A DNA stretch of 64,000 nucleotides from Pleomorphomonas diazotrophica (GTDB taxonomy: Bacteria; Pseudomonadota; Alphaproteobacteria; Rhizobiales; Pleomorphomonadaceae): positions 218,827 through 282,826 of the forward strand of contig NZ_PJNW01000016.1 of assembly GCF_002844595.1 (NCBI RefSeq), read 5' to 3'. Below the pieces are notes generated by a model. The model made no database searches and was not told the origin of the DNA. It saw only the letters and a list, made by a program, of their open reading frames with translations. Positions 1 to 64,000 of the stretch are shown piece by piece; the stretch's first letter is position 1, and the number at the start of each line of letters is the position of its first letter. Position numbers and translations under genes: made by a program.

Positions 1-240
1 CCGTTCCGCGAGCTCGACGATTTCCGCCTGCGCATGACGGTGAAGGACGGATCCGTCTTGGTGCATGCCTCCCGCGACGGCGCCCGCTGGTCGATGCTGC
101 GCGTTGCCTCCTTCGCGCCGGCGCCGCGCTACCGCGTCGGGCCGATGACCTGTTCGCCGTCGCGCGCCGGCCTTGAGGTCACCTTCTCCGATTTCTCCAT
201 CGGCCCGGCTTCCACCGAGCCATTGCACGCCGAAATCTGA
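1..240 (+). CDS. DUF1349-family protein, C-terminal part
   Basis: The reading frame is open from the first base and ends at TGA 238-240, so only the last 79 residues are seen. The segment (PFRELDDFRLRM, then VHASRDGARWSMLRV and VGPMTCSPSRAGLEVTFSDF) resembles the end of DUF1349 proteins, concanavalin-like beta-sandwich proteins of unknown role. It lies 13 bases before the start of an ABC ATPase on the same strand, so the two are probably co-transcribed. Substrate or function cannot be judged from this fragment. Confidence 0.65.
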   Translation, partial: PFRELDDFRLRMTVKDGSVLVHASRDGARWSMLRVASFAPAPRYRVGPMTCSPSRAGLEVTFSDFSIGPASTEPLHAEI

Positions 241-253
241 GGGCAGAGTTACG

Positions 254-1057
254 ATGACCGCTGTACCCGCGCTCCGGCTGGCCGGCGTCGGCAAACAGTT
301 CGCGGCGGAAGCCGGTGGTACTGTGACGGCGCTTGCCGGCGTCGACCTCGAGGTGGCGACCGGCGAGTTCGTGGCACTGATCGGTCCATCCGGCTGCGGC
401 AAGAGCACGATCCTGAGGCTCGTCGCCGGCCTCGACCGGCCAAGCGACGGATCGGTGATCGTCCACGGCGGCGAACCCGAGGCGCTCAGCCGAGCCCACA
501 AGCTGGGCTTTGCCTTCCAGGACGCGGCCCTGCTGCCCTGGCTCGATGTTCGCGACAACATCGCCATGCCCTTCCGTCTCGCCGGGCTAGAGCGGAACAT
601 GGATCGCGTGGCGGCGCTCATCGATCTCGTCGGTCTCACCGGCTTCGAGCGGGCAAGGCCCGATGAACTCTCCGGCGGCATGCGCCAGCGCGTCGCCATC
701 GCCCGCGCCCTGGTACTGGAGCCGGAGGTCTTGCTGCTCGACGAGCCGTTCGGCGCGCTCGATGCCGTAACGCGGCGGCAGATGAACCTCGAGCTGCAAC
801 GCATCTGGAGCGCCACGCGCACGACGACGCTGCTCGTTACCCACGCCGTCGACGAAGCGCTGTTCCTGGCCGACCGCGTGCTGGTGATGAGCCAGCGCCC
901 CGGGCGTATCGTCGAAACGATAGCCGTGCCCTTCGGCCGGCCGCGCGCGCCGGCGCTGCTGCGGGAGGCCGCTTTCCATGCCCTGGAAGACCGGCTGACG
1001 GAAGCGCTGATCCCCGATGCCTATGGCGATCCGGCACGCATCCAGCCTATTGCGTAG
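254..1057 (+). CDS. ABC transporter ATP-binding protein, NitT/TauT (SsuB) type
   Basis: A 267-residue cytoplasmic ATPase. Walker A GPSGCGKST is at residues 44-52, followed by a Q-loop (FAFQDAALLPW), the signature LSGGMRQRVAIARAL and Walker B VLLLDEPFGALDA. The switch His lies in LLVTHAVDEALFLADRV. The spacing and the MSQRPGRIVETIAVPF tail are typical of nitrate/sulfonate/taurine-type importers (SsuB, TauB). I start at ATG 254; the frame is open upstream, but that part overlaps the preceding gene. Its permease and binding protein are not downstream, so they probably lie before the window. The substrate is unknown. Confidence 0.85.
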   Translation: MTAVPALRLAGVGKQFAAEAGGTVTALAGVDLEVATGEFVALIGPSGCGKSTILRLVAGLDRPSDGSVIVHGGEPEALSRAHKLGFAFQDAALLPWLDVRDNIAMPFRLAGLERNMDRVAALIDLVGLTGFERARPDELSGGMRQRVAIARALVLEPEVLLLDEPFGALDAVTRRQMNLELQRIWSATRTTTLLVTHAVDEALFLADRVLVMSQRPGRIVETIAVPFGRPRAPALLREAAFHALEDRLTEALIPDAYGDPARIQPIA

Positions 1058-1097
1058 CCGCTCCTGAAACGCTAGGTAAACCCTCACGTTTCGGTCG

Positions 1098-1174
<77 letters not shown>

Positions 1175-1242
1175 AAACGGCGGCCCTCGATCGCGGACCC
1201 GCCCGCGGCGGGCCGGGACGGCGACAGAGGAGAAGGGCCACG

Positions 1243-1548
1243 ATGACGGCGCGAATCTACAAGCCTGCCAAGACCGCCATGCAGTCGGGACGCGGCCGCA
1301 CGGAGCGCTGGTTGCTGGAGTTCGAGCCCGAGAAGCCCAAGAGCATCGAGCCGCTGATGGGCTACACCTCATCGCGCGACATGAAGCAGCAGGTGCGCCT
1401 CTCCTTCGACACGCGCGAAGAGGCGATCGCCTATGCCGTTCGCGAGGGCCTCGCCTATCAGGTGATGGAGCCCAAGGAGCGGACGCCGAAGAAGCTCTCC
1501 TATTCCGACAATTTCAAGTACGGCAAGGCGGAAACCTGGACGCACTGA
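1243..1548 (+). CDS. ETC complex I subunit, NDUFS4-like (PF04800)
   Basis: A 101-residue protein matching the conserved region of the mitochondrial 18-kDa complex I accessory subunit (NDUFS4), which alphaproteobacteria share with mitochondria. Visible hallmarks are ARIYKPAKTAMQSG near the N-terminus, WLLEFEP, a central MGYTSSRDMKQQVRLSF segment, and the C-terminal NFKYGKAETWTH. Known members sit on the matrix/cytoplasmic arm of NADH:quinone oxidoreductase and aid its assembly. ATG 1243 follows GAGGAGAAGGG. The gene lies between two tRNA genes and away from any nuo operon, which is usual for this family. Confidence 0.92.
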   Translation: MTARIYKPAKTAMQSGRGRTERWLLEFEPEKPKSIEPLMGYTSSRDMKQQVRLSFDTREEAIAYAVREGLAYQVMEPKERTPKKLSYSDNFKYGKAETWTH

Positions 1549-1576
1549 GGCGCCCATCCGCGCCGCCCGGCCCGAC

Positions 1577-1653
1577 GGCTCCATAGCTCAGCTGGATAGA
1601 GCAGCCGCCTTCTAAGCGGCAGGTCGCAGGTTCGAGCCCTGCTGGAGTCGCCA
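1577..1653 (+). tRNA. tRNA-Arg (anticodon TCT)
   Basis: This 77-base cloverleaf has acceptor arms GGCTCCA and TGGAGTC with one G-T pair, discriminator G and encoded CCA. The anticodon stem GCCGC/GCGGC encloses a loop with TCT. The T arm is GGTTCGAGCCC. It starts 28 bases after the NDUFS4-like gene on the same strand. Confidence 0.95.
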
Positions 1654-1727
1654 TTTCTGCCCTGTTTTCCTGTCGCATCGCGCGGTCGCCTTGCAGGCGC
1701 GACTCACGACCAAAGGAGCCACTTCCC

Positions 1728-2102
1728 ATGGACATTGAGCGTGTCGGGCGGCGGCTTTTTCAAGCCACGGGCGTCATTTGCCTCGTCGTGATCGTCGTAC
1801 TGTCCGTTCTGCCCGGCTCCGCACGCCCGCATGTTCTGGGGTCAGGAAACGTCGAGCATCTCATCGCTTATGCCGGAGCCGCCTTTTTCGCGTCGTCGCT
1901 GCCGGCATTGCGCGGATGGCGCGTCCTGCTGTTTCTGTCGGCTATCTCGCTGGCGGTCGAGGGGCTTCAGACACTCATACCCGGCCGTGATCCCGGTCTC
2001 GACAATTGGATCGCTTCGACCCTCGGCGCTGCGATCGGGCTGATTTTCGCCCGCGCCTTCGTCACCGTGGCCCGGACCGCACTTTCCATCGCCACGCGCT
2101 AA
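1728..2102 (+). CDS. VanZ-like membrane protein
   Basis: A 124-residue protein with four likely membrane segments (about residues 14-30, 45-60, 66-82 and 96-115). The pattern of a first helix ending in VLPGS, a NVEHLIAYAGAAF segment and a later LQTLIPGRDPGLDNWIASTLGAAIG block matches VanZ-like proteins. VanZ of Enterococcus lowers teicoplanin susceptibility; for the many short proteobacterial members no role is established. It follows tRNA-Arg by 74 bases and converges with the DeoR gene, with the two stop codons only 2 bases apart. Confidence 0.75.
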   Translation: MDIERVGRRLFQATGVICLVVIVVLSVLPGSARPHVLGSGNVEHLIAYAGAAFFASSLPALRGWRVLLFLSAISLAVEGLQTLIPGRDPGLDNWIASTLGAAIGLIFARAFVTVARTALSIATR

Positions 2103-2104
2103 AC

Positions 2105-2881
2105 TCAGCTTGCCGTCACCAGTTCCACGTTCGACTGCCGCAGGGCCATGGCCAGCTTGTCCGGCGGAGCGGCATCGGTGACGAGCGCGTCGACATCGCG
2201 CCATGGCGCGTAGCGCGAGGGAAAGATGGCGTCGAACTTGGAGTGGTCGGCCACCACCACGCATTTGGCGGACCGCGCCACCATCGCCGTATAGACGGCG
2301 CCGCATTCCAGCAGCGCCTCCGACGGTCCGTCGGCCGCGAGACCCGACGCGCCAGTGACGGCATAGTCGGCGTAGAAGTTGCCAAGGAAGGACACGGTGT
2401 GCACGCCAACGGTGGCGCCTTCGCTGGCATGATAGTCGCCGGGCAGCATCAGCACCTTGATGGTCGGGTTGAAGGCCAGCACCGTCGCCACGCCGAAGGA
2501 ATGGGTGATGACGGTGATGTTCTTCATCTCCACGGCGATGCGGCGGGCCACATGAACCGTGGTGGCGCCGGAGCCGATCATCAGCACGCTGCCGTCGCCG
2601 ACGATCTTCAGCGCCGCGCGTGCCATCCGCTGGCGCTCCTCGACGTAGAGGCGATGGCGCTCAGTCACCGACGGCTCGCTGGACAGCGGCCGCACGGCGC
2701 CGCCATAAGTCCGGTTGAGCAGGCCCTGCGTCGTCAGTTCGTCCAGATCGCGGCGAATGGTTTCGGTGGAGACGTCGAGCCGGCGAGCAAGTTCGGCCAC
2801 ACGTAGCGACGGACTCGAATCCAGCTCGGCCAGGATCTGCGTCTGCCGCGATGATTTGGTCCGCTTCATGCTGCGCGCCAT
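2105..2881 (-). CDS. DeoR/GlpR-family transcriptional regulator
   Basis: A 258-residue cytoplasmic repressor-type protein. The N-terminal winged helix carries the family signature VAELARRLDVSTETIRRDLDELTTQG followed by RTYGGAV (about residues 28-63). The rest is the DeoR C-terminal sensor fold with GSGATTVHVARRI and a TGASGLAADGPSE segment. Family members usually sense phosphorylated intermediates. It stands at the edge of the amine-transport and catabolism genes (3.1-12.5 kb), so I infer it controls them. Palindromes at 7197-7210 and 12536-12559 are candidate targets. Confidence 0.85.
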   Translation of the reverse strand: MARSMKRTKSSRQTQILAELDSSPSLRVAELARRLDVSTETIRRDLDELTTQGLLNRTYGGAVRPLSSEPSVTERHRLYVEERQRMARAALKIVGDGSVLMIGSGATTVHVARRIAVEMKNITVITHSFGVATVLAFNPTIKVLMLPGDYHASEGATVGVHTVSFLGNFYADYAVTGASGLAADGPSEALLECGAVYTAMVARSAKCVVVADHSKFDAIFPSRYAPWRDVDALVTDAAPPDKLAMALRQSNVELVTAS

Positions 2882-3030
2882 GCTTCCGTTTTGACCGGCC
2901 GGCTTCGCACCGATTCGGCCATCCCCTTGATCAGTGAGGTTTTCAGGTCGAGGTGATAACGGTCAAGGAGTACTTATTAGTTGCCTCAATCGCCGGCGAG
3001 TCTCCGGCTCTTGGCTTCCGCTTCGCTTCC

Positions 3031-3059
3031 GTCTTCGAGACGCTTCGTGTCTCGAAGAC
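3031..3059. repeat. Perfect 11-bp inverted repeat in the DeoR/potC gap
   Basis: Arms GTCTTCGAGAC and GTCTCGAAGAC enclose a 7-base loop (GCTTCGT). A second, outer pairing is possible between GGCTTCCG at 3013-3020 and CGGAAGCC at 3086-3093. The structure lies just past the stop codon of the last pot gene (minus strand), with no T-run, so it may end or stabilise that transcript. The rest of this 224-base gap shows no gene. Confidence 0.5.
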
Positions 3060-3105
3060 TCGCTTCGCGCGCCGCCGCTTGGCGCCGGAAGCCACTGGCG
3101 CGGCT

Positions 3106-3924
3106 TCATCCCTCTCTCTCCCGCAGCTCGGCTCGACGGCGAAGCAGCAAGCGGATGAGACCGCCCCCCAGGAGAAGCGCCGCCGCCGTCAGCGTGCTCA
3201 TGGTGCCGAGGGCCGGCACCATGGGCGTATAGCCGGCCACCATCTTGGAATAGAGCCATTTCGGGATCGTCGAGTCGGCGCCGGCGGTGTAGAGCGACAG
3301 CGGGAAGTTGCCCCAGGAGAGGAGAAAGGCGAAGAGAGCCCCCGACCAGATGCCCGGCCAGAGGATGGGCAGCGTCACCGTGCGCAGTGTGAAGAGGCGG
3401 GAGGCGCCAAGGTCGCTCGCCGCTTCCTCCAGAACGGGGTCGAAGCTGAACACCTGGATGGCGATGACCAGCGTCACCACCGGCACGATCCAGACGAGAT
3501 GGGCGACGACGGCGGTTTTCCACGTTGGACTGATGCCGAGCGCGTTGAACCAGAGCAGCAAGGCGAGCCCGAGTACCGGCTGCGGAAAGAAGATCGGCAG
3601 CAGCAAGAGGCGCTGGAAGGCGCGACGACCCTTCCAGGGGTATCGGGCGAAAGCCAGTGCGCCAAAGAAGGCGAAGAGCACGCTGAGCACGGTGACGATC
3701 AGCGCGATCAGCACCGAGTTCTGCACGAGGACATGGATTTCCAGGGAGTCCCAGGTCTTGCCCCACCATTCGGTGGAAAAGATCCGGATCGGGAAGGCGA
3801 AGTAACGCCCCTTGGAAAGCCCGGCCAGCGCGCCGCAAGCGATCGGCAGGTAGATCGCCAGCACGACGAAGGTCGTCCAGGCGCGAATGAGGAAGTGGGT
3901 ACGGGTGCGTCCGACGGTCTGCAT
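3106..3924 (-). CDS. potC: ABC transporter permease, PotC type
   Basis: A 272-residue inner-membrane permease with about six hydrophobic segments. It carries the EAA loop that docks the ATPase (EEAASDLGASRLFTLRTVTL followed by PGI). The starting ATG lies 3 bases after the stop of the potB-like gene, so it is the last gene of a potD-A-B-C order read leftward. The family imports spermidine/putrescine and related amines, but rhizobial PotABCD-like systems have diverse substrates. The neighbouring dehydrogenase, PLP enzyme and kinase suggest an amine or amino-alcohol used as nutrient. The symbol marks the family, not a proven substrate. Confidence 0.85.
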   Translation of the reverse strand: MQTVGRTRTHFLIRAWTTFVVLAIYLPIACGALAGLSKGRYFAFPIRIFSTEWWGKTWDSLEIHVLVQNSVLIALIVTVLSVLFAFFGALAFARYPWKGRRAFQRLLLLPIFFPQPVLGLALLLWFNALGISPTWKTAVVAHLVWIVPVVTLVIAIQVFSFDPVLEEAASDLGASRLFTLRTVTLPILWPGIWSGALFAFLLSWGNFPLSLYTAGADSTIPKWLYSKMVAGYTPMVPALGTMSTLTAAALLLGGGLIRLLLRRRAELREREG

Positions 3925-3927
3925 GGC

Positions 3928-4806
3928 TCAGCGCTTTCCGAGGATCTTGTCGAGGTCGAGCCGTGCCATGGCGGTGAGCGCCAGTCCGGAGACGATGAGA
4001 ACGAGGATGAGGGCAAGCGCCGATCCCATCGGCCAGTTCTGGGCGTAGGTGAAGGCCACCTCGATGTCCTGGGTGATGGTGATCACCGACTGTCCGCCGA
4101 GGATCTTGGCCTCGGCCACCGCGCCGGCGGACAGCACGAAGGTGAGCAGCGCGCCGATCAGGATGCCGGGCATGGCGAGCGGCAGCTCGATCTCCCGCCA
4201 GATCATGAAGCGCCCCGCTCCCAAATCGCTGGCGGCGTCGACAAGGTCGCGCGGGATCATGGCGATGCCGAGCGTCATCGGGAACAGCATGAACGGCAGG
4301 TAGACGTAGACCATGCCGAAGAGAGTGATGCCCGGCGTATAGAGCAGTTCCGGCCCACCGGAAAAACCGAGCCATTTCAGCGCGCCGTCAAGCACGCCAT
4401 TCTTGATGAAGAACAGCACCCAACCGTAGAGCCGAACGTTTTCCGAGACGAACAGCGGAAAGACGAACAGCACCGAAACCAGGCCGGACCACTTGCCGAA
4501 CACCTTGTTGAGGCCGAAGGCGATCGGGTAGCAGACGACGAGCAGAATGGCGACGCAGGCGAAGGCGAGCGCCAGCGCCCAGACGAAGGATGTCCAGACC
4601 GTGTTGTTCGGGTCGAAGATCGCGGCGAAGTTCTGAAGCGTGAAGGAGCGGAAGACGTCGAAGCTCTTGGGCGTCGCGAAAGCGTAGGCGGCAACGGTGA
4701 CGAGCGGGGCAAGAAAGCCGGCGACCAGCAGGAACAGCACCGGCAATGAGGCGCGGAAGCCCGACGTGAGTTTCGGCGCGGGAGCGGAAAGGGAAGCGTC
4801 GGCCAT
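3928..4806 (-). CDS. potB: ABC transporter permease, PotB type
   Basis: A 292-residue inner-membrane permease starting MADASLSAPAPKL. It has about six membrane segments and an EAA loop (DAASDLGAGRFMIWREIELP, then MPGILIG). ATG 4806 is one base after the stop codon of the ATPase gene, which suggests coupled translation; the open frame extends 24 bases further up but would overlap that gene. It should pair with the PotC-like protein as a heterodimeric channel for the same amine-type substrate. Confidence 0.85.
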   Translation of the reverse strand: MADASLSAPAPKLTSGFRASLPVLFLLVAGFLAPLVTVAAYAFATPKSFDVFRSFTLQNFAAIFDPNNTVWTSFVWALALAFACVAILLVVCYPIAFGLNKVFGKWSGLVSVLFVFPLFVSENVRLYGWVLFFIKNGVLDGALKWLGFSGGPELLYTPGITLFGMVYVYLPFMLFPMTLGIAMIPRDLVDAASDLGAGRFMIWREIELPLAMPGILIGALLTFVLSAGAVAEAKILGGQSVITITQDIEVAFTYAQNWPMGSALALILVLIVSGLALTAMARLDLDKILGKR

Positions 4807-4807
4807 C

Positions 4808-5914
4808 TCAGCCTCCCACCACGATAGCATTTCCGGCGTCCCAGCCGATCGTCACCTCACCATCGCCCTTCCAGGCGGCGGCGCGCGGCACCTCAACGAG
4901 GAAGGTGCGGCCAGTCCGGCTCCTCACCTGATACTGCAGGCGGGAGCCCAGCGAATACTCGTTGAAGATTGTGCCGGAGAGCGTGTTGTCGGCACCGGCC
5001 TCATGGGTCACGAAGCGCATGTATTCCGGTCGGATGACGACGTTGGCTTCATCGCCATCGATGGAAACGCCCGATGCCACCGCCACCGGCTTGCCGTCGC
5101 GGCGAACCCAGCCGCCCTCGGCACGCCGGATCGGCACGATGTTCACCTCGCCGAAGAACTCGGCGACGAAGCGGTCGGCCGGCGTCGAGTAGATCTCCTC
5201 GGGCGTGCCGATCTGCACCACCTTGCCGGCGCGCATGACACCGATGCGGTCGGACATCACCATCGCCTCTTCCAGCGAATGGGTGATGTAGACGAAGGTT
5301 TTGCCGCTTTCGCGGTGCAGGTCCTTGAGCTCCTTTTCCAGGAGCTTCTTGAGTTTGTAGTCCAGTGCGGACAGCGGTTCGTCGAAGAACAGAACGTCGG
5401 GGTCGTAGGCGAAAGCGCGGGCCAGCGCCACGCGCTGCTTCTCGCCGCCGGAGCAGAGCATGACGTTCTTGGCATAATAGTCTTCCGGCAGGCGCACCTT
5501 GGCCATCAGTTCGAGTGCCCGCTTGCGCCGCTCCTCGGGCGCCATCTTGCGGACGCGTAGCGGGAATTCGATGTTGTCACCCACCGTCATGTGCGGAAAC
5601 AGCGCCAGGGACTGGAAGACGAGGCAGGTGGGCCGCCGGTTGGAGGGCACGTCGTTGATCAGTTCGCCGCGGAGCGTGATGTAGCCCTCGCTGGGGCTTT
5701 CGAGGCCGGCGAGCATTCTGAGCAGCGTCGTCTTGCCAGACCCGGACGGGCCGACGATGGTGACGAACTCCCCCTCCTCGATGTCGAGGCTGATGCCGTC
5801 CACCGCCGCAAAGCCGTCGAACACCTTGCGGACGTCGACGAGTTGCAGCACAGGCCGCGGCGACTTCGTGGCGGCGGATGAATCGGGCAGGGAAGAGGCG
5901 GCAACAGACGACAT
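4808..5914 (-). CDS. potA: ABC transporter ATP-binding protein, PotA type
   Basis: A 368-residue ATPase. I start at ATG 5914 (MSSVAASSLPDSSAATK), although the frame is open much further up. Walker A GPSGSGKTT, Q-loop VFQSLALFPHMTVGDNIEFPL, signature CSGGEKQRVALARAFA and Walker B VLFFDEPLSALD are all present. The last 110 residues form the TOBE-type beta domain (NIVPIRR, later VVIRPEYMRF) that PotA/MalK ATPases use for regulation. One oddity is Cys instead of Leu at the start of the signature (CSGGE). It lies between the binding-protein and permease genes. Confidence 0.88.
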   Translation of the reverse strand: MSSVAASSLPDSSAATKSPRPVLQLVDVRKVFDGFAAVDGISLDIEEGEFVTIVGPSGSGKTTLLRMLAGLESPSEGYITLRGELINDVPSNRRPTCLVFQSLALFPHMTVGDNIEFPLRVRKMAPEERRKRALELMAKVRLPEDYYAKNVMLCSGGEKQRVALARAFAYDPDVLFFDEPLSALDYKLKKLLEKELKDLHRESGKTFVYITHSLEEAMVMSDRIGVMRAGKVVQIGTPEEIYSTPADRFVAEFFGEVNIVPIRRAEGGWVRRDGKPVAVASGVSIDGDEANVVIRPEYMRFVTHEAGADNTLSGTIFNEYSLGSRLQYQVRSRTGRTFLVEVPRAAAWKGDGEVTIGWDAGNAIVVGG

Positions 5915-5987
5915 GGGCGAGCGATCCTGAAAGCAAACCAAAGGGGAGCCGCCCGCCGCAGGCGGACGGCAGCGTTCGAGCACGCGA

Positions 5988-7127
5988 TCAGCCGCGCTGG
6001 CGTTTGGCGCCGAGCATGATTTCCAGCGCCTTGTCGTAGTCCGGCACGATGTCGTATTCGGCCGACCGGGCCATCTCCTCCTCGACGCTGTCCCATTGGA
6101 TGGCGTCGAGCTCATCCTTGGTGAACAGGTCGAAGCAGGCCTTGTTGCCCATCTGGGCCACCGGGTTGAAAGTGCCTTCGGCGAAGGCCACGGTGTGCGC
6201 CACCTCGGGATCCTGAACATATTCGAGAAACTGGGTGGCGAGCGGCGACAGCTGCGGGTTGTTGACCGTCGAGGTGATCTCGATCCAGGACACACCGCCC
6301 TTGCCGTCGATCGGCCCCTTGAGCGGCGTGATGGCGCGCAGGTTTGGATAGCCGTCGGCACGAGCCGGCGACACGGAGTAGGTGCCGCCGGTGAAGTGCA
6401 GGTCGATCTCGCCGGAGATCAGCGCCTGGTTCATGGTGGCAATGTCGCCGATCATCTTGGCGCCCTTGAAGATGCGGACGGCCGTCTCCTCGAAAGCCTT
6501 GAAGTCGGCGTCGGTGTGCTCGACGAAGGGGTTGATGCCGGCGGTCAGGAAGATGTCGAAGACGTTCCAGTCATCGGACTCGAGAATGCCGTACTTGCCG
6601 GCGAGCGACGGGTCGTTGAAGAGGTTCCAGCCCTGCTCCTCAGCCGTCGCACGGCTGATCTTGTCAGTGTTGACCACAAAGGAATAGGGCCCGAAGCGCT
6701 GGGCCATGCCGAGAAGATCCTTGCCGTCGTCGCTCATCGCCCAGCGATAGGGCGCCTTGAACTCGGGCAGCATCTTGTCGAAGTAAGGTTCGAAGGTTTC
6801 GCGCGGCAGCGGCTTGATCAGGCCGGCGGGTGCCATCACCTTGCGCGCCCAGGGATTGTTGACGTTGATGAGGTCCCAGACGGCGGTCTCACCGGCCCGG
6901 AGGCGGTTGATCATCGTCGGATCGTTGGTGAGGCTCTCGGCCTTCACCGTGGCACTCTTGGCGGCCCGGAACGGGTCGAGCACCTGCGCCGAGTTGTAAC
7001 CCTCCCAGCAAAGAATGTTGAGCTCGCCCTCGCGCGCGGCGAAGGCACGGCTCGCCGAAAGAAGCGGGCCCACGAAGGCGGCCGCCCCCATCATCTGCAG
7101 CATGTTGCGCCTGGACATCGGTCCCAT
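5988..7127 (-). CDS. potD: Periplasmic binding protein, PotD/PotF type
   Basis: A 379-residue exported solute-binding protein. The N-terminus MSRRNMLQMMGAAAFVGPLL with a following AFA site looks like a twin-arginine signal peptide. The mature part begins GELNILCWEGYNSAQVLDPF, as in polyamine-binding proteins, which bind amines between two lobes. ATG 7127 is preceded by AAAGGG at 7-base spacing. It is the first gene of the leftward pot operon and diverges from the SDR gene across a 302-base region holding a palindrome. The bound amine cannot be told from sequence alone. Confidence 0.82.
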   Translation of the reverse strand: MGPMSRRNMLQMMGAAAFVGPLLSASRAFAAREGELNILCWEGYNSAQVLDPFRAAKSATVKAESLTNDPTMINRLRAGETAVWDLINVNNPWARKVMAPAGLIKPLPRETFEPYFDKMLPEFKAPYRWAMSDDGKDLLGMAQRFGPYSFVVNTDKISRATAEEQGWNLFNDPSLAGKYGILESDDWNVFDIFLTAGINPFVEHTDADFKAFEETAVRIFKGAKMIGDIATMNQALISGEIDLHFTGGTYSVSPARADGYPNLRAITPLKGPIDGKGGVSWIEITSTVNNPQLSPLATQFLEYVQDPEVAHTVAFAEGTFNPVAQMGNKACFDLFTKDELDAIQWDSVEEEMARSAEYDIVPDYDKALEIMLGAKRQRG

Positions 7128-7429
7128 CGGAAAACCCTTTCCTGCTGACGGTTGGTCTGTTCCCTTTTGTTATGTTGGAAGTCTGTCGCAAAAATGTGTT
7201 GTTTACAACATCAATTTCGTTGGGCATGCTATCGGGCATCGAAGGGCAGCCGTGCGGCTCGCGAGGGGCTGGAAGGTTGCACGCACCGGATCGATGCGCG
7301 CTAAATTCCCCTGTTTTCCGGGGAAAATTACAGTTCTCCCGGCGTTCGCATCTTTTTTGATCGACCGCTGCCGCAGCCGTAATCGATGTGCTGGATTTTT
7401 GATCAAACAACAACAGAAGGTGGAACAGA
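7128..7429. promoter_or_regulatory. Divergent control region between potD and the SDR gene
   Basis: This 302-base region holds no gene and must carry promoters in both directions. A palindrome at 7197-7210 has arms TGTTGT and ACAACA two bases apart. It runs into CAACATCAA at 7206-7214, the same half-site found in the kinase-gene palindrome at 12551-12559. A TATGTTGGAA stretch lies at 7171-7180, and ATGTTGGAA also recurs at 12539-12547. The region is much richer in A and T than its surroundings. I infer operators for the DeoR-type regulator of this island. Confidence 0.5.
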
Positions 7430-8206
7430 ATGTTGAAGTCGCTACAAGGAAGGACGGTGATCGTCACCGGCGGCAGCCGGGGCATCGGCAAGGGAATCGC
7501 CCTTCGTTTTGGCGAGGCAGGCCTCAACGTGCTGGTGGTGTCGCGCAGCGAATCCGATGCCTCGGCGGTCGCCAAGGCGATCGGGCCGAATGCCAGCGGC
7601 TTTGCTGCCGACGTATCGACGCCAGAAGGATGCACGGCCATGGCCAAGGCAGCCGTCGATCGCTACGGCAGCATCAATGTGCTCTGTGCCAACGCCGGCA
7701 TCTTCCCGGCTGCCAAGCTGTCGGAAATGACGCCGGCCGACTTCGATCACGTCATCTCCACCAATCTCCGCTCCACCTTCCTCAGCGTCTCGGCGGTGTT
7801 GCCGGCGATGACGGCGGCAGGCAGTGGTCGCATCGTGCTCACCTCATCGATCACCGGCCCGGTCACCGGCTATCCCGGCTGGGCGCACTATGGCGCCAGC
7901 AAGGCCGGCCAGCTCGGCTTCATGCGCACGGCGGCGATCGAACTGGCACCCAAGGGCATCACGGTGAACGCCGTTCTGCCGGGCAATATCTTCACCGAGG
8001 GACTCGAGGGGATGGGACCGGACTATATCGCCAAGATGGAAGCCTCGATCCCGGTTCGGCGCCTGGGCACGGTGGTCGACATTGCCAATGCCGCGCTGTT
8101 CCTGGCGTCGGAAGAAGCCGCCTACATCACCGGCCAGACCATCACCGTCGACGGCGGCCAGATCCTGCCGGAGAGTCTGGGGGCACTCGAAGCCATGGGG
8201 GGCTGA
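7430..8206 (+). CDS. SDR-family NAD(P)-dependent oxidoreductase (FabG-like)
   Basis: A 258-residue cytoplasmic short-chain dehydrogenase. The coenzyme motif TGGSRGIGKGIA is at about residues 13-24, and NAGIF is at about 89-93. The catalytic Ser-Tyr-Lys set sits in TSSITG and YGASKAG. The C-terminus ends with the usual ITVDGGQILPES. ATG 7430 follows GAAGGTGG. It probably oxidises an alcohol or reduces a carbonyl group in the pathway fed by the divergent amine-type importer. FabG in fatty-acid synthesis is unlikely because no fab genes are near. Confidence 0.82.
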   Translation: MLKSLQGRTVIVTGGSRGIGKGIALRFGEAGLNVLVVSRSESDASAVAKAIGPNASGFAADVSTPEGCTAMAKAAVDRYGSINVLCANAGIFPAAKLSEMTPADFDHVISTNLRSTFLSVSAVLPAMTAAGSGRIVLTSSITGPVTGYPGWAHYGASKAGQLGFMRTAAIELAPKGITVNAVLPGNIFTEGLEGMGPDYIAKMEASIPVRRLGTVVDIANAALFLASEEAAYITGQTITVDGGQILPESLGALEAMGG

Positions 8207-8306
8207 CCGGCCCCAGGAGTTTGTTCCAAACTGTTTTGTGACCTACCGAACAATCGACGCCGCTCCACTACGCGACGGAACTCCCGTCGACTGCATGAGG
8301 AAGCGT

Positions 8307-8954
8307 CTAGACGCTACATATCATCTGATCGGTTGCTTCACTCCTTGCCGGGATCATCGTCAGTATGACACGCCGGAGGCATTCAATGGCGGCTTCCCGG
8401 TCAACAGCACCCATCGCAGCCGCGGCGGACAGGGCGTCCGCGGCACCCAGGACCGCAGTGGTGCTTGTCCGCGCCACTGCTCCCTTCGTATAGGGGGCGA
8501 GTGCCTGTTTCAGAACCTCGTGATGTCGCTCCCGGCATTCCTCCAAGAAGGCCTGCAGCTCCGGCGTCGTTTGGAGAGCGCCGATCAACCAGCCGATCTC
8601 TACGCCTGCCGCTATGGTGCAGTCCACATAGGCGGCAGCAACGATGCTAGCCATCATCTGCGCGGATTGCACACCATCGGATAGCGCGGACCGCATCGCC
8701 TCAGTCTGCCTGTCGTCAAACTCTCGATAGAGCGCAACGAGAAGCGCCTCACGGGTCCGGAAATGGCGATATGTGATTGGCTTCGTTACACCCGCCCGCT
8801 CAGCAAGCCGGATAAGTGTTAGGGCGGCGGGACCCTCCTCCTTCACGATTGCACGAGCCATTCCCAATAGCTGCTGGTGCCGCTTCTCTCCAGGGAGCCG
8901 CGCTTTCGTCTTCCGCCTCGCAGGCAGGGATGTGCTCGTGCCGGTATCGCTCAC
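8307..8954 (-). CDS. TetR-family transcriptional regulator
   Basis: A 215-residue protein. The N-terminal helix-turn-helix is clear: AALTLIRLAERAGVTKPITYRHFRTREALLVALY, here residues 39-72. The start is GTG 8954, the only one upstream of a complete DNA-binding domain. It diverges from an MDR reductase gene, and the gap between them has an inverted repeat (9055-9069) suited to a TetR dimer. Codon choice in this pair is less biased to G/C at third positions than in the surrounding catabolic genes, which suggests separate acquisition. Confidence 0.82.
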   Translation of the reverse strand: MSDTGTSTSLPARRKTKARLPGEKRHQQLLGMARAIVKEEGPAALTLIRLAERAGVTKPITYRHFRTREALLVALYREFDDRQTEAMRSALSDGVQSAQMMASIVAAAYVDCTIAAGVEIGWLIGALQTTPELQAFLEECRERHHEVLKQALAPYTKGAVARTSTTAVLGAADALSAAAAMGAVDREAAIECLRRVILTMIPARSEATDQMICSV

Positions 8955-9054
8955 GCCGATATTGTATTTTACCGGGACCGCACCGTCGAGGTCGTTCGGT
9001 TAACGAGCTGGCTTGCACGCCAGCCCCGCTTGAAAAATCGCGACGACCGTCTAT

Positions 9055-9069
9055 GTTACTGTTAGTAAC
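9055..9069. promoter_or_regulatory. Candidate TetR operator
   Basis: The inverted repeat GTTACT-GTT-AGTAAC lies 19 bases before the MDR reductase start and in the gap it shares with the tetR gene. A TetR dimer bound here would block both the reductase promoter and its own gene. The assignment is based only on symmetry and position. Confidence 0.55.
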
Positions 9070-9088
9070 TTAAACGGAGGGAATGGGT

Positions 9089-10093
9089 ATGCCTGAAGCG
9101 CGAGACCAACATATGCATGCAGCGGTGATCGAGTCTTTCGGCGGGCCGGAGGTTCTGAAGCTGGCTGAACTCAACATACCCACCCCGGGAGAAGGAGATG
9201 TGCTCATCCGAGTCGAAGCCGCGGGAATCGGAGCGTGGGATAGGCAGGAGCGAGCAGGCGAGTATGACGGAGTGTTCGGAGTACCGTCTACTTTTCCCTA
9301 TGTACTGGGATGGGACGGAGCAGGAACTGTCGCGGCCGTGGGGCACGGAGTGACAAGGTTTCGTCCGGGAGACCCGGTCTATGCCGCGTCTATGCCACTA
9401 CCCAGAGGCGGCTTCTACGCTGAATATGCGGCTGTTGAGGAGCAGTTTGTTTCAAAGCGCCCCAAACAACTCTCCGTGGAGCAAGCAGCAGCTTTGCCTT
9501 GGGATTCCCTGACTGCCTTGAGCGGCCTGAAGGTTCTGGAGCTCGTTCCAGGCGACACGTTGATGATCTTTGGAGCAAGCGGCGGAATAGGACACATGGC
9601 GGTGCAACTGGCAAAGCATCTTGGATACCGCGTGTTTGCCGTGGCCTCGGGAGCAGATGGGGTCGCCCTCGTTCGGAGCTTGGGGGCCGATTTTGCCGCC
9701 GACGGGCGCCGAGACGACGTCGTCTCCGTCGCGCGCCAAACTGTGCCGGAAGGTTTTGGCGGAGCATTGGTGACAGTCGGCGGAGAAGGCCCGTCCAACG
9801 CGATCAAGAGCGTCCGTGCAGGCGGACGGATCGCATGCCCCAACGGGGTCGTTCCGCTTCCGACGGCTGCGGGCGGGACGGAGCTCGTGCTCTACGACGG
9901 AGACAGGACTCCCGAAGCCATGGAACAAGTGAACACGATCGTGGAGCGCGGCGGCCTGATCGTCCATGTGGCGGAGGTGTTCCCCCTGCACGCGGTCCAA
10001 GCCGCCCATCGACGTCTACAGAGCCATTATGTTGGCAAGCTCGTTTTGAAGACAGGCCGATCAGGAAATGCTCTGGGCTCGATACAGAGTTGA
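9089..10093 (+). CDS. Zinc-independent MDR alcohol dehydrogenase / quinone reductase
   Basis: A 334-residue medium-chain reductase of the NADPH:quinone oxidoreductase (zeta-crystallin-like) group. The N-terminal half has GEGDVLIRVEAAGIGAWD and the coenzyme site is MIFGASGGIGHMAVQLAKHLG. No structural zinc Cys cluster is visible. I prefer ATG 9089 over 9083 because GGAGGG at 9076-9081 has normal spacing to it. Such TetR-linked reductases usually handle toxic quinones, enones or aldehydes. The pair splits the SDR gene from the class III PLP enzyme of the amine cluster. Confidence 0.82.
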   Translation: MPEARDQHMHAAVIESFGGPEVLKLAELNIPTPGEGDVLIRVEAAGIGAWDRQERAGEYDGVFGVPSTFPYVLGWDGAGTVAAVGHGVTRFRPGDPVYAASMPLPRGGFYAEYAAVEEQFVSKRPKQLSVEQAAALPWDSLTALSGLKVLELVPGDTLMIFGASGGIGHMAVQLAKHLGYRVFAVASGADGVALVRSLGADFAADGRRDDVVSVARQTVPEGFGGALVTVGGEGPSNAIKSVRAGGRIACPNGVVPLPTAAGGTELVLYDGDRTPEAMEQVNTIVERGGLIVHVAEVFPLHAVQAAHRRLQSHYVGKLVLKTGRSGNALGSIQS

Positions 10094-10161
10094 AACGGGG
10101 GCAGCCTGTAGAGCCGTCCCTCTCATTTGCGGGCGGGCGGAGGCGAGATGCGGGAGACGAT

Positions 10162-11490
10162 CTAGCGTTCTGCCAAGATCGCCCGCAGCGTGTCGACGAA
10201 GAAGTCGGCATTGTCCTTGGCAAAGCAGAGCGGCGGCCGGATCTTCAGCGTGCTGCCCCAGAGGCCGGCGGCGCCGATCAGGATGCCGCGTTCCTTCATG
10301 GCATTGATGACGAAGGTGGCGAGCCCCTGGTCCGGCCGCCCGTCGGCATCGATGAAATCGAGGCCGATGAAGAGCCCTGCTCCCCGCACCGCACCGATAT
10401 CGCGGCGATTGCCCATGATGGTCGAAAGGCCGGCCTTGAAATAGGCGCCGACGTCGCGGGCATTGTCGATCAGCCCTTCCCGCTCGATGACGTCGAGCAC
10501 CGCCGACCCGGCAGCGGCGGCGACAGGATTGCCGCCAAAAGTGTTGAAGTAGCCGGTCTCCTCGCAGAACAGCGACAGGAGGTCCGGCCGGGTGACGACG
10601 CCGGCCATCGGAAAGCCGTTGCCCATCGGCTTGCCCATGGTGACGATGTCTGGGACGATACCATGGCGCGAGAAGCCCCAGAGGCCGCCACCGGTGCGGC
10701 CGAAGCCGGGTTGCACCTCGTCGGCGATGAAGAGACCGCCCGCCTTGTGAGCCACCTCGACCGCCGCCTGAAGAAAGCCCGGCGGATCGGCGAAGATACC
10801 GTCCGAGGAAAAGATGGTGTCGACGATGACGGCAGCGAAGCCGATCCCCTTTTCTTCGAGATCGTCGATGGCCGCCTGAAGGTTGCCGGCAAAGAAGGCG
10901 GCAACGTCGCCGCCCGGCGCCAGCGCCGGATCGGGCTCGGGAATGACCCGCACGAAGTCCGGTACCGGTTTCGACTTCATCGACGACGGCGATATGGCCG
11001 TCACGTGATGGGTATTGCCGTGATAGGCGGCGCGGGTGACCACGAAGCCGCGCTTGCCCGTTGCCGCCTCGGCAATGCGCATGGCGAGATCGTTGCTCTC
11101 CGAGCCGGTGCAGGTCATCGTGAGGTTGGAAAGCGGCGCCGGAAACTTCGACAACAACTTCTCGGCATAGGCCTCGGCCGGCTTGGTCAAATAGCGCGTG
11201 TGGATGTTGAGGACGGCGATCTGCCTCGCCACCGCCTCGGCAACGGCCGGGTGCGAATGACCGACCGACGGCACGTTGTTGTAGACGTCGAGATAGCGCT
11301 TGCCATGGGCGTCATACATGAAGACGCCCTCCGCCCGCACCATCTCGATCGGCTCCTTGTAGAAGAGAACCGAAGAAGCGCCGAAGGTGGCCTGTCGCCT
11401 CGCGACGCGGGCCGCCAGTTCCGGCGCGAGCGCCGCGCCATCGGACGCCTCGAAGCGATTGAGAGCGAGGATCTGCTTGGTCGGGCTCAT
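10162..11490 (-). CDS. Class III PLP enzyme, AGXT2L/phospho-lyase-like
   Basis: A 442-residue fold-type I PLP enzyme. The PLP-binding lysine is in VTMGKPMGNG, preceded by LFIADEVQPGFGRTG. The segment YLDVYNNVPSVGHSHP and the LNIHTRYL stretch match the AGXT2L1/AGXT2L2 branch. In animals that branch contains ethanolamine-phosphate and phosphohydroxylysine phospho-lyases rather than true transaminases. Its start overlaps the kinase stop by 4 bases (ATGA), so the two are translated together. I infer a kinase/phospho-lyase route that removes a phosphorylated hydroxyl and the amine; an ordinary omega-transaminase remains possible. Confidence 0.78.
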   Translation of the reverse strand: MSPTKQILALNRFEASDGAALAPELAARVARRQATFGASSVLFYKEPIEMVRAEGVFMYDAHGKRYLDVYNNVPSVGHSHPAVAEAVARQIAVLNIHTRYLTKPAEAYAEKLLSKFPAPLSNLTMTCTGSESNDLAMRIAEAATGKRGFVVTRAAYHGNTHHVTAISPSSMKSKPVPDFVRVIPEPDPALAPGGDVAAFFAGNLQAAIDDLEEKGIGFAAVIVDTIFSSDGIFADPPGFLQAAVEVAHKAGGLFIADEVQPGFGRTGGGLWGFSRHGIVPDIVTMGKPMGNGFPMAGVVTRPDLLSLFCEETGYFNTFGGNPVAAAAGSAVLDVIEREGLIDNARDVGAYFKAGLSTIMGNRRDIGAVRGAGLFIGLDFIDADGRPDQGLATFVINAMKERGILIGAAGLWGSTLKIRPPLCFAKDNADFFVDTLRAILAER

Positions 11491-12491
11491 GCCACACCCT
11501 TCAGGAAATCGGCGGCAAGGTAGCGGTCGGCGAGATCGACGGTGCCGGCGGTGTAGGCGGGCCCCATCGACTGGGCGGTCGGCGTTTCCGAATGCGAGGC
11601 GATCCAGGCGGTGAGCTGCATCCGCCGGAGCATCACCAGCATGGGCAGCGCTGCCGCCTGTTCGGGATCGAGCGGAGCGACACGCGCATAACCCTCAAGC
11701 CAGGCTGCCGTCAGATCGGGAATGAAGGGTTCGGTCTCCATGAAGGAAATCGAGGCGGCGAAGTCGTAGGCAAACCAGGAAAAGCCGCAGTCGTCGAAGT
11801 CGATGACACCGAGCCGGTCGCCATCGACCAGAAGGTTGGCAGCGCGCATGTCGGCGTGGATCAGGCCGAAGCGATCGGGCGCCGTGCCGAAGGCGGCCGT
11901 TTCGCGATGGAGCTGCGCCGCGACCCTTTCGAGGATTGCCCGCCCGGTGGCATCGAGGCCAAGTGCCGCGCGCCAATCGCCCCAATATGCGTTCGGGCCG
12001 ATGATGGTGTCGAAGGTCCAGGTCTTGCGGGTGAAGTCCTTGGGTGGCGACCAAGCCCGGCTGTGGGCGTGGAGGCGAGCGGAGATCTCACCGAGATGGC
12101 CGTACCAGCGGGTGAGGTCGCCGGCTTCATCGGGTGCCTTGCCACTCATGAATTCGAAGGCCACGGCGTTGCGGTGCGTTTCGCCGTCAAAGAAGCTGGC
12201 GAGCAGTTGGCCGTCGGCGGCGTGGATCGGCGCCGGCGTGGCGATGATACCGGCCGCCCGCAACGCCTCGATCCATTCGAGCTCGGAGACTATCTCATCG
12301 TCGCTGTGGTAGGCCGGACGATGCACGCGCAGGATCAGGCGACGACCGGCCTTCGCGTCATCCACGAGAAAAGTGGCGTTCTCGGAAATCGTCAGCAGCG
12401 ACAGATCGGACGTTTTGTCGATATTCCAAGTCGGTAGCGCCGAGCGGAGACCGTCTTCGAGGCGGGCGAGAAAGGCGTCGTCATAGAGCAT
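11487..12491 (-). CDS. APH-fold phosphotransferase, hydroxylysine-kinase-like
   Basis: A 334-residue small-molecule kinase. The catalytic loop is GLIHADMRAANLLVDGD and the metal-binding motif is GVIDFDDCGF, as in aminoglycoside, choline and hydroxylysine kinases. I start at ATG 12491 (MLYDDAFLARLEDGL); an in-frame ATG at 12536 overlaps a perfect palindrome and lacks a ribosome site. The stop overlaps the AGXT2L-like gene by 4 bases. Animal 5-hydroxylysine kinase and the matching phospho-lyase form the same pair of families. The most likely substrate is therefore a hydroxylated amine brought in by the pot-type transporter. Confidence 0.75.
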   Translation of the reverse strand: MLYDDAFLARLEDGLRSALPTWNIDKTSDLSLLTISENATFLVDDAKAGRRLILRVHRPAYHSDDEIVSELEWIEALRAAGIIATPAPIHAADGQLLASFFDGETHRNAVAFEFMSGKAPDEAGDLTRWYGHLGEISARLHAHSRAWSPPKDFTRKTWTFDTIIGPNAYWGDWRAALGLDATGRAILERVAAQLHRETAAFGTAPDRFGLIHADMRAANLLVDGDRLGVIDFDDCGFSWFAYDFAASISFMETEPFIPDLTAAWLEGYARVAPLDPEQAAALPMLVMLRRMQLTAWIASHSETPTAQSMGPAYTAGTVDLADRYLAADFLKGVA

Positions 12492-12535
12492 GCTGGCCGG
12501 ATCCGTGATTGCCAATGTTTGTAGATGCAACAACA

Positions 12536-12559
12536 TTGATGTTGGAATTGCAACATCAA
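12536..12559. promoter_or_regulatory. Palindromic operator upstream of the kinase gene
   Basis: Perfect 9-base arms TTGATGTTG and CAACATCAA are 6 bases apart. The left arm overlaps a second pairing, CAACAT and ATGTTG, at 12531-12544. CAACATCAA also occurs at 7206-7214 in the potD/SDR control region. The position is just before the preferred kinase start, which fits repressor control of the kinase/PLP-enzyme pair by the same regulator. Confidence 0.6.
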
Positions 12560-12671
12560 AAAGCGGGCAGCGGATGCCTGTCCCTCTGGCAACCGCAGCC
12601 CTGAAAAGCACATCCCCGGAGAGCGGCGCTCCCCGGGGATGCATTCTAGCTCCAATTGGCGGAGGCGTGAC

Positions 12672-13607
12672 TCAGCGAGCCGCCGTCCAGCCCTTGTAGT
12701 CGGCGATGTTGTCGCGCGTCACGAGCTTGGAGGGCATCAGCGTCACCTGCTGCTCGGGCTTCTTGCCATTGAGCAGGTCGATGCCGATCTGCGTGGCGAG
12801 CTGGGCCATGGCATAGGGGTCCTGGCTCGAGGAGGCCAGAACGAGCGACGAAGAATCCTTCAGCTCGGCTTCGATGTCCGGCGCGCCGTCAACGGCGGTG
12901 ATGAACAGGTTGGTGCGATTGGCCTGCTTGGAGGCAAGGCTGGCACCGATACCCGTCGGGTCGTTGATGGCGAACACGGCGTCGATCTTCTCGAAGCGGG
13001 TGAGCAGCGACTGCATGACGTTCAGGCCGCCGTCGCGCGAACCCTTGGCGTCCTGGTCGTCAGACAGCACGTTGATGCCGGAGTTGGCGCCGAACACCTT
13101 CTTGCAGCCGACGACGCGGTCGATGACCGACGACACCTGCGGGCCATTGACGATGACGACGTCGCCCTTGCCGCCCAGCTTGTCGACGATGAACTGGCAG
13201 GCGATCTCGCCGGCCTGGACGTTGTCGGTGGTGACGGTGGCATCTGCGCCTTCGGCGGCGGTGTCAACGGCCACGACCGGAATGCCGGCAGCCTGGGCGC
13301 GGGCGATGGCGGGCGCCACGGCCTTCGGGTCGGCCGGGTTCAGGAGGATCAGGTCGACGCCGGCGGCGATGAAGTTGTCGATCTGGGTGAACTGCTTGTT
13401 CATGTCGTAGTCGTAGCCGAGGGCGGTGACTTCGACGTTCGGGTTGACTTCCTTGGCCTTGTTCGTCGCACCGTTGGCGAGGGCCACGAAGAACGGATTG
13501 CCCATCGAACCGAGCGAGATACCGATCTTGTTGAGGTCCTTGGCCGAGGCGACACCAGTGAAGGCGACGGCGGCGGCGGCGGCGAGCAGAATGCTGCGAG
13601 ACTTCAT
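12672..13607 (-). CDS. Sugar ABC transporter substrate-binding protein, RbsB type
   Basis: A 311-residue periplasmic protein. The signal peptide MKSRSILLAAAAAVAFTGVASA is followed by KDLNKIGISLGSMGNPFF, typical of ribose/galactose-type binding proteins (Peripla_BP_4). Later motifs such as LILLNPADPKAVAPAIARA and GIPVVAVDTAAEGADATVT form the sugar cleft. It is the last gene of the leftward ROK-rbsA-rbsC-rbsB cluster and is separated from the permease by 272 bases. The sugar is unknown; no kinase or isomerase gene lies next to it. Confidence 0.88.
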   Translation of the reverse strand: MKSRSILLAAAAAVAFTGVASAKDLNKIGISLGSMGNPFFVALANGATNKAKEVNPNVEVTALGYDYDMNKQFTQIDNFIAAGVDLILLNPADPKAVAPAIARAQAAGIPVVAVDTAAEGADATVTTDNVQAGEIACQFIVDKLGGKGDVVIVNGPQVSSVIDRVVGCKKVFGANSGINVLSDDQDAKGSRDGGLNVMQSLLTRFEKIDAVFAINDPTGIGASLASKQANRTNLFITAVDGAPDIEAELKDSSSLVLASSSQDPYAMAQLATQIGIDLLNGKKPEQQVTLMPSKLVTRDNIADYKGWTAAR

Positions 13608-13794
13608 GAGTTTACTCCTCCTTGGGATGCCGGCTGGGCCAGACGGTTCTCCTCCCGCCTGACACGCCTGCTATGTCCGGCCGGCCGCGGAGCGGTCCTG
13701 CCGATGGCTTGCCGGGGTATCGTGTCGGCCGGGTCTATCCGGCTGAAACGCCACCCCAGATACGGAGGCGGGACCGGCCCGCCGCCGAATTCCT

Positions 13795-13824
13795 GGATCG
13801 AGGCAGACGAATTTGCCTCGATCC
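13795..13824. repeat. Perfect 11-bp hairpin between rbsC and rbsB genes
   Basis: Arms GGATCGAGGCA and TGCCTCGATCC flank an 8-base loop. It lies between the permease and the binding-protein genes on the minus strand. Such intercistronic hairpins often raise the level of the binding-protein message by protecting its end, or partly stop transcription. That role is inferred. The structure is directly followed by the repeat at 13836-13879. Confidence 0.5.
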
Positions 13825-13835
13825 CTTATCGTTTC

Positions 13836-13879
13836 GCATCCGCTTGGTCCGAAAAGTCTCCAACTTTTCGGGCAGATGC
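13836..13879. repeat. Rhizobiales-type palindromic intergenic repeat
   Basis: Outer arms GCATC and GATGC enclose inner arms CCGAAAAGT and ACTTTTCGG with a 5-base loop. It abuts the stop codon of the permease gene. Elements at 23702-23745 and 42881-42925 have the same nested-stem design of A-run/T-run inner arms. Confidence 0.55.
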
Positions 13880-14887
13880 TTAGGTCCTAGCGCCACCCTG
13901 CGAGCGGACGCGGTCGAGCGCCACGGCGATGATGATGACGAGGCCCTTGATGATGTACTGCCAGATGTCGCTGACGCCGACGAGCACCAGACCGTTGGAC
14001 AGCACGGCGATGATCAGCGCACCGATCAGCGTGCCCCAGATGGATCCGACGCCGCCGGTGAACGACGTGCCGCCAAGAATGACGGCCGCGATGGCGTCGA
14101 GTTCGTAGGACTGGCCGAGCTGGGTGCCGTTGGCGGCGAACAGGCGGGCCGCGCTCATCACGCCGCCGAGGCCGGCCATCAGGCCCGAGAAGCCGTAGAC
14201 GAACAGGAACACGGCCCAGACCTTGATGCCGGAGAGCCGAGCGGCGCTCTCGTTGCCGCCGGTGGCGTAGATGTGCACGCCAAGCACCGTTCGGCGCAGG
14301 ATGATCCAAGTGACGATCACCGACAGGAAGGCGATGATCACCAGCCAGGGAACGCCGAAGATGTAGCCGTTGCCGATGAAGGCGAAGGGCATGTGCGAGT
14401 TGAAGACGGTCGTGTCGTTGCCGAGAAGGCGCGCCACGCCACGCACGGCGGTCAGCGAACCCAGCGTTGAGATGAAGGGCGGCAGGCCGATGAAGGCGAC
14501 CAGCGAGCCGTTGATGAGGCCGAACACCAAGCCGGCGAACAGCGCCAGCGGGATGCCGATCATGCCCATGTCCGGGACCAGCGACCCCATCACCGCCACC
14601 ATGGCCGAAGCGGCGAGGATCGAGCCAACCGAAAGGTCGATGCCGCCGGTCAGGATCACCGCCGTCATGCCGCAGGCGAGCACGGTGTTGATCGACGCCT
14701 GTTGGGTGACGATGGAGAGGTTCTGGGGGGAGAAGAACCGGCCCGACATCAACTGAAAGGCGATGCCGAGCAGGATCAGGATCGGCAGCATGCCGACCGT
14801 GCGGATGATCTGTTGGATGAAGACCTGACGATTGGCGGCGGCCTTCTCGCGGGAGAGTTCGGCGGCCGACGAGGTTTCCTGGGACAT
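13880..14887 (-). CDS. Sugar ABC transporter permease, RbsC type
   Basis: A 335-residue inner-membrane permease with eight or more hydrophobic segments. The signature of the ribose/xylose permease family is clear: ILTGGIDLSVGSILAASAM and, near the end, ELDAIAAVILGGTSFTGGVGS. It is preceded by the ATPase gene (30-base gap) and followed by the binding protein. The permease would function as a homodimer with the twin-cassette ATPase. Confidence 0.9.
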   Translation of the reverse strand: MSQETSSAAELSREKAAANRQVFIQQIIRTVGMLPILILLGIAFQLMSGRFFSPQNLSIVTQQASINTVLACGMTAVILTGGIDLSVGSILAASAMVAVMGSLVPDMGMIGIPLALFAGLVFGLINGSLVAFIGLPPFISTLGSLTAVRGVARLLGNDTTVFNSHMPFAFIGNGYIFGVPWLVIIAFLSVIVTWIILRRTVLGVHIYATGGNESAARLSGIKVWAVFLFVYGFSGLMAGLGGVMSAARLFAANGTQLGQSYELDAIAAVILGGTSFTGGVGSIWGTLIGALIIAVLSNGLVLVGVSDIWQYIIKGLVIIIAVALDRVRSQGGART

Positions 14888-14916
14888 GGCGGTTCCCTTG
14901 CTTCCGTTTTTTGGCT

Positions 14917-16464
14917 TCAGGCGGCCGGCGCGCTCGGATGAGCGAGACCGGCGGCCAGGGCGATGATGTTTTCCTGCGTGATCGCGACGCCGGTGGTGCC
15001 GCCGACCTCCCCAACGATATGGCCCTCACGCATCACCAGAACGCGGTCGGCGATGCCCACCACTTCAGGCATCTCCGAGGAGATGACGAGCACGCCGACA
15101 CCCGCTTTCACGAGGTCATCGATGATGCGGTAGATTTCCGATTTGGCACCGATGTCGACGCCGCGCGTCGGTTCGTCGAGGATCAGCACGCGCGGCCGCG
15201 TCTCCAGAAGGCGGGACAGCAGCACCTTCTGCTGGTTGCCACCCGACAGAGAGCCCACCTCGACGATCGGCCCGGCGACGCGGATCGACAGTGCCTTGAT
15301 GGCGTCGACCGCCCTCACCCTCGCCTTCTTGAGGTTGAGAATGCCGCCCTTGCCGGCGTCGCGGCCGATGACCTGCAGGTTGATGTTCTCCTGCACCGTC
15401 ATGTCGAGGAAAAGGCCCTGCCCCTTGCGGTCCTCGGTGAGATAGACGATGCCGGCATCCACGGCCTGGATCGGCCTGTTGATGTCGACCGGCTTGCCGT
15501 CAAGCGCCACCGTGCCGGTCTTGCGACTGTCGGCGCCGTAGATGAGACGAGCGAGCTCGCTGCGCCCCGAGCCGACCAGACCGGCGAGACAGAGCACCTC
15601 GCCGCGGTGCAGATCGAAAGAGCAGCCGCGCACGCGGTGACCGTCACTCATGTCGCGGACGGACAGGATGACCTCTCCGCGACTGCCCTGGGCGTCGTGG
15701 TCCTTCTTGTAGAACTTGGAGAGGTCGCGGCCGACCATCATCTTGACCAGCTTTTCGGCCGACAGTTCATCACGGGTGAGCGTGCCAACGTAGCTGCCGT
15801 CGCGCAGCACCGAGCAGCGATCGGCCAGTTCGTAGACCTCGGCCATGCGGTGCGAGATGTAGATGATGGCGAGCCCGTCGGCGCGCAGCGTCCGGATGAG
15901 GTCGAACAGCTTGTCGGTCTCGCGCGAGGACAGGGCCGTCGTCGGCTCGTCCATCACCAGGATGCGGGCGTTGGCATGAATGGCACGAGCGATCTCCACC
16001 ATCTGCCGCTCGGCGATCGACAGGGTCGAAACCACGGTACCCGGTCCGAAGGTGGCGCCCAGGCGGTCGAGCACGCCCTTGCACTCGGCGCGCATGCGTG
16101 CCCGGTCGACCTGACCGCCCGCCGACAGCTCGCGACCGAGATAGATGTTCTCGGCCACCGTCAGGTTGGGCGACAGGCTGAGCTCCTGATAGATGACGGC
16201 GATGCCCTTGGTCTTGGCGCTGAGGGGGCCATCGATATGGATCACCTCGCCATTGATGCGCAGCTCGCCGCCAGCGTCCGCCCGGTAGGCGCCCGACAGG
16301 ATCTTCATCAGCGTCGACTTGCCGGCGCCGTTCTCGCCCATCAGGGCGTGCACCTCGCCGGGGTAGACGGTCAGCTCGACGTTGGCGAGCGCCTTCACAC
16401 CGGGGAAGGTCTTGGAGATGCCGCGCATCTCGAGGATGGGTGTCGTCTCAGGCGCGGACGGCAT
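14917..16464 (-). CDS. Sugar ABC transporter ATP-binding protein, RbsA type (two cassettes)
   Basis: A 515-residue ATPase with two nucleotide-binding halves. The first has Walker [10 protein letters not shown] (about residues 43-51), [15 protein letters not shown] and [10 protein letters not shown]. The second half has the usual degenerate Walker A region ([16 protein letters not shown]), then [15 protein letters not shown] and [15 protein letters not shown]. This twin arrangement is typical of RbsA/MglA/XylG. Its 5' end overlaps the 3' end of the ROK regulator gene by 17 bases, implying a single transcript. Confidence 0.9.
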
Positions 16465-17716
16465 AGTCTCTGAACTCCCTGAACATGGGCGCCGTGCCGG
16501 TCAGGATCGACGAGCGCGGCGAAAAGTTGAAGAAGAGTGGCAGCGTGGCGGCTCCGAGCGCGCCGGCTCGAGCCCGGAACGAACCGTCGAGCACCTTGGC
16601 TACGGGCACGCTTTCCGGCGTGGCGGCATCGAGCGCCGCCGAAAGGCGCTCTACGATGGTTTCGATGAGGCCGCAGTCGAGATCGCCCTCGAGAATGACG
16701 TGGTCGACATCGAGCGTCGCCGTGATGGCCAGGATGGCCGGCACGAAGGCGGCCACCGCGTCGTCGATCCACTCGTCAAAGGCGACGGGGCGCGGCTCGT
16801 GCCGGAAGAGATCGCCGATCTCGGCCAGCGTCTCGACGGCATGGCCGTGCCAGCGCAGATGCCGCCGCAGCCCGGCCAGCGACGTCCGGGTGAGCAGCAC
16901 GTCGAAGGAGCGCTCGGGCCGGGGAGCCGAAGGCAACGACGAGGCCGACACCGGCATCATGGCGAAGTCGCCGGCGTTGCCGCGGCTGCCGCGCAGGCAA
17001 TCGCCATCGAGCACGATACCGCCGCCGACGGCACCACCGATGAACAGATAGACGAAGTCGGAACGCGTCCGCCCGTGACCATAGAACAGCTCGGCGATGG
17101 CGGCGGCGTTGCCGTCGTTTTCGACGAACACCGGAATGCCGGTCTCCGATTCGAGCGCCGCACCGAAGTCAAACTCGTCCCACAGGCGGAAAGAACTGGC
17201 CGGCAGCTCCAGCTCACGCAGCCAACTGCCGAGATGATAGGGTTGGGCAAGACCGATGCCGGCAAGCCGCTCCCAGCGCTCCGGCCCGACTTCCGCTTCA
17301 ATCGACTTGATGTCGGCGGCCACGGTGGCCAGCATGTCCTTGGGCGGCGGCAGCAAGCTGTCGTGTGACCGGCTGGCCAGGATGCGGCCGCCGAAATCCA
17401 CGCAGACCGTCTCGCAACCGACGCGGTCGAGGCGAACTCCGATGGAATAGGCGCCTTCCGGCGCCAGCGCCAACATGGTGGCGGGCTGGCCGCGCTGCCC
17501 CTCGCGCTTCTTGCCCAGCTCGACGACGAGCCCGGCGGCGGCGAGATAGGCGGTGATGGCGCCGATGGCGTTGTTGGTCAGGCCGGCGGCCCGGGCGAGA
17601 TCGGCTTTCGACGCTTCGCCAAAACGGCGCAGCGCCTGCAGCACGATTCGCTCATTGTAGAGACGAACCTGGGCAGAGTTCGACCCCTGCCCGGTCCGCG
17701 TCTTGCGGGCCGACAT
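16448..17716 (-). CDS. ROK-family transcriptional regulator (XylR/NagC type)
   Basis: A 422-residue protein with an N-terminal winged helix ([29 protein letters not shown]) and a C-terminal ROK domain. The ROK domain shows [17 protein letters not shown] and a [13 protein letters not shown]-like glycine segment. The usual ROK zinc Cys cluster is not evident. ATG 17716 is chosen over GTG 17722 because GGGGAG precedes it. The last 17 bases overlap the rbsA-type gene, so the regulator heads the sugar-import operon and probably represses it until a sugar binds. Confidence 0.82.
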
Positions 17717-17989
17717 TCTCACTCCCCAATGCAGTTGAGCAAAGCAAACCGACGTGACGACAGTTGAAGATGGCGACGACGGCCTCCCAACCGTCGCCGC
17801 CCAGCCGAGGCAAGTTCTCCCGTGCTTCCCTCGATTAATTAATTCACGATGAAGAACCTAGGTCCGTTGAGTCAGACCGTCAATTCAGCCAAAAGCATGA
17901 ACGACAATCGGTTGACTCGGCGCGGGAGTTATCGCATCGCGCGCATGCTCCCGCGCCGGAAAACTTGAATTGTTTCAAAGAACAAGCCG

Positions 17990-19549
17990 TCAGGCGAGCT
18001 TGGCGAACGCAACGTTTCGAGCAAGCCAGCAGCCGATGGTGATCCCCTCGACGGCACCGCTCGTCGAACGGCAAACGCGGACAGTCCAGTCGCCCGGCGC
18101 CGGCGCATCCATGCCGCGAGGGGTGGAGAGCCGCCAGACATCGCCAGCAAAGGGTCTCAGCTGGTGCATCGGACCGCGCCCCAGGAAGCCATCGAATCGG
18201 CCGGCAAAGGCCGGCCCTACCGCCTCGATCTCCAGGGTGGACTCGGTCTCATCGGACCAGTATCGGCCCGCGATGTCCTGCACCCCATCACCGTCGAGGC
18301 GCTCGACCACGCCGCGAAGGTTGTCGCCCGGGCGGTCAAGCCGAAGCCCGCCATCCTCACGGGATAGCAGCATGCCCGTCGAACGGGCGACACCATCCTC
18401 GCCAAAGGTCAGCACCTCGGGTCCGCCGCCAAGGTTGGCGAGAATGGCGTTGCCATGGACGGCCACATCGAGCGAAAGGCCAGATGTCGGCTCGAGATAA
18501 CGTCCGGCCCAACCGGGATCGGCTGGTCCACCGTTTCGTGGCGTCGAGGGTCGGCCAAGAGCCGCCCGCATCACGAAAAGGGCGGCGGCATGGGCGTCGG
18601 CCTCATGGTTGAACATCACCACCACCGACAGCCGCTCGGCCGCCGCGTGCAGGCGGCGAATACGGAAGCCGCGCAAAGCGCCGCCGTGGCCGGTGATGGC
18701 GACCTCGTCGATGCGGTCATGCGCGAGGCCCATTCCATAGCGGGCGGGCCGACCGTCGGCGAAGGTCGACGGTGCCGATAACCGTCTGTAGAGACCATTG
18801 GCATCGTTGCGGGTGCGGTCGATATAGCGCTCCCAGGCGAGCATGTCGTCGAGGGTTGCCGCGACGCCGGCGTCGCCCGACCAGAAGATGCGATTCGCCG
18901 CCGGGAACCAGCCGACGGACGAGTTCCCCTCATGGCCGATCGTGCCGTTGAGCGGTGCCGCCGTGTCGGACGCAAGGCGGGCATCCCGCATGCCGGCCGG
19001 ACCGAAGATGTGGGTTTGATAAAGCTCGGCAAGCGAACGGCCGGACTTCTCCTCGAGGAGATCGGACAGAATGCGGAAGTTGCCGTTGGAGTAGGAGTAC
19101 TGGCTGCCTGGCTCGAAATGAGTGGTCTTCATGCGGGCAAACAATGGCCGCGCGTCCTCGCGTCGGAAGGCGCCCTCGTGGTGGGCGCCGTGCAATACGG
19201 TGAGCGCCCAATAGTCGCGCAGGCCCGAACGGTTGTCGCAGAGCTCCCGGACCGTCGGCCGCCGGCCGCTCAGATTCGGGAGGGCCACGGCAAGTCGCCC
19301 GTCGAGCGAGGATGGGTCGCCGACAAGATCGAGCAGCACGCCGCAGGTCATCTGCTTGCTGATCGAACAGATCGGCAGAAGGCGGGACGGCGTCATTTCG
19401 AGGCCGGTATCGGGGTCGGCATAACCCCAGGCCTCCCGGACGATCACCTCGCCGTCCTTCATCACGCCGACCGCTCCGCCCGGCCCCTTGAAACGCTCCG
19501 GCAGCGAAGCCACGGCAGCGGCAAGGGCGGCACGATCGATCGACGGCAT
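17990..19549 (-). CDS. dap: D-aminopeptidase, serine hydrolase family S12
   Basis: A 519-residue enzyme that matches the Ochrobactrum anthropi D-aminopeptidase (520 residues) along its whole length. The catalytic Ser62 and Lys65 lie in CSISKQ, the Tyr153 motif is YSN, and HGG is at about 288. The DNRSGLRDYWALTVL and KTTHFEPGSQYSYSNGNFRI blocks are near identical to my memory of that enzyme. Two C-terminal beta-barrel domains follow the penicillin-binding-like domain. No signal peptide is seen, so it should release D-amino acids from short peptides inside the cell. It lies next to a NitT-type importer and a DmpA-type gene. Confidence 0.85.
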   Translation of the reverse strand: MPSIDRAALAAAVASLPERFKGPGGAVGVMKDGEVIVREAWGYADPDTGLEMTPSRLLPICSISKQMTCGVLLDLVGDPSSLDGRLAVALPNLSGRRPTVRELCDNRSGLRDYWALTVLHGAHHEGAFRREDARPLFARMKTTHFEPGSQYSYSNGNFRILSDLLEEKSGRSLAELYQTHIFGPAGMRDARLASDTAAPLNGTIGHEGNSSVGWFPAANRIFWSGDAGVAATLDDMLAWERYIDRTRNDANGLYRRLSAPSTFADGRPARYGMGLAHDRIDEVAITGHGGALRGFRIRRLHAAAERLSVVVMFNHEADAHAAALFVMRAALGRPSTPRNGGPADPGWAGRYLEPTSGLSLDVAVHGNAILANLGGGPEVLTFGEDGVARSTGMLLSREDGGLRLDRPGDNLRGVVERLDGDGVQDIAGRYWSDETESTLEIEAVGPAFAGRFDGFLGRGPMHQLRPFAGDVWRLSTPRGMDAPAPGDWTVRVCRSTSGAVEGITIGCWLARNVAFAKLA

Positions 19550-19634
19550 TTTCTACATTCCTACGGTTGGACCACGCGCAGCTAAGGCGGCAACCTCTCG
19601 CCGCGCAAGGCCTTTCCCGCCGAAGAGCGTTCCC

Positions 19635-20453
19635 TCAATGCGACATGGTGGACCGGTGCGCCCATCCGGTCATGCGCTTCTCAACCCAGGCCATGATCGA
19701 GTACATGACGATGCCCTCGACGGCGAGCGCCAGCAGGCCAGCGAAGACCAGGGGCACGTTGAACTGGCTCTGGGCCGAACTCATCAGGTTGCCGAGCCCG
19801 TAGTTGGAGGCCACCGTCTCCGACACCACCGAGCCGACGAAGGCCAGCGTGATCGCCACCTTCAGCGAGCCGAAGAAATAGGGCATCGAGCGGGGAATGC
19901 CGACCTTCAGCATGATGTCGATTTTTTTCGCGCCGAGAGCGCGAAGCACGTCCTCGGTTTCCGGTTCGATGGTGGCGAGACCGGTGGCGACATTGACGAC
20001 GATGGGGAAGAAGGAGATCAGGAAGGCAGTCAGCATGGCCGGCACGGCACCGATGCCGAACCAGATGACCAGGATCGGCACCACCGCCACCTTGGGCACG
20101 GCGTTGAAGCCGATCATCAAGGGGTAGAGGCCGGCGTAGATCACCTTCGACCAGCCGATGAACAGGCCGAGCGCCAGACCGCCCACCACTGCCATCAGAA
20201 AGCCGAGCGTGGTCGTATAGAGCGTCTGCAGCGAGTTCTTCCAGATCGGCGACCAATATTGATAGAGGGCTGCGAAGATGCGGGAAGGCGCCGGCAGCAC
20301 GGTGTAGGGCAGATCGAAGACGCGCACCGAAGCTTCCCAAATGGCGAATAGGGCGATGGTGTAGAGCCAGGGCGATGCCTTCACCCAGTCGATCCTGGCT
20401 ATCAGCGGCTTGGACCGCTCAGGCCTCTGGATATCCTCGACAACGGCACTCAT
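19635..20453 (-). CDS. ABC transporter permease, NitT/TauT (SsuC) type
   Basis: A 272-residue inner-membrane permease. It has about six membrane segments and the docking loop EDVLRALGAKKIDIMLKVGIP. Its ATG overlaps the ATPase stop by 4 bases. The family imports nitrate, sulfonates, taurine, pyrimidine precursors and other small organic molecules. Here the gene lies between a D-aminopeptidase gene and its ATPase, so a D-amino-acid derivative is a reasonable but unproven cargo. Confidence 0.87.
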   Translation of the reverse strand: MSAVVEDIQRPERSKPLIARIDWVKASPWLYTIALFAIWEASVRVFDLPYTVLPAPSRIFAALYQYWSPIWKNSLQTLYTTTLGFLMAVVGGLALGLFIGWSKVIYAGLYPLMIGFNAVPKVAVVPILVIWFGIGAVPAMLTAFLISFFPIVVNVATGLATIEPETEDVLRALGAKKIDIMLKVGIPRSMPYFFGSLKVAITLAFVGSVVSETVASNYGLGNLMSSAQSQFNVPLVFAGLLALAVEGIVMYSIMAWVEKRMTGWAHRSTMSH

Positions 20454-21238
20454 GCCGCCCTCCTTGCATTGGCGATCTCGCCGTGGAGCTGATGGACCAC
20501 GTCATTGAAGGCCTGGTCGTAGGTGATCTCCAGATCGCGCGGCCGCGCGAAGGGCACGCGGTGCTCCCGCAGCACACGCCCGGGGCGGGCGCTCATAACC
20601 AGGATCTTGTCGGCGAGAAACACCGCCTCGCGCAGATCGTGGGTGACCAGGATGATGGTGACGTCCTGTGCGGCGTGCAGGTCGCGGATGACGCACCAGA
20701 GTTCTTCACGCGTGAAGGCATCGAGGGCTCCGAATGGCTCGTCCAGCATCAGGAGCTGCGGCTCATGGATCAGAGCCCGGCAGAGGTTGGCGCGCTGCTG
20801 CATGCCACCGGAGAGCTGCCAGGGATATTTCGACCCGAAGTCCTTGAGGCCGACCACCTCCAGCAGATGCTCGGCTTTCTCCACATATTCCGCCCTGTGG
20901 GCGCGCAGGCGCTTGCGGTGCCTCTCGACGATCTCCAGTGGCAGAAGGATGTTGTCGAGCGTGGTGCGCCACGGCAGCATGCTGGGGTTCTGAAAGGCCA
21001 TTCCGACGATACTCACCGGCTCGGTCACATGCTGACCGGCGACGATGACGTTGCCCGCCTGGGGAATGTGCAGCCCGGTGACAAGGCGCATCAGGGTGGA
21101 CTTGCCGCAGCCGGACGGACCGACCACGGCGGCAAACTCGCCCTTGTCGACCTTGAAGGTGAGATCGGCGACGGCCAGCGTGCCACTCGCCCCGCCATAG
21201 CGCATGTCGACGTTTTCGATGGAGACCAGATGGGTCAT
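20450..21238 (-). CDS. ABC transporter ATP-binding protein, NitT/TauT type
   Basis: A 262-residue ATPase. Walker A GPSGCGKST, Q-loop MAFQNPSMLPWRTTLDNILLP, signature LSGGMQQRANLCRAL and Walker B LMLDEPFGALDAFTREEL are in order. ATG 21238 (MTHLVSIENVDMRYGG) is preferred over the upstream TTG 21253. Stop and start overlap with the permease gene. The H-loop is in ILVTHDLREAVFLAD. Confidence 0.87.
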   Translation of the reverse strand: MTHLVSIENVDMRYGGASGTLAVADLTFKVDKGEFAAVVGPSGCGKSTLMRLVTGLHIPQAGNVIVAGQHVTEPVSIVGMAFQNPSMLPWRTTLDNILLPLEIVERHRKRLRAHRAEYVEKAEHLLEVVGLKDFGSKYPWQLSGGMQQRANLCRALIHEPQLLMLDEPFGALDAFTREELWCVIRDLHAAQDVTIILVTHDLREAVFLADKILVMSARPGRVLREHRVPFARPRDLEITYDQAFNDVVHQLHGEIANARRAA

Positions 21239-21301
21239 TGTCTCGCTTTTCAAAGAAAGCAGAACCGGCCGAGGGATCTCGGCCGGCCCGCGACGCCTCG
21301 G

Positions 21302-22342
21302 TCAGGGCAGCTTGCGTTCGCCTTCCGGCGGCAGGAAGCTCGCATCGAACACCTTGTCGGCGGTCACAGCGCCCTTGAGGCCCATCGATGTCTTCAGCGT
21401 CTCGATGGCGGCGGCGAGTCGCGCCGGATCCACGCCGCCCATGCCATGCTCGACGACATAGGGCGTCTTGATGTTCTGGCCGTTGGCCATGGTGAGGCGC
21501 TCGAGCTCGATGTCGGGGTTCAGCGTCTCGTTACGCTTCAGCACGGCGTCGACACCCTCCTGAGGGTTGGCGACGGCATCGGCAAAGCCCTTGGCAAGCG
21601 CCTTCAGCACGCCCTTCACCACCTCCGGGTTCTTGGCGGCAAAGTCGGTGTTGACGGTGACGGTGTTGCCGTAGAGGTTGAGACCGTGCTCGGCCATCAG
21701 GATCGGCACAATGTCGTCAGCCGGCACGCCCTGGGCCTTGAGGTTCAGAATCACCGAGAAGGAGAAGCCGAAGACCGCGTCGACGTCGCCCTTGGCCAGC
21801 ATCGGCTCGCGCACTGGGAAGCCGACCGACTCGAGCGTGATCTTGCTGTCGTCGATGCCGGCCACCGCCTTGAAGGCCTTCCACTGGGCGAAGGCGCCAT
21901 CCGGCGGCGGCGCGCCCAGCTTCTTGCCCTCAAGCGACTTTGGATCGTCGGTCACGCCGAGCGACTTGCGACCGACGATCGCAAAAGTCGGCCGTTCGTA
22001 GACCATGAAGACGCCCTTGATCTTCTGCGAGGGATCCTCGTCGAGCAGCTTGATCAGCGAGTTGATATCGCCGAAGCCCATGTCGTAGGTGCCGGTGGCG
22101 ACGCGCGAAATGGCCTCCACCGAACCATTGCCGCTGTCGATGGTGACATCCAGCCCCTCGGCCTTGAAATATCCCTTGTCGAGCGCCAGCAGGAAGCCGG
22201 CGGCCGGCCCCTCGAACTTCCAGTCGAGCGTGAACTTGACGGGCGTATCGGCAAAGGCGGCCGGCACGGCGGCGAGCGAGGCGATTCCCGCAAGACCGGC
22301 GAGCGCGGCCCTCGCAGCAAGGCGGCGGGCGGATTTCAGCAT
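21302..22342 (-). CDS. ABC transporter substrate-binding protein, NMT1/THI5-like
   Basis: A 346-residue periplasmic protein. The signal peptide begins MLKSARRLAARAALAGLAG and ends near AFA. The mature protein starts VKFTLDWKFEGPAAGFLLAL, the typical NMT1/SsuA fold opening, then GYFKAEGLDVTIDSGNG. ATG 22342 is preceded by AGGGGA at normal distance. Proteins of this type bind pyrimidine precursors, sulfonates or other small anions. It is transcribed leftward ahead of the ATPase, permease and dap genes. Confidence 0.85.
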   Translation of the reverse strand: MLKSARRLAARAALAGLAGIASLAAVPAAFADTPVKFTLDWKFEGPAAGFLLALDKGYFKAEGLDVTIDSGNGSVEAISRVATGTYDMGFGDINSLIKLLDEDPSQKIKGVFMVYERPTFAIVGRKSLGVTDDPKSLEGKKLGAPPPDGAFAQWKAFKAVAGIDDSKITLESVGFPVREPMLAKGDVDAVFGFSFSVILNLKAQGVPADDIVPILMAEHGLNLYGNTVTVNTDFAAKNPEVVKGVLKALAKGFADAVANPQEGVDAVLKRNETLNPDIELERLTMANGQNIKTPYVVEHGMGGVDPARLAAAIETLKTSMGLKGAVTADKVFDASFLPPEGERKLP

Positions 22343-22502
22343 GACGTTCCCCTTATAGGCTTGGAATAACGCCATTTTGTCGGATGAACGCATGCGATTG
22401 CAAGACAAAATGCTCAATGTCTAAGCAACTAGCACTATGCCTGCGATTTAGACAATCCGTTGGATGACTTTGCGCTGATAGTAGGCAATCCTCTGTGGAC
22501 TA

Positions 22503-23624
22503 TCACTCCGTCCGACCGAAGGTCGCCGCCAGCCAGTCATGCGGCAGCGCCGGCACGAAGTTGCCGTCCCGGCCGGTCATGTCGGCGTTGGCGACGAGCG
22601 CGTTGAGGATGGCCTCTTCGACTGCCTGAACGGTGGCGTCGAAGAAGGGATCGATATCGACATCCGGGATTGCCGAGAGCAACGCGAGGTGGCCGGTGCG
22701 CCCCAAGGCGGCCTCGCCGTTGGCGGTCGAAAAGGCAAGGAAGATGTCGCCGGAAGAGTTGTAGCCGAGGCCTCCGGTCCAGGCGATGCCGAGCGGCACC
22801 CGCCGCGCCAAGCGTTTCAGCTGGTGCGGCAGGAGCGGCGCATCGGTGGCGACAATGGCGATGATCGAGCTTTTCTCGGCGCGGGGTGTGCTCTCGACGA
22901 GGCGCGGCTCGGCGAGCTCGACGCCGGCTCGATGACCACGGATCATGAGATTGCGCCGCTCCCCGAAGTTGCTCTGAACGAACACCCCTAGCGTGAAGGT
23001 TTTTCCCGCCCAGCGGACGACGCGGGACGCCGTGCCGGAACCGGCCTTGAAGTCGAAGGTGCACATGCCTGTGCCGCCACCGACCGAGCCCTCTTCGATC
23101 GGCCCAGGCACCGCGCCGTCAAGTGCGGCGAAGACATGCGCGTCGGTCAGATGGTGGCCGTTGATGTCGTTCAGAAAGCCATCGTAGGTCTCGCCCGCCA
23201 CCGGTAGCCCCCAGGCCGAAGCGAGGGCTTCCGGCCTGTTGGACGCCACCCATTTCAACGTCGCATCGTGGGCGACTCCGAGAGAATGGGTATTGGTGAT
23301 GGTGATCGGCAGGCTGAAGGCGCCCACCTCCTCGATGAGATGGATGCCGGTGAGTTCGCCATTGCCGTTCCCGGAGAAGAAACCGGCATAGCAGGGCTGG
23401 TCGATCGCTGCATTGGGCCGCGGCAGGATGGCCGTCACGCCTGTTCGCACCGGACCGCGACCGACGCTGAGCGGTCCCTCGCCGGAAATCAGCGTGGTGT
23501 AGCCGACACTGACGCCGGGAACGTCGGTGATGGCGTTGAAGATGCCCGGCTCGCCATCAAAGGACATGGCGAAGGCACGGGCGCGCGGCAGGCCCGACGG
23601 CGTTGAGAAATGGAAGTCAGTCAC
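22503..23624 (-). CDS. dmpA: P1-family peptidase, DmpA-type aminopeptidase (S58)
   Basis: A 373-residue Ntn-like hydrolase matching the DmpA family (375 residues), L-aminopeptidase/D-amidase enzymes that split themselves into two chains. Typical blocks are GVRTGVTAILPR-like at residues 60-69, GGTGMCTFDFKAG (183-195) and RGHRAGVEL. The processing region is SSIIAIVATDAPLLPHQLKR (about 252-271), whose first Ser pair should include the nucleophile. The residue before it is Ser or Lys, not the usual Gly. It is the first gene of the leftward D-aminopeptidase/ABC cluster, 160 bases ahead of the binding protein. Confidence 0.8.
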   Translation of the reverse strand: MTDFHFSTPSGLPRARAFAMSFDGEPGIFNAITDVPGVSVGYTTLISGEGPLSVGRGPVRTGVTAILPRPNAAIDQPCYAGFFSGNGNGELTGIHLIEEVGAFSLPITITNTHSLGVAHDATLKWVASNRPEALASAWGLPVAGETYDGFLNDINGHHLTDAHVFAALDGAVPGPIEEGSVGGGTGMCTFDFKAGSGTASRVVRWAGKTFTLGVFVQSNFGERRNLMIRGHRAGVELAEPRLVESTPRAEKSSIIAIVATDAPLLPHQLKRLARRVPLGIAWTGGLGYNSSGDIFLAFSTANGEAALGRTGHLALLSAIPDVDIDPFFDATVQAVEEAILNALVANADMTGRDGNFVPALPHDWLAATFGRTE

Positions 23625-23701
23625 GGCCGGTGCATCTCCGAGTTCCTAGAGCTTTTCGGTGAACTCAGTTTACCAGAAAAGCTCCATCTCCTTGTCAAGA
23701 C

Positions 23702-23745
23702 GCAACTCCGGACGCAAAACCGGTTCCCACTTTTGCTGGAGTTGC
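23702..23745. repeat. Rhizobiales-type palindromic repeat with AAAACCGGTTCCCACTTTT core
   Basis: Outer arms GCAACTCC and GGAGTTGC and inner arms GCAAAA and TTTTGC enclose CCGGTTCCCAC. The 19-base core AAAACCGGTTCCCACTTTT is identical to that at 42895-42913, while the stems differ but still pair. This is the mark of a dispersed structured repeat. Confidence 0.65.
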
Positions 23746-23790
23746 TCTAGTAGAAGATGCAGGATAATTGCCTTCCAGGCCGGAAAGGCA

Positions 23791-23849
23791 AGAGTGGTCG
23801 ATCGATGCCGGGTCAACGAGGAGGCCACTCTCGCCGGCATCGATCGACC
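23791..23849. repeat. Interleaved inverted repeats (pseudoknot-like order)
   Basis: Segment order is X (AGAGTGG, 23791-23797), Y (GGTCGATCGATGCCGG, 23796-23811), X' (CCACTCT, 23825-23831) and Y' (CCGGCATCGATCGACC, 23834-23849). X pairs with X' and Y pairs perfectly over 16 bases with Y'. The two pairings cross, so they could form a pseudoknot or two competing hairpins. No T-run follows. Its function is unknown. Confidence 0.6.
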
Positions 23850-23899
23850 GACCCGACAAGACCAGGAGATGCGGCGGACCTGGTTTCACCGGGTTGTAG

Positions 23900-23927
23900 T
23901 TTGGAAAGCAACTGTACTCTTTCCAAA
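23900..23927. repeat. Perfect 9-bp hairpin in AT-rich gap
   Basis: Arms TTTGGAAAG and CTTTCCAAA are 10 bases apart. It starts the AT-rich part of the dmpA-pleD gap. It could be an operator or RNA hairpin; no neighbouring gene has its start near it. Confidence 0.45.
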
Positions 23928-24162
23928 ATCACTAGACTATCAACACTATTGTTCTAACGTTTTAACGAATTATTTACAACATCATCGCCGCAAAACTCAG
24001 CATTTTGATGTATTAATCATAAACGGGTAACCTTAATTTCTTGAGCGAAGGCGCACAGAGGGGATCGCCGGACTCATTACCGAATCCAACGAAGACAGCC
24101 GCGGAAGCCACATGCCATTGGTTTGCAACGGCCGCTTCGATACGGTTGAACAGAGGGCTTGG

Positions 24163-25533
24163 TCAGGCGGCAGCGAGAACGACGCGGTTCCGGCCTTCCG
24201 CCTTGGCGCGGTAGAGGGCGTTGTCGGCGCGCTTCAGGAGCGACTCCGGCGTGTCGCCTTCATGCAGGATATAGGCGGCGCCGACGGAAATGGTCACGTC
24301 GACGAACTCCGCGCCGCCATGAATGGCGAAGGGATCGCGAGCGATCTTGGTGCGCAGCCGTTCGGCGACGATGGACGCTATGCCATAGTCGGTCTCCGGC
24401 ATGACGATGACGAACTCCTCGCCGCCGAAACGGCAGGGCAGATCGAGGGCCCTCAGGTTGCGGCGGATGCGGGTCGCAAACTCTCGGAGGATCTCGTCGC
24501 CGGCATCGTGGCCGTGGGTGTCGTTGACCTTCTTGAAATAGTCGATGTCGACGATCAGAAGCGACAGGTCACCCTTCTTCTCGGTGGCGCGTTCGACGAG
24601 GGCGGAGAGATGCGAGTCGAGGTAGCGGCGATTGTAGAGACCGGTGAGCGCATCGGTGATGGCGAGCTCCATCGTCTGCAGCACGCTGGCGCGCAGCCGG
24701 TCGGTGTAGCGCTTGCGGCGGATCTGGGTGCGGCAGCGGGCGGTGAGTTCCTGGGCGTCCACCGGGCGGATCAGATAGTCGTTGATACCGAGCTCGAGGC
24801 CGCGCGTCAGGCGACCGCCTTCCTCGGGGTCGGCGATCAGCAGGATCGGCAAGAGACGCGTCCGGTCGAGCGATCTCAACTGCGAACAGAGACGTAGCGC
24901 GTCGTAATCGTCGAGAGCCATGGAGATCATGGCGAGGTCGTAATTGCCCTCGGCGGCGCGGAACAACGCCTCCTGCGGGTTGGTCTCGATGTCGACGGCC
25001 ATTTCGCTCGATAGCGCCTGAGCAATGCGCACGTAGGCCGAGCGACGATCCTCCACCAGCAGCACCCGGCCTGGCGCGCGAGCGGTGAGGTCGGCATAGG
25101 TCATTGCTCGATCGAAGGCGACGGAACCCTGGTTGGCCCTGAGGTCGAGCTCGTCGGTGAGCTGCTTCAGACGGACGAGGCTCTTGACGCGGGTGATGAG
25201 CTGGACGTCGGAGACCGGCTTGGTGAGGAAGTCGTCAGCGCCGGCCTCAAGTCCCAGAACGCGATCGGCAGGCTGGTCGAGCGCGGTGACCATGATCACC
25301 GGCAACTGCGTGGTCTTGGGGTTGGCGCGAATGCGGCGACAGACCTCGAAGCCGTCCATTCCCGGCATCATGACGTCGAGAAGAACGATGTCGTAGGCGG
25401 CATTGTCCAGCATGGCCAGCGCCTCGGCACCGGAGGTGGCAGTGTGGACATCGAAATACTCGGCGGTGAGGCGGGCCTCCATGAGGCGCACGTTGACCAT
25501 GATGTCGTCGACAACAAGAATACGCGCTGTCAT
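24163..25533 (-). CDS. pleD: PleD-type response regulator and diguanylate cyclase
   Basis: A 456-residue cytoplasmic protein with the PleD layout REC-REC-GGDEF (Caulobacter PleD has 454 residues). The first receiver has the acid pair D9/D10, phospho-acceptor D53 and K105. The second receiver lacks a clear acceptor Asp and acts as an adaptor in PleD. The cyclase active site is GGEEF, and the inhibitory RxxD site (RALD) sits five residues before it, so product feedback is expected. It makes cyclic di-GMP on phosphorylation. ATG 25533 follows GGAAG. It lies 28 bases after divK and completes the same operon. Confidence 0.93.
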   Translation of the reverse strand: MTARILVVDDIMVNVRLMEARLTAEYFDVHTATSGAEALAMLDNAAYDIVLLDVMMPGMDGFEVCRRIRANPKTTQLPVIMVTALDQPADRVLGLEAGADDFLTKPVSDVQLITRVKSLVRLKQLTDELDLRANQGSVAFDRAMTYADLTARAPGRVLLVEDRRSAYVRIAQALSSEMAVDIETNPQEALFRAAEGNYDLAMISMALDDYDALRLCSQLRSLDRTRLLPILLIADPEEGGRLTRGLELGINDYLIRPVDAQELTARCRTQIRRKRYTDRLRASVLQTMELAITDALTGLYNRRYLDSHLSALVERATEKKGDLSLLIVDIDYFKKVNDTHGHDAGDEILREFATRIRRNLRALDLPCRFGGEEFVIVMPETDYGIASIVAERLRTKIARDPFAIHGGAEFVDVTISVGAAYILHEGDTPESLLKRADNALYRAKAEGRNRVVLAAA

Positions 25534-25560
25534 CACACACACTTCCGTTCCGGCAGACGC

Positions 25561-25932
25561 CTACTGGTCGCCGATATAGGTACGCACCGTCTCGATGAAC
25601 TTTGAAACCGAAATCGGCTTGGAAATATACGCCTCGCAGCCTCCCTGCCGGATGCGTTCCTCGTCCCCCTTCATGGCGAAGGCGGTGACCGCGACCACCG
25701 GGATCGAGCGCAGCTCGTCATCTTCCTTCAGCCACTTGGTGACCTCCAGCCCCGACACTTCCGGAAGCTGGATGTCCATGAGGATGAGATCCGGTCGGTG
25801 GGTGCGCACCAGGTCCAGGGCCTCGATCCCGTTCCGTGTCTGAATCGTGCGGTAGCCATGCGCTTCCAGGAGATCATGGAAGAGCTTCATGTTGAGCTCG
25901 TTGTCCTCGACGATGAGAACTGTCTTGGCCAT
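25561..25932 (-). CDS. divK: DivK single-domain response regulator
   Basis: A 123-residue receiver-only protein. [18 protein letters not shown] opens with the acid pocket, D53 in [10 protein letters not shown] is the phosphate acceptor and K105 is in AYISKPIS, all at the positions found in Caulobacter DivK. DivK works with PleC/DivJ histidine kinases to control CckA and thus CtrA. The frame is open far upstream, but ATG 25932 with GGAAAGAGAG before it gives the normal length. It precedes pleD, the classic alphaproteobacterial order. Confidence 0.93.
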
Positions 25933-26105
25933 TCGACTCTCTTTCCACCTCGCGCGCCGGTCGGACCGGGTGCTCGGCGGGTTCTCATTCCGGCGCACTC
26001 GGCTTGTACGCAGGAACGCCTTCCGGTGGGATAGGTTGCCGCACTGATTCCAGTATAACAAATATAGTACGGATTCCTTTAGCAATCCCAAACGGTGGAC
26101 CGAAC

Positions 26106-26393
26106 ATGCCCATTGATAAAAGGCTTAGCGTCGAGGCAGCGGAGGAGTTGGCGATTTCCGCCCTCGCCTACCTTGCAGGAAATCCTGACGCTCTGGGCCG
26201 CTTCCTGTCACTTTCTGGCATTGGGCCGTCCGACCTTAGGGCTGCGGCGCGCGAACCCGGCTTTCTCGTCGGCGTGTTGGAATTTTTTCTCGCCGACGAG
26301 TCTCTGCTGCTATCCTTCGTCGAGGAGGCGCAGGTGAGGCCGACAATGATGGCGGCGGCACGGCATGTGCTGGCCCGCGACTTCGAGTTCTGA
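26106..26393 (+). CDS. DUF3572-family protein
   Basis: A 95-residue acidic, mostly helical protein: [27 protein letters not shown], then [25 protein letters not shown]. This matches the DUF3572 family, found in Hyphomicrobiales and often next to divK. Its role is unknown. I start at ATG 26106 (MPIDKRLS) because the upstream extension lacks a family match. It diverges from divK and is followed 33 bases later by dinB. Confidence 0.85.
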
Positions 26394-26426
26394 CCGACCA
26401 GCGGGGCTAGGTCGGCGGGGGCGAAC

Positions 26427-27693
26427 ATGTCCGAGGCGTCGAATGGCTTTTGCAGGGATTGCCTTGCCCCGGCGCCGACCGAGGGGCGTCGTTGTCCGGC
26501 CTGCGGCAGCCCGCGCCTTCTCCGTCACCCCGATCTCCATCGGCTCGTCATCGCCCATGTCGACTGCGACGCTTTCTATGCCTCGGTGGAAAAACGGGAC
26601 GACCCGTCGCTCGCCACCAAGCCGCTGATCATCGGCGGCGGCAAGCGCGGCGTCGTGTCGACCGCCTGCTACATCGCGCGCATCAGCGGCGTGCGCTCGG
26701 CCATGCCGATGTTCAAGGCGTTGCAGCTCTGCCCCGACGCGGTGGTGATCCGACCCAACATGGAGAAATACGCCCGTGTCGGCCGGGAGATCCGCCGCCG
26801 CATGCTGGAACTGACGCCGCTCGTCGAACCTTTGTCCATCGACGAGGCCTTTCTCGACCTGTCCGGCACCGAGAAGCTGCATCGGGCCAGCCCGGCTCTG
26901 GTGCTCGCCCGCTTCGCGCGCGACGTGGAGCGCGAGGTCGGCATTACCGTTTCCGTCGGTCTCGCCGCCAACAAGTTTCTCGCCAAGATCGCCTCCGACC
27001 TCGACAAGCCCAGGGGCTTTTCGGTGATCGGGCTCACGGAAGCGGCGGCTTTCCTGGCGCCGCGCCCAGTCACGACGATCTGGGGCGTCGGTCGCGCCTT
27101 TTCCGAACGGCTGGCCGCCGACGGGTTCCGGACGGTAGGCGATCTGCAGGCGGCCGATCCGGCACGGCTCGCTAGCCGATACGGGGCGCTCGGTCTCAGG
27201 ATCGTCAAACTGGCGCGCGGTTCCCAACTCGAAGCGCAAGAGCGTCGGCTCGGAAGTGACCTTCTTCGAGGACCTTGCCGACCTAGGCGACCTCCGGCCG
27301 ATCCTGCGCGAACAGGCGGAGCGCGTCTCCTTCGGTCTCAAGCATGAGGATATCGCCGGCTCCTCGGTGACGCTGAAGCTCAAGACGGCCGACTTCAAGC
27401 TGAGGACGCGAACACGGCGCCTCGCGGATCCCACCCAGCTCGCCGACCGCATCTTCACCGCTGCCGATGCCCTGCTCGCCGAGGAAGCGCACGGCCAGAA
27501 ATATCGTCTTCTCGGCGTCTCGGTCGCCGATCTCTGCGAGAGCCGCTTTGCCGATCCCGCCGATCTCGTCGACCAGAAGGCGACCCGCAAGGCCGCCGCC
27601 GAGCGGGCCATGGACGAGGTCAGGCAGAAGTTCGGCAAGCGTGCGCTCGAGACCGGCCTCGTCTTCGGCAACCACCGACGCCACAAGGAGTGA
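26427..27693 (+). pseudogene. dinB: DNA polymerase IV gene with frameshift before the little-finger domain
   Basis: The first frame (from 26427) encodes a Zn-ribbon (C9, C12, C23, C26) as in other Rhizobiales DinB proteins. The palm then has D46/D48 in HVDCDAF and D139-E140 in SIDEAF, followed by the thumb and helix-hairpin segment up to KLARGS (about residue 266). That frame then loses similarity and runs out at 27347. The family sequence resumes in another frame at about 27235 ([12 protein letters not shown]) and continues to the stop at 27693. About 20 bases seem missing near 27222-27237. A product truncated here would keep the catalytic core but lack its DNA-gripping little finger. Confidence 0.82.
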
Positions 27694-27702
27694 CGACGTC
27701 GC

Positions 27703-28149
27703 TCACCTTTGGCTCAGGCGGGCGCGCGTCGTGCGTGGCGTCGTCAGGAGCAGGCTGGTGTCGGATCCGGTGATGCCGGGCAGAAGGCGGATGCGGCGCA
27801 ACACCGTGTCGAAGTCGGTGAGCGTCGCGGCACCCAGTTCGACGACGAGATCCCAGCGGCCATTGGTGGTGTGGATCGCCGCCACCTCTGGAAAGCCCCC
27901 GAGCTGACGGATCACCTTGTCGAGCACGTGGCCCTCGATCTCGATCATCATCACCGCCCTCACCGGCACCTCGACGGCGTCGTTGCGCAGAATGACCGTG
28001 TAGCCGAGGATGTCGCCGTCGCGCTCCAGTCGTTCCATGCGGGCGCGCACGGTGGCGCGCGACACGCCGAGCTCGGCCGCAAGATCGGACACCGATCGGC
28101 GGCCGTCATGACGCAGCAGTGTGACTAATTGCTGATCCAGCCGGTCCAT
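27703..28149 (-). CDS. Lrp/AsnC-family transcriptional regulator
   Basis: A 148-residue regulator. The N-terminal helix-turn-helix is LDQQLVTLLRHDGRRSVSDLAAELGVSRATVRARMERLE, and the C-terminal RAM domain senses an amino acid (VMMIEIEGHVLDKVIRQLGGFPEV). It diverges from the arginase and ornithine cyclodeaminase genes. Two direct repeats in the gap are candidate sites. I infer activation of arginine breakdown when arginine or ornithine is present, as for other Lrp-type regulators (PutR, ArgR-like). Confidence 0.88.
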   Translation of the reverse strand: MDRLDQQLVTLLRHDGRRSVSDLAAELGVSRATVRARMERLERDGDILGYTVILRNDAVEVPVRAVMMIEIEGHVLDKVIRQLGGFPEVAAIHTTNGRWDLVVELGAATLTDFDTVLRRIRLLPGITGSDTSLLLTTPRTTRARLSQR

Positions 28150-28156
28150 ATAACCA

Positions 28157-28186
28157 CCGTTTTGACCAATGGAACTGCCGTTTTGA
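28157..28186. promoter_or_regulatory. Phased direct repeats, candidate Lrp sites
   Basis: The 9-base sequence CCGTTTTGA occurs at 28157-28165 and 28178-28186. The start-to-start distance of 21 bases is two DNA turns, so both face the same side of the helix. They lie directly upstream of the lrp-type start (28149) and 93 bases before arginase. Confidence 0.5.
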
Positions 28187-28278
28187 TAAGCTGATCCGCA
28201 TAATTTGCCAATCCCGCCTGTTCACTTCGCCGGCCAGCAATGGCCAGATGCCGGCAGTCACACAGCGAGGGAAACGGC

Positions 28279-29205
28279 ATGAAGGTGAGGCTCCTGGGCA
28301 TTCCGATCGAGGATGGCGCTGGCCGCATGGGCTGCGAGATGGGGCCAAGCGCCTATCGCACCGCCGGCATCGTCGAGGCCATCGCCGAACTCGACCACGA
28401 AGTCGAAGATCTCGGCAATGTCACCCGCGGCCCGCTGCCGACCATAACGCCCCCTCACCCGCATCTTCGGCGCCTTCCCGAAATCGCGGCCTGGGTCGGC
28501 ACGGTGACCGAGGCCGCCTACCGGGCCAGCGACGGCGCCCTGCCGGTGTTCCTCGGGGGCGATCACGCGCTTGCCGCCGGTACGGTGCCGGGCGTTGCCC
28601 GGCGAGCGGCCGAAGACGGGCGCCCTCTATTCGTGCTGTGGCTCGACGCCCATACCGACTTTCACACGCTCGACACCACCCAAAGCGGCAATCTTCACGG
28701 CACGCCGGTCGCCTATTTCACCGGCGCGCACGGCTTTCACGGCTGCTACCCGCCGCTCTCGCACCCGGTGCCGCCCGGCAATGTCACCATGGTCGGCATT
28801 CGCTCGGTCGACCCGGCCGAACGGCGGGCGCTCAGCGGCTCCGGCGTTACCGTGCACGACATGCGCGCCCTCGACGAACATGGCGTCGGTTCGCTGGTCT
28901 GGCGCTTCCTCGAACGCGTCGCCGCAGCTGACGGCCGCCTGCATGTCAGCCTGGACGTCGACTTCCTCGACCCGTCGATCGCGCCGGGCGTCGGTACCAC
29001 CGCGCCGGGTGGCGCCACCTTCCGCGAGGCGCATCTCATCATGGAGATGCTGCACGACAGCGGCCTCGTCTCCTCGATCGACCTTGTGGAACTCAATCCC
29101 TTTCTCGACGAGCGCGGCCGTACCGCCACGCTGATGGTCGACCTTCTCGCCAGCCTTATGGGCCGCACCGTCATGGATCGGCCGACCCGGAGCTTCGCAG
29201 CATGA
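28279..29205 (+). CDS. rocF: Arginase
   Basis: A 308-residue enzyme hydrolysing arginine to ornithine and urea with two Mn ions. Metal ligands are visible: H96 in [12 protein letters not shown]123/H125/D127 in [10 protein letters not shown], and D226/D228 in [10 protein letters not shown]. The substrate loop GNLHGTPVA is present. I start at ATG 28279 with GAGGG before it rather than at the upstream ATG. The stop overlaps the ornithine cyclodeaminase start by 4 bases. Together they turn arginine into proline, nitrogen and carbon sources, in the cytoplasm. Confidence 0.92.
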
Positions 29206-30254
29206 ACGCCATATCCGCGCTCGCCATCGTTCCCTTCGTGTCGGTCGACAACATGATGCGGCTGGTGCTCAGCATCGGCATCGAGCGCTTCCTCGTCGAA
29301 CTCTCAACCTATATCGAGGAGGACTTCCGGCGCTGGCCGACCTTCGACAAGACGCCGCGCGTCGCCTCGCATTCGGTCGATGGCGTCATCGAGTTGATGC
29401 CGACATCCGACGGGGCGCTCTACGGCTTCAAGTATGTCAACGGCCATCCCAAGAACATGCGCGAGGGCAAGCAGACGGTGACGGCCTTCGGCGTGCTGGC
29501 CGACGTCGGCTCGGGCTATCCGATGCTGCTGACCGAGATGACGCTGCTGACCGCCCTCAGAACCGGCGCCACCTCGGCGATGGCGGCGCGGCACCTTGCC
29601 CCCAAAGGGGCCAATACCATGGCGATCATCGGCAACGGCGCCCAGTCGGAGTTCCAGGCCCTGGCGTTTGCCGCCATTCTCGGCATCCGCAACCTGCGCC
29701 TTTATGACATCGATCCCGCAGCAACGGAGAAGTGCCGGCGCAATCTTGCCCCCCTAGGCTTCTCCATCAAGGTCTGCCGTTCGGGCCAGGAAGCCGTCGA
29801 AGGCGCCGATGTCATCACCACGGTGACCGCCGACAAGCAGTATGCGACCATCCTGACCGACAACATGGTCGGCTCCGGCGTGCACATCAACGCGGTCGGC
29901 GGCGATTGCCCCGGCAAGACGGAACTCCACCGCGACATCCTGAAGCGGTCGTCGATCTTCGTCGAGTATGCGCCGCAGACGCGCATCGAAGGCGAGATCC
30001 AGCAGCTTGCCGCCGATCATCCCGTCACCGAGTTATGGGAGGTGCTCGATGGATCCGCGCCGGCCCGCAAGTCTCCAGACGAGGTGACGCTGTTCGACTC
30101 GGTGGGGTTTGCGATCGAGGACTTCTCGGCGTTGCGCTATGTGCGCGACAAGCTCGCCGGCACGTCCTTTTATCAGGAACTGGACCTGCTCGCCGATCCC
30201 GACGAGCCGCGCGATCTCTACGGCATGCTGGTGCGCGCCGAGATGGCTATTTGA
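29202..30254 (+). CDS. ocd: Ornithine cyclodeaminase
   Basis: A 350-residue NAD-dependent enzyme converting ornithine to proline and ammonia. The Rossmann site is [20 protein letters not shown], the arginine-rich substrate site follows [13 protein letters not shown], and the catalytic Asp lies in [15 protein letters not shown]. Overlap with arginase means coupled translation. The 3' end overlaps the convergent small membrane-protein gene by 8 bases. Confidence 0.92.
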
Positions 30255-30735
30255 GGTGTTCCTGAAGGGCCTGGAAGCGAACGGCCAGTTCACTCTTGCC
30301 GCTCGGCTTGCTGCCGGCCTTGGCGGGCGGCGAATATCCCGGCACCACGATGCCCTGATCGAGCATTTCCTTGACCGTTATGGTCCCGGCGTCGACGATC
30401 TCGCCCGTCTGGGTGTTGGTGATATAGTGCCGATAGGTGCTGCTGCCGACCTTCCAGTAGGAGTGGGTCTTCTTGGCTTCGAGGTCGGCGACGCTCGGCG
30501 GCGGGCGGGGGCCGGGCTCGGAGGAGGCAACCGGAAAAGGCTTCACATAGAACCAGATCGCCGTGACGATCGCGGCGAGCACCAGAGCCAGGGTGCCGGC
30601 AATGACAAACGACCTTGTGTCCTGATGACCACCGGTGCGACGCCGGCCTGAGGACGCAGTGGTCGCCTTCCCGCCCTTCTTCTTGACGGGACTGCCGATC
30701 GACATGTGTTGCGAGGCGACTACCCGTGACTGCAT
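30247..30735 (-). CDS. Single-pass membrane protein of unknown function
   Basis: A 162-residue protein not recognised as a known family. The N-terminal 40 residues are basic and rich in Lys/Arg/Ser (SPVKKKGGKATTASSGRRRTGG). One membrane helix is at about 43-64 (FVIAGTLALVLAAIVTAIWF). The rest should be outside the cytoplasm and contains a WKVGSSTYRHYITNTQTGEIVDAG segment. ATG 30735 has a strong GGGAGG site. A CtrA box lies about 180 bases upstream. Confidence 0.6.
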   Translation of the reverse strand: MQSRVVASQHMSIGSPVKKKGGKATTASSGRRRTGGHQDTRSFVIAGTLALVLAAIVTAIWFYVKPFPVASSEPGPRPPPSVADLEAKKTHSYWKVGSSTYRHYITNTQTGEIVDAGTITVKEMLDQGIVVPGYSPPAKAGSKPSGKSELAVRFQALQEHLK

Positions 30736-30913
30736 GACCCGCCTCCCTCAGTGCGCGGCGCTCTTCCTCCACCCCATCGAACCGACCTGCCGGTCGCGGC
30801 TTCTTCTTGAGGTTGCTGACCCAACCCGTTTCGCCATCATGCAACAGATAAGCGCGGAAAGTGTTTATTTCCCTTACGAGGCGAATCCTTGGGCCAGGAA
30901 AGAAAAAATATCC

Positions 30914-30928
30914 TTAACATGGGGTTAA
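30914..30928. promoter_or_regulatory. CtrA box TTAA-N7-TTAA
   Basis: TTAACATGGGGTTAA is an exact match to the alphaproteobacterial CtrA consensus (two TTAA halves spaced by seven). It is 344 bases before the chemoreceptor start and 179 before the divergent membrane-protein start. CtrA controls motility and chemotaxis genes in many Hyphomicrobiales. Confidence 0.6.
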
Positions 30929-30934
30929 CCTTGC

Positions 30935-30956
30935 CTTGGAGCTGTCAAGCTCCAAG
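30935..30956. repeat. Perfect 9-bp hairpin after CtrA box
   Basis: Arms CTTGGAGCT and AGCTCCAAG enclose GTCA. It lies 7 bases after the CtrA box. It may be an operator for a second regulator or an RNA structure in the long leader of the chemoreceptor. Confidence 0.4.
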
Positions 30957-31271
30957 CAAGCCGGTTTGCATGCTGGCCTCGAAAAGTCGCGGTCCCGTTG
31001 CTTTGTGCTACGGAAACCTTTCGCGGGACTTGCCAGGACGAAACCGCCCGACCATCCCACGCTCGGCTTACCTGCAGCAAATGTCTGGCCTGTTCTTCGA
31101 GTTGTTGGATTCCATAGGCTTTTCGGCGCGAAGCACGATTTCTCGCGCTGCCCAGAAAGGCGCGACCACAGCGTCGGCCTGTAGGAACACGAAGAACAGG
31201 CATCTTAAGTCTCGGTTCACCATTGCTGGAGCAAACCTGCTTCAGAACTGTTTTTACTAGAAGATGCGAAA

Positions 31272-32978
31272 ATGTTTCTCAATCGAGTCAAGTTGTGGAA
31301 AGTCATTGGCGCAGCCGTAGCGATATTCATCACGTTGACGGTGTGTCTGCTGCTGTCCGTCGTCTATACGACACTGTCGACCGACGCCGCCAGGCAGGCC
31401 CTGGAAAAGCAGCGAACGGCCATCAGCACCGGCGCCCTTCTGATGCAAAAGGATATTGCCGGCACGGCGATCTCCTGGTCCGGCGATGTCGTCGACCATA
31501 TCGAGCTGTCGGCCATTCCGCCCTTCCCGACCCACGAGCTCATCGACAATCTGACGCGCACGGCGGGCGCTGCGGCGACCATTTTCGCCTATGACGCCGT
31601 CAAGGACGACTTCACGCGCGTGACCACGTCGGTCAAGAAAGCCGACGGCAGCCGCGCGGTCGGCACCGATCTCGGCAAGACGTCGCCGGCCTACGCAGCC
31701 ATCAAGGCAGGTCGAAGCTTCACTGGCGAAGCCACCATTCTCGGCTCGCCCTATCTCACTATTTACACGCCCATCAAAAATGATGCCGGCCAGGTTGTCG
31801 GCATCTTGTTTGCCGGCATCCCCGAGGACACGGTCGCCGCCACCAAGAATGGGCTGGTGCTGAAGATTTCGCTGCTCGGCTTCCTGCTGGCGGCGCTGAT
31901 GTCGATCGGCGCCTCGTGGCTGGTGGCGCGCCTCATCCGCCCCGTGACGCATCTCTCGGGACTGATGGAACGCATTTCGCGCAATGATCTCGCTGAAGAG
32001 GTTCCCTACGCGGCCTATGGCAACGAGGTGGGAACCATCGCCCGATCCGTCGTCATCCTCAAAGACAGCGCCGTTGCCCGCATCGCGCTGGAACGGGACA
32101 AAGACGCGGAGACGGCGGGACGCGCCGCGCGACAGGGACGCATCGAAGCGCTGATCGACGACTTCCGCTCCTCCACCCGGACCGCCCTCGGTGAAGTGAC
32201 CAAGACCGTCGAGAGCCTGCTCGCCACGGCCGGCTCGCTCGGTGCCGGCGCCCAGCGGACCGTGCAAGATGCAGGCGCTGCCTCGCACGCGTCATCGGAC
32301 GCCACCGACAACGTTCAGTCCGTCGCGTCGGCGACCGAGGAACTTGCCGCGTCGATCGGCGAGATCTCCAGCCAGATCCAGCGCACCGGGGCCATCGTCG
32401 CCGAGGCGGCGCGCGGAACACGCGATGCCGACACCAAGATCAATCGCCTTGCCACCGGCGCGACCAAGATCGGCGAGGTGGTCACGCTGATCCGCGCGAT
32501 TGCCGAACAGACCAACCTCCTGGCACTCAACGCCACCATCGAGGCGGCGCGGGCCGGCGAGGCCGGCAAGGGCTTTGCCGTCGTCGCCGCCGAGGTGAAG
32601 AACCTCGCCGGTCAGACCGCCAGGGCGACGGAGGAAATCGCCTCCCAGGTCGACGGCATCCAGGGGGCCACCGCTGACGCCGTCGAGGCGATCCAGGCGA
32701 TCAGCGCCACCATGCAGGAAGTCGATCGCTACACGGGGGCCATTGCAGCCGCCGTGGAAGAACAGGGCACGGCCACCGGCGACATCAGCCGTTCGGTCAA
32801 TGCCGCGGCCGCCGGCTCACAGCGTGTGGCAGCCAATGTCGACGCCGTGCTGTCAACGGCTCGCGAAACCGAGGCGGCGGCGCAGAAGCTAGACCGCGAT
32901 TCCCGCGAGGTCGCCGACGAGGCGAGCCGGCTTCGCTCGACGATCGACGCCTTCCTCGGCGCTGTGGTCGCCGCCTGA
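31272..32978 (+). CDS. Methyl-accepting chemotaxis protein with Cache-type sensor
   Basis: A 568-residue inner-membrane chemoreceptor. The first membrane helix is at about 10-33 and the second at about 197-218. Between them lies a periplasmic domain of some 160 residues with [19 protein letters not shown] and [22 protein letters not shown], typical of single-Cache receptors. HAMP follows ([16 protein letters not shown]). The signalling tip [16 protein letters not shown] is canonical. No CheR-binding pentapeptide is seen at the end (GAVVAA). The ligand is unknown. Confidence 0.9.
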
Positions 32979-33092
32979 CGGTCTTGCGGCCGGCTTCCGG
33001 CCGCTCTTCCGCTCATGACGACGGCCCATAAAAAAGTGGCCGGCGGGGCTTGCATTGCCGGGGCGATCCAACTAGGTTCCGCGCCGTCGTGT

Positions 33093-33169
33093 GCAGCTGT
33101 AGCTCAGTTGGCTAGAGCGTCGGATTGTGGCTCCGAAGGTCGCTGGTTCAAGCCCAGCCAGCTGTACCA
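33093..33169 (+). tRNA. tRNA-His (anticodon GTG), without G-1, with A73
   Basis: This 77-base cloverleaf has acceptor arms GCAGCTG and CAGCTGT (G-T at the first pair), discriminator A and encoded CCA. The anticodon stem TCGGA/TCCGA encloses GTG. The base before position 1 is T, so no G-1 is encoded. Loss of G-1:C73 is a known trait of many alphaproteobacteria, together with a changed histidyl-tRNA synthetase. Confidence 0.93.
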
Positions 33170-33764
33170 TTTCTTCCTCCGTAGAAATGAACATACCGTC
33201 TGACAGCGCCTCGCCGTGAACCTTCGTCCAAGCGACTGGGGCATCCACCGCATCGGTCGGTACTCCGGGACGCCGTCGTCGCGCAGGCCGATTCGGACCG
33301 ACGCGAACTCGCGATCTCGGTGCGGCGGCAAGACACCAAGATCGAGCGCATCATGGTCTTCCGGCCGCGACATGATGCGCGTGCCGGGCTGGTGTCTCTG
33401 ACCCCTTGGAACCAATCAGCGCGAAAAGTGTATCTTCTTGTAGCAGGCGGGGCCGGATGACCTACGCCCCGCACCCTCGGTTAGGCCGGTTTTGGCCCAG
33501 CGAGCTCGAATCCCAGCCTTATTTTCAAGGCCTATCACGCAGAAGTGCTCGTGGATCGCGGTGAGTTTCCCGACCGGCCACGACAACACACGGCGTCGTG
33601 AAAACACTTCACGAAATCCATCCCGTCCTATTGACCTGCCCTCCCCTTTTTCCGTGAAGAGGGGCGATCTATATCATCATCATCGAAGCGAGACGAATGA
33701 TCGGGCTGGATCATAAACCTCCCCCAGGACCTGACGACGCTATCGAATACATGGAGTTACTGAA
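33170..33764. other. 595-base gap before the first YDPAEGEFV gene
   Basis: The first 420 bases show nothing recognisable; minus-strand frames there overlap the tRNA and are not credible. From about 33597 the sequence is the upstream half of a duplicated unit: an inverted repeat, an ATTGAC element and CTATATCATCATC, all repeated 561 bases further on. Confidence 0.5.
33597..33613. promoter_or_regulatory. Inverted repeat upstream of first YDPAEGEFV gene
   Basis: CGTGAAAACACTTCACG has 6-base arms CGTGAA and TTCACG, 5 bases apart. It ends 16 bases before ATTGACC, a possible -35 element. The sequence is repeated exactly at 34158-34174. A further CGTGAA half occurs downstream in both units (33653 area). 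A shared regulator is likely. Confidence 0.5.
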
Positions 33765-34082
33765 ATGAAGACCTTTGCTATCGCCGCCGTTGCTTTCGCC
33801 GCCATCGCTCTCCCGACCCTGGCTTCCGCCGCGACCTTCTATGACCCGGCCGAGGGCGAGTTCGTGTCGGGTTCGTTGAATGCTGCCGCCACCAACGGCG
33901 ACGCGGCCCGTTACACCCAGAGCGCCACCATCTACGACCCCGCCGAAGGCGAGTTCGTGACGACCAAGGTGTCGGGCGCCCCGGTGATCGCCACGCATGA
34001 CGCCGTCAAGGCCAGCGGCGCGACCATCCGCTTCTACGACCCGGCCGAAGGCGAGTTCGTGAACGTTTCCGCTGGCAACTAA
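33765..34082 (+). CDS. Small secreted protein with three YDPAEGEFV repeats (copy 1)
   Basis: A 105-residue protein that I do not recognise as a named family. It starts with a clear signal peptide (MKTFAIAAVAFAAIALPTLASA). The mature 83 residues carry three exact copies of YDPAEGEFV, at about 26-34, 57-65 and 92-100, with unlike linkers of 20-25 residues. Acidic D/E pairs in each repeat could bind calcium or another cation, but this is a guess. GGAG lies 8 bases before ATG. A twin gene follows at 34323, and each has its own inverted repeat and terminator. Confidence 0.8.
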   Translation: MKTFAIAAVAFAAIALPTLASAATFYDPAEGEFVSGSLNAAATNGDAARYTQSATIYDPAEGEFVTTKVSGAPVIATHDAVKASGATIRFYDPAEGEFVNVSAGN

Positions 34083-34107
34083 TCCTAGCCAACGGATGAT
34101 TTCGGAG

Positions 34108-34136
34108 ACGGCGCCGGTTTTCCGGCGCCGTTTTTT
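34108..34136 (+). terminator. Rho-independent terminator of copy 1
   Basis: Stem ACGGCGCCGG and CCGGCGCCGT with a TTTT loop is followed by TTTTT. It is 25 bases after the stop of the first gene. The same hairpin recurs after the second gene. Confidence 0.88.
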
Positions 34137-34157
34137 CGTGTTCTTTTCACACGATCC

Positions 34158-34174
34158 CGTGAAAACACTTCACG
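34158..34174. promoter_or_regulatory. Inverted repeat upstream of second YDPAEGEFV gene
   Basis: An exact second copy of CGTGAAAACACTTCACG, again followed by an ATTGAC element 16 bases further on. Conservation in both duplicated units, while nearby bases have changed, supports a functional site. Confidence 0.5.
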
Positions 34175-34322
34175 AAATCCATCCTGTTGTATTGACTTCC
34201 TGCCGCTTTCTCCGTGAAGAGCGACGATCTATATCATCATCATCGAAGCGAGACGAATGATTGGGCTGGATGACAAAAGCTCCCAAGATCTGCCGACGCT
34301 GTCGAATACATGGAGCATGAAA

Positions 34323-34640
34323 ATGAAAACCTTCGCTATCGCCGCTGTTGCTTTCGCCGCCATCGCTCTCCCGACCCTGGCTTCCGCCGAGACCTTCTAT
34401 GACCCCGCCGAGGGCGAGTTCGTTTCGGGTTCGTTGAATGCCGCCGCCACCAACGGCGACGCGGCGCGTTACACCCAGAGCGCCACCATCTACGACCCCG
34501 CCGAAGGCGAGTTCGTGACGACCAAGGTGTCGGGCACTCCGGTGATCGCCACGCATGACGCCGTCAAGGCCGGCGGTGCGACCGTCCGCTTCTACGACCC
34601 GGCCGAAGGCGAGTTCGTGAACGTTCCCGCTGGCAACTGA
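34323..34640 (+). CDS. Small secreted protein with three YDPAEGEFV repeats (copy 2)
   Basis: A 105-residue near-identical twin of the gene at 33765, differing at only a few residues (for example Glu for Ala after the signal peptide, Thr for Ala near 72, Gly for Ser near 84, Val for Ile near 88, Pro for Ser near 103). It has the same signal peptide and three YDPAEGEFV units. I start at ATG 34323, which has GGAG at 7-base spacing and matches copy 1; ATG 34317 is too close to that site. The whole ~560-base unit was duplicated in tandem. Confidence 0.8.
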   Translation: MKTFAIAAVAFAAIALPTLASAETFYDPAEGEFVSGSLNAAATNGDAARYTQSATIYDPAEGEFVTTKVSGTPVIATHDAVKAGGATVRFYDPAEGEFVNVPAGN

Positions 34641-34665
34641 TCCTCGCCAACGGATGATTTCGGAG

Positions 34666-34692
34666 ACGGCGCCGGTTTTCCGGCGCCGTTTT
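34666..34692 (+). terminator. Rho-independent terminator of copy 2
   Basis: The same stem as copy 1 (ACGGCGCCGG and CCGGCGCCGT, TTTT loop), here with a shorter T-run (TTT). It lies 25 bases after the stop codon. Confidence 0.82.
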
Positions 34693-34899
34693 CGTTTCTG
34701 AGGCCACCCACTTCCTTCTCCGGCGTTCCCTCTTGGCGGGCGAAAGGCGCCACAATGTGGCCAGCCGCGCCTGCCTTTTTCGAGGTAGCAAGCGGTTTTC
34801 CTCGCCTGTGTTCTAGGGGCAAATCGCGATGCTTTTTCCTTTGCCTTCTCGACGAACTCGGCTATACGAACCGTGTTTCGCGTGTCCGCGATCGGCCAT

Positions 34900-34976
34900 G
34901 CACCCGTAGCTCAGCTGGATAGAGTGCTGCCCTCCGAAGGCAGAGGTCACAGGTTCGAATCCTGTCGGGTGCGCCA
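34900..34976 (+). tRNA. tRNA-Arg (anticodon CCG)
   Basis: This 77-base cloverleaf has acceptor arms GCACCCG and CGGGTGC, discriminator G and encoded CCA. The anticodon stem CTGCC/GGCAG encloses CTCCGAA with anticodon CCG. The T arm contains GGTTCGAATCC. Confidence 0.95.
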
Positions 34977-35045
34977 CACTTCGTCACGCTAACGCCTCCC
35001 CTCACGATGTTCTGCGCCCGACAGGCCTGAAAGCGCCGTCGAGCA

Positions 35046-35978
35046 TCAGCCGCGGCTTGGCTGGCTTGAGTTCGGCAACCACGGATCACCATCGGGATCT
35101 CCTCCGAAACGCTCCGCGATCAAGTCGAGGAAAAGGCGCAAGCGATTGGGAACGAAGCGTCGATGCGGGTAGAGCGCGTAGACGGAAAGGCTCCCCCAGT
35201 TTCGGTCCGTCATGACGGGGACGAGATCGCCAGCGGCAAGGTCGCGACCACAGACGAAGCTCGGCAGCCAAGTGAACCCCACCCCTCGACGCGCCGCCAT
35301 CCGCAACGCTTCCGAACTGGACGACACGAGACGCGGCGCAATGCGAACCTGCCCCTTATCCGGGCCATCCCAGGTCCAGAGCAGCCGCGGCGCAGGGACG
35401 GCGAATGTCAAAGTCGGCAGTCGAGCCAAGGCCTCGGGTGTCTCCGGTAACCCTGTTTTCGCCACGAGCCCCGGGCTCGCCACGACGAAGAAGCGCGAGG
35501 TTGCCAGCTTTCGCCCGATCAGACCGGTGTCGAGCGAACTCGCCACGCGGACAGCAAGATCAAACCCTTCCTGAACAAGGTCGACCTGGCGGTTGGTAAA
35601 GTCCGACGCAATCGAAACGTTGGGATAAAGCTCCATAAAGTCGATGATAATCGGCGCGACATGTTCCTGGCCCAGTTCAGCCGGAGCCGTCAGGCGAAGC
35701 CTGCCGCGAGGTACGGCCGTGTCGGCTCCCGCTTCCGCATCGGCGTCGTCCAGCGCATCCAGAATGGCGAGGATACGTTCGTAATAGGCGTGTCCCGATA
35801 CTGTCGGCCGGACTAGGCGCGTCGTGCGGTCCAACAGGCGGGCACCGGTGCGCTCCTCCAGGCTGTTGACATGCTTGGCGACCATCGCCGGCGACAGGCC
35901 CAGGGCACGTGCGGCGGCGGCCAGCCCACCGAGCTCCACCACGCGCGCGAACACGCGCATGCTCATGACTCTATCCAT
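35046..35978 (-). CDS. LysR-family transcriptional regulator
   Basis: A 310-residue regulator starting MDRVMSMRVFARVVE. The N-terminal helix-turn-helix is GGLAAAARALGLSPAMVAKHVNSLEERTGARLLDRTTR, and the substrate-binding domain shows GRLRLTAPAELGQEHVAP. The subgroup resembles those controlling small oxidoreductases or efflux pumps. It diverges from two small monooxygenase-like genes (36099 and 36414), which are likely targets. Confidence 0.85.
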   Translation of the reverse strand: MDRVMSMRVFARVVELGGLAAAARALGLSPAMVAKHVNSLEERTGARLLDRTTRLVRPTVSGHAYYERILAILDALDDADAEAGADTAVPRGRLRLTAPAELGQEHVAPIIIDFMELYPNVSIASDFTNRQVDLVQEGFDLAVRVASSLDTGLIGRKLATSRFFVVASPGLVAKTGLPETPEALARLPTLTFAVPAPRLLWTWDGPDKGQVRIAPRLVSSSSEALRMAARRGVGFTWLPSFVCGRDLAAGDLVPVMTDRNWGSLSVYALYPHRRFVPNRLRLFLDLIAERFGGDPDGDPWLPNSSQPSRG

Positions 35979-36098
35979 CGCATCCCACACCGTGAGTGTT
36001 GAGTGACGCGACAGTTTGCAGGATTAACAGCCAATCCGGCTAGAGATATTTCCTGCTTCGCGGTCACGCCACATCAACGAACTCATAGGTCCATTTGA

Positions 36099-36401
36099 AT
36101 GACGACACTTGTTCAGTTCGATTTTGCCTTCGACGGTCCATGGGGCGAGCAGTTCACGTCTGTTTGCCGCGATCTTGCCAAGGATATCGCTGCCGAGCCG
36201 GGATTGATCTGGAAGCTTTGGGGCGAAAACCGGGAAGCTTGCCGCGCCAGTGGCGTCTATCTTTTCGATACTCCCGAAAACGCGGAAGCATATGTGATCA
36301 AGCACCGGCCGCGCCTCGCGGCGTTCGGCGTTACTGACCCAGGATGCTCGGTTTTCTCCCTCAACCTGCCGCTTTCGCGCATAACCCACGCGCCGCTTTG
36401 A
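36099..36401 (+). CDS. YdhR-family putative monooxygenase
   Basis: A 100-residue protein of the dimeric alpha/beta-barrel fold. MTTLVQFDFAFDGPWG, then EPGLIWKLWGENREA and GGVYLFD-like segments match YdhR of E. coli, a putative monooxygenase with no proven substrate. It is 121 bases from the divergent lysR gene and 12 bases before the next small gene. Confidence 0.78.
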   Translation: MTTLVQFDFAFDGPWGEQFTSVCRDLAKDIAAEPGLIWKLWGENREACRASGVYLFDTPENAEAYVIKHRPRLAAFGVTDPGCSVFSLNLPLSRITHAPL

Positions 36402-36413
36402 GAGGAGGACAGG

Positions 36414-36701
36414 ATGCATACCACGCTTGCCGAAGTCGAGATCGAGGATCTCCCGCGTTTCCTGTCGGTTTTCGCCACCGACGGCCGAGACAAGCGGGAG
36501 GCACATGGCAGCCTCGGCGCCGAGGTACTTTCGGTCACCGACGGCTCGAACCGGGTCCTTGTCCTGATCGACTGGACGGACGACAACGCCTACCAACGCT
36601 TCGCCTCGGATCCGGCGGTTCCGCCGACGATGGCCAAGGGCGGAGCGAAGGGTCGTCCGAAGTTCACCCCGGTGCTCAAGGTCGGACGCTTTCCAGCCTG
36701 A
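36414..36701 (+). CDS. Small dimeric alpha/beta-barrel-like protein
   Basis: A 95-residue protein with beta-rich ends (TTLAEVEIEDLPRFLSVFATDG and NRVLVLIDWTDDNAYQRFAS). Size and pattern fit the ABM/stress-responsive barrel group, but there are no residues that fix a function. AGAGGAGG precedes ATG. It probably forms an operon with the YdhR-type gene. Confidence 0.6.
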   Translation: MHTTLAEVEIEDLPRFLSVFATDGRDKREAHGSLGAEVLSVTDGSNRVLVLIDWTDDNAYQRFASDPAVPPTMAKGGAKGRPKFTPVLKVGRFPA

Positions 36702-36825
36702 GGATTTTGTAGACGAGCGGCGCGTGGCCGAGCCAGGCACGCGCGGGAGGCGGGTACCCTCCGACTGCCCTCGGCCAGCCCCGCCCGCCCAGGCGTTGGC
36801 GTGGCTTGACCGATGCGCCGGTCGC

Positions 36826-37251
36826 TCAGTCCGGCAGCGCCTCCGGCTGATAGAGAGAGGCAAACTCGCCCTTGGGCGGGATTGGTGTGATGACATCGAT
36901 CAGCACGCCGTTGGGGTCGGCGGTGATGAAATGGCGCTGGCCGAAATCCTCGTCGCGCAGCGGCAACAACACCGGCAGGCCGGCAGCGACCAAACGGGCG
37001 TGTTCGGCGTCGACATCATCCACCTCGAAGTTGAGGATCAATCCGGAGACGCGGCCTCGGCCGACCTCCGGGATGGTCGCGTGGTTGCCGTCGAGAATAG
37101 CGAGGTTGACCGATGCATCAGCCGTCGATTGGAGATGGACATACCAGTCGGCCGAGAACATCGGGCGGAAGCCGAAATGGTCTTGATAGAACGCGGCCGT
37201 TTCGGCGACCCGGTCGGTCATCAGCACGGGATAGACGCTGGTCGTGTGCAT
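36826..37251 (-). CDS. VOC-family (glyoxalase/bleomycin-resistance fold) protein
   Basis: A 141-residue protein with the beta-alpha-beta-beta-beta pattern of the VOC superfamily: [24 protein letters not shown] at the start and [18 protein letters not shown] near the end. Metal ligands are uncertain, so it could be an enzyme or a drug-binding protein. ATG 37251 is chosen within a longer open frame. It diverges from a TetR gene, with twin palindromes between them. Confidence 0.82.
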
Positions 37252-37275
37252 GGGGTTGCCTCCAAGCTTGAACAG

Positions 37276-37292
37276 ACATACAGTCTGTATGT
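37276..37292. promoter_or_regulatory. TetR operator 1, perfect 8-bp palindrome
   Basis: ACATACAG-T-CTGTATGT is a perfect inverted repeat around one base, in the VOC/TetR gap. It is 25 bases upstream of the VOC start and 28 bases before the second, imperfect copy. Confidence 0.7.
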
Positions 37293-37303
37293 AAGCTGAA
37301 ATA

Positions 37304-37320
37304 ACATACAGGCTGCACGT
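37304..37320. promoter_or_regulatory. TetR operator 2, imperfect copy
   Basis: ACATACAGGCTGCACGT keeps the left arm ACATACAG exactly and matches the right arm at six of eight bases. It touches the tetR start codon (37321), so binding would block its translation start region and promoter. Confidence 0.6.
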
Positions 37321-37902
37321 ATGCAAGAGAGACGGACGAACCGGGAGCGCAGCGAAGGCACCACGGCCACCCTTATCTCCACCGCCCGGCGGCTGTTCGT
37401 GGAGCGAGGCTACGCGGACACAGGCACGCCGGATCTCGTCATGGCGGCCGGGGTGACGCGCGGTGCCCTCTATCACCACTTTGCAGACAAGCGAGCGCTG
37501 TTCCGCGCCGTCGTGGTCGTAGAGAGTCGAGTGATTGCGGAGGCCGTGGAGCGGGCCGCACCGGGGGGCGACGATCCCGTCGCGGATCTCATAGCCGGCG
37601 GAGAAGCCTATCTCGACGCCATGGCCGAACCGGGGCGGTCGCGGTTGCTGCTGGTCGAGGCGCCAGCGGTCCTCGGGACGGCCGAGGCGGCGGCGATCGA
37701 TGCCGAACACGCGGGGCGAACGTTGCGCGAGGGGATCGAGGCGGCGCTCGCCGCCGGCGCCATCCGGCCGCTGCCGCCCGCCGCCCTCGTCACGCTGCTC
37801 GGGGCCACCTACGACCGTGCTGCACTCGCCATTGCCGAGGGCGCGCCCCGCTCCGACTGCACCGCCGTTCTTGCGGCCATGCTGGATGGCCTGCGGACCT
37901 GA
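37321..37902 (+). CDS. TetR-family transcriptional regulator
   Basis: A 193-residue repressor. The helix-turn-helix is [43 protein letters not shown] at about 20-62. The C-terminal half is Ala-rich and helical, a typical ligand-sensing domain. It is divergent from the VOC gene and has two operator-like sites before it, which suggests self-control and control of the VOC gene. Because operator 2 abuts ATG 37321, the transcript may have a very short leader. Confidence 0.87.
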
Positions 37903-37933
37903 GCCGCTTCCGAGCAACGAGGTGTCAGGAGCC

Positions 37934-38377
37934 TCAGCCGGCGAGCACCATGGCGGCCGTGTTGGATTTCTGCAGCATGTCGGCAAGCGTGGTGCGGTCG
38001 AGCACCTCGGCCATGGCATCCCTCACCTCGGTCATGACGATGCGCACCGAGCAGGTGGAAAGGTCACCACAGTCGTCGCAGGGCTGAAAGGCGGTGCGGC
38101 TGGCGCAGGCAATCGGCGCCAGCGGCCCGTCGAGCGCCCGCACCACCGGCCCGATGGAAATCTCGGCCGGCGGCCGGCTCAGCGCGAAGCCGCCACCCGG
38201 ACCTTTCCAGGAGCGGACGAAGCCGGCGTTCTTGAGATCGCGCATGATGGCATCGAGAAACTTCTTGGAGATGTTCTCGCGCGCGGCGATTTCCGCCACC
38301 TGGACCGCCTTGCCCGGTTCCGATCGGGCGAGATGGACCAGCGCCTTGAGCCCGTATTTGCCCTTCTTGGTCAGCAT
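37934..38377 (-). CDS. Rrf2-family transcriptional regulator
   Basis: A 147-residue regulator. [18 protein letters not shown] and the winged helix [28 protein letters not shown] are characteristic. Three Cys in [11 protein letters not shown] (about 99-109), after an earlier Cys (about 91), could hold a [2Fe-2S] or [4Fe-4S] cluster as in IscR, NsrR or RsrR. It lies 51 bases after the threonine-aldolase gene on the same strand, so it may share that transcript. Confidence 0.88.
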
Positions 38378-38428
38378 CGATCGTCTCCGGACGTCCTGGA
38401 GCCGGGATAGCCGCGCCGGCGAGCAACG

Positions 38429-39538
38429 TCAATCGATCGAAGGTCCTCGCGGCTTTCCGTCGTCGTCCGTCAGCTCAAGCTGCCGGTTGCCAACGCGCGG
38501 AATCCCGGCGGCGGCGGACCGAATGTCGGCCGCCAGTTCGTCGACGCGTGCCGGGTCGGCGTCCCAGGCGAACATGAAGCGGGCACCGCCGCCGATGAAG
38601 GTGTAGAAGCGCCAGCCTCGGCGGCGCAGTTCGTCGAGCACGCTCTCGGGAGCGCTCAGGAACACCGAGTTCGCCTCCACAGGGAAGAGGAATTCAACGC
38701 CGGGCACGCCGGCGATCGCCGCCGCCAGCCGTGCCGCACAGGCGTTGCCATGCCGGGCATTGCGGAGCCACGCCCCGCTCTCAAGCATGCCGATCCAGGG
38801 CGCCGACAGGAACCGCATCTTCGAGGCGAGCTGACCGGCCTGCTTGCAGCGATAGTCGAAATCCTCGGCCAAGGCTCTTTCAAAGAAGATGACCGCCTCG
38901 CCGACCGCCATGCCGTTCTTGGTACCGCCGAAGCAGAGCACGTCGACGCCGGCCTTCCAGGACAGTTCGGCCGGCGAACAACCGAGCGCGGCGCAGGCAT
39001 GGGCGAAGCGAGCGCCGTCCACGTGCAGCTTCAGTCCCAGCTCGCGACAGACCGCGGCGATGGCCCTGACTTCCTCGATGCTGTAGACGAGGCCGGTCTC
39101 GGTCGGCTGGGTGATGGTCACCACGCGGGGCTTGGGGAAGTGGATGTCGGACCGGCTGGTGGCCATGGCCCTGATAATCGCGGGCGTCAGCTTGGGAGCG
39201 GTGGCGGGGCCGACGAGCAGCTTCGATCCGTTGGAAAAGAACTCGGGAGCGCCGCACTCGTCGGTTTCCACATGCGCCGACGAGGCGCAGATGACGCTGT
39301 GATACGACTGGCACAGGGACGACAGTGCGAGCGAGTTGGCGGCGGTGCCGTTGAAGACGAAGAAGACCTCGCAATCCTTCTCGAACAGCTGCCTGAAGGC
39401 ATCGGCGGCGCGTTGGGTCCACTCGTCGTCGCCATAGGCGATGGACGACCCGCCATTGGCGCGCTCCATCTCGGCCCAGGCCTCGGGGCATATGCCGGCA
39501 TAATTGTCGCTTGCGAATTGCTGGGCGGAGTTGGTCAC
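38429..39538 (-). CDS. ltaE: Low-specificity L-threonine aldolase
   Basis: A 369-residue PLP enzyme splitting threonine and related beta-hydroxy amino acids to glycine and an aldehyde. The N-terminus VTNSAQQFASDNYAG is the usual start of this family; I use GTG 39538 with GAGAGGA before it. The PLP-binding lysine is in CFGGTKNGMAVGEAV, and the substrate-cofactor Asp is in LHVDGARFAHA. The upstream frame to 39703 lacks similarity. Fold type I. Confidence 0.88.
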   Translation of the reverse strand: MTNSAQQFASDNYAGICPEAWAEMERANGGSSIAYGDDEWTQRAADAFRQLFEKDCEVFFVFNGTAANSLALSSLCQSYHSVICASSAHVETDECGAPEFFSNGSKLLVGPATAPKLTPAIIRAMATSRSDIHFPKPRVVTITQPTETGLVYSIEEVRAIAAVCRELGLKLHVDGARFAHACAALGCSPAELSWKAGVDVLCFGGTKNGMAVGEAVIFFERALAEDFDYRCKQAGQLASKMRFLSAPWIGMLESGAWLRNARHGNACAARLAAAIAGVPGVEFLFPVEANSVFLSAPESVLDELRRRGWRFYTFIGGGARFMFAWDADPARVDELAADIRSAAAGIPRVGNRQLELTDDDGKPRGPSID

Positions 39539-39989
39539 GTCAACGTCCTCTCTTCCTCGGAAAGCGGAGCGACGCGTGGCTGGGATCCCGTTGGTTGCCG
39601 GTCGGCCACATCCCCCTCTTGCGAAGGGCACCACCTTGCTCGGGAGCAGGTTGGTGTCGGGCGTCTCCCCGACTCTTGATGCATAGATGGCAATTATCAT
39701 CAAGGCCGGAAGGCGGCAACTGCCTGTCGGCAGGCACCGACGGAAACAAGCGCTATCCTCGCGTCCGTGTCTTTTTGCCCACTCCGATCCGCAGACACGG
39801 ACGCCGTCTGCGCCAGACAGGTGGAATCAGAGCTCTCCCTACCTTCCCGTGGGACCACTTGCGGCACATCATGTCGTGGCTTGCCGAACTGCGTCATGTT
39901 GGTCGGCGATGGGTTACGGTTTGTCGCCTGCCGGCGCATCGATTGCGAAACGCATGGCGGACCAGGAAACGAGCGAGGGGATATCGAAT
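39539..39989. promoter_or_regulatory. 451-base divergent region between ltaE and a PLP-enzyme gene
   Basis: No gene is supported. It must carry the promoters for both flanking genes. A GATGGCAATTATCATC imperfect palindrome lies near 39687-39701. An in-frame ATG at 39954 exists for the downstream gene but has no ribosome site, unlike 39990. Confidence 0.4.
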
Positions 39990-41495
<1,506 letters not shown>

Positions 41496-41498
41496 ACG

Positions 41499-42779
41499 AT
41501 GGTGAGGTTTCGCTGCCACGGCTGTGGCGCCGAGGTCGATGCCGGCGTTCGGCTGGCGTTTGGTTGCCCGAACGCCAGGGCAGACGACGATATCGACCAT
41601 GTTCTCGTGGCCGATACCGAGGCGACATCGCCGTCGATCGGCAGCGAAACCGATCCCTTCCTGCGCTACCGCGCATGGCTTTCGCCCTACCGGCTAGCAC
41701 GGTCCTCGGGGTTGCCGGATGCGGCCTGGGTCGATCTCGTCGGAGAGCTCGACCAGGCTCTGACGGCCATCGACGGACGCGGTTTCCGCGTTACGCCCAT
41801 GGCCGAACAACGTCCGCTCGCCAAGGCGCTCGGCCTTTCCGGATCGCTCCTCGTCAAGGACGAGACCGGTAACGTATCGGGCTCCCACAAGGCGCGCCAT
41901 CTGATGGGAGTCATGCTCTACCTGCGTATCCTTGAGGCGGCCGGTTTGCCGGCCGGCGAGGGACTCCGGACGCGGCGCCTGGCGATTGCCTCCTGCGGCA
42001 ACGCCGCGCTCGCCGCCGCCGTCGTGGCGCGGGCCGCCGACTGGCCGCTCGACGTGTTCATCCCGCCCGACGCCGATGGATCCGTAAAGTCGAGGCTCAA
42101 GGAACTCGGCGCAGAAATCACCGTCTGCGACCGGCGACCCGGCGAGGCCGGCGACCCCTGCTATCTCCGCTTCCGCGAGGCGGTTGCCGCCGGCGCCATT
42201 CCCTTCGGCGTTCAAGGCACAGACAACGGCCTAGCGATCGAAGGCGGCCGGACGCTCGCTTTCGAGATGGCCGAAGAATTCAGCCGCATCGGCACGGTGC
42301 CGGATGCACTGTTCGTGCAGGTGGGCGGCGGAGCGCTGGCGAGCGCCCTCGCCCAAGGTTTCGCGCTTGCCCGTACAAATGGGTTGCTGCCCCGGCTTCC
42401 CAAGCTGATTGCGGTGCAGACGACAGGCTGCGCGCCGCTGGCGCGCGCCTGGAACCGCCTCGGAGATACCGATTTGCAGGCCGCGGCGAGGAGGCGTTCG
42501 CAGTTCATGTGGCCGTGGGAGACGCCGCCGACGAGCCTTGCCCACGGCATTCTCGACGACGAGACCTACGATTGGTGGGCGATCGCCGAGGGCATGCGCG
42601 CGAGCGGCGGCTCAACCGTCGTCGTCGACGAGGCACAGGTCGCGGCGGCCTACGAAGCCGGCCGAGAATACACCGACATTGCGGCCTCGCCGACCGGCAC
42701 CGCCGGCCTCGCCGGCGTCATCGCCCAACCCGGGGCTGGCAAGCGGATCGCCGTGATCTTTTCGGGCGTCGGGAGATAA
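41499..42779 (+). CDS. Fold-type II PLP-dependent enzyme, threonine-synthase-like
   Basis: A 426-residue enzyme. The N-terminus has a threonine-synthase-like rubredoxin segment (C6, C9 and C23). The PLP lysine K131 is in SGSHKARHLMG, the Asn loop is SCGNAALAAAV, and the glycine loop is VQVGGGALASALA. No thr pathway genes lie near. Adjacent to another type II PLP gene, with ltaE divergent, it may belong to beta-hydroxy amino acid breakdown. Exact substrate unknown. Confidence 0.75.
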   Translation: MVRFRCHGCGAEVDAGVRLAFGCPNARADDDIDHVLVADTEATSPSIGSETDPFLRYRAWLSPYRLARSSGLPDAAWVDLVGELDQALTAIDGRGFRVTPMAEQRPLAKALGLSGSLLVKDETGNVSGSHKARHLMGVMLYLRILEAAGLPAGEGLRTRRLAIASCGNAALAAAVVARAADWPLDVFIPPDADGSVKSRLKELGAEITVCDRRPGEAGDPCYLRFREAVAAGAIPFGVQGTDNGLAIEGGRTLAFEMAEEFSRIGTVPDALFVQVGGGALASALAQGFALARTNGLLPRLPKLIAVQTTGCAPLARAWNRLGDTDLQAAARRRSQFMWPWETPPTSLAHGILDDETYDWWAIAEGMRASGGSTVVVDEAQVAAAYEAGREYTDIAASPTGTAGLAGVIAQPGAGKRIAVIFSGVGR

Positions 42780-42826
42780 AAGTAAAAGGCCGCTGCGACA
42801 GACACCGCAGAGGCCCGATCCAATCC

Positions 42827-42868
42827 CTAGAGCATGCCGGCAAACCCTGGTTCGCCGGCATGCTCTAG
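42827..42868. terminator. Long perfect hairpin after the PLP operon
   Basis: Arms CTAGAGCATGCCGGC and GCCGGCATGCTCTAG (15 bases) enclose a 12-base loop, then TTTATTGTTTT follows. It lies between converging genes (PLP enzyme ending at 42779 and hydrogenase ending at 42937) and probably ends transcription from the left. Confidence 0.65.
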
Positions 42869-42880
42869 TTTATTGTTTTC

Positions 42881-42925
42881 GCATTGTTTTTTCGGAAAAC
42901 CGGTTCCCACTTTTCCGCACAATGC
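42881..42925. repeat. Rhizobiales-type palindromic repeat with AAAACCGGTTCCCACTTTT core
   Basis: Outer arms GCATTGT and ACAATGC and inner arms CGGAAAA and TTTTCCG enclose the loop. The core is identical over 19 bases to the element at 23716-23734. It sits 11 bases after the catalytic hydrogenase stop on the other strand and may act as its terminator. Confidence 0.65.
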
Positions 42926-42936
42926 TATAGCCCAAC

Positions 42937-44691
42937 TCAGCGCTTGTACTCCGGCAGCACCTGGTAGCTGGTGTGCAGCAGTTCGTGCGCCTCGTGACCG
43001 CCGATCTCGCCAAGGAAGTCGGCGTAGAGCTGCTTGATGTACGGGTTGTGGTGCGAGCAGCGCCAGAGACCGGCCTGATCCTCCTGATAGAGGCCGGCGG
43101 CTCGCTTGGAGCGCAGCTCGTTGGTCGCCCCGTAAGGCTGCCCGCCACCACCGACGCAGCCACCGGCGCAGGCCATCACCTCGATGAAGTGATAGGGCAC
43201 CTCCTCACCGGCTTCACGAGCGGCACGCACCTTTTCCAGCACCTCTTCGACATTGGCGAGCCCATGGGCGACGGCCACGCGGATTTCCTTGCCGGCAACG
43301 GTAAGCCTGCCCTCCTTGACGCCTTCGAGGCCGCGGGTCATCTCGAAATCGACACGCGGCGCGTCGTGGCCGGTGACGTAGTAATGGGCCGTGCGAAGCG
43401 CCGCTTCCATGACGCCACCGGTGGCACCGAAGATGGTGCCGGCACCTGTGTAAGCGCCCAGCATGTGGTCCGGCTGCTCTTCGGGGATTGAGACGAAGTC
43501 GATGCCGGATTGCTTGATCATGCGCGCAAACTCTCGCGTGGTCAGCGACACATCCACGTCCTGATAGCCCGAAGAGCTCATCTCCTTGGAACGGATGATC
43601 TCGGACTTCTTGGCCGTGCAGGGCATGACCGAAACCACGAAGACCTTGGCCGGATCGATCCCCATCTTGTGTGCGTAATAAGTCTTCGACAGGGCGCCGA
43701 CCATCTCGTGCGGCGACTTGCAGCTCGAGAAATGGTCGATCATGTCGCCATGGAACTTTTCCATGAAGTCGACCCAGCCCGGGCAGCAACTGGTGATCAG
43801 CGGCAGCGCGCCGGTTCCGTCGAGAAGGCGACTCTTGAACTCGGAGGCTTCCTCGATGATCGTCAGGTCGGCGCCGAAGTTGGTGTCGAACACCGCCTTG
43901 AAGCCCATCCGCCGCAGCGAGGCGTAGATCTTGCCGGTGAGGTTGGCGCCGATCGGGAAACCAAAGGCTTCGCCGACGGCAACACGCACGGCGGGCGCGA
44001 TCTGAACCACGCAATAAGCGTCCGGATCCTGCAGCTTGTTCCAGACGTCGACGGTCTCGTCATACTCGACGATGGCGCCGGTCGGACAATGGGCCGAACA
44101 CTGGCCGCAGCGGACGCAAGGCGAATCCGCGAGCGGAATGTCGCCGGCCGCCGCAATGCGGGTCTTGAAGCCGCGATTGAGGAAGCTCAGTGCCCAGACG
44201 TTCTGATGCTGCTGGCAGACGGTGATGCAGCGACCGCACAACACGCATTTGCGCGGGTCGAGCACGATGCTCCTGGTGGAGGTGTCGAGGGGCAGATCGG
44301 GAACAACGTTCGGCAGGTCGGAGCCGGTCATGCCGAAGTCGGCGGCGAGCGCCTGCAGCTCGCAGTTCTGGTTACGCAGGCAGGTCAGGCATTCGTTGGG
44401 ATGCCTTGACAGCGTCAGTTCGAGAACACCGCGCCGCACCTCGACGATTTCCGGCGTCTCGGTCAGGATATCCATGCCCTCGTCGATCGGCGTGCAGCAG
44501 GACCGCAGCATTTTGCCGGTGTTTTTCACCTTAACGATGCAAATGCCGCAGGCGCCGGTCGCCTCAAGGTCCGGATGCTTGCAGAGCGTCGGAATCTTCA
44601 CGTGCACCTTGCGCGCCGCGTCCAGGATGGTGGTTCCCGGAGCGACCTCCACGGGCACGCCGTTAATCGTAGCGTTGATCATATTGGTCAT
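42937..44691 (-). CDS. hndD: [FeFe]-hydrogenase catalytic subunit, HndD/HydA type
   Basis: A 584-residue iron-sulfur enzyme. In order it has a plant-type [2Fe-2S] site (C37, C48, C51, C65), a His-ligated [4Fe-4S] site (H97, C101, C104, C110) and two ferredoxin clusters (C149-C159, C192-C202). The H-cluster domain follows. All three H-cluster motifs are intact: TSCCPGW (300-306), MPCTAKKSE (356-364) and EVMACAGGCVGGGGQP (504-519), so it should make or oxidise H2. ATG 44691 is chosen by the ferredoxin start. It ends the leftward hndA-hndC-hndD operon. Maturases HydEFG are not in the window. Confidence 0.92.
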   Translation of the reverse strand: MTNMINATINGVPVEVAPGTTILDAARKVHVKIPTLCKHPDLEATGACGICIVKVKNTGKMLRSCCTPIDEGMDILTETPEIVEVRRGVLELTLSRHPNECLTCLRNQNCELQALAADFGMTGSDLPNVVPDLPLDTSTRSIVLDPRKCVLCGRCITVCQQHQNVWALSFLNRGFKTRIAAAGDIPLADSPCVRCGQCSAHCPTGAIVEYDETVDVWNKLQDPDAYCVVQIAPAVRVAVGEAFGFPIGANLTGKIYASLRRMGFKAVFDTNFGADLTIIEEASEFKSRLLDGTGALPLITSCCPGWVDFMEKFHGDMIDHFSSCKSPHEMVGALSKTYYAHKMGIDPAKVFVVSVMPCTAKKSEIIRSKEMSSSGYQDVDVSLTTREFARMIKQSGIDFVSIPEEQPDHMLGAYTGAGTIFGATGGVMEAALRTAHYYVTGHDAPRVDFEMTRGLEGVKEGRLTVAGKEIRVAVAHGLANVEEVLEKVRAAREAGEEVPYHFIEVMACAGGCVGGGGQPYGATNELRSKRAAGLYQEDQAGLWRCSHHNPYIKQLYADFLGEIGGHEAHELLHTSYQVLPEYKR

Positions 44692-44717
44692 TTCGATCAC
44701 TTCTCGATCTCGGAAAA

Positions 44718-46373
44718 TCAGGCTTCGGCGGCCACGGGCTTCTTGAGGCGTTCGGTGAACTCCGACCCGAAGTGCTTGAGCGCCGACAGCACCGGGTTGG
44801 GCGCGGTCTGGCCAAGCGCGCAAAGCGAGCCTTTCTGCATGGCCTGCGCGATCATCCTGATGTTCGCGATGTCCTCCTCAGTGCCCTCGCCGGCGACGAT
44901 CTTGTCGAGAAGGCCCAGCATCTGCGTGCCGCCGATGCGGCAGGGCGCGCACTTGCCGCAGGATTCGTCGACGCAGAAGTCGAGATAGAAACGGGCAAGC
45001 TCGACGACGCTGTCCTGATCGTCGATGACGATGAGACCACCCGAGCCCATCATCGACCCGAGCTGTTGCAGGTGCTCGTAGGAAATCGGCGTGTCGAACT
45101 GGCTCTCGGGGATCATGCCGCCCGACGGGCCGCCGGTCTGCACCGCCTTCACCTTGCGATCCGTGCCGGTGCCGCCACCGATCGTCTCGACGATCTCGCG
45201 GATGGTGATGCCCATAGGGACCTCGACGAGGCCGTTGTGGGCGATCTTGCCCGTCAGGGCGAACACCTTGGTACCCTTGGATTTTTCGGTTCCCTTGGCG
45301 GCGAACCAGTCGGCACCCTTCAGCAGGATGCGCGGCACATTGGCCAGCGTCTCGACGTTGTTGACGCAGCTCGGCTTGTTCCAGAGACCCTTGACCGAGG
45401 GGAACGGCGGTCGCGGACGCGGCGTGCCGCGCTTGCCCTCGACCGAGGCGATCAGCGCGGTCTCCTCGCCGCAGACGAAAGCACCGGCGCCCAGGCGGAC
45501 GTCGAAGTCGAAGCTCCAGCCGGAGTTCAGGATGTTGCGACCGACGAGACCGGCCTGGCGTGCCTGACGGATGGCTTTCTCGACACGATCGACGGCGAGC
45601 GGATATTCGGCGCGGATGTAGAAGACGCCATTGGTGGCGTTCATGGCCCGAGCCGCGATCATCATGCCCTCGATCACCGCATGCGGATCGCCTTCGAGAA
45701 CCGAGCGGTCCATGAAGGCACCGGGATCTCCCTCGTCACCGTTGCAGATGACGTATTTGACGTCGGATTCCACACGGCGGGCGAAATCCCACTTGAGCCC
45801 CGTCGGATAGCCGGCACCACCGCGCCCACGCAGGCCGGAGGCCAGCATCTCCTGACAGATCTCCTCGGCCGACATGGTCAGGGCCTTCCTGAGGCCCTGA
45901 TAGCCGCCGTGCACGAGATAGTCGGCCAGCTTTTCCGGATCGGCATGACCGTTGTTGGAGAGAACGACGCGCTCCTGCATGGCAAAGAAGGCAGCATGGA
46001 GATCCATGACATGCGCACCGAGCGGTCCCACGGGATCGGCAACCTTTTCGCCTCTGGCGATCGGCGCGACCACCTCGGTGACAAGACGCGAGGCAAGATC
46101 GGGTGTCATCTCGCTGAACAAGGTGTCCTCATGCACCTTGGAGGTCATGCGAACGAGCGGCCCCTTGCTGCAAAGGCCCATGCAACCCGTGCCGCCAACC
46201 TGGACCTTGCCGTCCAGCCCCATCTCGGCAAGATCGGATTTGATACGCGCGACGATGTCCGCCGCGCCAGATGATTGACAGCCCGTACTCGAACAGCACA
46301 CCAGGCGCACGTCCATTGCCTGCTGCTTGGCGAGCTCGGCCGCAGCTTTCACTTCAAGCTCTTCCGGCTTCAT
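44718..46373 (-). CDS. hndC: NAD(P)H-binding flavoprotein subunit of the hydrogenase, NuoF/HndC type
   Basis: A 551-residue protein. A thioredoxin-like [2Fe-2S] domain is N-terminal (CCSSTGC near 26-32, GTGCMGLC near 61-68). The NuoF core has GRGGAGYPTGLKW and CNGDEGDPGAFMDR for FMN and NADH, and ESCGKCAPCRIG plus a later Cys for [4Fe-4S]. It lacks the C-terminal two-cluster ferredoxin domain of Thermotoga HydB. It passes electrons between NAD(P)H and the catalytic subunit. Its start lies 42 bases after hndA and its stop 26 bases before the hndD start. Confidence 0.9.
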   Translation of the reverse strand: MKPEELEVKAAAELAKQQAMDVRLVCCSSTGCQSSGAADIVARIKSDLAEMGLDGKVQVGGTGCMGLCSKGPLVRMTSKVHEDTLFSEMTPDLASRLVTEVVAPIARGEKVADPVGPLGAHVMDLHAAFFAMQERVVLSNNGHADPEKLADYLVHGGYQGLRKALTMSAEEICQEMLASGLRGRGGAGYPTGLKWDFARRVESDVKYVICNGDEGDPGAFMDRSVLEGDPHAVIEGMMIAARAMNATNGVFYIRAEYPLAVDRVEKAIRQARQAGLVGRNILNSGWSFDFDVRLGAGAFVCGEETALIASVEGKRGTPRPRPPFPSVKGLWNKPSCVNNVETLANVPRILLKGADWFAAKGTEKSKGTKVFALTGKIAHNGLVEVPMGITIREIVETIGGGTGTDRKVKAVQTGGPSGGMIPESQFDTPISYEHLQQLGSMMGSGGLIVIDDQDSVVELARFYLDFCVDESCGKCAPCRIGGTQMLGLLDKIVAGEGTEEDIANIRMIAQAMQKGSLCALGQTAPNPVLSALKHFGSEFTERLKKPVAAEA

Positions 46374-46415
46374 GATTGCTCTACTTCATGTCTGGAATTG
46401 TTGGTTTTCTGCGGC

Positions 46416-46955
46416 CTATTCGGCGTCGGTGGCCTCGGCGGCAACGTGCATCGGCTGGTCTTGCTTGACCTGTTCGAGCAGCCCGTGGGCATTGGTAACG
46501 TCCTGCTTGCCGTAAACCTTGCCGTTGACCGAGGCGAGCGGCGCCAGACCGCAGCAGCCGAGGCAGCGCACCCCTTGAAGGTGATACTCGCCGTCAGGCG
46601 TGCTCTCGCCTTCCTTGATCCCGAGCTCGTCCTCGATGCCATGCAGCAGCTTTGGCGAACCCTTGATGTGGCAGGCCGTTCCCGTGCAGACCGAGATGAT
46701 GTATTTGCCGGGACTTTCCAGCTTGAAGTAATTGTAGAAGGTCAGCACCTCGTAGATGTTGGCCAGCGGCACCCCCATCTCGCGGCCGAGCTTCATGGCG
46801 GATTCACGCGGAACATAGCCAAGTCGGCCCTGCAGCTCATGCAGGGCCATGATCAGGCTGCCGCGCTTTTTCTTCCACTTCTGAGCCAGGACGATGATTT
46901 CGTCCTCCGGCGCCTCTTCGATCTCAACGTCATCCACTGCTGTGTCGTCAGTCAT
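46416..46955 (-). CDS. hndA: NuoE-like [2Fe-2S] subunit of the hydrogenase, HndA type
   Basis: A 179-residue cytoplasmic protein. The thioredoxin-like [2Fe-2S] site uses C90 and C95 (CTGTACHIKG) and C131 and C135 (CLGCCGLAP). The N-terminal helices contain ALHELQGRLGYVPRESA, as in complex I NuoE. ATG 46955 is used; an upstream TTG lacks a site. It is the first gene of the operon, followed by hndC and hndD, and supplies an electron-carrying or bifurcation-related cluster. Confidence 0.9.
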   Translation of the reverse strand: MTDDTAVDDVEIEEAPEDEIIVLAQKWKKKRGSLIMALHELQGRLGYVPRESAMKLGREMGVPLANIYEVLTFYNYFKLESPGKYIISVCTGTACHIKGSPKLLHGIEDELGIKEGESTPDGEYHLQGVRCLGCCGLAPLASVNGKVYGKQDVTNAHGLLEQVKQDQPMHVAAEATDAE

Positions 46956-47410
46956 CTTTCTCGTCCGTGCAGCTTTGTTTTTATTCAATCGATTTAGTTG
47001 CCAAGCGAACGCATCGACCTCAACCAGTTCTGCAGGTTAGCGAGGAAACGTCCCCATCACGCCACCTTCATGTCGCCCCGAATATTAAGATTTTTATTGT
47101 CATGTTTTCGGGCCATCAGGCTTTTATCGGCGAGCCATTCGCTTGAACACTTCGAGAGGCTTTCACATCGTCAGCCGATCATCAAGAGTATAGTTCCCTA
47201 TACGATGAAATCAGTATTCGATCCGAAACGTTACTAAGATCGGCGTATTCTATTCCACACCGGATACAAAAATGCAGAAGCAGACACTCTCTACCTCGGA
47301 CGCCGAGGATAGCGTTGAGCGGTGGTCCGCTCGTGGCGGGAGATCACGGGCTCGCAGAAATGCCGTAAACGCCTCGTATCGACCTTACTGACAATGACAA
47401 GGGCGATACG
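46956..47410. promoter_or_regulatory. 455-base divergent AT-rich region before the hydrogenase operon
   Basis: No gene is supported. The central part (47080-47240) is strikingly AT-rich for this genome. The hydrogenase promoter must lie here. I searched by eye for a full FNR/FixK box (TTGAT-N4-ATCAA) and a sigma-54 site and found only an ATCAA half near 47181, so oxygen control is not shown by sequence. Confidence 0.45.
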
Positions 47411-47806
47411 ATGAACCAGCATGCGCGTGACATCGAGCCGGACCTCGGCCCGCTCCTCGACCTGACCGACGATCTGTCTGATCAGAATGTTTCGGGATAT
47501 GGCAAGACCGAGCCGCGCCTTGAGGGCGACACCCGGAAAAAGCCCGGCTTGGTTCTCGGGCCGATGGATCGGATCGGCCCTGAAGCCGCCCAGCTTTCCG
47601 AACGGCCGCCGAGGCGAACCAAGGCGATCGCACCATCCACCGCTGCCTCGCCCGGGGTCTGGGGCGGCTTCTGGCACGCCGTGGTCATCGGCGTCGTTTC
47701 GGGAACCGTCGGCGGCCTGGTCGGTGCCTTCACGCTCGTCTGGCTGACGGGCGAGGGATGGAGCGTGTTCGCCAAGCTGCTCGTCGACGCGATCGGGCAC
47801 CTCTGA
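47411..47806 (+). CDS. Small membrane protein of unknown function
   Basis: A 131-residue protein not recognised. The first 80 residues are polar (DIEPDLGPLLDLTDDLSDQ), then come a Gly-rich hydrophobic segment (about 84-112, FWHAVVIGVVSGTVGGLVGAF) and a short tail. AGGGCGATACG precedes ATG. A 173-residue minus-strand frame overlaps it fully; the plus frame has the better start site and a membrane segment. Confidence 0.5.
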   Translation: MNQHARDIEPDLGPLLDLTDDLSDQNVSGYGKTEPRLEGDTRKKPGLVLGPMDRIGPEAAQLSERPPRRTKAIAPSTAASPGVWGGFWHAVVIGVVSGTVGGLVGAFTLVWLTGEGWSVFAKLLVDAIGHL

Positions 47807-47867
47807 ACCCAACCTGACCGATCCTATTGAACCGGTCGAAGCGTCGGCCAGGCTTCACCCGCGCGTT

Positions 47868-50099
47868 TCACGCAGCGAGCCGGCGCGCAACCAGTTGATC
47901 GACCTCATCATCGGACAGCAGACGACCGACCAATTGAACGCCGGCCATCTTGTCGTCGCTCCAGACGACCTTGACGTCCAGCGGGCCCAGAACAGGGTGG
48001 TGGACGCGGCATTCCGCGCCGGTTTCCATGCCGTCGGCCTTGGCAAAGCGCATGCCGGAACGGGAGACATCGTGCAGGCGAAGAGCGCGCTTGGCGCCGC
48101 CGGCGAAATCGACGGTCAGGGTTACGTCGGTCTGTTTGCGGGGATGGCGGCGCTGATCCATGAGATCGTTGACCAGCGCATCGACCTCGTGCTCGAGATT
48201 CTGCACCTGACCAACGAGCGTGGCGCTCATGTCGGCCAGCTTTCCGGCCGCCTGTTCGGTTTGAGAGGCGAGCGTCGGCAGGCAGTTGAGGCTGAAGACC
48301 ACATCCTGGTTGGCGGCCGTGGACCGATCGAGGCTCCCGTTGATTTCCGAGGTCGCCGCGCTCTGCTGTTCCACCGCGCCGGCGATGGTCGTGCTCAACG
48401 AAGATATGGCCTCGATCGAGCCGGTGATTTCGTCCAGCGACAGGGCGACCTCCTGAGCGGCGGCGCGGATATCTTCCACCTGACGGGTGATCTCCTCGGT
48501 GGCGCCGGCCGTCTGGTTGGCTAGCTGCTTGACTTCGGCGGCCACCACGGCAAAGCCCTTGCCGGCTTCGCCGGCCCGCGCCGCCTCGATGGTAGCGTTG
48601 AGGGCCAAGAGGTTGGTCTGCTGGGCGATGGCCGAAATCAGTGTCGTCACCTGCCCGATTCTTTCCGAGGCCTGCGACAGCTTGGTCCCAAGCGCCCTGG
48701 CGGCTTCCGAGTAGGAGCGGGCCGTGGCAGCATCCTTGGCCGAAGTCGCGGTCTGGCTGGATATTTCGGCAAGGGCCGCCGCAAGTTCCGTGACCGCCGA
48801 GACGACGCCGTTCATATCCTTGTTGGTGAGGTCGAGCCGGTTCAGCGACTGGTCGAGTTCGCTGCGCGTCGTCGAGGCGTTGGTGGCAACGGCATCGATC
48901 ACCACGCTGACGTTCTGAGCGAGGCCGTTGATCGCGGCGACCACCGAGTGGACCGACACGCGCAGGCGGTCGGCGACGCCAGCGAGCGCCGCGCGCTTGT
49001 TCTGCAAAAGCTCCCTCTGCCGCTCCTCGGAGTTGGCCTCGTTCAGCTTTTCGATGGTCCGGTCTCGGAAATAGGCGACGGCGCGTGCCAGCTGGCCGAC
49101 TTCATCTGAGCGGCTGGCTTCCATGAGCTCCGTTGCAATGTCGGCATCACCGAGCTCGCGGATATGCGCATCGAGGCTGGATATGCTGTGCACGATCGAG
49201 CGGGACAGCAGAACCGCCGCGGCGATGGCCAGAACGGCAATGCCGAGCGCAAGGCCGAGCATGGTGGACATGCGCGTCCAGAAACCCGAAACGCGCAGCT
49301 TGAGCAGCTCATCGAGCTGATCGGCCGATTTCTGCCAGTAGCTGTCCGCCGCCGTCACCAGCGTCCTGTTCGCCGCCGCCAGCCCGGCGATGTCGGCAGA
49401 CGCTCGCAAGGCGTCGTCGCGAAGGTCGGCTGCAATCTTGTTGGCCGTTTTGGAGAAGGCTTCGACGCCGGCGACAAAGGATGCGGTCGGAGTGTCCAGC
49501 GCGGCGGCCACCGAACCTGAAGCGTTGCTCTTCTTGGCCACCTCGACCGAGGCCTTGATGGTGCTGAGGTCGGTTTCGATCTGTCCGAGAAGCACGATGA
49601 AGGCGCCGCGGGCGGCATCATCGAGCACCGCGAGCTTCGACTGATCGCGCGCCAGCATGCCGAGCTCGGCGGCACGGGTGATAAGGTCCGGCAGGCGCAC
49701 CACCACCGTATCCATGACGTAGAAACTGTCGAGATCGGGGTCGAGGATCAGGTTGCTGTCGTTGCCCGCCGCCGTTGCCAGATCACGGAACAAGGCACCA
49801 ACCTCGGCCGGGCTCTTGGCCGACAGCGAAAGCCGGCCAGCCGCTTCGCGCACAGACGCCGGATAGTCGGGCGCAGCGAGCGACTTGGCGGCGCCCAGAG
49901 CTGTCTCGTCGGCGCTGTCCGGCGCGGACGCCCAGGAAATGACCGAAGGCCACATTTGGCGAAGCCAACCTGTTCCGGCCAACTCCGCGTCGGCAAAGGC
50001 AATGTCCTTCTTGCTTTGCAGAACGAACAGACCGGACATCAGTCCCAATGGCAGGAGCAACATGACAACGACGATCGCCAATTTCCCGCGAATGGACAT
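47868..50099 (-). CDS. Methyl-accepting chemotaxis protein with C-terminal PilZ domain
   Basis: A 743-residue chemoreceptor. Membrane helices are at about 8-27 and 280-302, with a large helical periplasmic domain between. HAMP follows, then the signalling domain with [16 protein letters not shown]. The last 95 residues form a PilZ domain with the cyclic-di-GMP motifs RRHPR (about 650-654) and DVSRSG (about 677-682). Cyclic di-GMP should thus feed into chemotaxis signalling. ATG 50099 with GGAGC before it is used. It shares the window with the PleD cyclase. Confidence 0.88.
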
Positions 50100-50386
50100 T
50101 TCCAAGCTCCGTCCCGTAGGTGGCAGCCGATCTCTTCGCAGCCCGTTATTTGGGCATGTGCAACAAAATTGGGCCGTTATAGCTGCCCGTCCCGATTATA
50201 TGCCGGCACTCATTGAGTATATTTTCGATTGAAGGGGTTAATGGCGTGTTTATTTCCCAGTCGAAGTAACCAGCCATTGGGCTACGTTCCTTGAAGTGCT
50301 TGCGAGAATATTGACAGGTGGCGCACCGCGGGGAGGTTCACAGCCCAGGATTGCGCCGCAAACATCTCACCGTGTACAAGCCCTGC

Positions 50387-51604
50387 TCAGCCGAGCAGCG
50401 CCAGCCCCATGCCCCCTGCCGCGGAAAGAGCCACGACCAGCCACGGTGGAGCCTTCCAAACCATCAAGGCCACAAAACCGGCGAGGGCCAGGGCGAAGTC
50501 GCGCAGGTCGGTGATCGCGCTGGTGAAGACTGGAGAATAGAGAGCAGCGCCCAGAATGCCGACGACGGCGGCATTGGCGCCCCGCATCAGGGATTGCGCA
50601 ACAGGCTTGACGCGAAACTGGTCCCAGAAGGGAAGAACTCCAACCAACACAAGAAAGCCGGGAAGGAAAAGGGACAAGAGGGCCAGCCCTGCCCCCAGGA
50701 CGCCGTTCGGCTCGGGTCCGAGCACTGCACCGAGATAGGCCGCGAAGGTGAAGAGCGGGCCGGGTACGGCCTGGGCAGCGCCATAGCCCGCAAGAAAGGC
50801 GTCGGGCGTCACCCAGCCGGTGCGCACCACCTCGGCGTCCAGAAGCGGCAGCACGACATGACCGCCGCCGAACACCAGAGCACCCGCCCGATAGAAGCGG
50901 TCGATGACGGCCAGGGCCTGCGATTGATCGGCGAGAACCGGCAGACCGACCAGCAGAACAAGAAAGGCAACGATGGCTCCCACAGCGATCCGCCGCGAGA
51001 TTGCTACACCGACGTGGCCGCCGGTGGGTTTGGCTTCCCCTCTCCCCAAGGCCAGTCCGGCCAGGGCTCCCAGGCCGATCGCTGCCAGCATGCCGATGCT
51101 TCCCGGCGCGGCGGCCAGCAGGGCAACGGCGGCGACCGCGATTGCCGACCGCTCGCGATCCGGGCAGAGGTTCTTGGCCATGCCCCAGACCGCCTGTGCC
51201 ACGATGGCGACGGCGACGATCTTGAGACCATGCAGGGCGCCGCCCCCCACGACCCCACCGATCGCCGGCGCTGCCAGCGCGAAGATCGTCAGGATCAGTG
51301 CCGAAGGTAGGGTGAAGGCGACAAACGCCGAGAGGGCGCCCGGCCAACCGGCCCGCATCATGCCCAGGGCGAAGCCGACCTGACTGGAGGCCGGGCCAGG
51401 CAGGAACTGGCAGAGCGCCACGAGGTCGGCGTAGGCATGATCATCGAGCCAGCGCCGGCGGACCACCAGCTCTTCCCGGAAGTATCCCAGATGGGCGATG
51501 GGGCCGCCGAAGGACGTCAGGCCGAGCTTGAGAAATGCGAGGAAGACCTCGGCTGCGCTCCCGCGTGGCGTATCCTTCTTGGAATCGGCAACCTGGTCCG
51601 CCAT
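50387..51604 (-). CDS. chrA: Chromate transporter, ChrA family
   Basis: A 405-residue inner-membrane protein with two homologous CHR halves. The first has TSFGGPIAHLGYFREELV and CQFLPGPASSQ; the second has LVFGGGHVVLPLL and QAVPGPLFTFAAYLGA. About 10-12 membrane segments are visible. Family members export chromate and related oxyanions. ATG 51604 (MADQVADSKKD) is chosen within a longer frame. It diverges from the ECF sigma operon, whose third gene resembles metal-stress proteins. Confidence 0.88.
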   Translation of the reverse strand: MADQVADSKKDTPRGSAAEVFLAFLKLGLTSFGGPIAHLGYFREELVVRRRWLDDHAYADLVALCQFLPGPASSQVGFALGMMRAGWPGALSAFVAFTLPSALILTIFALAAPAIGGVVGGGALHGLKIVAVAIVAQAVWGMAKNLCPDRERSAIAVAAVALLAAAPGSIGMLAAIGLGALAGLALGRGEAKPTGGHVGVAISRRIAVGAIVAFLVLLVGLPVLADQSQALAVIDRFYRAGALVFGGGHVVLPLLDAEVVRTGWVTPDAFLAGYGAAQAVPGPLFTFAAYLGAVLGPEPNGVLGAGLALLSLFLPGFLVLVGVLPFWDQFRVKPVAQSLMRGANAAVVGILGAALYSPVFTSAITDLRDFALALAGFVALMVWKAPPWLVVALSAAGGMGLALLG

Positions 51605-51874
51605 CCCCCACCGCCCTTTCCCAGTCGTTCGACATAGTGTCATGGCGACGGCGGATGACAAGTGCGTGACGGAGGGCGTCCGATCCTTTCGGTGCGTTAC
51701 AAGTCTCAGCAGGTGGAACTCATACGCCAGTCGGCGACGGATAAGTCCTCCAGTCCCGTTAAAGAGATAATTCGCAGATCCATGAGTTGTCATGGATCGC
51801 GAGGGCCTTTCCGGCGTTGGAAAGGACAGTCTGGGAGCGGCACAATTTGACCCAACGAGCGAGAAGCAGGAGCA
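51605..51874. promoter_or_regulatory. Divergent control region between chrA and the ECF sigma operon
   Basis: A 270-base region without a gene. It should hold the chrA promoter and the sigma operon promoter. GGAACTC at 51715-51721 resembles the GGAAC -35 box of ECF promoters, but no CGTT-like -10 lies at the usual spacing, so I do not call a site. AGGAG at 51868-51872 serves the sigma gene. Confidence 0.4.
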
Positions 51875-52420
51875 TTGAGCAGCAATGATCCAGACGAGGC
51901 GTTGCTTGAGCGCGTCGCTGGCGGCGATGACGGCGCCGTCCGCGATTTGGTCGCGCGCAAACTGCCGCGTCTACTTGGTCTTGCCGCCCGATTGCTTGGC
52001 GACCGCTCCGAAGCCGAGGACGTGGCACAGGAGGCCTTCCTACGCGTCTGGCGTCGAGCCGGCGAGTGGCGACGTGGGGAGGCGCTGTTCGATACGTGGC
52101 TGCACAAGGTGGCACTCAATCTCTGTCTGGACCGCTTGCGCAAACGGCGTGAGATCTACGTCGATCAACTGCCAGACCGGGCCGACCCGGCGTCTGGCGC
52201 AGATGCCGGCATTGCCGCGAACGAGCAACGCGACGCGGTCAAGGCAGCGGTCGATGCCCTTCCTGACCGCCAGCGCGAGGCGATCGTGCTGCAATATTAT
52301 CAAGACCTCAGCAACGTCGAGGCGGCCGCCATCATGGGCATCAGCGTCGAGGCCCTTGAAAGCCTCCTGGCGCGAGCCCGTCGCAGCTTGCGAGCCAGCC
52401 TTGCCGGAGATCGGTCATGA
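51875..52420 (+). CDS. ECF RNA polymerase sigma factor
   Basis: A 181-residue sigma factor with region 2 (EAEDVAQEAFLRVWRRAGEW) and region 4 (LPDRQREAIVLQYYQDLSNVEAAAIMGISVEALESLLARARRSLR). The likely start is TTG 51875 (SSNDPDEALLERV) close after AGGAG; later TTG starts cannot be excluded. The stop overlaps the next gene by ATGA, the usual link with an anti-sigma factor. Confidence 0.88.
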   Translation: MSSNDPDEALLERVAGGDDGAVRDLVARKLPRLLGLAARLLGDRSEAEDVAQEAFLRVWRRAGEWRRGEALFDTWLHKVALNLCLDRLRKRREIYVDQLPDRADPASGADAGIAANEQRDAVKAAVDALPDRQREAIVLQYYQDLSNVEAAAIMGISVEALESLLARARRSLRASLAGDRS

Positions 52421-52839
52421 CACCTGAGAGATTCCGCCAGATCGTCGAAGCCTACGGCGCGACACCGCAGAGATGGCCAGAAGGCGAGCGAACCGCTGCC
52501 GAGGCCTTTGCGAGGACCAATCCCGGAATGCAAGCGATGCTCGCGCGGGAAGCCAGCCTGGACAGCATGCTCGGCGCCTATCAAGTTGCGCCGGCGGGAA
52601 GCGCCCTGGTTGGGGCTGTGATCGCGTCGGCCCGACGGCGGCGCCCCGGATTGTCGTGGATGGCGATCGGCCAAGGCTTTGGCATCGTGGGCGCCGGCCT
52701 TGCGGGAGTGATCACCGGCGCGTTCCTGATGACCGCCTACGCGCCTCCGCCTTCATCCTTCGCCGAGGACGACGATCAACCCATCCTCACGAGCTTCGAC
52801 GTCGGTGACAGCGCGTATGATCTGGGCGATGACCAATGA
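52417..52839 (+). CDS. Membrane protein, probable anti-sigma factor
   Basis: A 140-residue protein with a helical N-terminal part (TPERFRQIVEAYGATPQRWPEGERTAAEAF), one membrane helix (about 83-105) and a short acidic tail (EDDDQPILTSFDVGDSAYDLGDDQ). The AYG...RWPEGER opening is common in proteins encoded after ECF sigma factors in alphaproteobacteria. No ZAS zinc motif (HxxxCxxC) is seen. Overlaps at both ends (ATGA) with the sigma gene and the next gene support a regulatory pair. Confidence 0.65.
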   Translation: MTPERFRQIVEAYGATPQRWPEGERTAAEAFARTNPGMQAMLAREASLDSMLGAYQVAPAGSALVGAVIASARRRRPGLSWMAIGQGFGIVGAGLAGVITGAFLMTAYAPPPSSFAEDDDQPILTSFDVGDSAYDLGDDQ

Positions 52840-53309
52840 GTAGACGCACGATGAAAATAGCCCTCTCGGTATCGATCGTGCTGAACCTGTTCATTCTGGG
52901 CGCAGCAACCGGCGCGTATTTCTGGCAAGGGGCACGTCAGCCGCCCCGGCAGTCGGGACAGGGCTTCGCGGCGGCTGCCGAGGCGCTGGAGCCGGCCGAG
53001 CGGCAAGCTTTTCGACAGGCACTGGCGAAAGCCAGACGTGAGGCGCAACCGGATTCACAAGCCGCGCGCGATGCGCGCGACACACTTGCCCGCTTGCTGA
53101 ACGAGCCGGAGCTTGATCGCAAGACGATCGACGCGGCATTGGAAGCCGCCCGCAACGCCGACACCAAGGTGCGCGCGCACGTGGAGGAAGCCGTCGTCGA
53201 TTTCGCGGAAAGTCTTGATCCCGCAAGCCGTACCATCCTCATCCAGGGGCTTTCACGGCGCGGGCAGATCCTGCCGCGCGATCCGGTGCCAGGCGACACA
53301 AAAAAATAG
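52836..53309 (+). CDS. Periplasmic metal-sensor/CpxP-like protein (Metal_resist)
   Basis: A 157-residue protein with an N-terminal membrane anchor (IALSVSIVLNLFILGAATGAYF) and a helical, charged periplasmic part. EALEPAERQAFRQALAKARREAQPD and a later LNEPELDRKTIDAALEAARN are typical of the heavy-metal sensor (CnrX/ZraP/CpxP-like) superfamily. It overlaps the putative anti-sigma gene, so it may pass a metal or envelope signal to it. No His/Met-rich metal site is obvious. Confidence 0.75.
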   Translation: MSRRTMKIALSVSIVLNLFILGAATGAYFWQGARQPPRQSGQGFAAAAEALEPAERQAFRQALAKARREAQPDSQAARDARDTLARLLNEPELDRKTIDAALEAARNADTKVRAHVEEAVVDFAESLDPASRTILIQGLSRRGQILPRDPVPGDTKK

Positions 53310-53378
53310 CGCGACGCCGCCGACGGATCGGCCGCCACTCTCCGTTCAAAGCACATCCTCAACTCAACGGAGATTTGC

Positions 53379-54764
53379 GTGAGCAATCCCTCTGATGGCG
53401 CGCGCGCCCATGTCGCACTGAACCGCTTCGGGCTGGGCGCGCGGCTGGGCGAGAGAAACCCCAAAGATCCGAGCGGCTGGCTGACCGCCCAGATCAAGGA
53501 CTATGAACCCGCACCGGCCGCCATGGACGAACTCCCTCCATCGGCCACAATAGTCACGACCTACCGGGAAAACGGGGCCAAGCTGCGCGCCCTGTCCCCG
53601 GTCAAGCGGCTGAAAGTCCGACAAGCGCAGCATCGGCGCGGTCGGGAACTCTACGGGCGCGAAGTCGAGGCTCGAACGACAGTTGCACTGACCAGCCAGA
53701 CGCCGTTCGCCGAACGGCTCGTCCATTTCTGGGCCAACCATTTCGCCATTTCGGCGGACATGCCACTTGTAACGGCCCTTGCCGGCTCTTTCGAACGCGA
53801 GGCCATCCGGCCGCATGTGATGGGTCGCTTCGAGGATATGCTTCTGGCGGTCGAGACCCATCCGGCCATGCTGCTCTACCTCGATCAGGTGCGCTCAATC
53901 GGTCCCAACAGCGACCGCGCCAAGCGTGCCGCGAGACGTGGCGAGTCGAAGAGGCTGGGAATCAACGAAAATCTGGCCCGGGAAATCCTGGAGCTCCATA
54001 CGCTTGGCGTTCGTACAGGATACAGCCAGGCGGACGTGACGGAGCTTGCCTTGGCCATAAGCGGGTGGTCGATCATGGGGCCGGACGAGACGGTCGAACC
54101 AGGGGGTGGCGCGTTCCGATTCAAGCCGCTCTTTCACGAACCAGGTCCAAGGGCGGTTTTGGGAAAGATCTACAGCCAGGAGGGAATGGATCAGGCCGAG
54201 GCTGTGTTGCGCGACATTGCCCATAGCGAGGCGACCGCAACCCATATCGCAACCAAGCTCGCCCGCCACTTCGTGTCCGACGAACCGCCGCCGAGCCTTC
54301 TCGATCGACTACAGTTGGCGTTCTTGAAGTCGGAAGGCCACCTGCCGACGCTCTATCAGGCACTGATCGATGCGCCCGAAGCGTGGGACGCATCGCCCCG
54401 CAAGTTCAAGACACCTTGGGAATGGACCGTTTCTGCCCTGCGGGCAATCGGAGCCGACCCCAGCACGGCGAAGGTGGCGCAAAGGGCAAAGCAGCTCGGC
54501 CAGCCGGTATGGCGTCCCCAGTCGCCCGCCGGTTACGACGATTTGGCCGCCAGTTGGGCAGCGCCCGACGCGCTGATCCGGCGCGTGGAGGTTGCACAGC
54601 AGCTCGCCCGCAAGGCCGACCCGACGCTGGACGCACGCGACCTGTCAAAGGCGCTCATTGGCCCTTCCCTATCGCGGACGACGGCGACCGAGATCGCCCG
54701 TGCGGAATCGCCCGCCACGGCGATTGCACTCTTGCTTGTTTCGCCAGAATTTCAAAGGAGATGA
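53379..54764 (+). CDS. DUF1800-family protein
   Basis: A 461-residue protein of the DUF1800 family. The N-terminal AHVALNRFGLGAR and FWANHFAIS segments are characteristic, along with GINENLAREILELHTLGV and FVSDEPPPSL. The start is GTG 53379 with CGGAGA before it. It forms the usual pair with DUF1501 immediately downstream. Members occur with secreted proteins; no enzymatic role is established. Confidence 0.88.
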   Translation: MSNPSDGARAHVALNRFGLGARLGERNPKDPSGWLTAQIKDYEPAPAAMDELPPSATIVTTYRENGAKLRALSPVKRLKVRQAQHRRGRELYGREVEARTTVALTSQTPFAERLVHFWANHFAISADMPLVTALAGSFEREAIRPHVMGRFEDMLLAVETHPAMLLYLDQVRSIGPNSDRAKRAARRGESKRLGINENLAREILELHTLGVRTGYSQADVTELALAISGWSIMGPDETVEPGGGAFRFKPLFHEPGPRAVLGKIYSQEGMDQAEAVLRDIAHSEATATHIATKLARHFVSDEPPPSLLDRLQLAFLKSEGHLPTLYQALIDAPEAWDASPRKFKTPWEWTVSALRAIGADPSTAKVAQRAKQLGQPVWRPQSPAGYDDLAASWAAPDALIRRVEVAQQLARKADPTLDARDLSKALIGPSLSRTTATEIARAESPATAIALLLVSPEFQRR

Positions 54765-54770
54765 GGCGTG

Positions 54771-55913
54771 ATGCATCGTCGTGACTTCCTGCGCAATGCA
54801 GCCCTAGGTGCAGGCACACTCTTCTTTGCGCCGCGCATGGCTTTCGCCAACGTCGAGACGGATCGCCGCTTCGTCTTCATCATCCAACGCGGCGCCGCCG
54901 ATGGGCTCGATACGGTCATCCCGCACGGCGACCCTTCGCTTGCCAGGTTGCGTGGTTCTCTCGCAATCGATCCGAACACCATGCACAAGCTGGATGGCAT
55001 GTTCGCCTTGCACCCCTCTCTGGGCCGGCTCGCCGATTTCTATCGAAAGAAGCAGTCCCTGTTCGTCCACGCGATCGCATCGCCCTATCGCGAGCGCTCG
55101 CATTTTGACGGTCAGAATGTTCTGGAAAGCGGAGGCGTCGGCCCGTATCAAGTGCGCGACGGCTGGCTCAACCGCCTCTCCACGCTGCTGCCCAAGAGCC
55201 GTGAGGAAGCCATCGCCTTTGCGCCAACCATTCCCCTGGCCTTGCGCGGTGCGGCACCGGTCACCTCCTATGCGCCCTCGAACCTGCCCGAAGCACCTGA
55301 CGATCTCCTTGCACGGGTCACTACGCTCTACGATGGCGACGCTGAACTACATCGTCTCTGGAGCAGGGCTGTCGAAACCCGCGGGATCGCCGAGACGGCG
55401 GATGCGCGTCAGGATCCGGCGGCCGTCGGCAAAACCGCCGCCGAGTTCCTCGGGCGAGCCGACGGCCCACGCATCGCCATGATAGAAACAGCGGGATGGG
55501 ACACCCACGGCGGTCAGAAACAGCGCCTTGCCAACCAACTGGGTGGGCTCGACAAGATGATCGGTTCGCTGTGTGACGGCCTCGGCGATGTCTGGGCGAA
55601 AACGACGGTGCTGGTGGCGACCGAGTTTGGCCGCACCGCAACGGTCAATGGTACCGATGGGACCGACCATGGCACGGCCGCCGCCGCCATGCTGATCGGC
55701 GGCGCGGTCCAGGGCGGACGGGTCGTCTCAGACTGGCCCGGGCTCGCACCCGGACAACTCTACGAGGGACGAGACCTCGCGCCGACCCTCGACCTCGACG
55801 CGCTGATTGCCATGGTGGCAGCCGAAAGCCTGGGTCTCGACCCGGAAAAGACGATGCGGACGCTGTTTCCCAACCGACCGATCAACCGGCAGCTATCCGG
55901 CTTGGTCGCCTAG
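54771..55913 (+). CDS. DUF1501-family Tat-exported protein
   Basis: A 380-residue protein with a twin-arginine signal (HRRDFLRNAALGAGTLFF). The mature part belongs to the alkaline-phosphatase-like superfamily: FVFIIQRGAADGLDTVIPHGD, IETAGWDTHGGQ and TEFGRTATVNGTDGTDHG, which keep metal-binding Asp and His positions. ATG 54771 is preferred to GTG 54768. It is the second of the DUF1800-DUF1501 pair and the last gene of the ECF operon. Confidence 0.88.
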   Translation: MHRRDFLRNAALGAGTLFFAPRMAFANVETDRRFVFIIQRGAADGLDTVIPHGDPSLARLRGSLAIDPNTMHKLDGMFALHPSLGRLADFYRKKQSLFVHAIASPYRERSHFDGQNVLESGGVGPYQVRDGWLNRLSTLLPKSREEAIAFAPTIPLALRGAAPVTSYAPSNLPEAPDDLLARVTTLYDGDAELHRLWSRAVETRGIAETADARQDPAAVGKTAAEFLGRADGPRIAMIETAGWDTHGGQKQRLANQLGGLDKMIGSLCDGLGDVWAKTTVLVATEFGRTATVNGTDGTDHGTAAAAMLIGGAVQGGRVVSDWPGLAPGQLYEGRDLAPTLDLDALIAMVAAESLGLDPEKTMRTLFPNRPINRQLSGLVA

Positions 55914-57175
55914 GGCATTTGCCGAGTCTCAACGACCGGCATTGCCTCTAGCACGGCATCACACAACACCTGGGCACCGGCAATGACCTGATGGGGCTCG
56001 ACAAACTCGGCCTCGTTGTGGCTGAGACCACCCCGACAGGGGACAAAGATCATCGCCGCCGGACCGAGGCGTGCCATGAACAGGGCGTCATGGAAGGCGC
56101 CGGAGAACATGCGGCGGCTGGGAAAGCCGCGCCGCCGCGCCACACCCTCGACAATCCCAACCAGCCTTTCGTCGAAGCGGGCCGGCGCCACATCCATGTT
56201 GCGGCGCACCGACAACCGGCAACCGCCGCTCGCGGCAATCTCGGCCGCCAGAGCACCAACTTCGGCTTCCAGCCGGTCGATCTCATCGCCGCTCGGATGA
56301 CGAAGGTCGATGGAGAAAGTCACTTCGCCGGGAATGACGTTGACGGCGCCGGGGGCAAGGATCAGGCGGCCGACCGTGAGGCGCGCATCGGCATCGGCCG
56401 GCATGACCGTTGCCTGCAACCGGGCGATGACGGCCGCCGCCGCCGCCATGGCGTCGCGGCGGTCGGCCAGCGGCGTCGTGCCGGCGTGCGCCACCTGTCC
56501 TTCGATCGTGACCTCCAGCCAGCGTGTGCCCTGGATGCCCTCGACGACGCCGATCAGCGCGCCCTCGCGCTCAAGCAGCGGGCCCTGCTCGATATGCAGT
56601 TCGATATAGCCGGTAACAGGACGACCAAGCGGACGCTCGACCGCTTCAGGCAGAGCCGCAAACGTCGCGGCCAACTCATCGGCAAGGCGGATGCCGTTGC
56701 CGTCCACCGTGTCTTGCCACCCGCTTGGGAAGGCGCCGGCGGCATAGACCTGCGAACCGAAGGCGCCAGGCGAGAAGCGGCTGCCCTCCTCGTTGGTCCA
56801 GGCCACCAGCTCGACCGGGCCGGCAGTAACGATCCCATGATCTTCCAGCGTTTCCAGCACTTCCAGCGCCGCCAGCGTGCCGAGCGCGCCATCGAAACGC
56901 CCGCCGGTCGGCTGGCTGTCGAGATGGCTGCCGATCAGGAAGGGCGGCCGATCGTTGTCGGCGCCGGCCCGTCGCAGAAACAGATTGGCGGCCGCATCCT
57001 GAAAGACCGAGAAGCCGCGCGCCGCGCCGAGACCGGCCAACAGCGCCCGCGCCGCCCTGTCCTCGGCACCCAGTGCCGGACGGTTGACGCCGCCGGCCGG
57101 CGTGGCGCCGATCGCCGCGAAGGCGTCGAGCCGGGCGAGCAGGCGACCGCCGTCGATCTCGGGACCGAGCGTCAT
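55910..57175 (-). CDS. M20-family Zn amidohydrolase (N-carbamoyl-amino-acid hydrolase-like)
   Basis: A 421-residue enzyme of the allantoate amidohydrolase/N-carbamoyl-L-amino acid hydrolase group. Metal ligands appear in IGSHLDSQPTGGRFDG, WTNEEGSRFSPGAFGS and YIELHIEQGP, and the C-terminal FSGAFHDALFMA carries the last His. The start overlaps the BtpA stop by ATGA. It is the last gene of a leftward eight-gene operon. Substrate is likely an N-carbamoyl or amide product of that pathway. Confidence 0.82.
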   Translation of the reverse strand: MTLGPEIDGGRLLARLDAFAAIGATPAGGVNRPALGAEDRAARALLAGLGAARGFSVFQDAAANLFLRRAGADNDRPPFLIGSHLDSQPTGGRFDGALGTLAALEVLETLEDHGIVTAGPVELVAWTNEEGSRFSPGAFGSQVYAAGAFPSGWQDTVDGNGIRLADELAATFAALPEAVERPLGRPVTGYIELHIEQGPLLEREGALIGVVEGIQGTRWLEVTIEGQVAHAGTTPLADRRDAMAAAAAVIARLQATVMPADADARLTVGRLILAPGAVNVIPGEVTFSIDLRHPSGDEIDRLEAEVGALAAEIAASGGCRLSVRRNMDVAPARFDERLVGIVEGVARRRGFPSRRMFSGAFHDALFMARLGPAAMIFVPCRGGLSHNEAEFVEPHQVIAGAQVLCDAVLEAMPVVETRQMP

Positions 57176-58014
57176 GGGCGCAGCCCGGCCATGAAGGCCT
57201 TGACGCGCTCGGGATCGACCATGTTCCACCAGACGCCGTCATGCTTCAGAGCGCTGGCGACGATGACGCCGTCGACGATGCCGAGAATGTCTCGGGCATT
57301 GTCCGGGGTGACGCCACTGCCGACCAGGGTGGGCAGATGCGACGCTTCCTTGATCAGGCGGATATAGCCGAGGTCGGCGGCGTGGCCAGTCCGCTGGCCG
57401 GTGGCGATCACCGCGTCGGCGTCGAAGAAGGCGAGATCGCGCACCAGTTCCTCGACAGGCCGGTCAGCGACGATGGCGTGGGCGCCGTGCTTGACGTGGG
57501 CGTCGGCGAAGATGCGGACGCCATTCGCCCTGAGGCGGGCACGATAGCGCATGGCGCGCGCCGCCTCGCCTTCGACGAAGCCTTCATTGGCGATATAGGC
57601 GTTGGCCCACTGGTTGACGCGGATGAAGCCGGCGCCTGACGCGCTCGCCACGGCCAGCGCCGGCAGGGCGGCATTGGCCAGCACGTTGATGCCGATGGGA
57701 CGGCCGAGTTCGCGGCGGATGCGGTCGGCGACCACCGCCATGTGGGTGGCCGTCTCGGGACCGATGTCGTCGGGCTTGGAGAACGGGACGTCGCCGTGGT
57801 TCTCGACGATGACGCCATCGCAGCCGCCGGCGAGATAGGCCCGCGCGTCGGCGAGGCCGCGCTGATAGATGTCCTCGACGGGTTCGCCGTCATGGCGTGG
57901 CGCGCCGGGCAATGGCGCCAGATGAACCACGCCGATCACCACCTTGGTCCGGCCGAACAGATGCTGGAGGGCGTCGCCGGCCGTCTGGCCGACCGGTTTT
58001 GCGGCTTCGGTCAT
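57172..58014 (-). CDS. BtpA/SgcQ-family TIM-barrel protein
   Basis: A 280-residue protein. VVIGVVHLAPLPGAPRH, GGCDGVIVENHGDVPF, GINVLANAALPALAVA and GSGVTPDNARDILGIVDGVIVASA mark the BtpA family. BtpA affects photosystem I in cyanobacteria, and SgcQ sits in an E. coli sugar cluster; the enzymatic reaction is unknown. It overlaps both neighbours by ATGA. Position after a PfkB kinase suggests that it acts on a phosphorylated sugar or nucleoside-like intermediate. Confidence 0.85.
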   Translation of the reverse strand: MTEAAKPVGQTAGDALQHLFGRTKVVIGVVHLAPLPGAPRHDGEPVEDIYQRGLADARAYLAGGCDGVIVENHGDVPFSKPDDIGPETATHMAVVADRIRRELGRPIGINVLANAALPALAVASASGAGFIRVNQWANAYIANEGFVEGEAARAMRYRARLRANGVRIFADAHVKHGAHAIVADRPVEELVRDLAFFDADAVIATGQRTGHAADLGYIRLIKEASHLPTLVGSGVTPDNARDILGIVDGVIVASALKHDGVWWNMVDPERVKAFMAGLRP

Positions 58015-58907
58015 GAGAGATCCCTCGATATCCCCGTTATCAGGGCATTGATTTCCGTGCGGCTCGGACAGGCGGCGAGCGTTCCGCGCCGGGTGACGGC
58101 GATGGACGCCGCCCGGACACCGACGGTCGTAGCGATGGAGAGCGGGACTCCGCGTGTGAGACAGCCACTCAACACCCCAGCGAACACGTCGCCAGCCCCG
58201 CTGCTATCGACGGCGGCGACCGCCGGAGCGGCTATGCGTTCTACATCCTTCGCGCCCCGATCGAGGCAGATGGCGCCGTCGGCACCGAGCGTGACGACCA
58301 CAGAGGCAGTACCGCCCCGCGACAGCCGGCGGGCCGCCTCGGCCGGATCGGCGCAACCGGCCATCGCCTCGGCCTCGCCGGCATTGACGATAATGACGTC
58401 GGCCTCCGGCACCGGCCCACCATCCAGCGGACTGGGGTTGAGGATGGTGATGGCGCCGCCGTCTTTCGCCTTTTCGAGGCAAACCCTGGTGACATCCGCG
58501 CGAAGGTTGCCCTGCATCAGCAGGTGGTCACCCAGTCCGGGCCAGGAGAGCTGCCCTGTCGGATCGAAAGCGGTAGCCGAGGCGGCAGCGGTCACGACCA
58601 CGTTCTCGCCCTCTCGGTTGACCAGAATGGTCGACCGGTCGGTCGGGGTATCGAGCATGACAAGCCCGTCGAGCGGCAGTTCGGCACCAAGCGCTGCCCG
58701 CAGGAACATGGCATCGGCATCATCCCCCAGCGCGGCGCGGAAGACCACCTCGGCGCCGATACGTGACGCCGCCACAGCTTGGTTGGCACCCTTGCCGCCG
58801 ACGCCTCGGGCCGTCGCGACGGCGTTCACCGTCTCGCCGGGCCGCGGCAGCCGCTCGACATAGAAGGTGTCGTCGACGCAGACGTTGCCGACCACGTGAA
58901 GCGCCAT
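58011..58907 (-). CDS. PfkB-family carbohydrate kinase (ribokinase-like)
   Basis: A 298-residue sugar or nucleoside kinase. The N-terminal VVGNVCVDDTFYVERLPRPG and GGKGANQAVAASRIGA (substrate site) and the C-terminal DSSGAGDVFAGVLSG (catalytic Asp) are present. The stop overlaps the BtpA gene by 4 bases, and the GATase-like gene ends 3 bases before it. It should phosphorylate a ribose-like sugar or sugar conjugate brought in by the linked ABC transporter. Confidence 0.87.
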   Translation of the reverse strand: MALHVVGNVCVDDTFYVERLPRPGETVNAVATARGVGGKGANQAVAASRIGAEVVFRAALGDDADAMFLRAALGAELPLDGLVMLDTPTDRSTILVNREGENVVVTAAASATAFDPTGQLSWPGLGDHLLMQGNLRADVTRVCLEKAKDGGAITILNPSPLDGGPVPEADVIIVNAGEAEAMAGCADPAEAARRLSRGGTASVVVTLGADGAICLDRGAKDVERIAAPAVAAVDSSGAGDVFAGVLSGCLTRGVPLSIATTVGVRAASIAVTRRGTLAACPSRTEINALITGISRDLS

Positions 58908-58910
58908 CGC

Positions 58911-59678
58911 TCAGTCCCGTCCGGTCGCCCAGGCCAGCATCTGCTCGAACAGCGTCTTGTAACCCTTCCAGGCGACGAAATCGGGCGACAGCCAATGCGG
59001 CCCGACGTCTGACGTCCAGGCGACCGTGCGGCCCTTGCCGTAGGTGCCGGTGACCAAGAGCGGCAAGGAACCGTACTCGGACGATACGGTGGCGAGCACC
59101 TCGGCACCCGGCTTGACCTCCACTTCGTTGAAGCCGAGGAGCACCGGCCAATCCTTGCCAATACCCTTGAGGATCGGATGGTCGGGCTTGCCGGTCACCT
59201 CGGCGGCAAACCCCTCCGGCACCTCGACGCGGTCGTCATAGGGCAGGCAGGCAACCGGCAGCACCTCCTCGACGGCCGTCTTGCGGTAGCGCGCACCACC
59301 GTTGATGCCCTGGAAGGAGTAGTAACCGCCGAACATCAGGAGGCCGCCGCCGCTCTGAACGTAATCGCGGATCAGCTTCAGCCGGTTGGGCGTCGTCTGC
59401 GACTTGATCCAGGTATCGGGGTGCAGCAGCAGCGTGTTGGCGCCGATGTCGGAGAGTACCACCGCGTCATAGGCCGAGAGCGCGTCCATGGTCTGCGGGA
59501 AGTCGCGCTGGGCCTCGTGCGAGGGCATGAAGGTGACGTCGAACGGCCCGCCCTTCAGCGCCTTCAGGAGGTCGTCGGCGCCGGTGTGATAGGTGACGGT
59601 GGCAAATTGGTCGAACCCCTTGATGTGGGTCGCCGTGGAAACCCACGATTCGCCGGCCAGCAGGATTTTCTTGGTCAT
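58911..59678 (-). CDS. Class I glutamine-amidotransferase-like protein (DUF1355)
   Basis: A 255-residue protein. KKILLAGESWVSTATHIKGFDQF, GLLMFGGYYSFQGINGGARY and GRTVAWTSDVGPHWLSPDF match DUF1355 proteins with the class I GATase fold. The nucleophile elbow lacks the usual Cys (GGYYSFQG instead of GxCxG), so it is probably not an amidotransferase. It lies between the phosphotriesterase homologue and the kinase. Confidence 0.8.
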   Translation of the reverse strand: MTKKILLAGESWVSTATHIKGFDQFATVTYHTGADDLLKALKGGPFDVTFMPSHEAQRDFPQTMDALSAYDAVVLSDIGANTLLLHPDTWIKSQTTPNRLKLIRDYVQSGGGLLMFGGYYSFQGINGGARYRKTAVEEVLPVACLPYDDRVEVPEGFAAEVTGKPDHPILKGIGKDWPVLLGFNEVEVKPGAEVLATVSSEYGSLPLLVTGTYGKGRTVAWTSDVGPHWLSPDFVAWKGYKTLFEQMLAWATGRD

Positions 59679-59714
59679 TTTGCATTCCTCGCCAGTATGG
59701 CTTGAGACCGCCCT

Positions 59715-60803
59715 TCAGGCGGAGAACACCGATTTGGGATTGTCCGTGAGCATGCGCTGGATCACCGCCTCGTCGAGGCCGTGACGCCGGAGGCGCGGCA
59801 CGAAATGGCGCAGCACGTGGGCGTAGCCGAAACCGCCGTAGCGGGTCAGCATCATCTTGAGGAACACGTCCTGCGACATCAGGACGCGGTCGGCGTAGCC
59901 CTTCTCGACCAGCGTCAGGATGCCACGCGCATTGTCCTCGTCGGAGGGCGACTGGGCGTCCTGGTCGGCGTAGTAATAATCCATGCCGATCATGTCGTAT
60001 TCGATGAAGGCGCCACGGGCGGCGAGCGACGTCTGGTAGGCGGTGTCGTTCCAGCTCGGGTTCATGTGACAGAGCACGGTATGGCGGAGGTCGGCGCCCT
60101 CCTCTTCCACAACGTCGAGAACCTCGTGGGCGAGCCGTTCCCAGCCGGGCAGATGAATGGTCAGCGGCACGCCGGTGCGAGCCGAGGCTCGCGCAGCGCC
60201 CCTGAGCGAGCGCCGCTCGGCCTCGGTGAAGTCCTTGGAGACGCCGATCTCGCCGATGATGCCAGCCATCACTGGCGGCTGCGTTTCGCCGCCGCCGACG
60301 TCGTCGACGATGAACTGGGCGATGGCCTCGACATCCATGGCTTTCAGCCAGTCGGGATGGCTGAACTCGAGATAGAAGCCGGTCCCCATGACGATCTTGA
60401 GGCCGGAGAGGCGGGCTATGCGGGCAAGTGCGTCGGGATTGCGACCGATGCCGATGGTGGTGGCGTCCACCACCGTGTTGCCGCCGAAGCGCCGGTAGCG
60501 CTCCAGCTCGCGCAGGGCGAGGTCGGCGTCGTCGAGCGACACGTTGTCGCGGTTGAGATAGGGGTTCATTCTGAGCTCGCCGATGATCTCGATGTTCACC
60601 GGCTGCTCGGAGACCCGGCGCCCCTCATCGTCGATGTCGCAGGGGCAGCGCCACGCCTTGGCGCCGTCGAGCAGGATGTGCTCGTGCATCAGCGTGACGC
60701 CCATCTCTTCGACCGGGACAGGCCCGGTGACCGTCATCACCGTGCCGGACTGGACACCGATCGGCGCCCGTTCGGCCGGTTTTCCCGCGAACAGGTGTTC
60801 CAT
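59715..60803 (-). CDS. Phosphotriesterase-homology protein (amidohydrolase superfamily)
   Basis: A 362-residue TIM-barrel metal enzyme. HEHILLD near residue 40 gives the HxH metal pair, then IGEIGVS and HLPGWER/CHMNPSW supply His ligands, and MSQDVFLK the last Asp. In this family related proteins are lactonases and phosphotriesterases. Two bases separate its start from the permease stop. It may open a lactone or split a sugar conjugate in the operon's pathway. Confidence 0.85.
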   Translation of the reverse strand: MEHLFAGKPAERAPIGVQSGTVMTVTGPVPVEEMGVTLMHEHILLDGAKAWRCPCDIDDEGRRVSEQPVNIEIIGELRMNPYLNRDNVSLDDADLALRELERYRRFGGNTVVDATTIGIGRNPDALARIARLSGLKIVMGTGFYLEFSHPDWLKAMDVEAIAQFIVDDVGGGETQPPVMAGIIGEIGVSKDFTEAERRSLRGAARASARTGVPLTIHLPGWERLAHEVLDVVEEEGADLRHTVLCHMNPSWNDTAYQTSLAARGAFIEYDMIGMDYYYADQDAQSPSDEDNARGILTLVEKGYADRVLMSQDVFLKMMLTRYGGFGYAHVLRHFVPRLRRHGLDEAVIQRMLTDNPKSVFSA

Positions 60804-60805
60804 GA

Positions 60806-61807
60806 TCAGCGACTCCTCGACCCGCCCTTGAACAGACGGAAGTTCAACCAGATGGCGATGAGAATGATCGAGCCGGTGACGATCGGCGTCAGGAACGGCG
60901 ACAGGTGGGCGAGGATCAGACCGTTGGCGATCACCGCCACGGTCAGCGCGCCCAGGATGGTGCCCACCACCGAGCCACGACCGCCGAACAGGGATGTGCC
61001 GCCCAGCACCACGGCGGCGATGACATCGAGCTCGAAGCCCTGGCCGGAGTTGGACGAGCCGGAACCGAGCCGCGAGGCGAGAATGATGCCGGCAAGCGCC
61101 GCCGCCGAACCGGTCAGCACGTAGACCATGAGCGTGACGAGGCGCGTGTTGACGCCGGCCCGCCGCACCGCCTCGGCGTTGGCGCCGACGCCGGTGACGT
61201 AGCGGCCGAAGGTCGTCTCATTGAAGGCGGTATAGGCGAGGGCCAGCACGACGATGGCAATCAGCGCCGGCACCGGCATGCCGATGAACCAGGCGCGGCC
61301 GATCATGTTGAAGCCGCTCGCCGGGTCGACCGGAATGGAATAGCCGCCGGTGATCAGAAGCGCGATGCCGCGGATCACCGACAGGCCGGCCAGCGTGACG
61401 ATGAAGGCGGGGATGCCTTCGTAGGCGATGAAGAAGCCCTGCAACGCACCCACTGCGGCGCCGAGGCAAAGAAGCGCCAGCACCACGATCGGCCAGGGTA
61501 CGCCCCATTGCAGCAACACGGCCGACAGCGTCGCCGTCAGCGCCAGCACCGACCCGACCGAAAGGTCGATGCCGCCGGTGGTGATGACGAAGGTCATGGC
61601 CGAGGCGACGATCAGCAGCGGCGCCGACTGGCGCACGATGTTGAGGAGGTTGGGCGTGGTCAGGAAAGCGTCGGTCGCCAGCGAGAAGACGATGCAGACC
61701 ACCGCGAAGAACAGGGCGATGGACACGACGCCGCCCCGGGCAACGGCCTTCTCGTGCCAACTCGCCTTGACGAGGCGCGAGGAGGTTTCCGATTTGATGG
61801 CGCTCAT
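60806..61807 (-). CDS. Sugar ABC transporter permease, RbsC type
   Basis: A 333-residue permease with eight or more membrane segments. The signature is VITTGGIDLSVGSVLALTAT and, later, ELDVIAAVVLGGTSLFGGRGS. Start and ATPase stop overlap by ATGA. It is the second transporter of this type in the window (first at 13880), not a close copy of it. Confidence 0.9.
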   Translation of the reverse strand: MSAIKSETSSRLVKASWHEKAVARGGVVSIALFFAVVCIVFSLATDAFLTTPNLLNIVRQSAPLLIVASAMTFVITTGGIDLSVGSVLALTATLSAVLLQWGVPWPIVVLALLCLGAAVGALQGFFIAYEGIPAFIVTLAGLSVIRGIALLITGGYSIPVDPASGFNMIGRAWFIGMPVPALIAIVVLALAYTAFNETTFGRYVTGVGANAEAVRRAGVNTRLVTLMVYVLTGSAAALAGIILASRLGSGSSNSGQGFELDVIAAVVLGGTSLFGGRGSVVGTILGALTVAVIANGLILAHLSPFLTPIVTGSIILIAIWLNFRLFKGGSRSR

Positions 61808-62601
61808 GCCGGAACTCCCGTGCTGCCGGCCGCTCCGGCCGAACGGGCGGCGAACTTGCGCCCGACGATCAGGTTGACCACTTCCTCGATGCTGGTTTCG
61901 GACACGTGGCGTTCGGCGACGTTGCGCCCCTCGTACATGACCTGGATGCGGTCGCAGACCAGGAACAGGTCCTGCAGGCGATGGGTTATCAGGATCACCG
62001 ACACGCCACGGGCACTGACGGCGCGGATCAGGTCGAGCACCGCTTCAACTTCAGCGACGGCCAGGGCGGCCGTGGGTTCGTCCATGATCAGCACGCGCGG
62101 ATCGAAGGAGGCGGCGCGGCCGATGGCGATCGATTGCCGCTGGCCGCCCGAGAGGTTCTCGACCTTGAGGCGGGTGTCGGCGATGACGATGCCCAGGCGA
62201 TCGAGCATGGCGCGCGCCTCGGCGTGCATGCGCGCCTTGTCGAGGAACGACAAGCCGGCGATCCGGCGGCGCGGCTCGCGGCCGAGAAACAGGTTGCCGG
62301 CGACGTCCACGGTGTCGCAGAGGGAGAGGTCCTGATAGACCATCTCGACACGGGCGGCGCGAGCGTCCGCGGGCGAGGCGAAGCTGACGACCTCGCCGTC
62401 GATCTCTATGCTGCCGGCATCAGGAATGATGGCGCCCGACAGAACCTTGCTGAGCGTCGACTTGCCGGCGCCGTTGTCACCGACAAGGCCGAGCACTTCG
62501 CCCGGCTTCAGCGTCAGCGACACGTCGTCGAGCACCTGAATGGGATGGTAGCGCTTGGAGATGCCGGTCATCCGCACGCGATAAGGCAAGCTGTCCGTCA
62601 T
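61804..62601 (-). CDS. Sugar ABC transporter ATP-binding protein, single cassette (FrcA type)
   Basis: A 265-residue ATPase. Walker A GDNGAGKST, signature LSGGQRQSIAIGRAA and Walker B VLIMDEPTAALAV are present. Unlike RbsA, it has one cassette only, as in FrcA of Sinorhizobium. ATG 62601 (MTDSLPYRVRMTG) is used. It works with the overlapping permease gene and the binding protein upstream. Confidence 0.88.
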   Translation of the reverse strand: MTDSLPYRVRMTGISKRYHPIQVLDDVSLTLKPGEVLGLVGDNGAGKSTLSKVLSGAIIPDAGSIEIDGEVVSFASPADARAARVEMVYQDLSLCDTVDVAGNLFLGREPRRRIAGLSFLDKARMHAEARAMLDRLGIVIADTRLKVENLSGGQRQSIAIGRAASFDPRVLIMDEPTAALAVAEVEAVLDLIRAVSARGVSVILITHRLQDLFLVCDRIQVMYEGRNVAERHVSETSIEEVVNLIVGRKFAARSAGAAGSTGVPA

Positions 62602-62746
62602 GCTGAAATCCACTCGGGAGCGGCCAGTGGCCCGCCCATTGGACATGGCATCCCGCCGGCGGGTCGCCTATACGGCCGGCGGGAGGCAGCGATGCACGGG
62701 AGCGCCGAGAGCCATCTCGACGCCCCGACCCGTTATAGAACTCCGG

Positions 62747-63682
62747 TCACTCGAACATCGACTTGAAGTCGGCGACGTTGCTCTTGGTGACAATGGTCAC
62801 GGGCACATTGATGATCGGATCGACGGTGCCGCCCTTCTTGAGCGTCATCAGCGCCTCGACGGCGGCCTTGCCCTCGCCGGCCGGATCCTGCTGGACGACG
62901 GCGACGACCCAGCCTTCTTCGATGCCCTGAACGGCCTGCTTGGTCAGGTCCCAGCCGAACACCTTGACGCTGTCGGTGTGGCCCTGGGCGGTGACGGCGG
63001 ACACCGCGCCGATCAGTGCCGGCTCGCCGGTGGCGTAAAGCGTGCCCATGGTCGGGTTGGCGGTCATCAGGTTCTCGGCGGCCGACAGGGCGACATCCTG
63101 GACGTTCTGACCGTCGACCGTGTCGAGGAAGGTCACGTCGGCGCCGCTCGCCGTAACCGCCTTCTTGAAGCCGTCGAGGCGCTGGTTCTGGATGAACGAA
63201 TTGAGCGCCCCGACGACACCTACGGTCGCCTTGCCGCCCATTTCGGCCTTCACGTAATCGGCGTAGAACTTGCCGATATCCTCGCCGGCCTTCGTGTTGT
63301 CGACACCGACGAAGGCGACGTTGTCGCCATCGGGAATCTGGGCATCAATGGCGATCACCGGAATGCCGGCGGCCTTGGCGGCGGTGATGGCCGGCTTGAC
63401 GCCGTTGACATCGATGGCCACCAGAATGATGCCGTCGACCTTCTGGGTGATATAGTTCTCGATGGCGTCGTTCTGCGCGGCAGGAACGTTGTTGGCATTG
63501 AAGATGACGAGATCGACGCCGGCAGCCTTGGCAGCGGCCGTGGCACCATCATTGATCTGGTTGAAGAACAGCGCCTGCTGATTGATGTTGACGAGTGCAA
63601 ATGTCTCGGCGGAGGCCTGCGACAAGCTGGCTACGAAAGCGGACGCGAGGACGCTGCCCGCCAGAATCCTGGAAAGACGCAT
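62747..63682 (-). CDS. Sugar ABC transporter substrate-binding protein
   Basis: A 311-residue periplasmic protein. The signal peptide MRLSRILAGSVLASAFVAS ends near SAE. FALVNINQQALFFNQINDGA and VDGIILVAIDVNGVKPAITA define the ribose-type binding fold. AAAGGGGA precedes ATG 63682. It is the first complete gene of the leftward operon; the ATPase start is 145 bases downstream. The ligand is not known. Confidence 0.88.
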   Translation of the reverse strand: MRLSRILAGSVLASAFVASLSQASAETFALVNINQQALFFNQINDGATAAAKAAGVDLVIFNANNVPAAQNDAIENYITQKVDGIILVAIDVNGVKPAITAAKAAGIPVIAIDAQIPDGDNVAFVGVDNTKAGEDIGKFYADYVKAEMGGKATVGVVGALNSFIQNQRLDGFKKAVTASGADVTFLDTVDGQNVQDVALSAAENLMTANPTMGTLYATGEPALIGAVSAVTAQGHTDSVKVFGWDLTKQAVQGIEEGWVVAVVQQDPAGEGKAAVEALMTLKKGGTVDPIINVPVTIVTKSNVADFKSMFE

Positions 63683-63889
63683 TTGGGATCCCCTTTGGTT
63701 ATTTCGCCCCTTTTGAGGCTTGTTGGCGCCGAATGGCACAGCGCGATATTTCAAGATTGTTGACTTATTGTCAAGTAACTTGAACAGCGATTTCAGCGGC
63801 AATCCGGCCATTCAGCGGGGACGCTTCGCCATACCGAGAAATGAAGATATCGGCGCCGGGTCATAGTCGGCCCAAGCGATTGGCGCACT

Positions 63890-64000
63890 TCAGAAGGTCG
63901 CCGGCGTGTTCACCCAGAAGATGCTGGCCCGACGGTCACCGGCATTCCGGTAATGGTGCGGCAGGTCGGAGTTGAAGGCGAAGGCGTCGCCTTCCCTCAG
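63890..64000 (-). CDS. Cupin-domain protein, C-terminal end (probable XRE-cupin regulator)
   Basis: Only the last 36 residues are in the window; the gene runs off the right edge. The sequence LREGDAFAFNSDLPHHYRN followed by AGDRRASIFWVNTPATF is the typical end of HTH-XRE/cupin regulators (GDxxxFxxxxPHxxxN). It is 207 bases upstream of the binding-protein start and is read in the same direction, so it may regulate the catabolic operon. The DNA-binding half is not seen. Confidence 0.8.
   Translation of the reverse strand: MREGDAFAFNSDLPHHYRNAGDRRASIFWVNTPATF

Follow-up and report, generated by a model that had tools for sequence, protein, structure and literature searches.

The hydABC operon of the alphaproteobacterium Pleomorphomonas diazotrophica bears on the question of what in HydABC enables electron bifurcation. 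This operon encodes a trimeric [FeFe]-hydrogenase whose NuoF-like beta subunit, HydB, appears to have lost its ferredoxin arm, and the loss bears on whether the enzyme bifurcates or plainly depends on NADH. The window that was analysed comprises 64,000 nucleotides (C8:218827-282826 of the 4.53 Mb genome), and genes just to its left are given in the coordinates of L014 (C8:205000-224999), in which the window starts at position 13828.

The hydABC operon and its genomic surroundings

An earlier note on this DNA had placed a trimeric [FeFe]-hydrogenase operon at 42937-46955, and these coordinates are correct. Three adjacent minus-strand genes form a real and intact operon (Table 1), and the claimed genes, domains and H-cluster motifs are confirmed. 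The reading as a complete trimeric NAD-linked enzyme is supported, and so is the claim of rarity in the class; what the note missed was the loss of the HydB ferredoxin arm. HydA additionally contains Fer2_4, NADH-G_4Fe-4S_3 and Fer4 domains (Pfam), its cluster-binding cysteines are intact, and the H-cluster motifs L1, L2 and L3 are present with their cysteines (TSCCPGW, MPCTAKKSE and EVMACAGGCVGGGGQP). The domain and family scores of hydABC exclude a chance match. With 788 bits, HydA exceeds the curated cut-off (765) of the NCBIfam model NF040763 'NADH-dependent, group A6', but because the Thermotoga maritima control genome likewise scores over this cut-off, the name of the model is no proof of NADH dependence. 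Comparison with four genus members gave dN/dS values of 0.036-0.173 for hydABC, indicating purifying selection.

The operon stands alone between plus-strand frames on either side, and no extra ferredoxin gene is located between or directly beside hydC, hydB and hydA. Allowing one mismatch at most, an FNR-type site (TTGAT-N4-ATCAA) was found nowhere in the window (0.83 expected) and thus not upstream of hydC, and of the 16 sigma-54-like matches in the window with at most two mismatches (25 expected) none falls into 46956-47290. A diaminopropionate ammonia-lyase gene flanks an A6 operon of Peptoclostridium (L043), much as two genes for PLP-type enzymes adjoin hydA here.

Table 1. Location of hydABC, of the maturation genes and of other features (window positions unless another coordinate system is named)
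Feature	Position	Strand	Remarks
Two small frames	33765-34082 and 34257-34640		shared secreted-type start MKTFAIAAVAF...; likely a tandem duplication
Rrf2-family regulator gene	37934-38377	minus	about 4.6 kb from hydA; TIGR00738 124 bits, cut-off 73
Two PLP-type enzyme genes	39687-42779	plus	cysteine-synthase-like and threonine-synthase-like; both under family cut-offs
Threonine-synthase-like gene	41499-42779	plus	left neighbour of hydABC, convergent
hydA, catalytic subunit, M3 type, with H-cluster	42937-44691	minus	584 aa; PF02906 306 bits, PF02256 76 bits
hydB stop codon	44718-44720	minus	26 bases before hydA
hydB, NuoF-like beta subunit	44718-46373	minus	551 aa; PF01512 161 bits, PF10589 109 bits; N-terminal [2Fe-2S] domain, FMN/NADH site, SLBB, B1 [4Fe-4S]; without B2 ligands and C-terminal 2[4Fe-4S] arm
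hydC, NuoE-like gamma subunit	46416-46955	minus	179 aa; PF01257 144 bits; one [2Fe-2S] cluster expected
Region upstream of hydC	46956-47290		scanned for FNR-type and sigma-54-like sites
Right neighbouring frame	47411	plus
Hybrid-cluster protein gene	L014:4893-6479		directly upstream of hydE
hydE	L014:6916-7965	plus	306 bits, cut-off 254.6
hydF	L014:8604-9845	minus	539 bits, cut-off 325.6
Aspartate-ammonia-lyase-like gene	L014:9862-11253	minus	between hydG and hydF
hydG	L014:11278-12678	minus	513-514 bits, cut-off 312.2
Second [FeFe]-hydrogenase	L015:9979-13948		contig C9, about 51-55 kb; HydA 616 aa
Frame of 1559 aa	C3:53072-57205		partial TIGR02176 similarity, 195 bits, cut-off 911

Maturation genes, of which the earlier note had spoken in general terms, are present: hydE, hydF and hydG, all over their cut-offs, sit 1.1-6.9 kb left of the window start. 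TIGR03957 proved to be the wrong maturase model, its best match being the hydE gene. Neither these genes nor a second [FeFe]-hydrogenase on another contig had figured in the note. The HydA of the second enzyme adjoins a fusion protein in which a DPD-II 4Fe-4S domain and a GltD-type flavoprotein accompany an NADH_4Fe-4S domain of NuoF type. In the HydA tree this second HydA is joined by relatives belonging to two further families in the order. The genome also contains nifD (847 bits, cut-off 654) and one clear NiFe-hydrogenase large subunit (769 bits), besides two partial NiFe matches that score weakly (33 and 24 bits). Over the respective cut-offs, no RnfC and no pyruvate:ferredoxin oxidoreductase (TIGR02176) was detected in the genome.

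The C-terminal end and the flavin pocket of HydB

As judged from its sequence, HydB is a bifurcating-type beta subunit that ends just past cluster B1, without the B3/B4 arm and with the B2/Zn ligands replaced or absent. Aligned with solved bifurcating-type HydB chains it runs in parallel to about residue 544 and stops at residue 551, whereas full-length relatives continue with H-X5-C-X3/4-C followed by two CxxCxxCxxxC motifs. By Pfam, a Fer4 domain is absent from this HydB and from that of another genus member (L160), in contrast to the full-length HydB of L042, which has one at its C-terminus. HydB proteins were classed as armless if neither H-X5-C-X3/4-C nor CxxCxxCxxxC occurs after B1, a motif rule set after a first inspection of the beta ends. 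Among the 14 genus genomes searched, all 11 carriers share the same 73-residue tail after B1, and none has a CxxCxxCxxxC motif within 400 nt downstream of hydB in any of the three frames. This identical end in all 11 carriers, together with armless ends elsewhere, rules out a frameshift or a misassembly at the 3' end of hydB. Two other armless HydB proteins (L150 and L151) have tails of 102-103 residues with short cysteine-rich ends that could form a metal site, and the HydB of a Pelotomaculum MAG (L095, 8244-9938), found elsewhere on the HydB tree, keeps the B2 motif and has no arm.

The B2/Zn set (Cys438, Cys476 or Thr, His525, Cys531 and Cys536 in A. mobile numbering, taken from the accessible part of PMC9304861 and counted out on the alignment) is represented in HydB by S455, V493 and R542 in place of C438, C476 and H525, and C531 and C536 are absent. 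Among the rows used for residue counts, from which, as from the careful HydB tree, two long NuoF rows (L142 and L043) were omitted, C438 is Cys in 39 of 39 full-length rows versus 1 of 24 armless rows, the exception being the Opitutales row L052, and H525 is His in all 34 scorable full-length rows versus none of 22 scorable armless rows. Position C476 varies in both kinds alike and so is not a clean marker. The ligands of the N-terminal [2Fe-2S] cluster B5 are present (C27, C32, C64 and C68) and are kept in 21-22 of the 24 armless rows, the remainder being gaps except for one Gly.

Around the flavin, HydB carries A232, M234 and F367 (placed by motif in T. maritima numbering, without a displayed alignment to T. 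maritima HydB) and GGPSG, which are bifurcating-type residues. The same combination occurs in 24 of 24 armless rows, six of which come from Pleomorphomonas, in 39 of 39 full-length rows and in neither of two NuoF rows; a partial HydB outside the 24 armless rows (L146) reads GGVSGG. R223, which adjoins the NADH motif, is Arg in all 39 full-length rows, whereas nine of the 24 armless rows have Ser or Ala there. Losey et al. (PMC7311640, in the text available) list A/E232, M234, F367 and GGPSG as bifurcation residues, consider them more diagnostic than cluster number, and ascribe NuoF-type T/S232, K/S/A234 and Y367 to non-bifurcating enzymes; HydB has A, M and F at these positions. On sequence grounds, all three Losey residue criteria thus point to bifurcation and against a ferredoxin-independent enzyme, and for this HydB the published residue rules conflict with the cluster-content rule.

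An AlphaFold model of HydB (36-row alignment, mean pLDDT 88.8) was compared with the PDB by Foldseek. All 12 top-ranking matches are beta subunits, from complexes of HydABC, Nfn/Stn or aldehyde-oxidoreductase type, namely NfnABC of T. sibiricus and C. saccharolyticus, HydABC of T. kivui, T. maritima and A. woodii, an aldehyde oxidoreductase and StnABC; seven of the 12 titles contain 'electron bifurcating' and the other five belong to T. maritima HydABC (three) and T. sibiricus NfnABC (two). TM-scores by query are 0.87-0.92 for 7q4v, 7p5h, 7p92, 7p8n and 8a6t; for 8a5e, 7q4w and 7t2r, whose modelled chains are shorter, they are 0.65-0.72. FdsB (41%) and NuoF of complex I rank behind the bifurcating-type beta subunits.

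FdsB has an N-terminal thioredoxin-like domain and no arm. This subunit of the NAD-linked formate dehydrogenase (6vw7, 6vw8) matches the fold of HydB over its whole length, with 41% identity and a chain of about 513 residues, but its partner is a formate dehydrogenase. Moreover, residues of the non-bifurcating type are ascribed to FdsB-like enzymes in the accessible text of PMC7311640.

Distribution and descent of the armless form

The earlier claim that such enzymes are uncommon in the class holds: a group-A [FeFe] HydA (E<=1e-80) is found in 19 of 385 class genomes and in 19 of 297 order genomes, the source genome being in both sets, and of these sets 12 class genomes and six order genomes, respectively, exceed the A6 cut-off, all six of the latter being Pleomorphomonas. 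This HydB, at 89-100% identity, occurs in 11 of 14 Pleomorphomonas genomes; of the remaining three, G180 matches only at 49%, with a protein of a different type, and the other two (completeness 86 and 89%) gave no match. The 18 other class genomes comprise 11 with armless HydB, four with full-length HydB, one of NuoF type and two without a beta subunit, so that 11 of the 16 scored are armless. A cross-phylum sample consisted of the best 80 of at least 563 confirmed relatives by HydA similarity, which is no census and from which records near the source genome may be absent. It contains 66 full-length, 8 armless, one lacking the arm yet retaining B2 (L095), one fusion, one NuoF-type and three unscored loci that have no beta end, the arm being kept in 66 of 77 scored relatives among these best 80. 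Its armless loci, whose MAG taxon labels might be wrong through misbinning, are a Chloroflexi-labelled fen MAG (L044), an Azospirillum-labelled MAG (L051), Opitutales (L052), Alphaproteobacteria (L054), Candidatus Erginobacter (L057), a proteobacterium (L066), Rhodospirillaceae (L067) and Alphaproteobacteria from a rumen MAG (L069). Today the armless operon occurs chiefly in Alphaproteobacteria.

Trees were computed from rows that omit 28 Bacillota loci and beta subunits with fewer than 330 aligned residues. In the HydB tree from all columns (quick search) the 24 armless rows require one change (support 79), and 23 of them fall into a starred set (97*). After removal of the columns from about residue 450 onwards, a careful search also gave one change (support 66/89); the armless grouping appears in 65% of 200 bootstrap trees, with a 5-95% range of 1-2 changes, and the armless set itself is unstarred, the smallest starred set beyond the genus consisting of the 24 armless and 8 full-length rows. 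On the HydB tree the armless proteins thus form a single, modestly supported group within the bifurcating type. As armless rows are nested inside full-length rows when the HydB tree is rooted with NuoF, loss of the arm rather than primitive absence is the simpler reading, and the arm and the B2/Zn site were probably lost once.

The phylogeny of the catalytic subunit, which the earlier note had proposed as a check, joins Pleomorphomonas to L044 (99*) but does not unite the armless rows: 16 others form a second group (85), and three changes are needed, with starred branches forcing at least two, HydA rows being labelled by the nearest beta subunit in the locus so that a second HydA such as L078_15005 is possibly mislabelled. 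Holding the 25 armless rows together was not rejected by the AU test (77 rows, p 0.179; L142, L154 and L155-L158 omitted), and without the Opitutales row L052 the constrained tree scored better (p 0.82). Transfer of the operon between phyla is likely.

Predicted function and rival explanations

The bifurcating HydABC/BfuABC complexes of A. woodii (7q4v), T. maritima (7p5h) and T. kivui (8a6t), together with the NiFe-HydABCSL beta subunit (7t2r), are near known counterparts. They share with the Pleomorphomonas enzyme the set of subunits, the flavin, NADH and SLBB residues of HydB, the N-terminal [2Fe-2S] domain and the fold, and differ from it in possessing the B2/Zn-site ligands and the C-terminal B3/B4 arm. 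An ordinary bifurcating group A3 enzyme is ruled out by the lack of B2-B4. The absence of B3/B4 and the predicted ferredoxin independence are instead shared with the non-bifurcating, NADH-dependent enzymes of Syntrophomonas wolfei (Hyd1ABC) and Syntrophus aciditrophicus (HydAB), but those enzymes have NuoF-type residues whereas the present HydB combines bifurcating-type residues with N-terminal ligands, and an S. wolfei-type enzyme is ruled out by the pocket residues. Similar to the S. wolfei type is the sub-type II that Zheng and Huang described in 2024 (PMC11406978); it is also without B5, the ligands of which are retained by HydB here.

The hydABC gene set is already known from Pleomorphomonas: Table 1 of PMC4967309 lists NuoE, NuoF and two M3 HydA for Pleomorphomonas oryzae, and HymABC-like sets are also reported there for gut Azospirillum CAG:239 and Acetobacter CAG:977 (Degli Esposti et al. 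2016). As compared by gene set, not by sequence, these are very probably of the same kind as the operon studied here. The accessible part of that article describes the gene set, and the missing arm and its meaning are not in it. What is new is the armless HydB with a bifurcating-type pocket, of which literature searches found no description, although an unremarked sequence in the Losey supplementary tables is possible.

In published models, as far as given in the parts available of PMC9304861, PMC11406978 and PMC9499530, ferredoxin exchange is carried by B3/B4 and gated by B2 or a Zn hinge, and according to PMC9499530 (see also PMC9304861) every characterised bifurcating [FeFe] enzyme possesses B3/B4. 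The enzymes of S. wolfei and S. aciditrophicus, whose HydB contains fewer clusters, are described as forming H2 from NADH without ferredoxin, and a chain NADH-FMN-B1-HydA-H-cluster has been proposed for the former (excerpts of PMC7311640, PMC6288185). From such structures and enzymology we infer that the loss of B2-B4 would abolish ferredoxin coupling. With B2-B4 gone and a short chain as in S. wolfei, an uncoupled, reversible NAD(H) hydrogenase is therefore predicted, and the lack of RnfC and of a canonical PFOR over cut-off was counted in favour of ferredoxin independence. The enzyme is thus likely to be a ferredoxin-independent NAD(H) hydrogenase descended from a bifurcating ancestor, whose HydB would have lost the B3/B4 arm and the B2/Zn site and kept the flavin/NADH pocket. 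The soluble HydABC would move electrons reversibly between H2 and NAD(H), passing from NADH over FMN and B1 of HydB to the Fe-S clusters of HydA and the H-cluster, and the [2Fe-2S] clusters of HydC and of the HydB N-terminus would be side sites.

An enzyme that still bifurcates, its low-potential electron leaving via the N-terminal [2Fe-2S] cluster or a ferredoxin docked elsewhere, would account for the invariant pocket residues and largely retained B5 ligands of the armless rows, and would suit the proposal of Feng et al. that FMN and neighbouring clusters are the bifurcation site (PMC9304861, text in part). Nevertheless, the mechanisms in the published excerpts use B2 and B3/B4, both of which are gone here, and no additional ferredoxin gene accompanies hydABC, so that continued bifurcation seems unlikely. 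Linkage to NADP(H), which the earlier note had left open beside NAD(H), is more doubtful still: no specific support for it was found, among [FeFe] enzymes whose cofactor is known the nearest ones use NAD(H), and the NADP-linked [FeFe] complex of C. autoethanogenum is larger and includes formate dehydrogenase (PMC6288185, available portion). A silent or decaying operon, or a HydB that is short through an assembly artefact, is highly improbable; the missing FNR-type site upstream of hydC would fit silence, but the low dN/dS, the intact HydA cysteines, the invariant HydB end within the genus and the armless ends in many other genomes all speak against these readings.

As to direction, the earlier note had suggested H2 formation; as far as sequence can tell, hydABC could equally oxidise H2. 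A main role in oxidising H2 with formation of NADH, by which H2 released by nitrogenase or another hydrogenase would be recycled, is compatible with a ferredoxin-independent NAD(H) enzyme, differs from it in physiology only, and is a real possibility that falls somewhat short of an expectation. It fits the presence of nifD and of a NiFe large subunit, and with NADH as sole donor, at NADH/NAD+ ratios of 1-5, the S. aciditrophicus enzyme is reported to bring H2 no higher than about 2-40 Pa (PMC7311640, as excerpted). On the other hand, recycling could be done by other hydrogenases, and the armless relatives include Alphaproteobacteria with 0.9-2.3 Mb assemblies and the rumen MAG L069, in which fermentative H2 release is plausible. 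H2 formation from CO is described for a Pleomorphomonas-like isolate in the accessible text of PMC5603099, not necessarily via this enzyme.

On balance, we favour a mostly alphaproteobacterial HydABC clade in which a bifurcating enzyme would have lost the arm and B2 and kept its pocket, so that pocket residues would not suffice for bifurcation and ferredoxin-free NADH hydrogenases would have arisen by a second route, independent of the first. If this is true, the clade represents a natural deletion experiment on the parts needed for electron splitting; should the armless enzyme bifurcate after all, bifurcation does not require the arm, contrary to current models. As the pocket-residue and cluster-content rules predict opposite outcomes here, a single enzyme purified from a member that can be cultured would decide between them. 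For the Alphaproteobacteria, the armless operon suggests a route by which they may have gained ferredoxin-free H2 metabolism.
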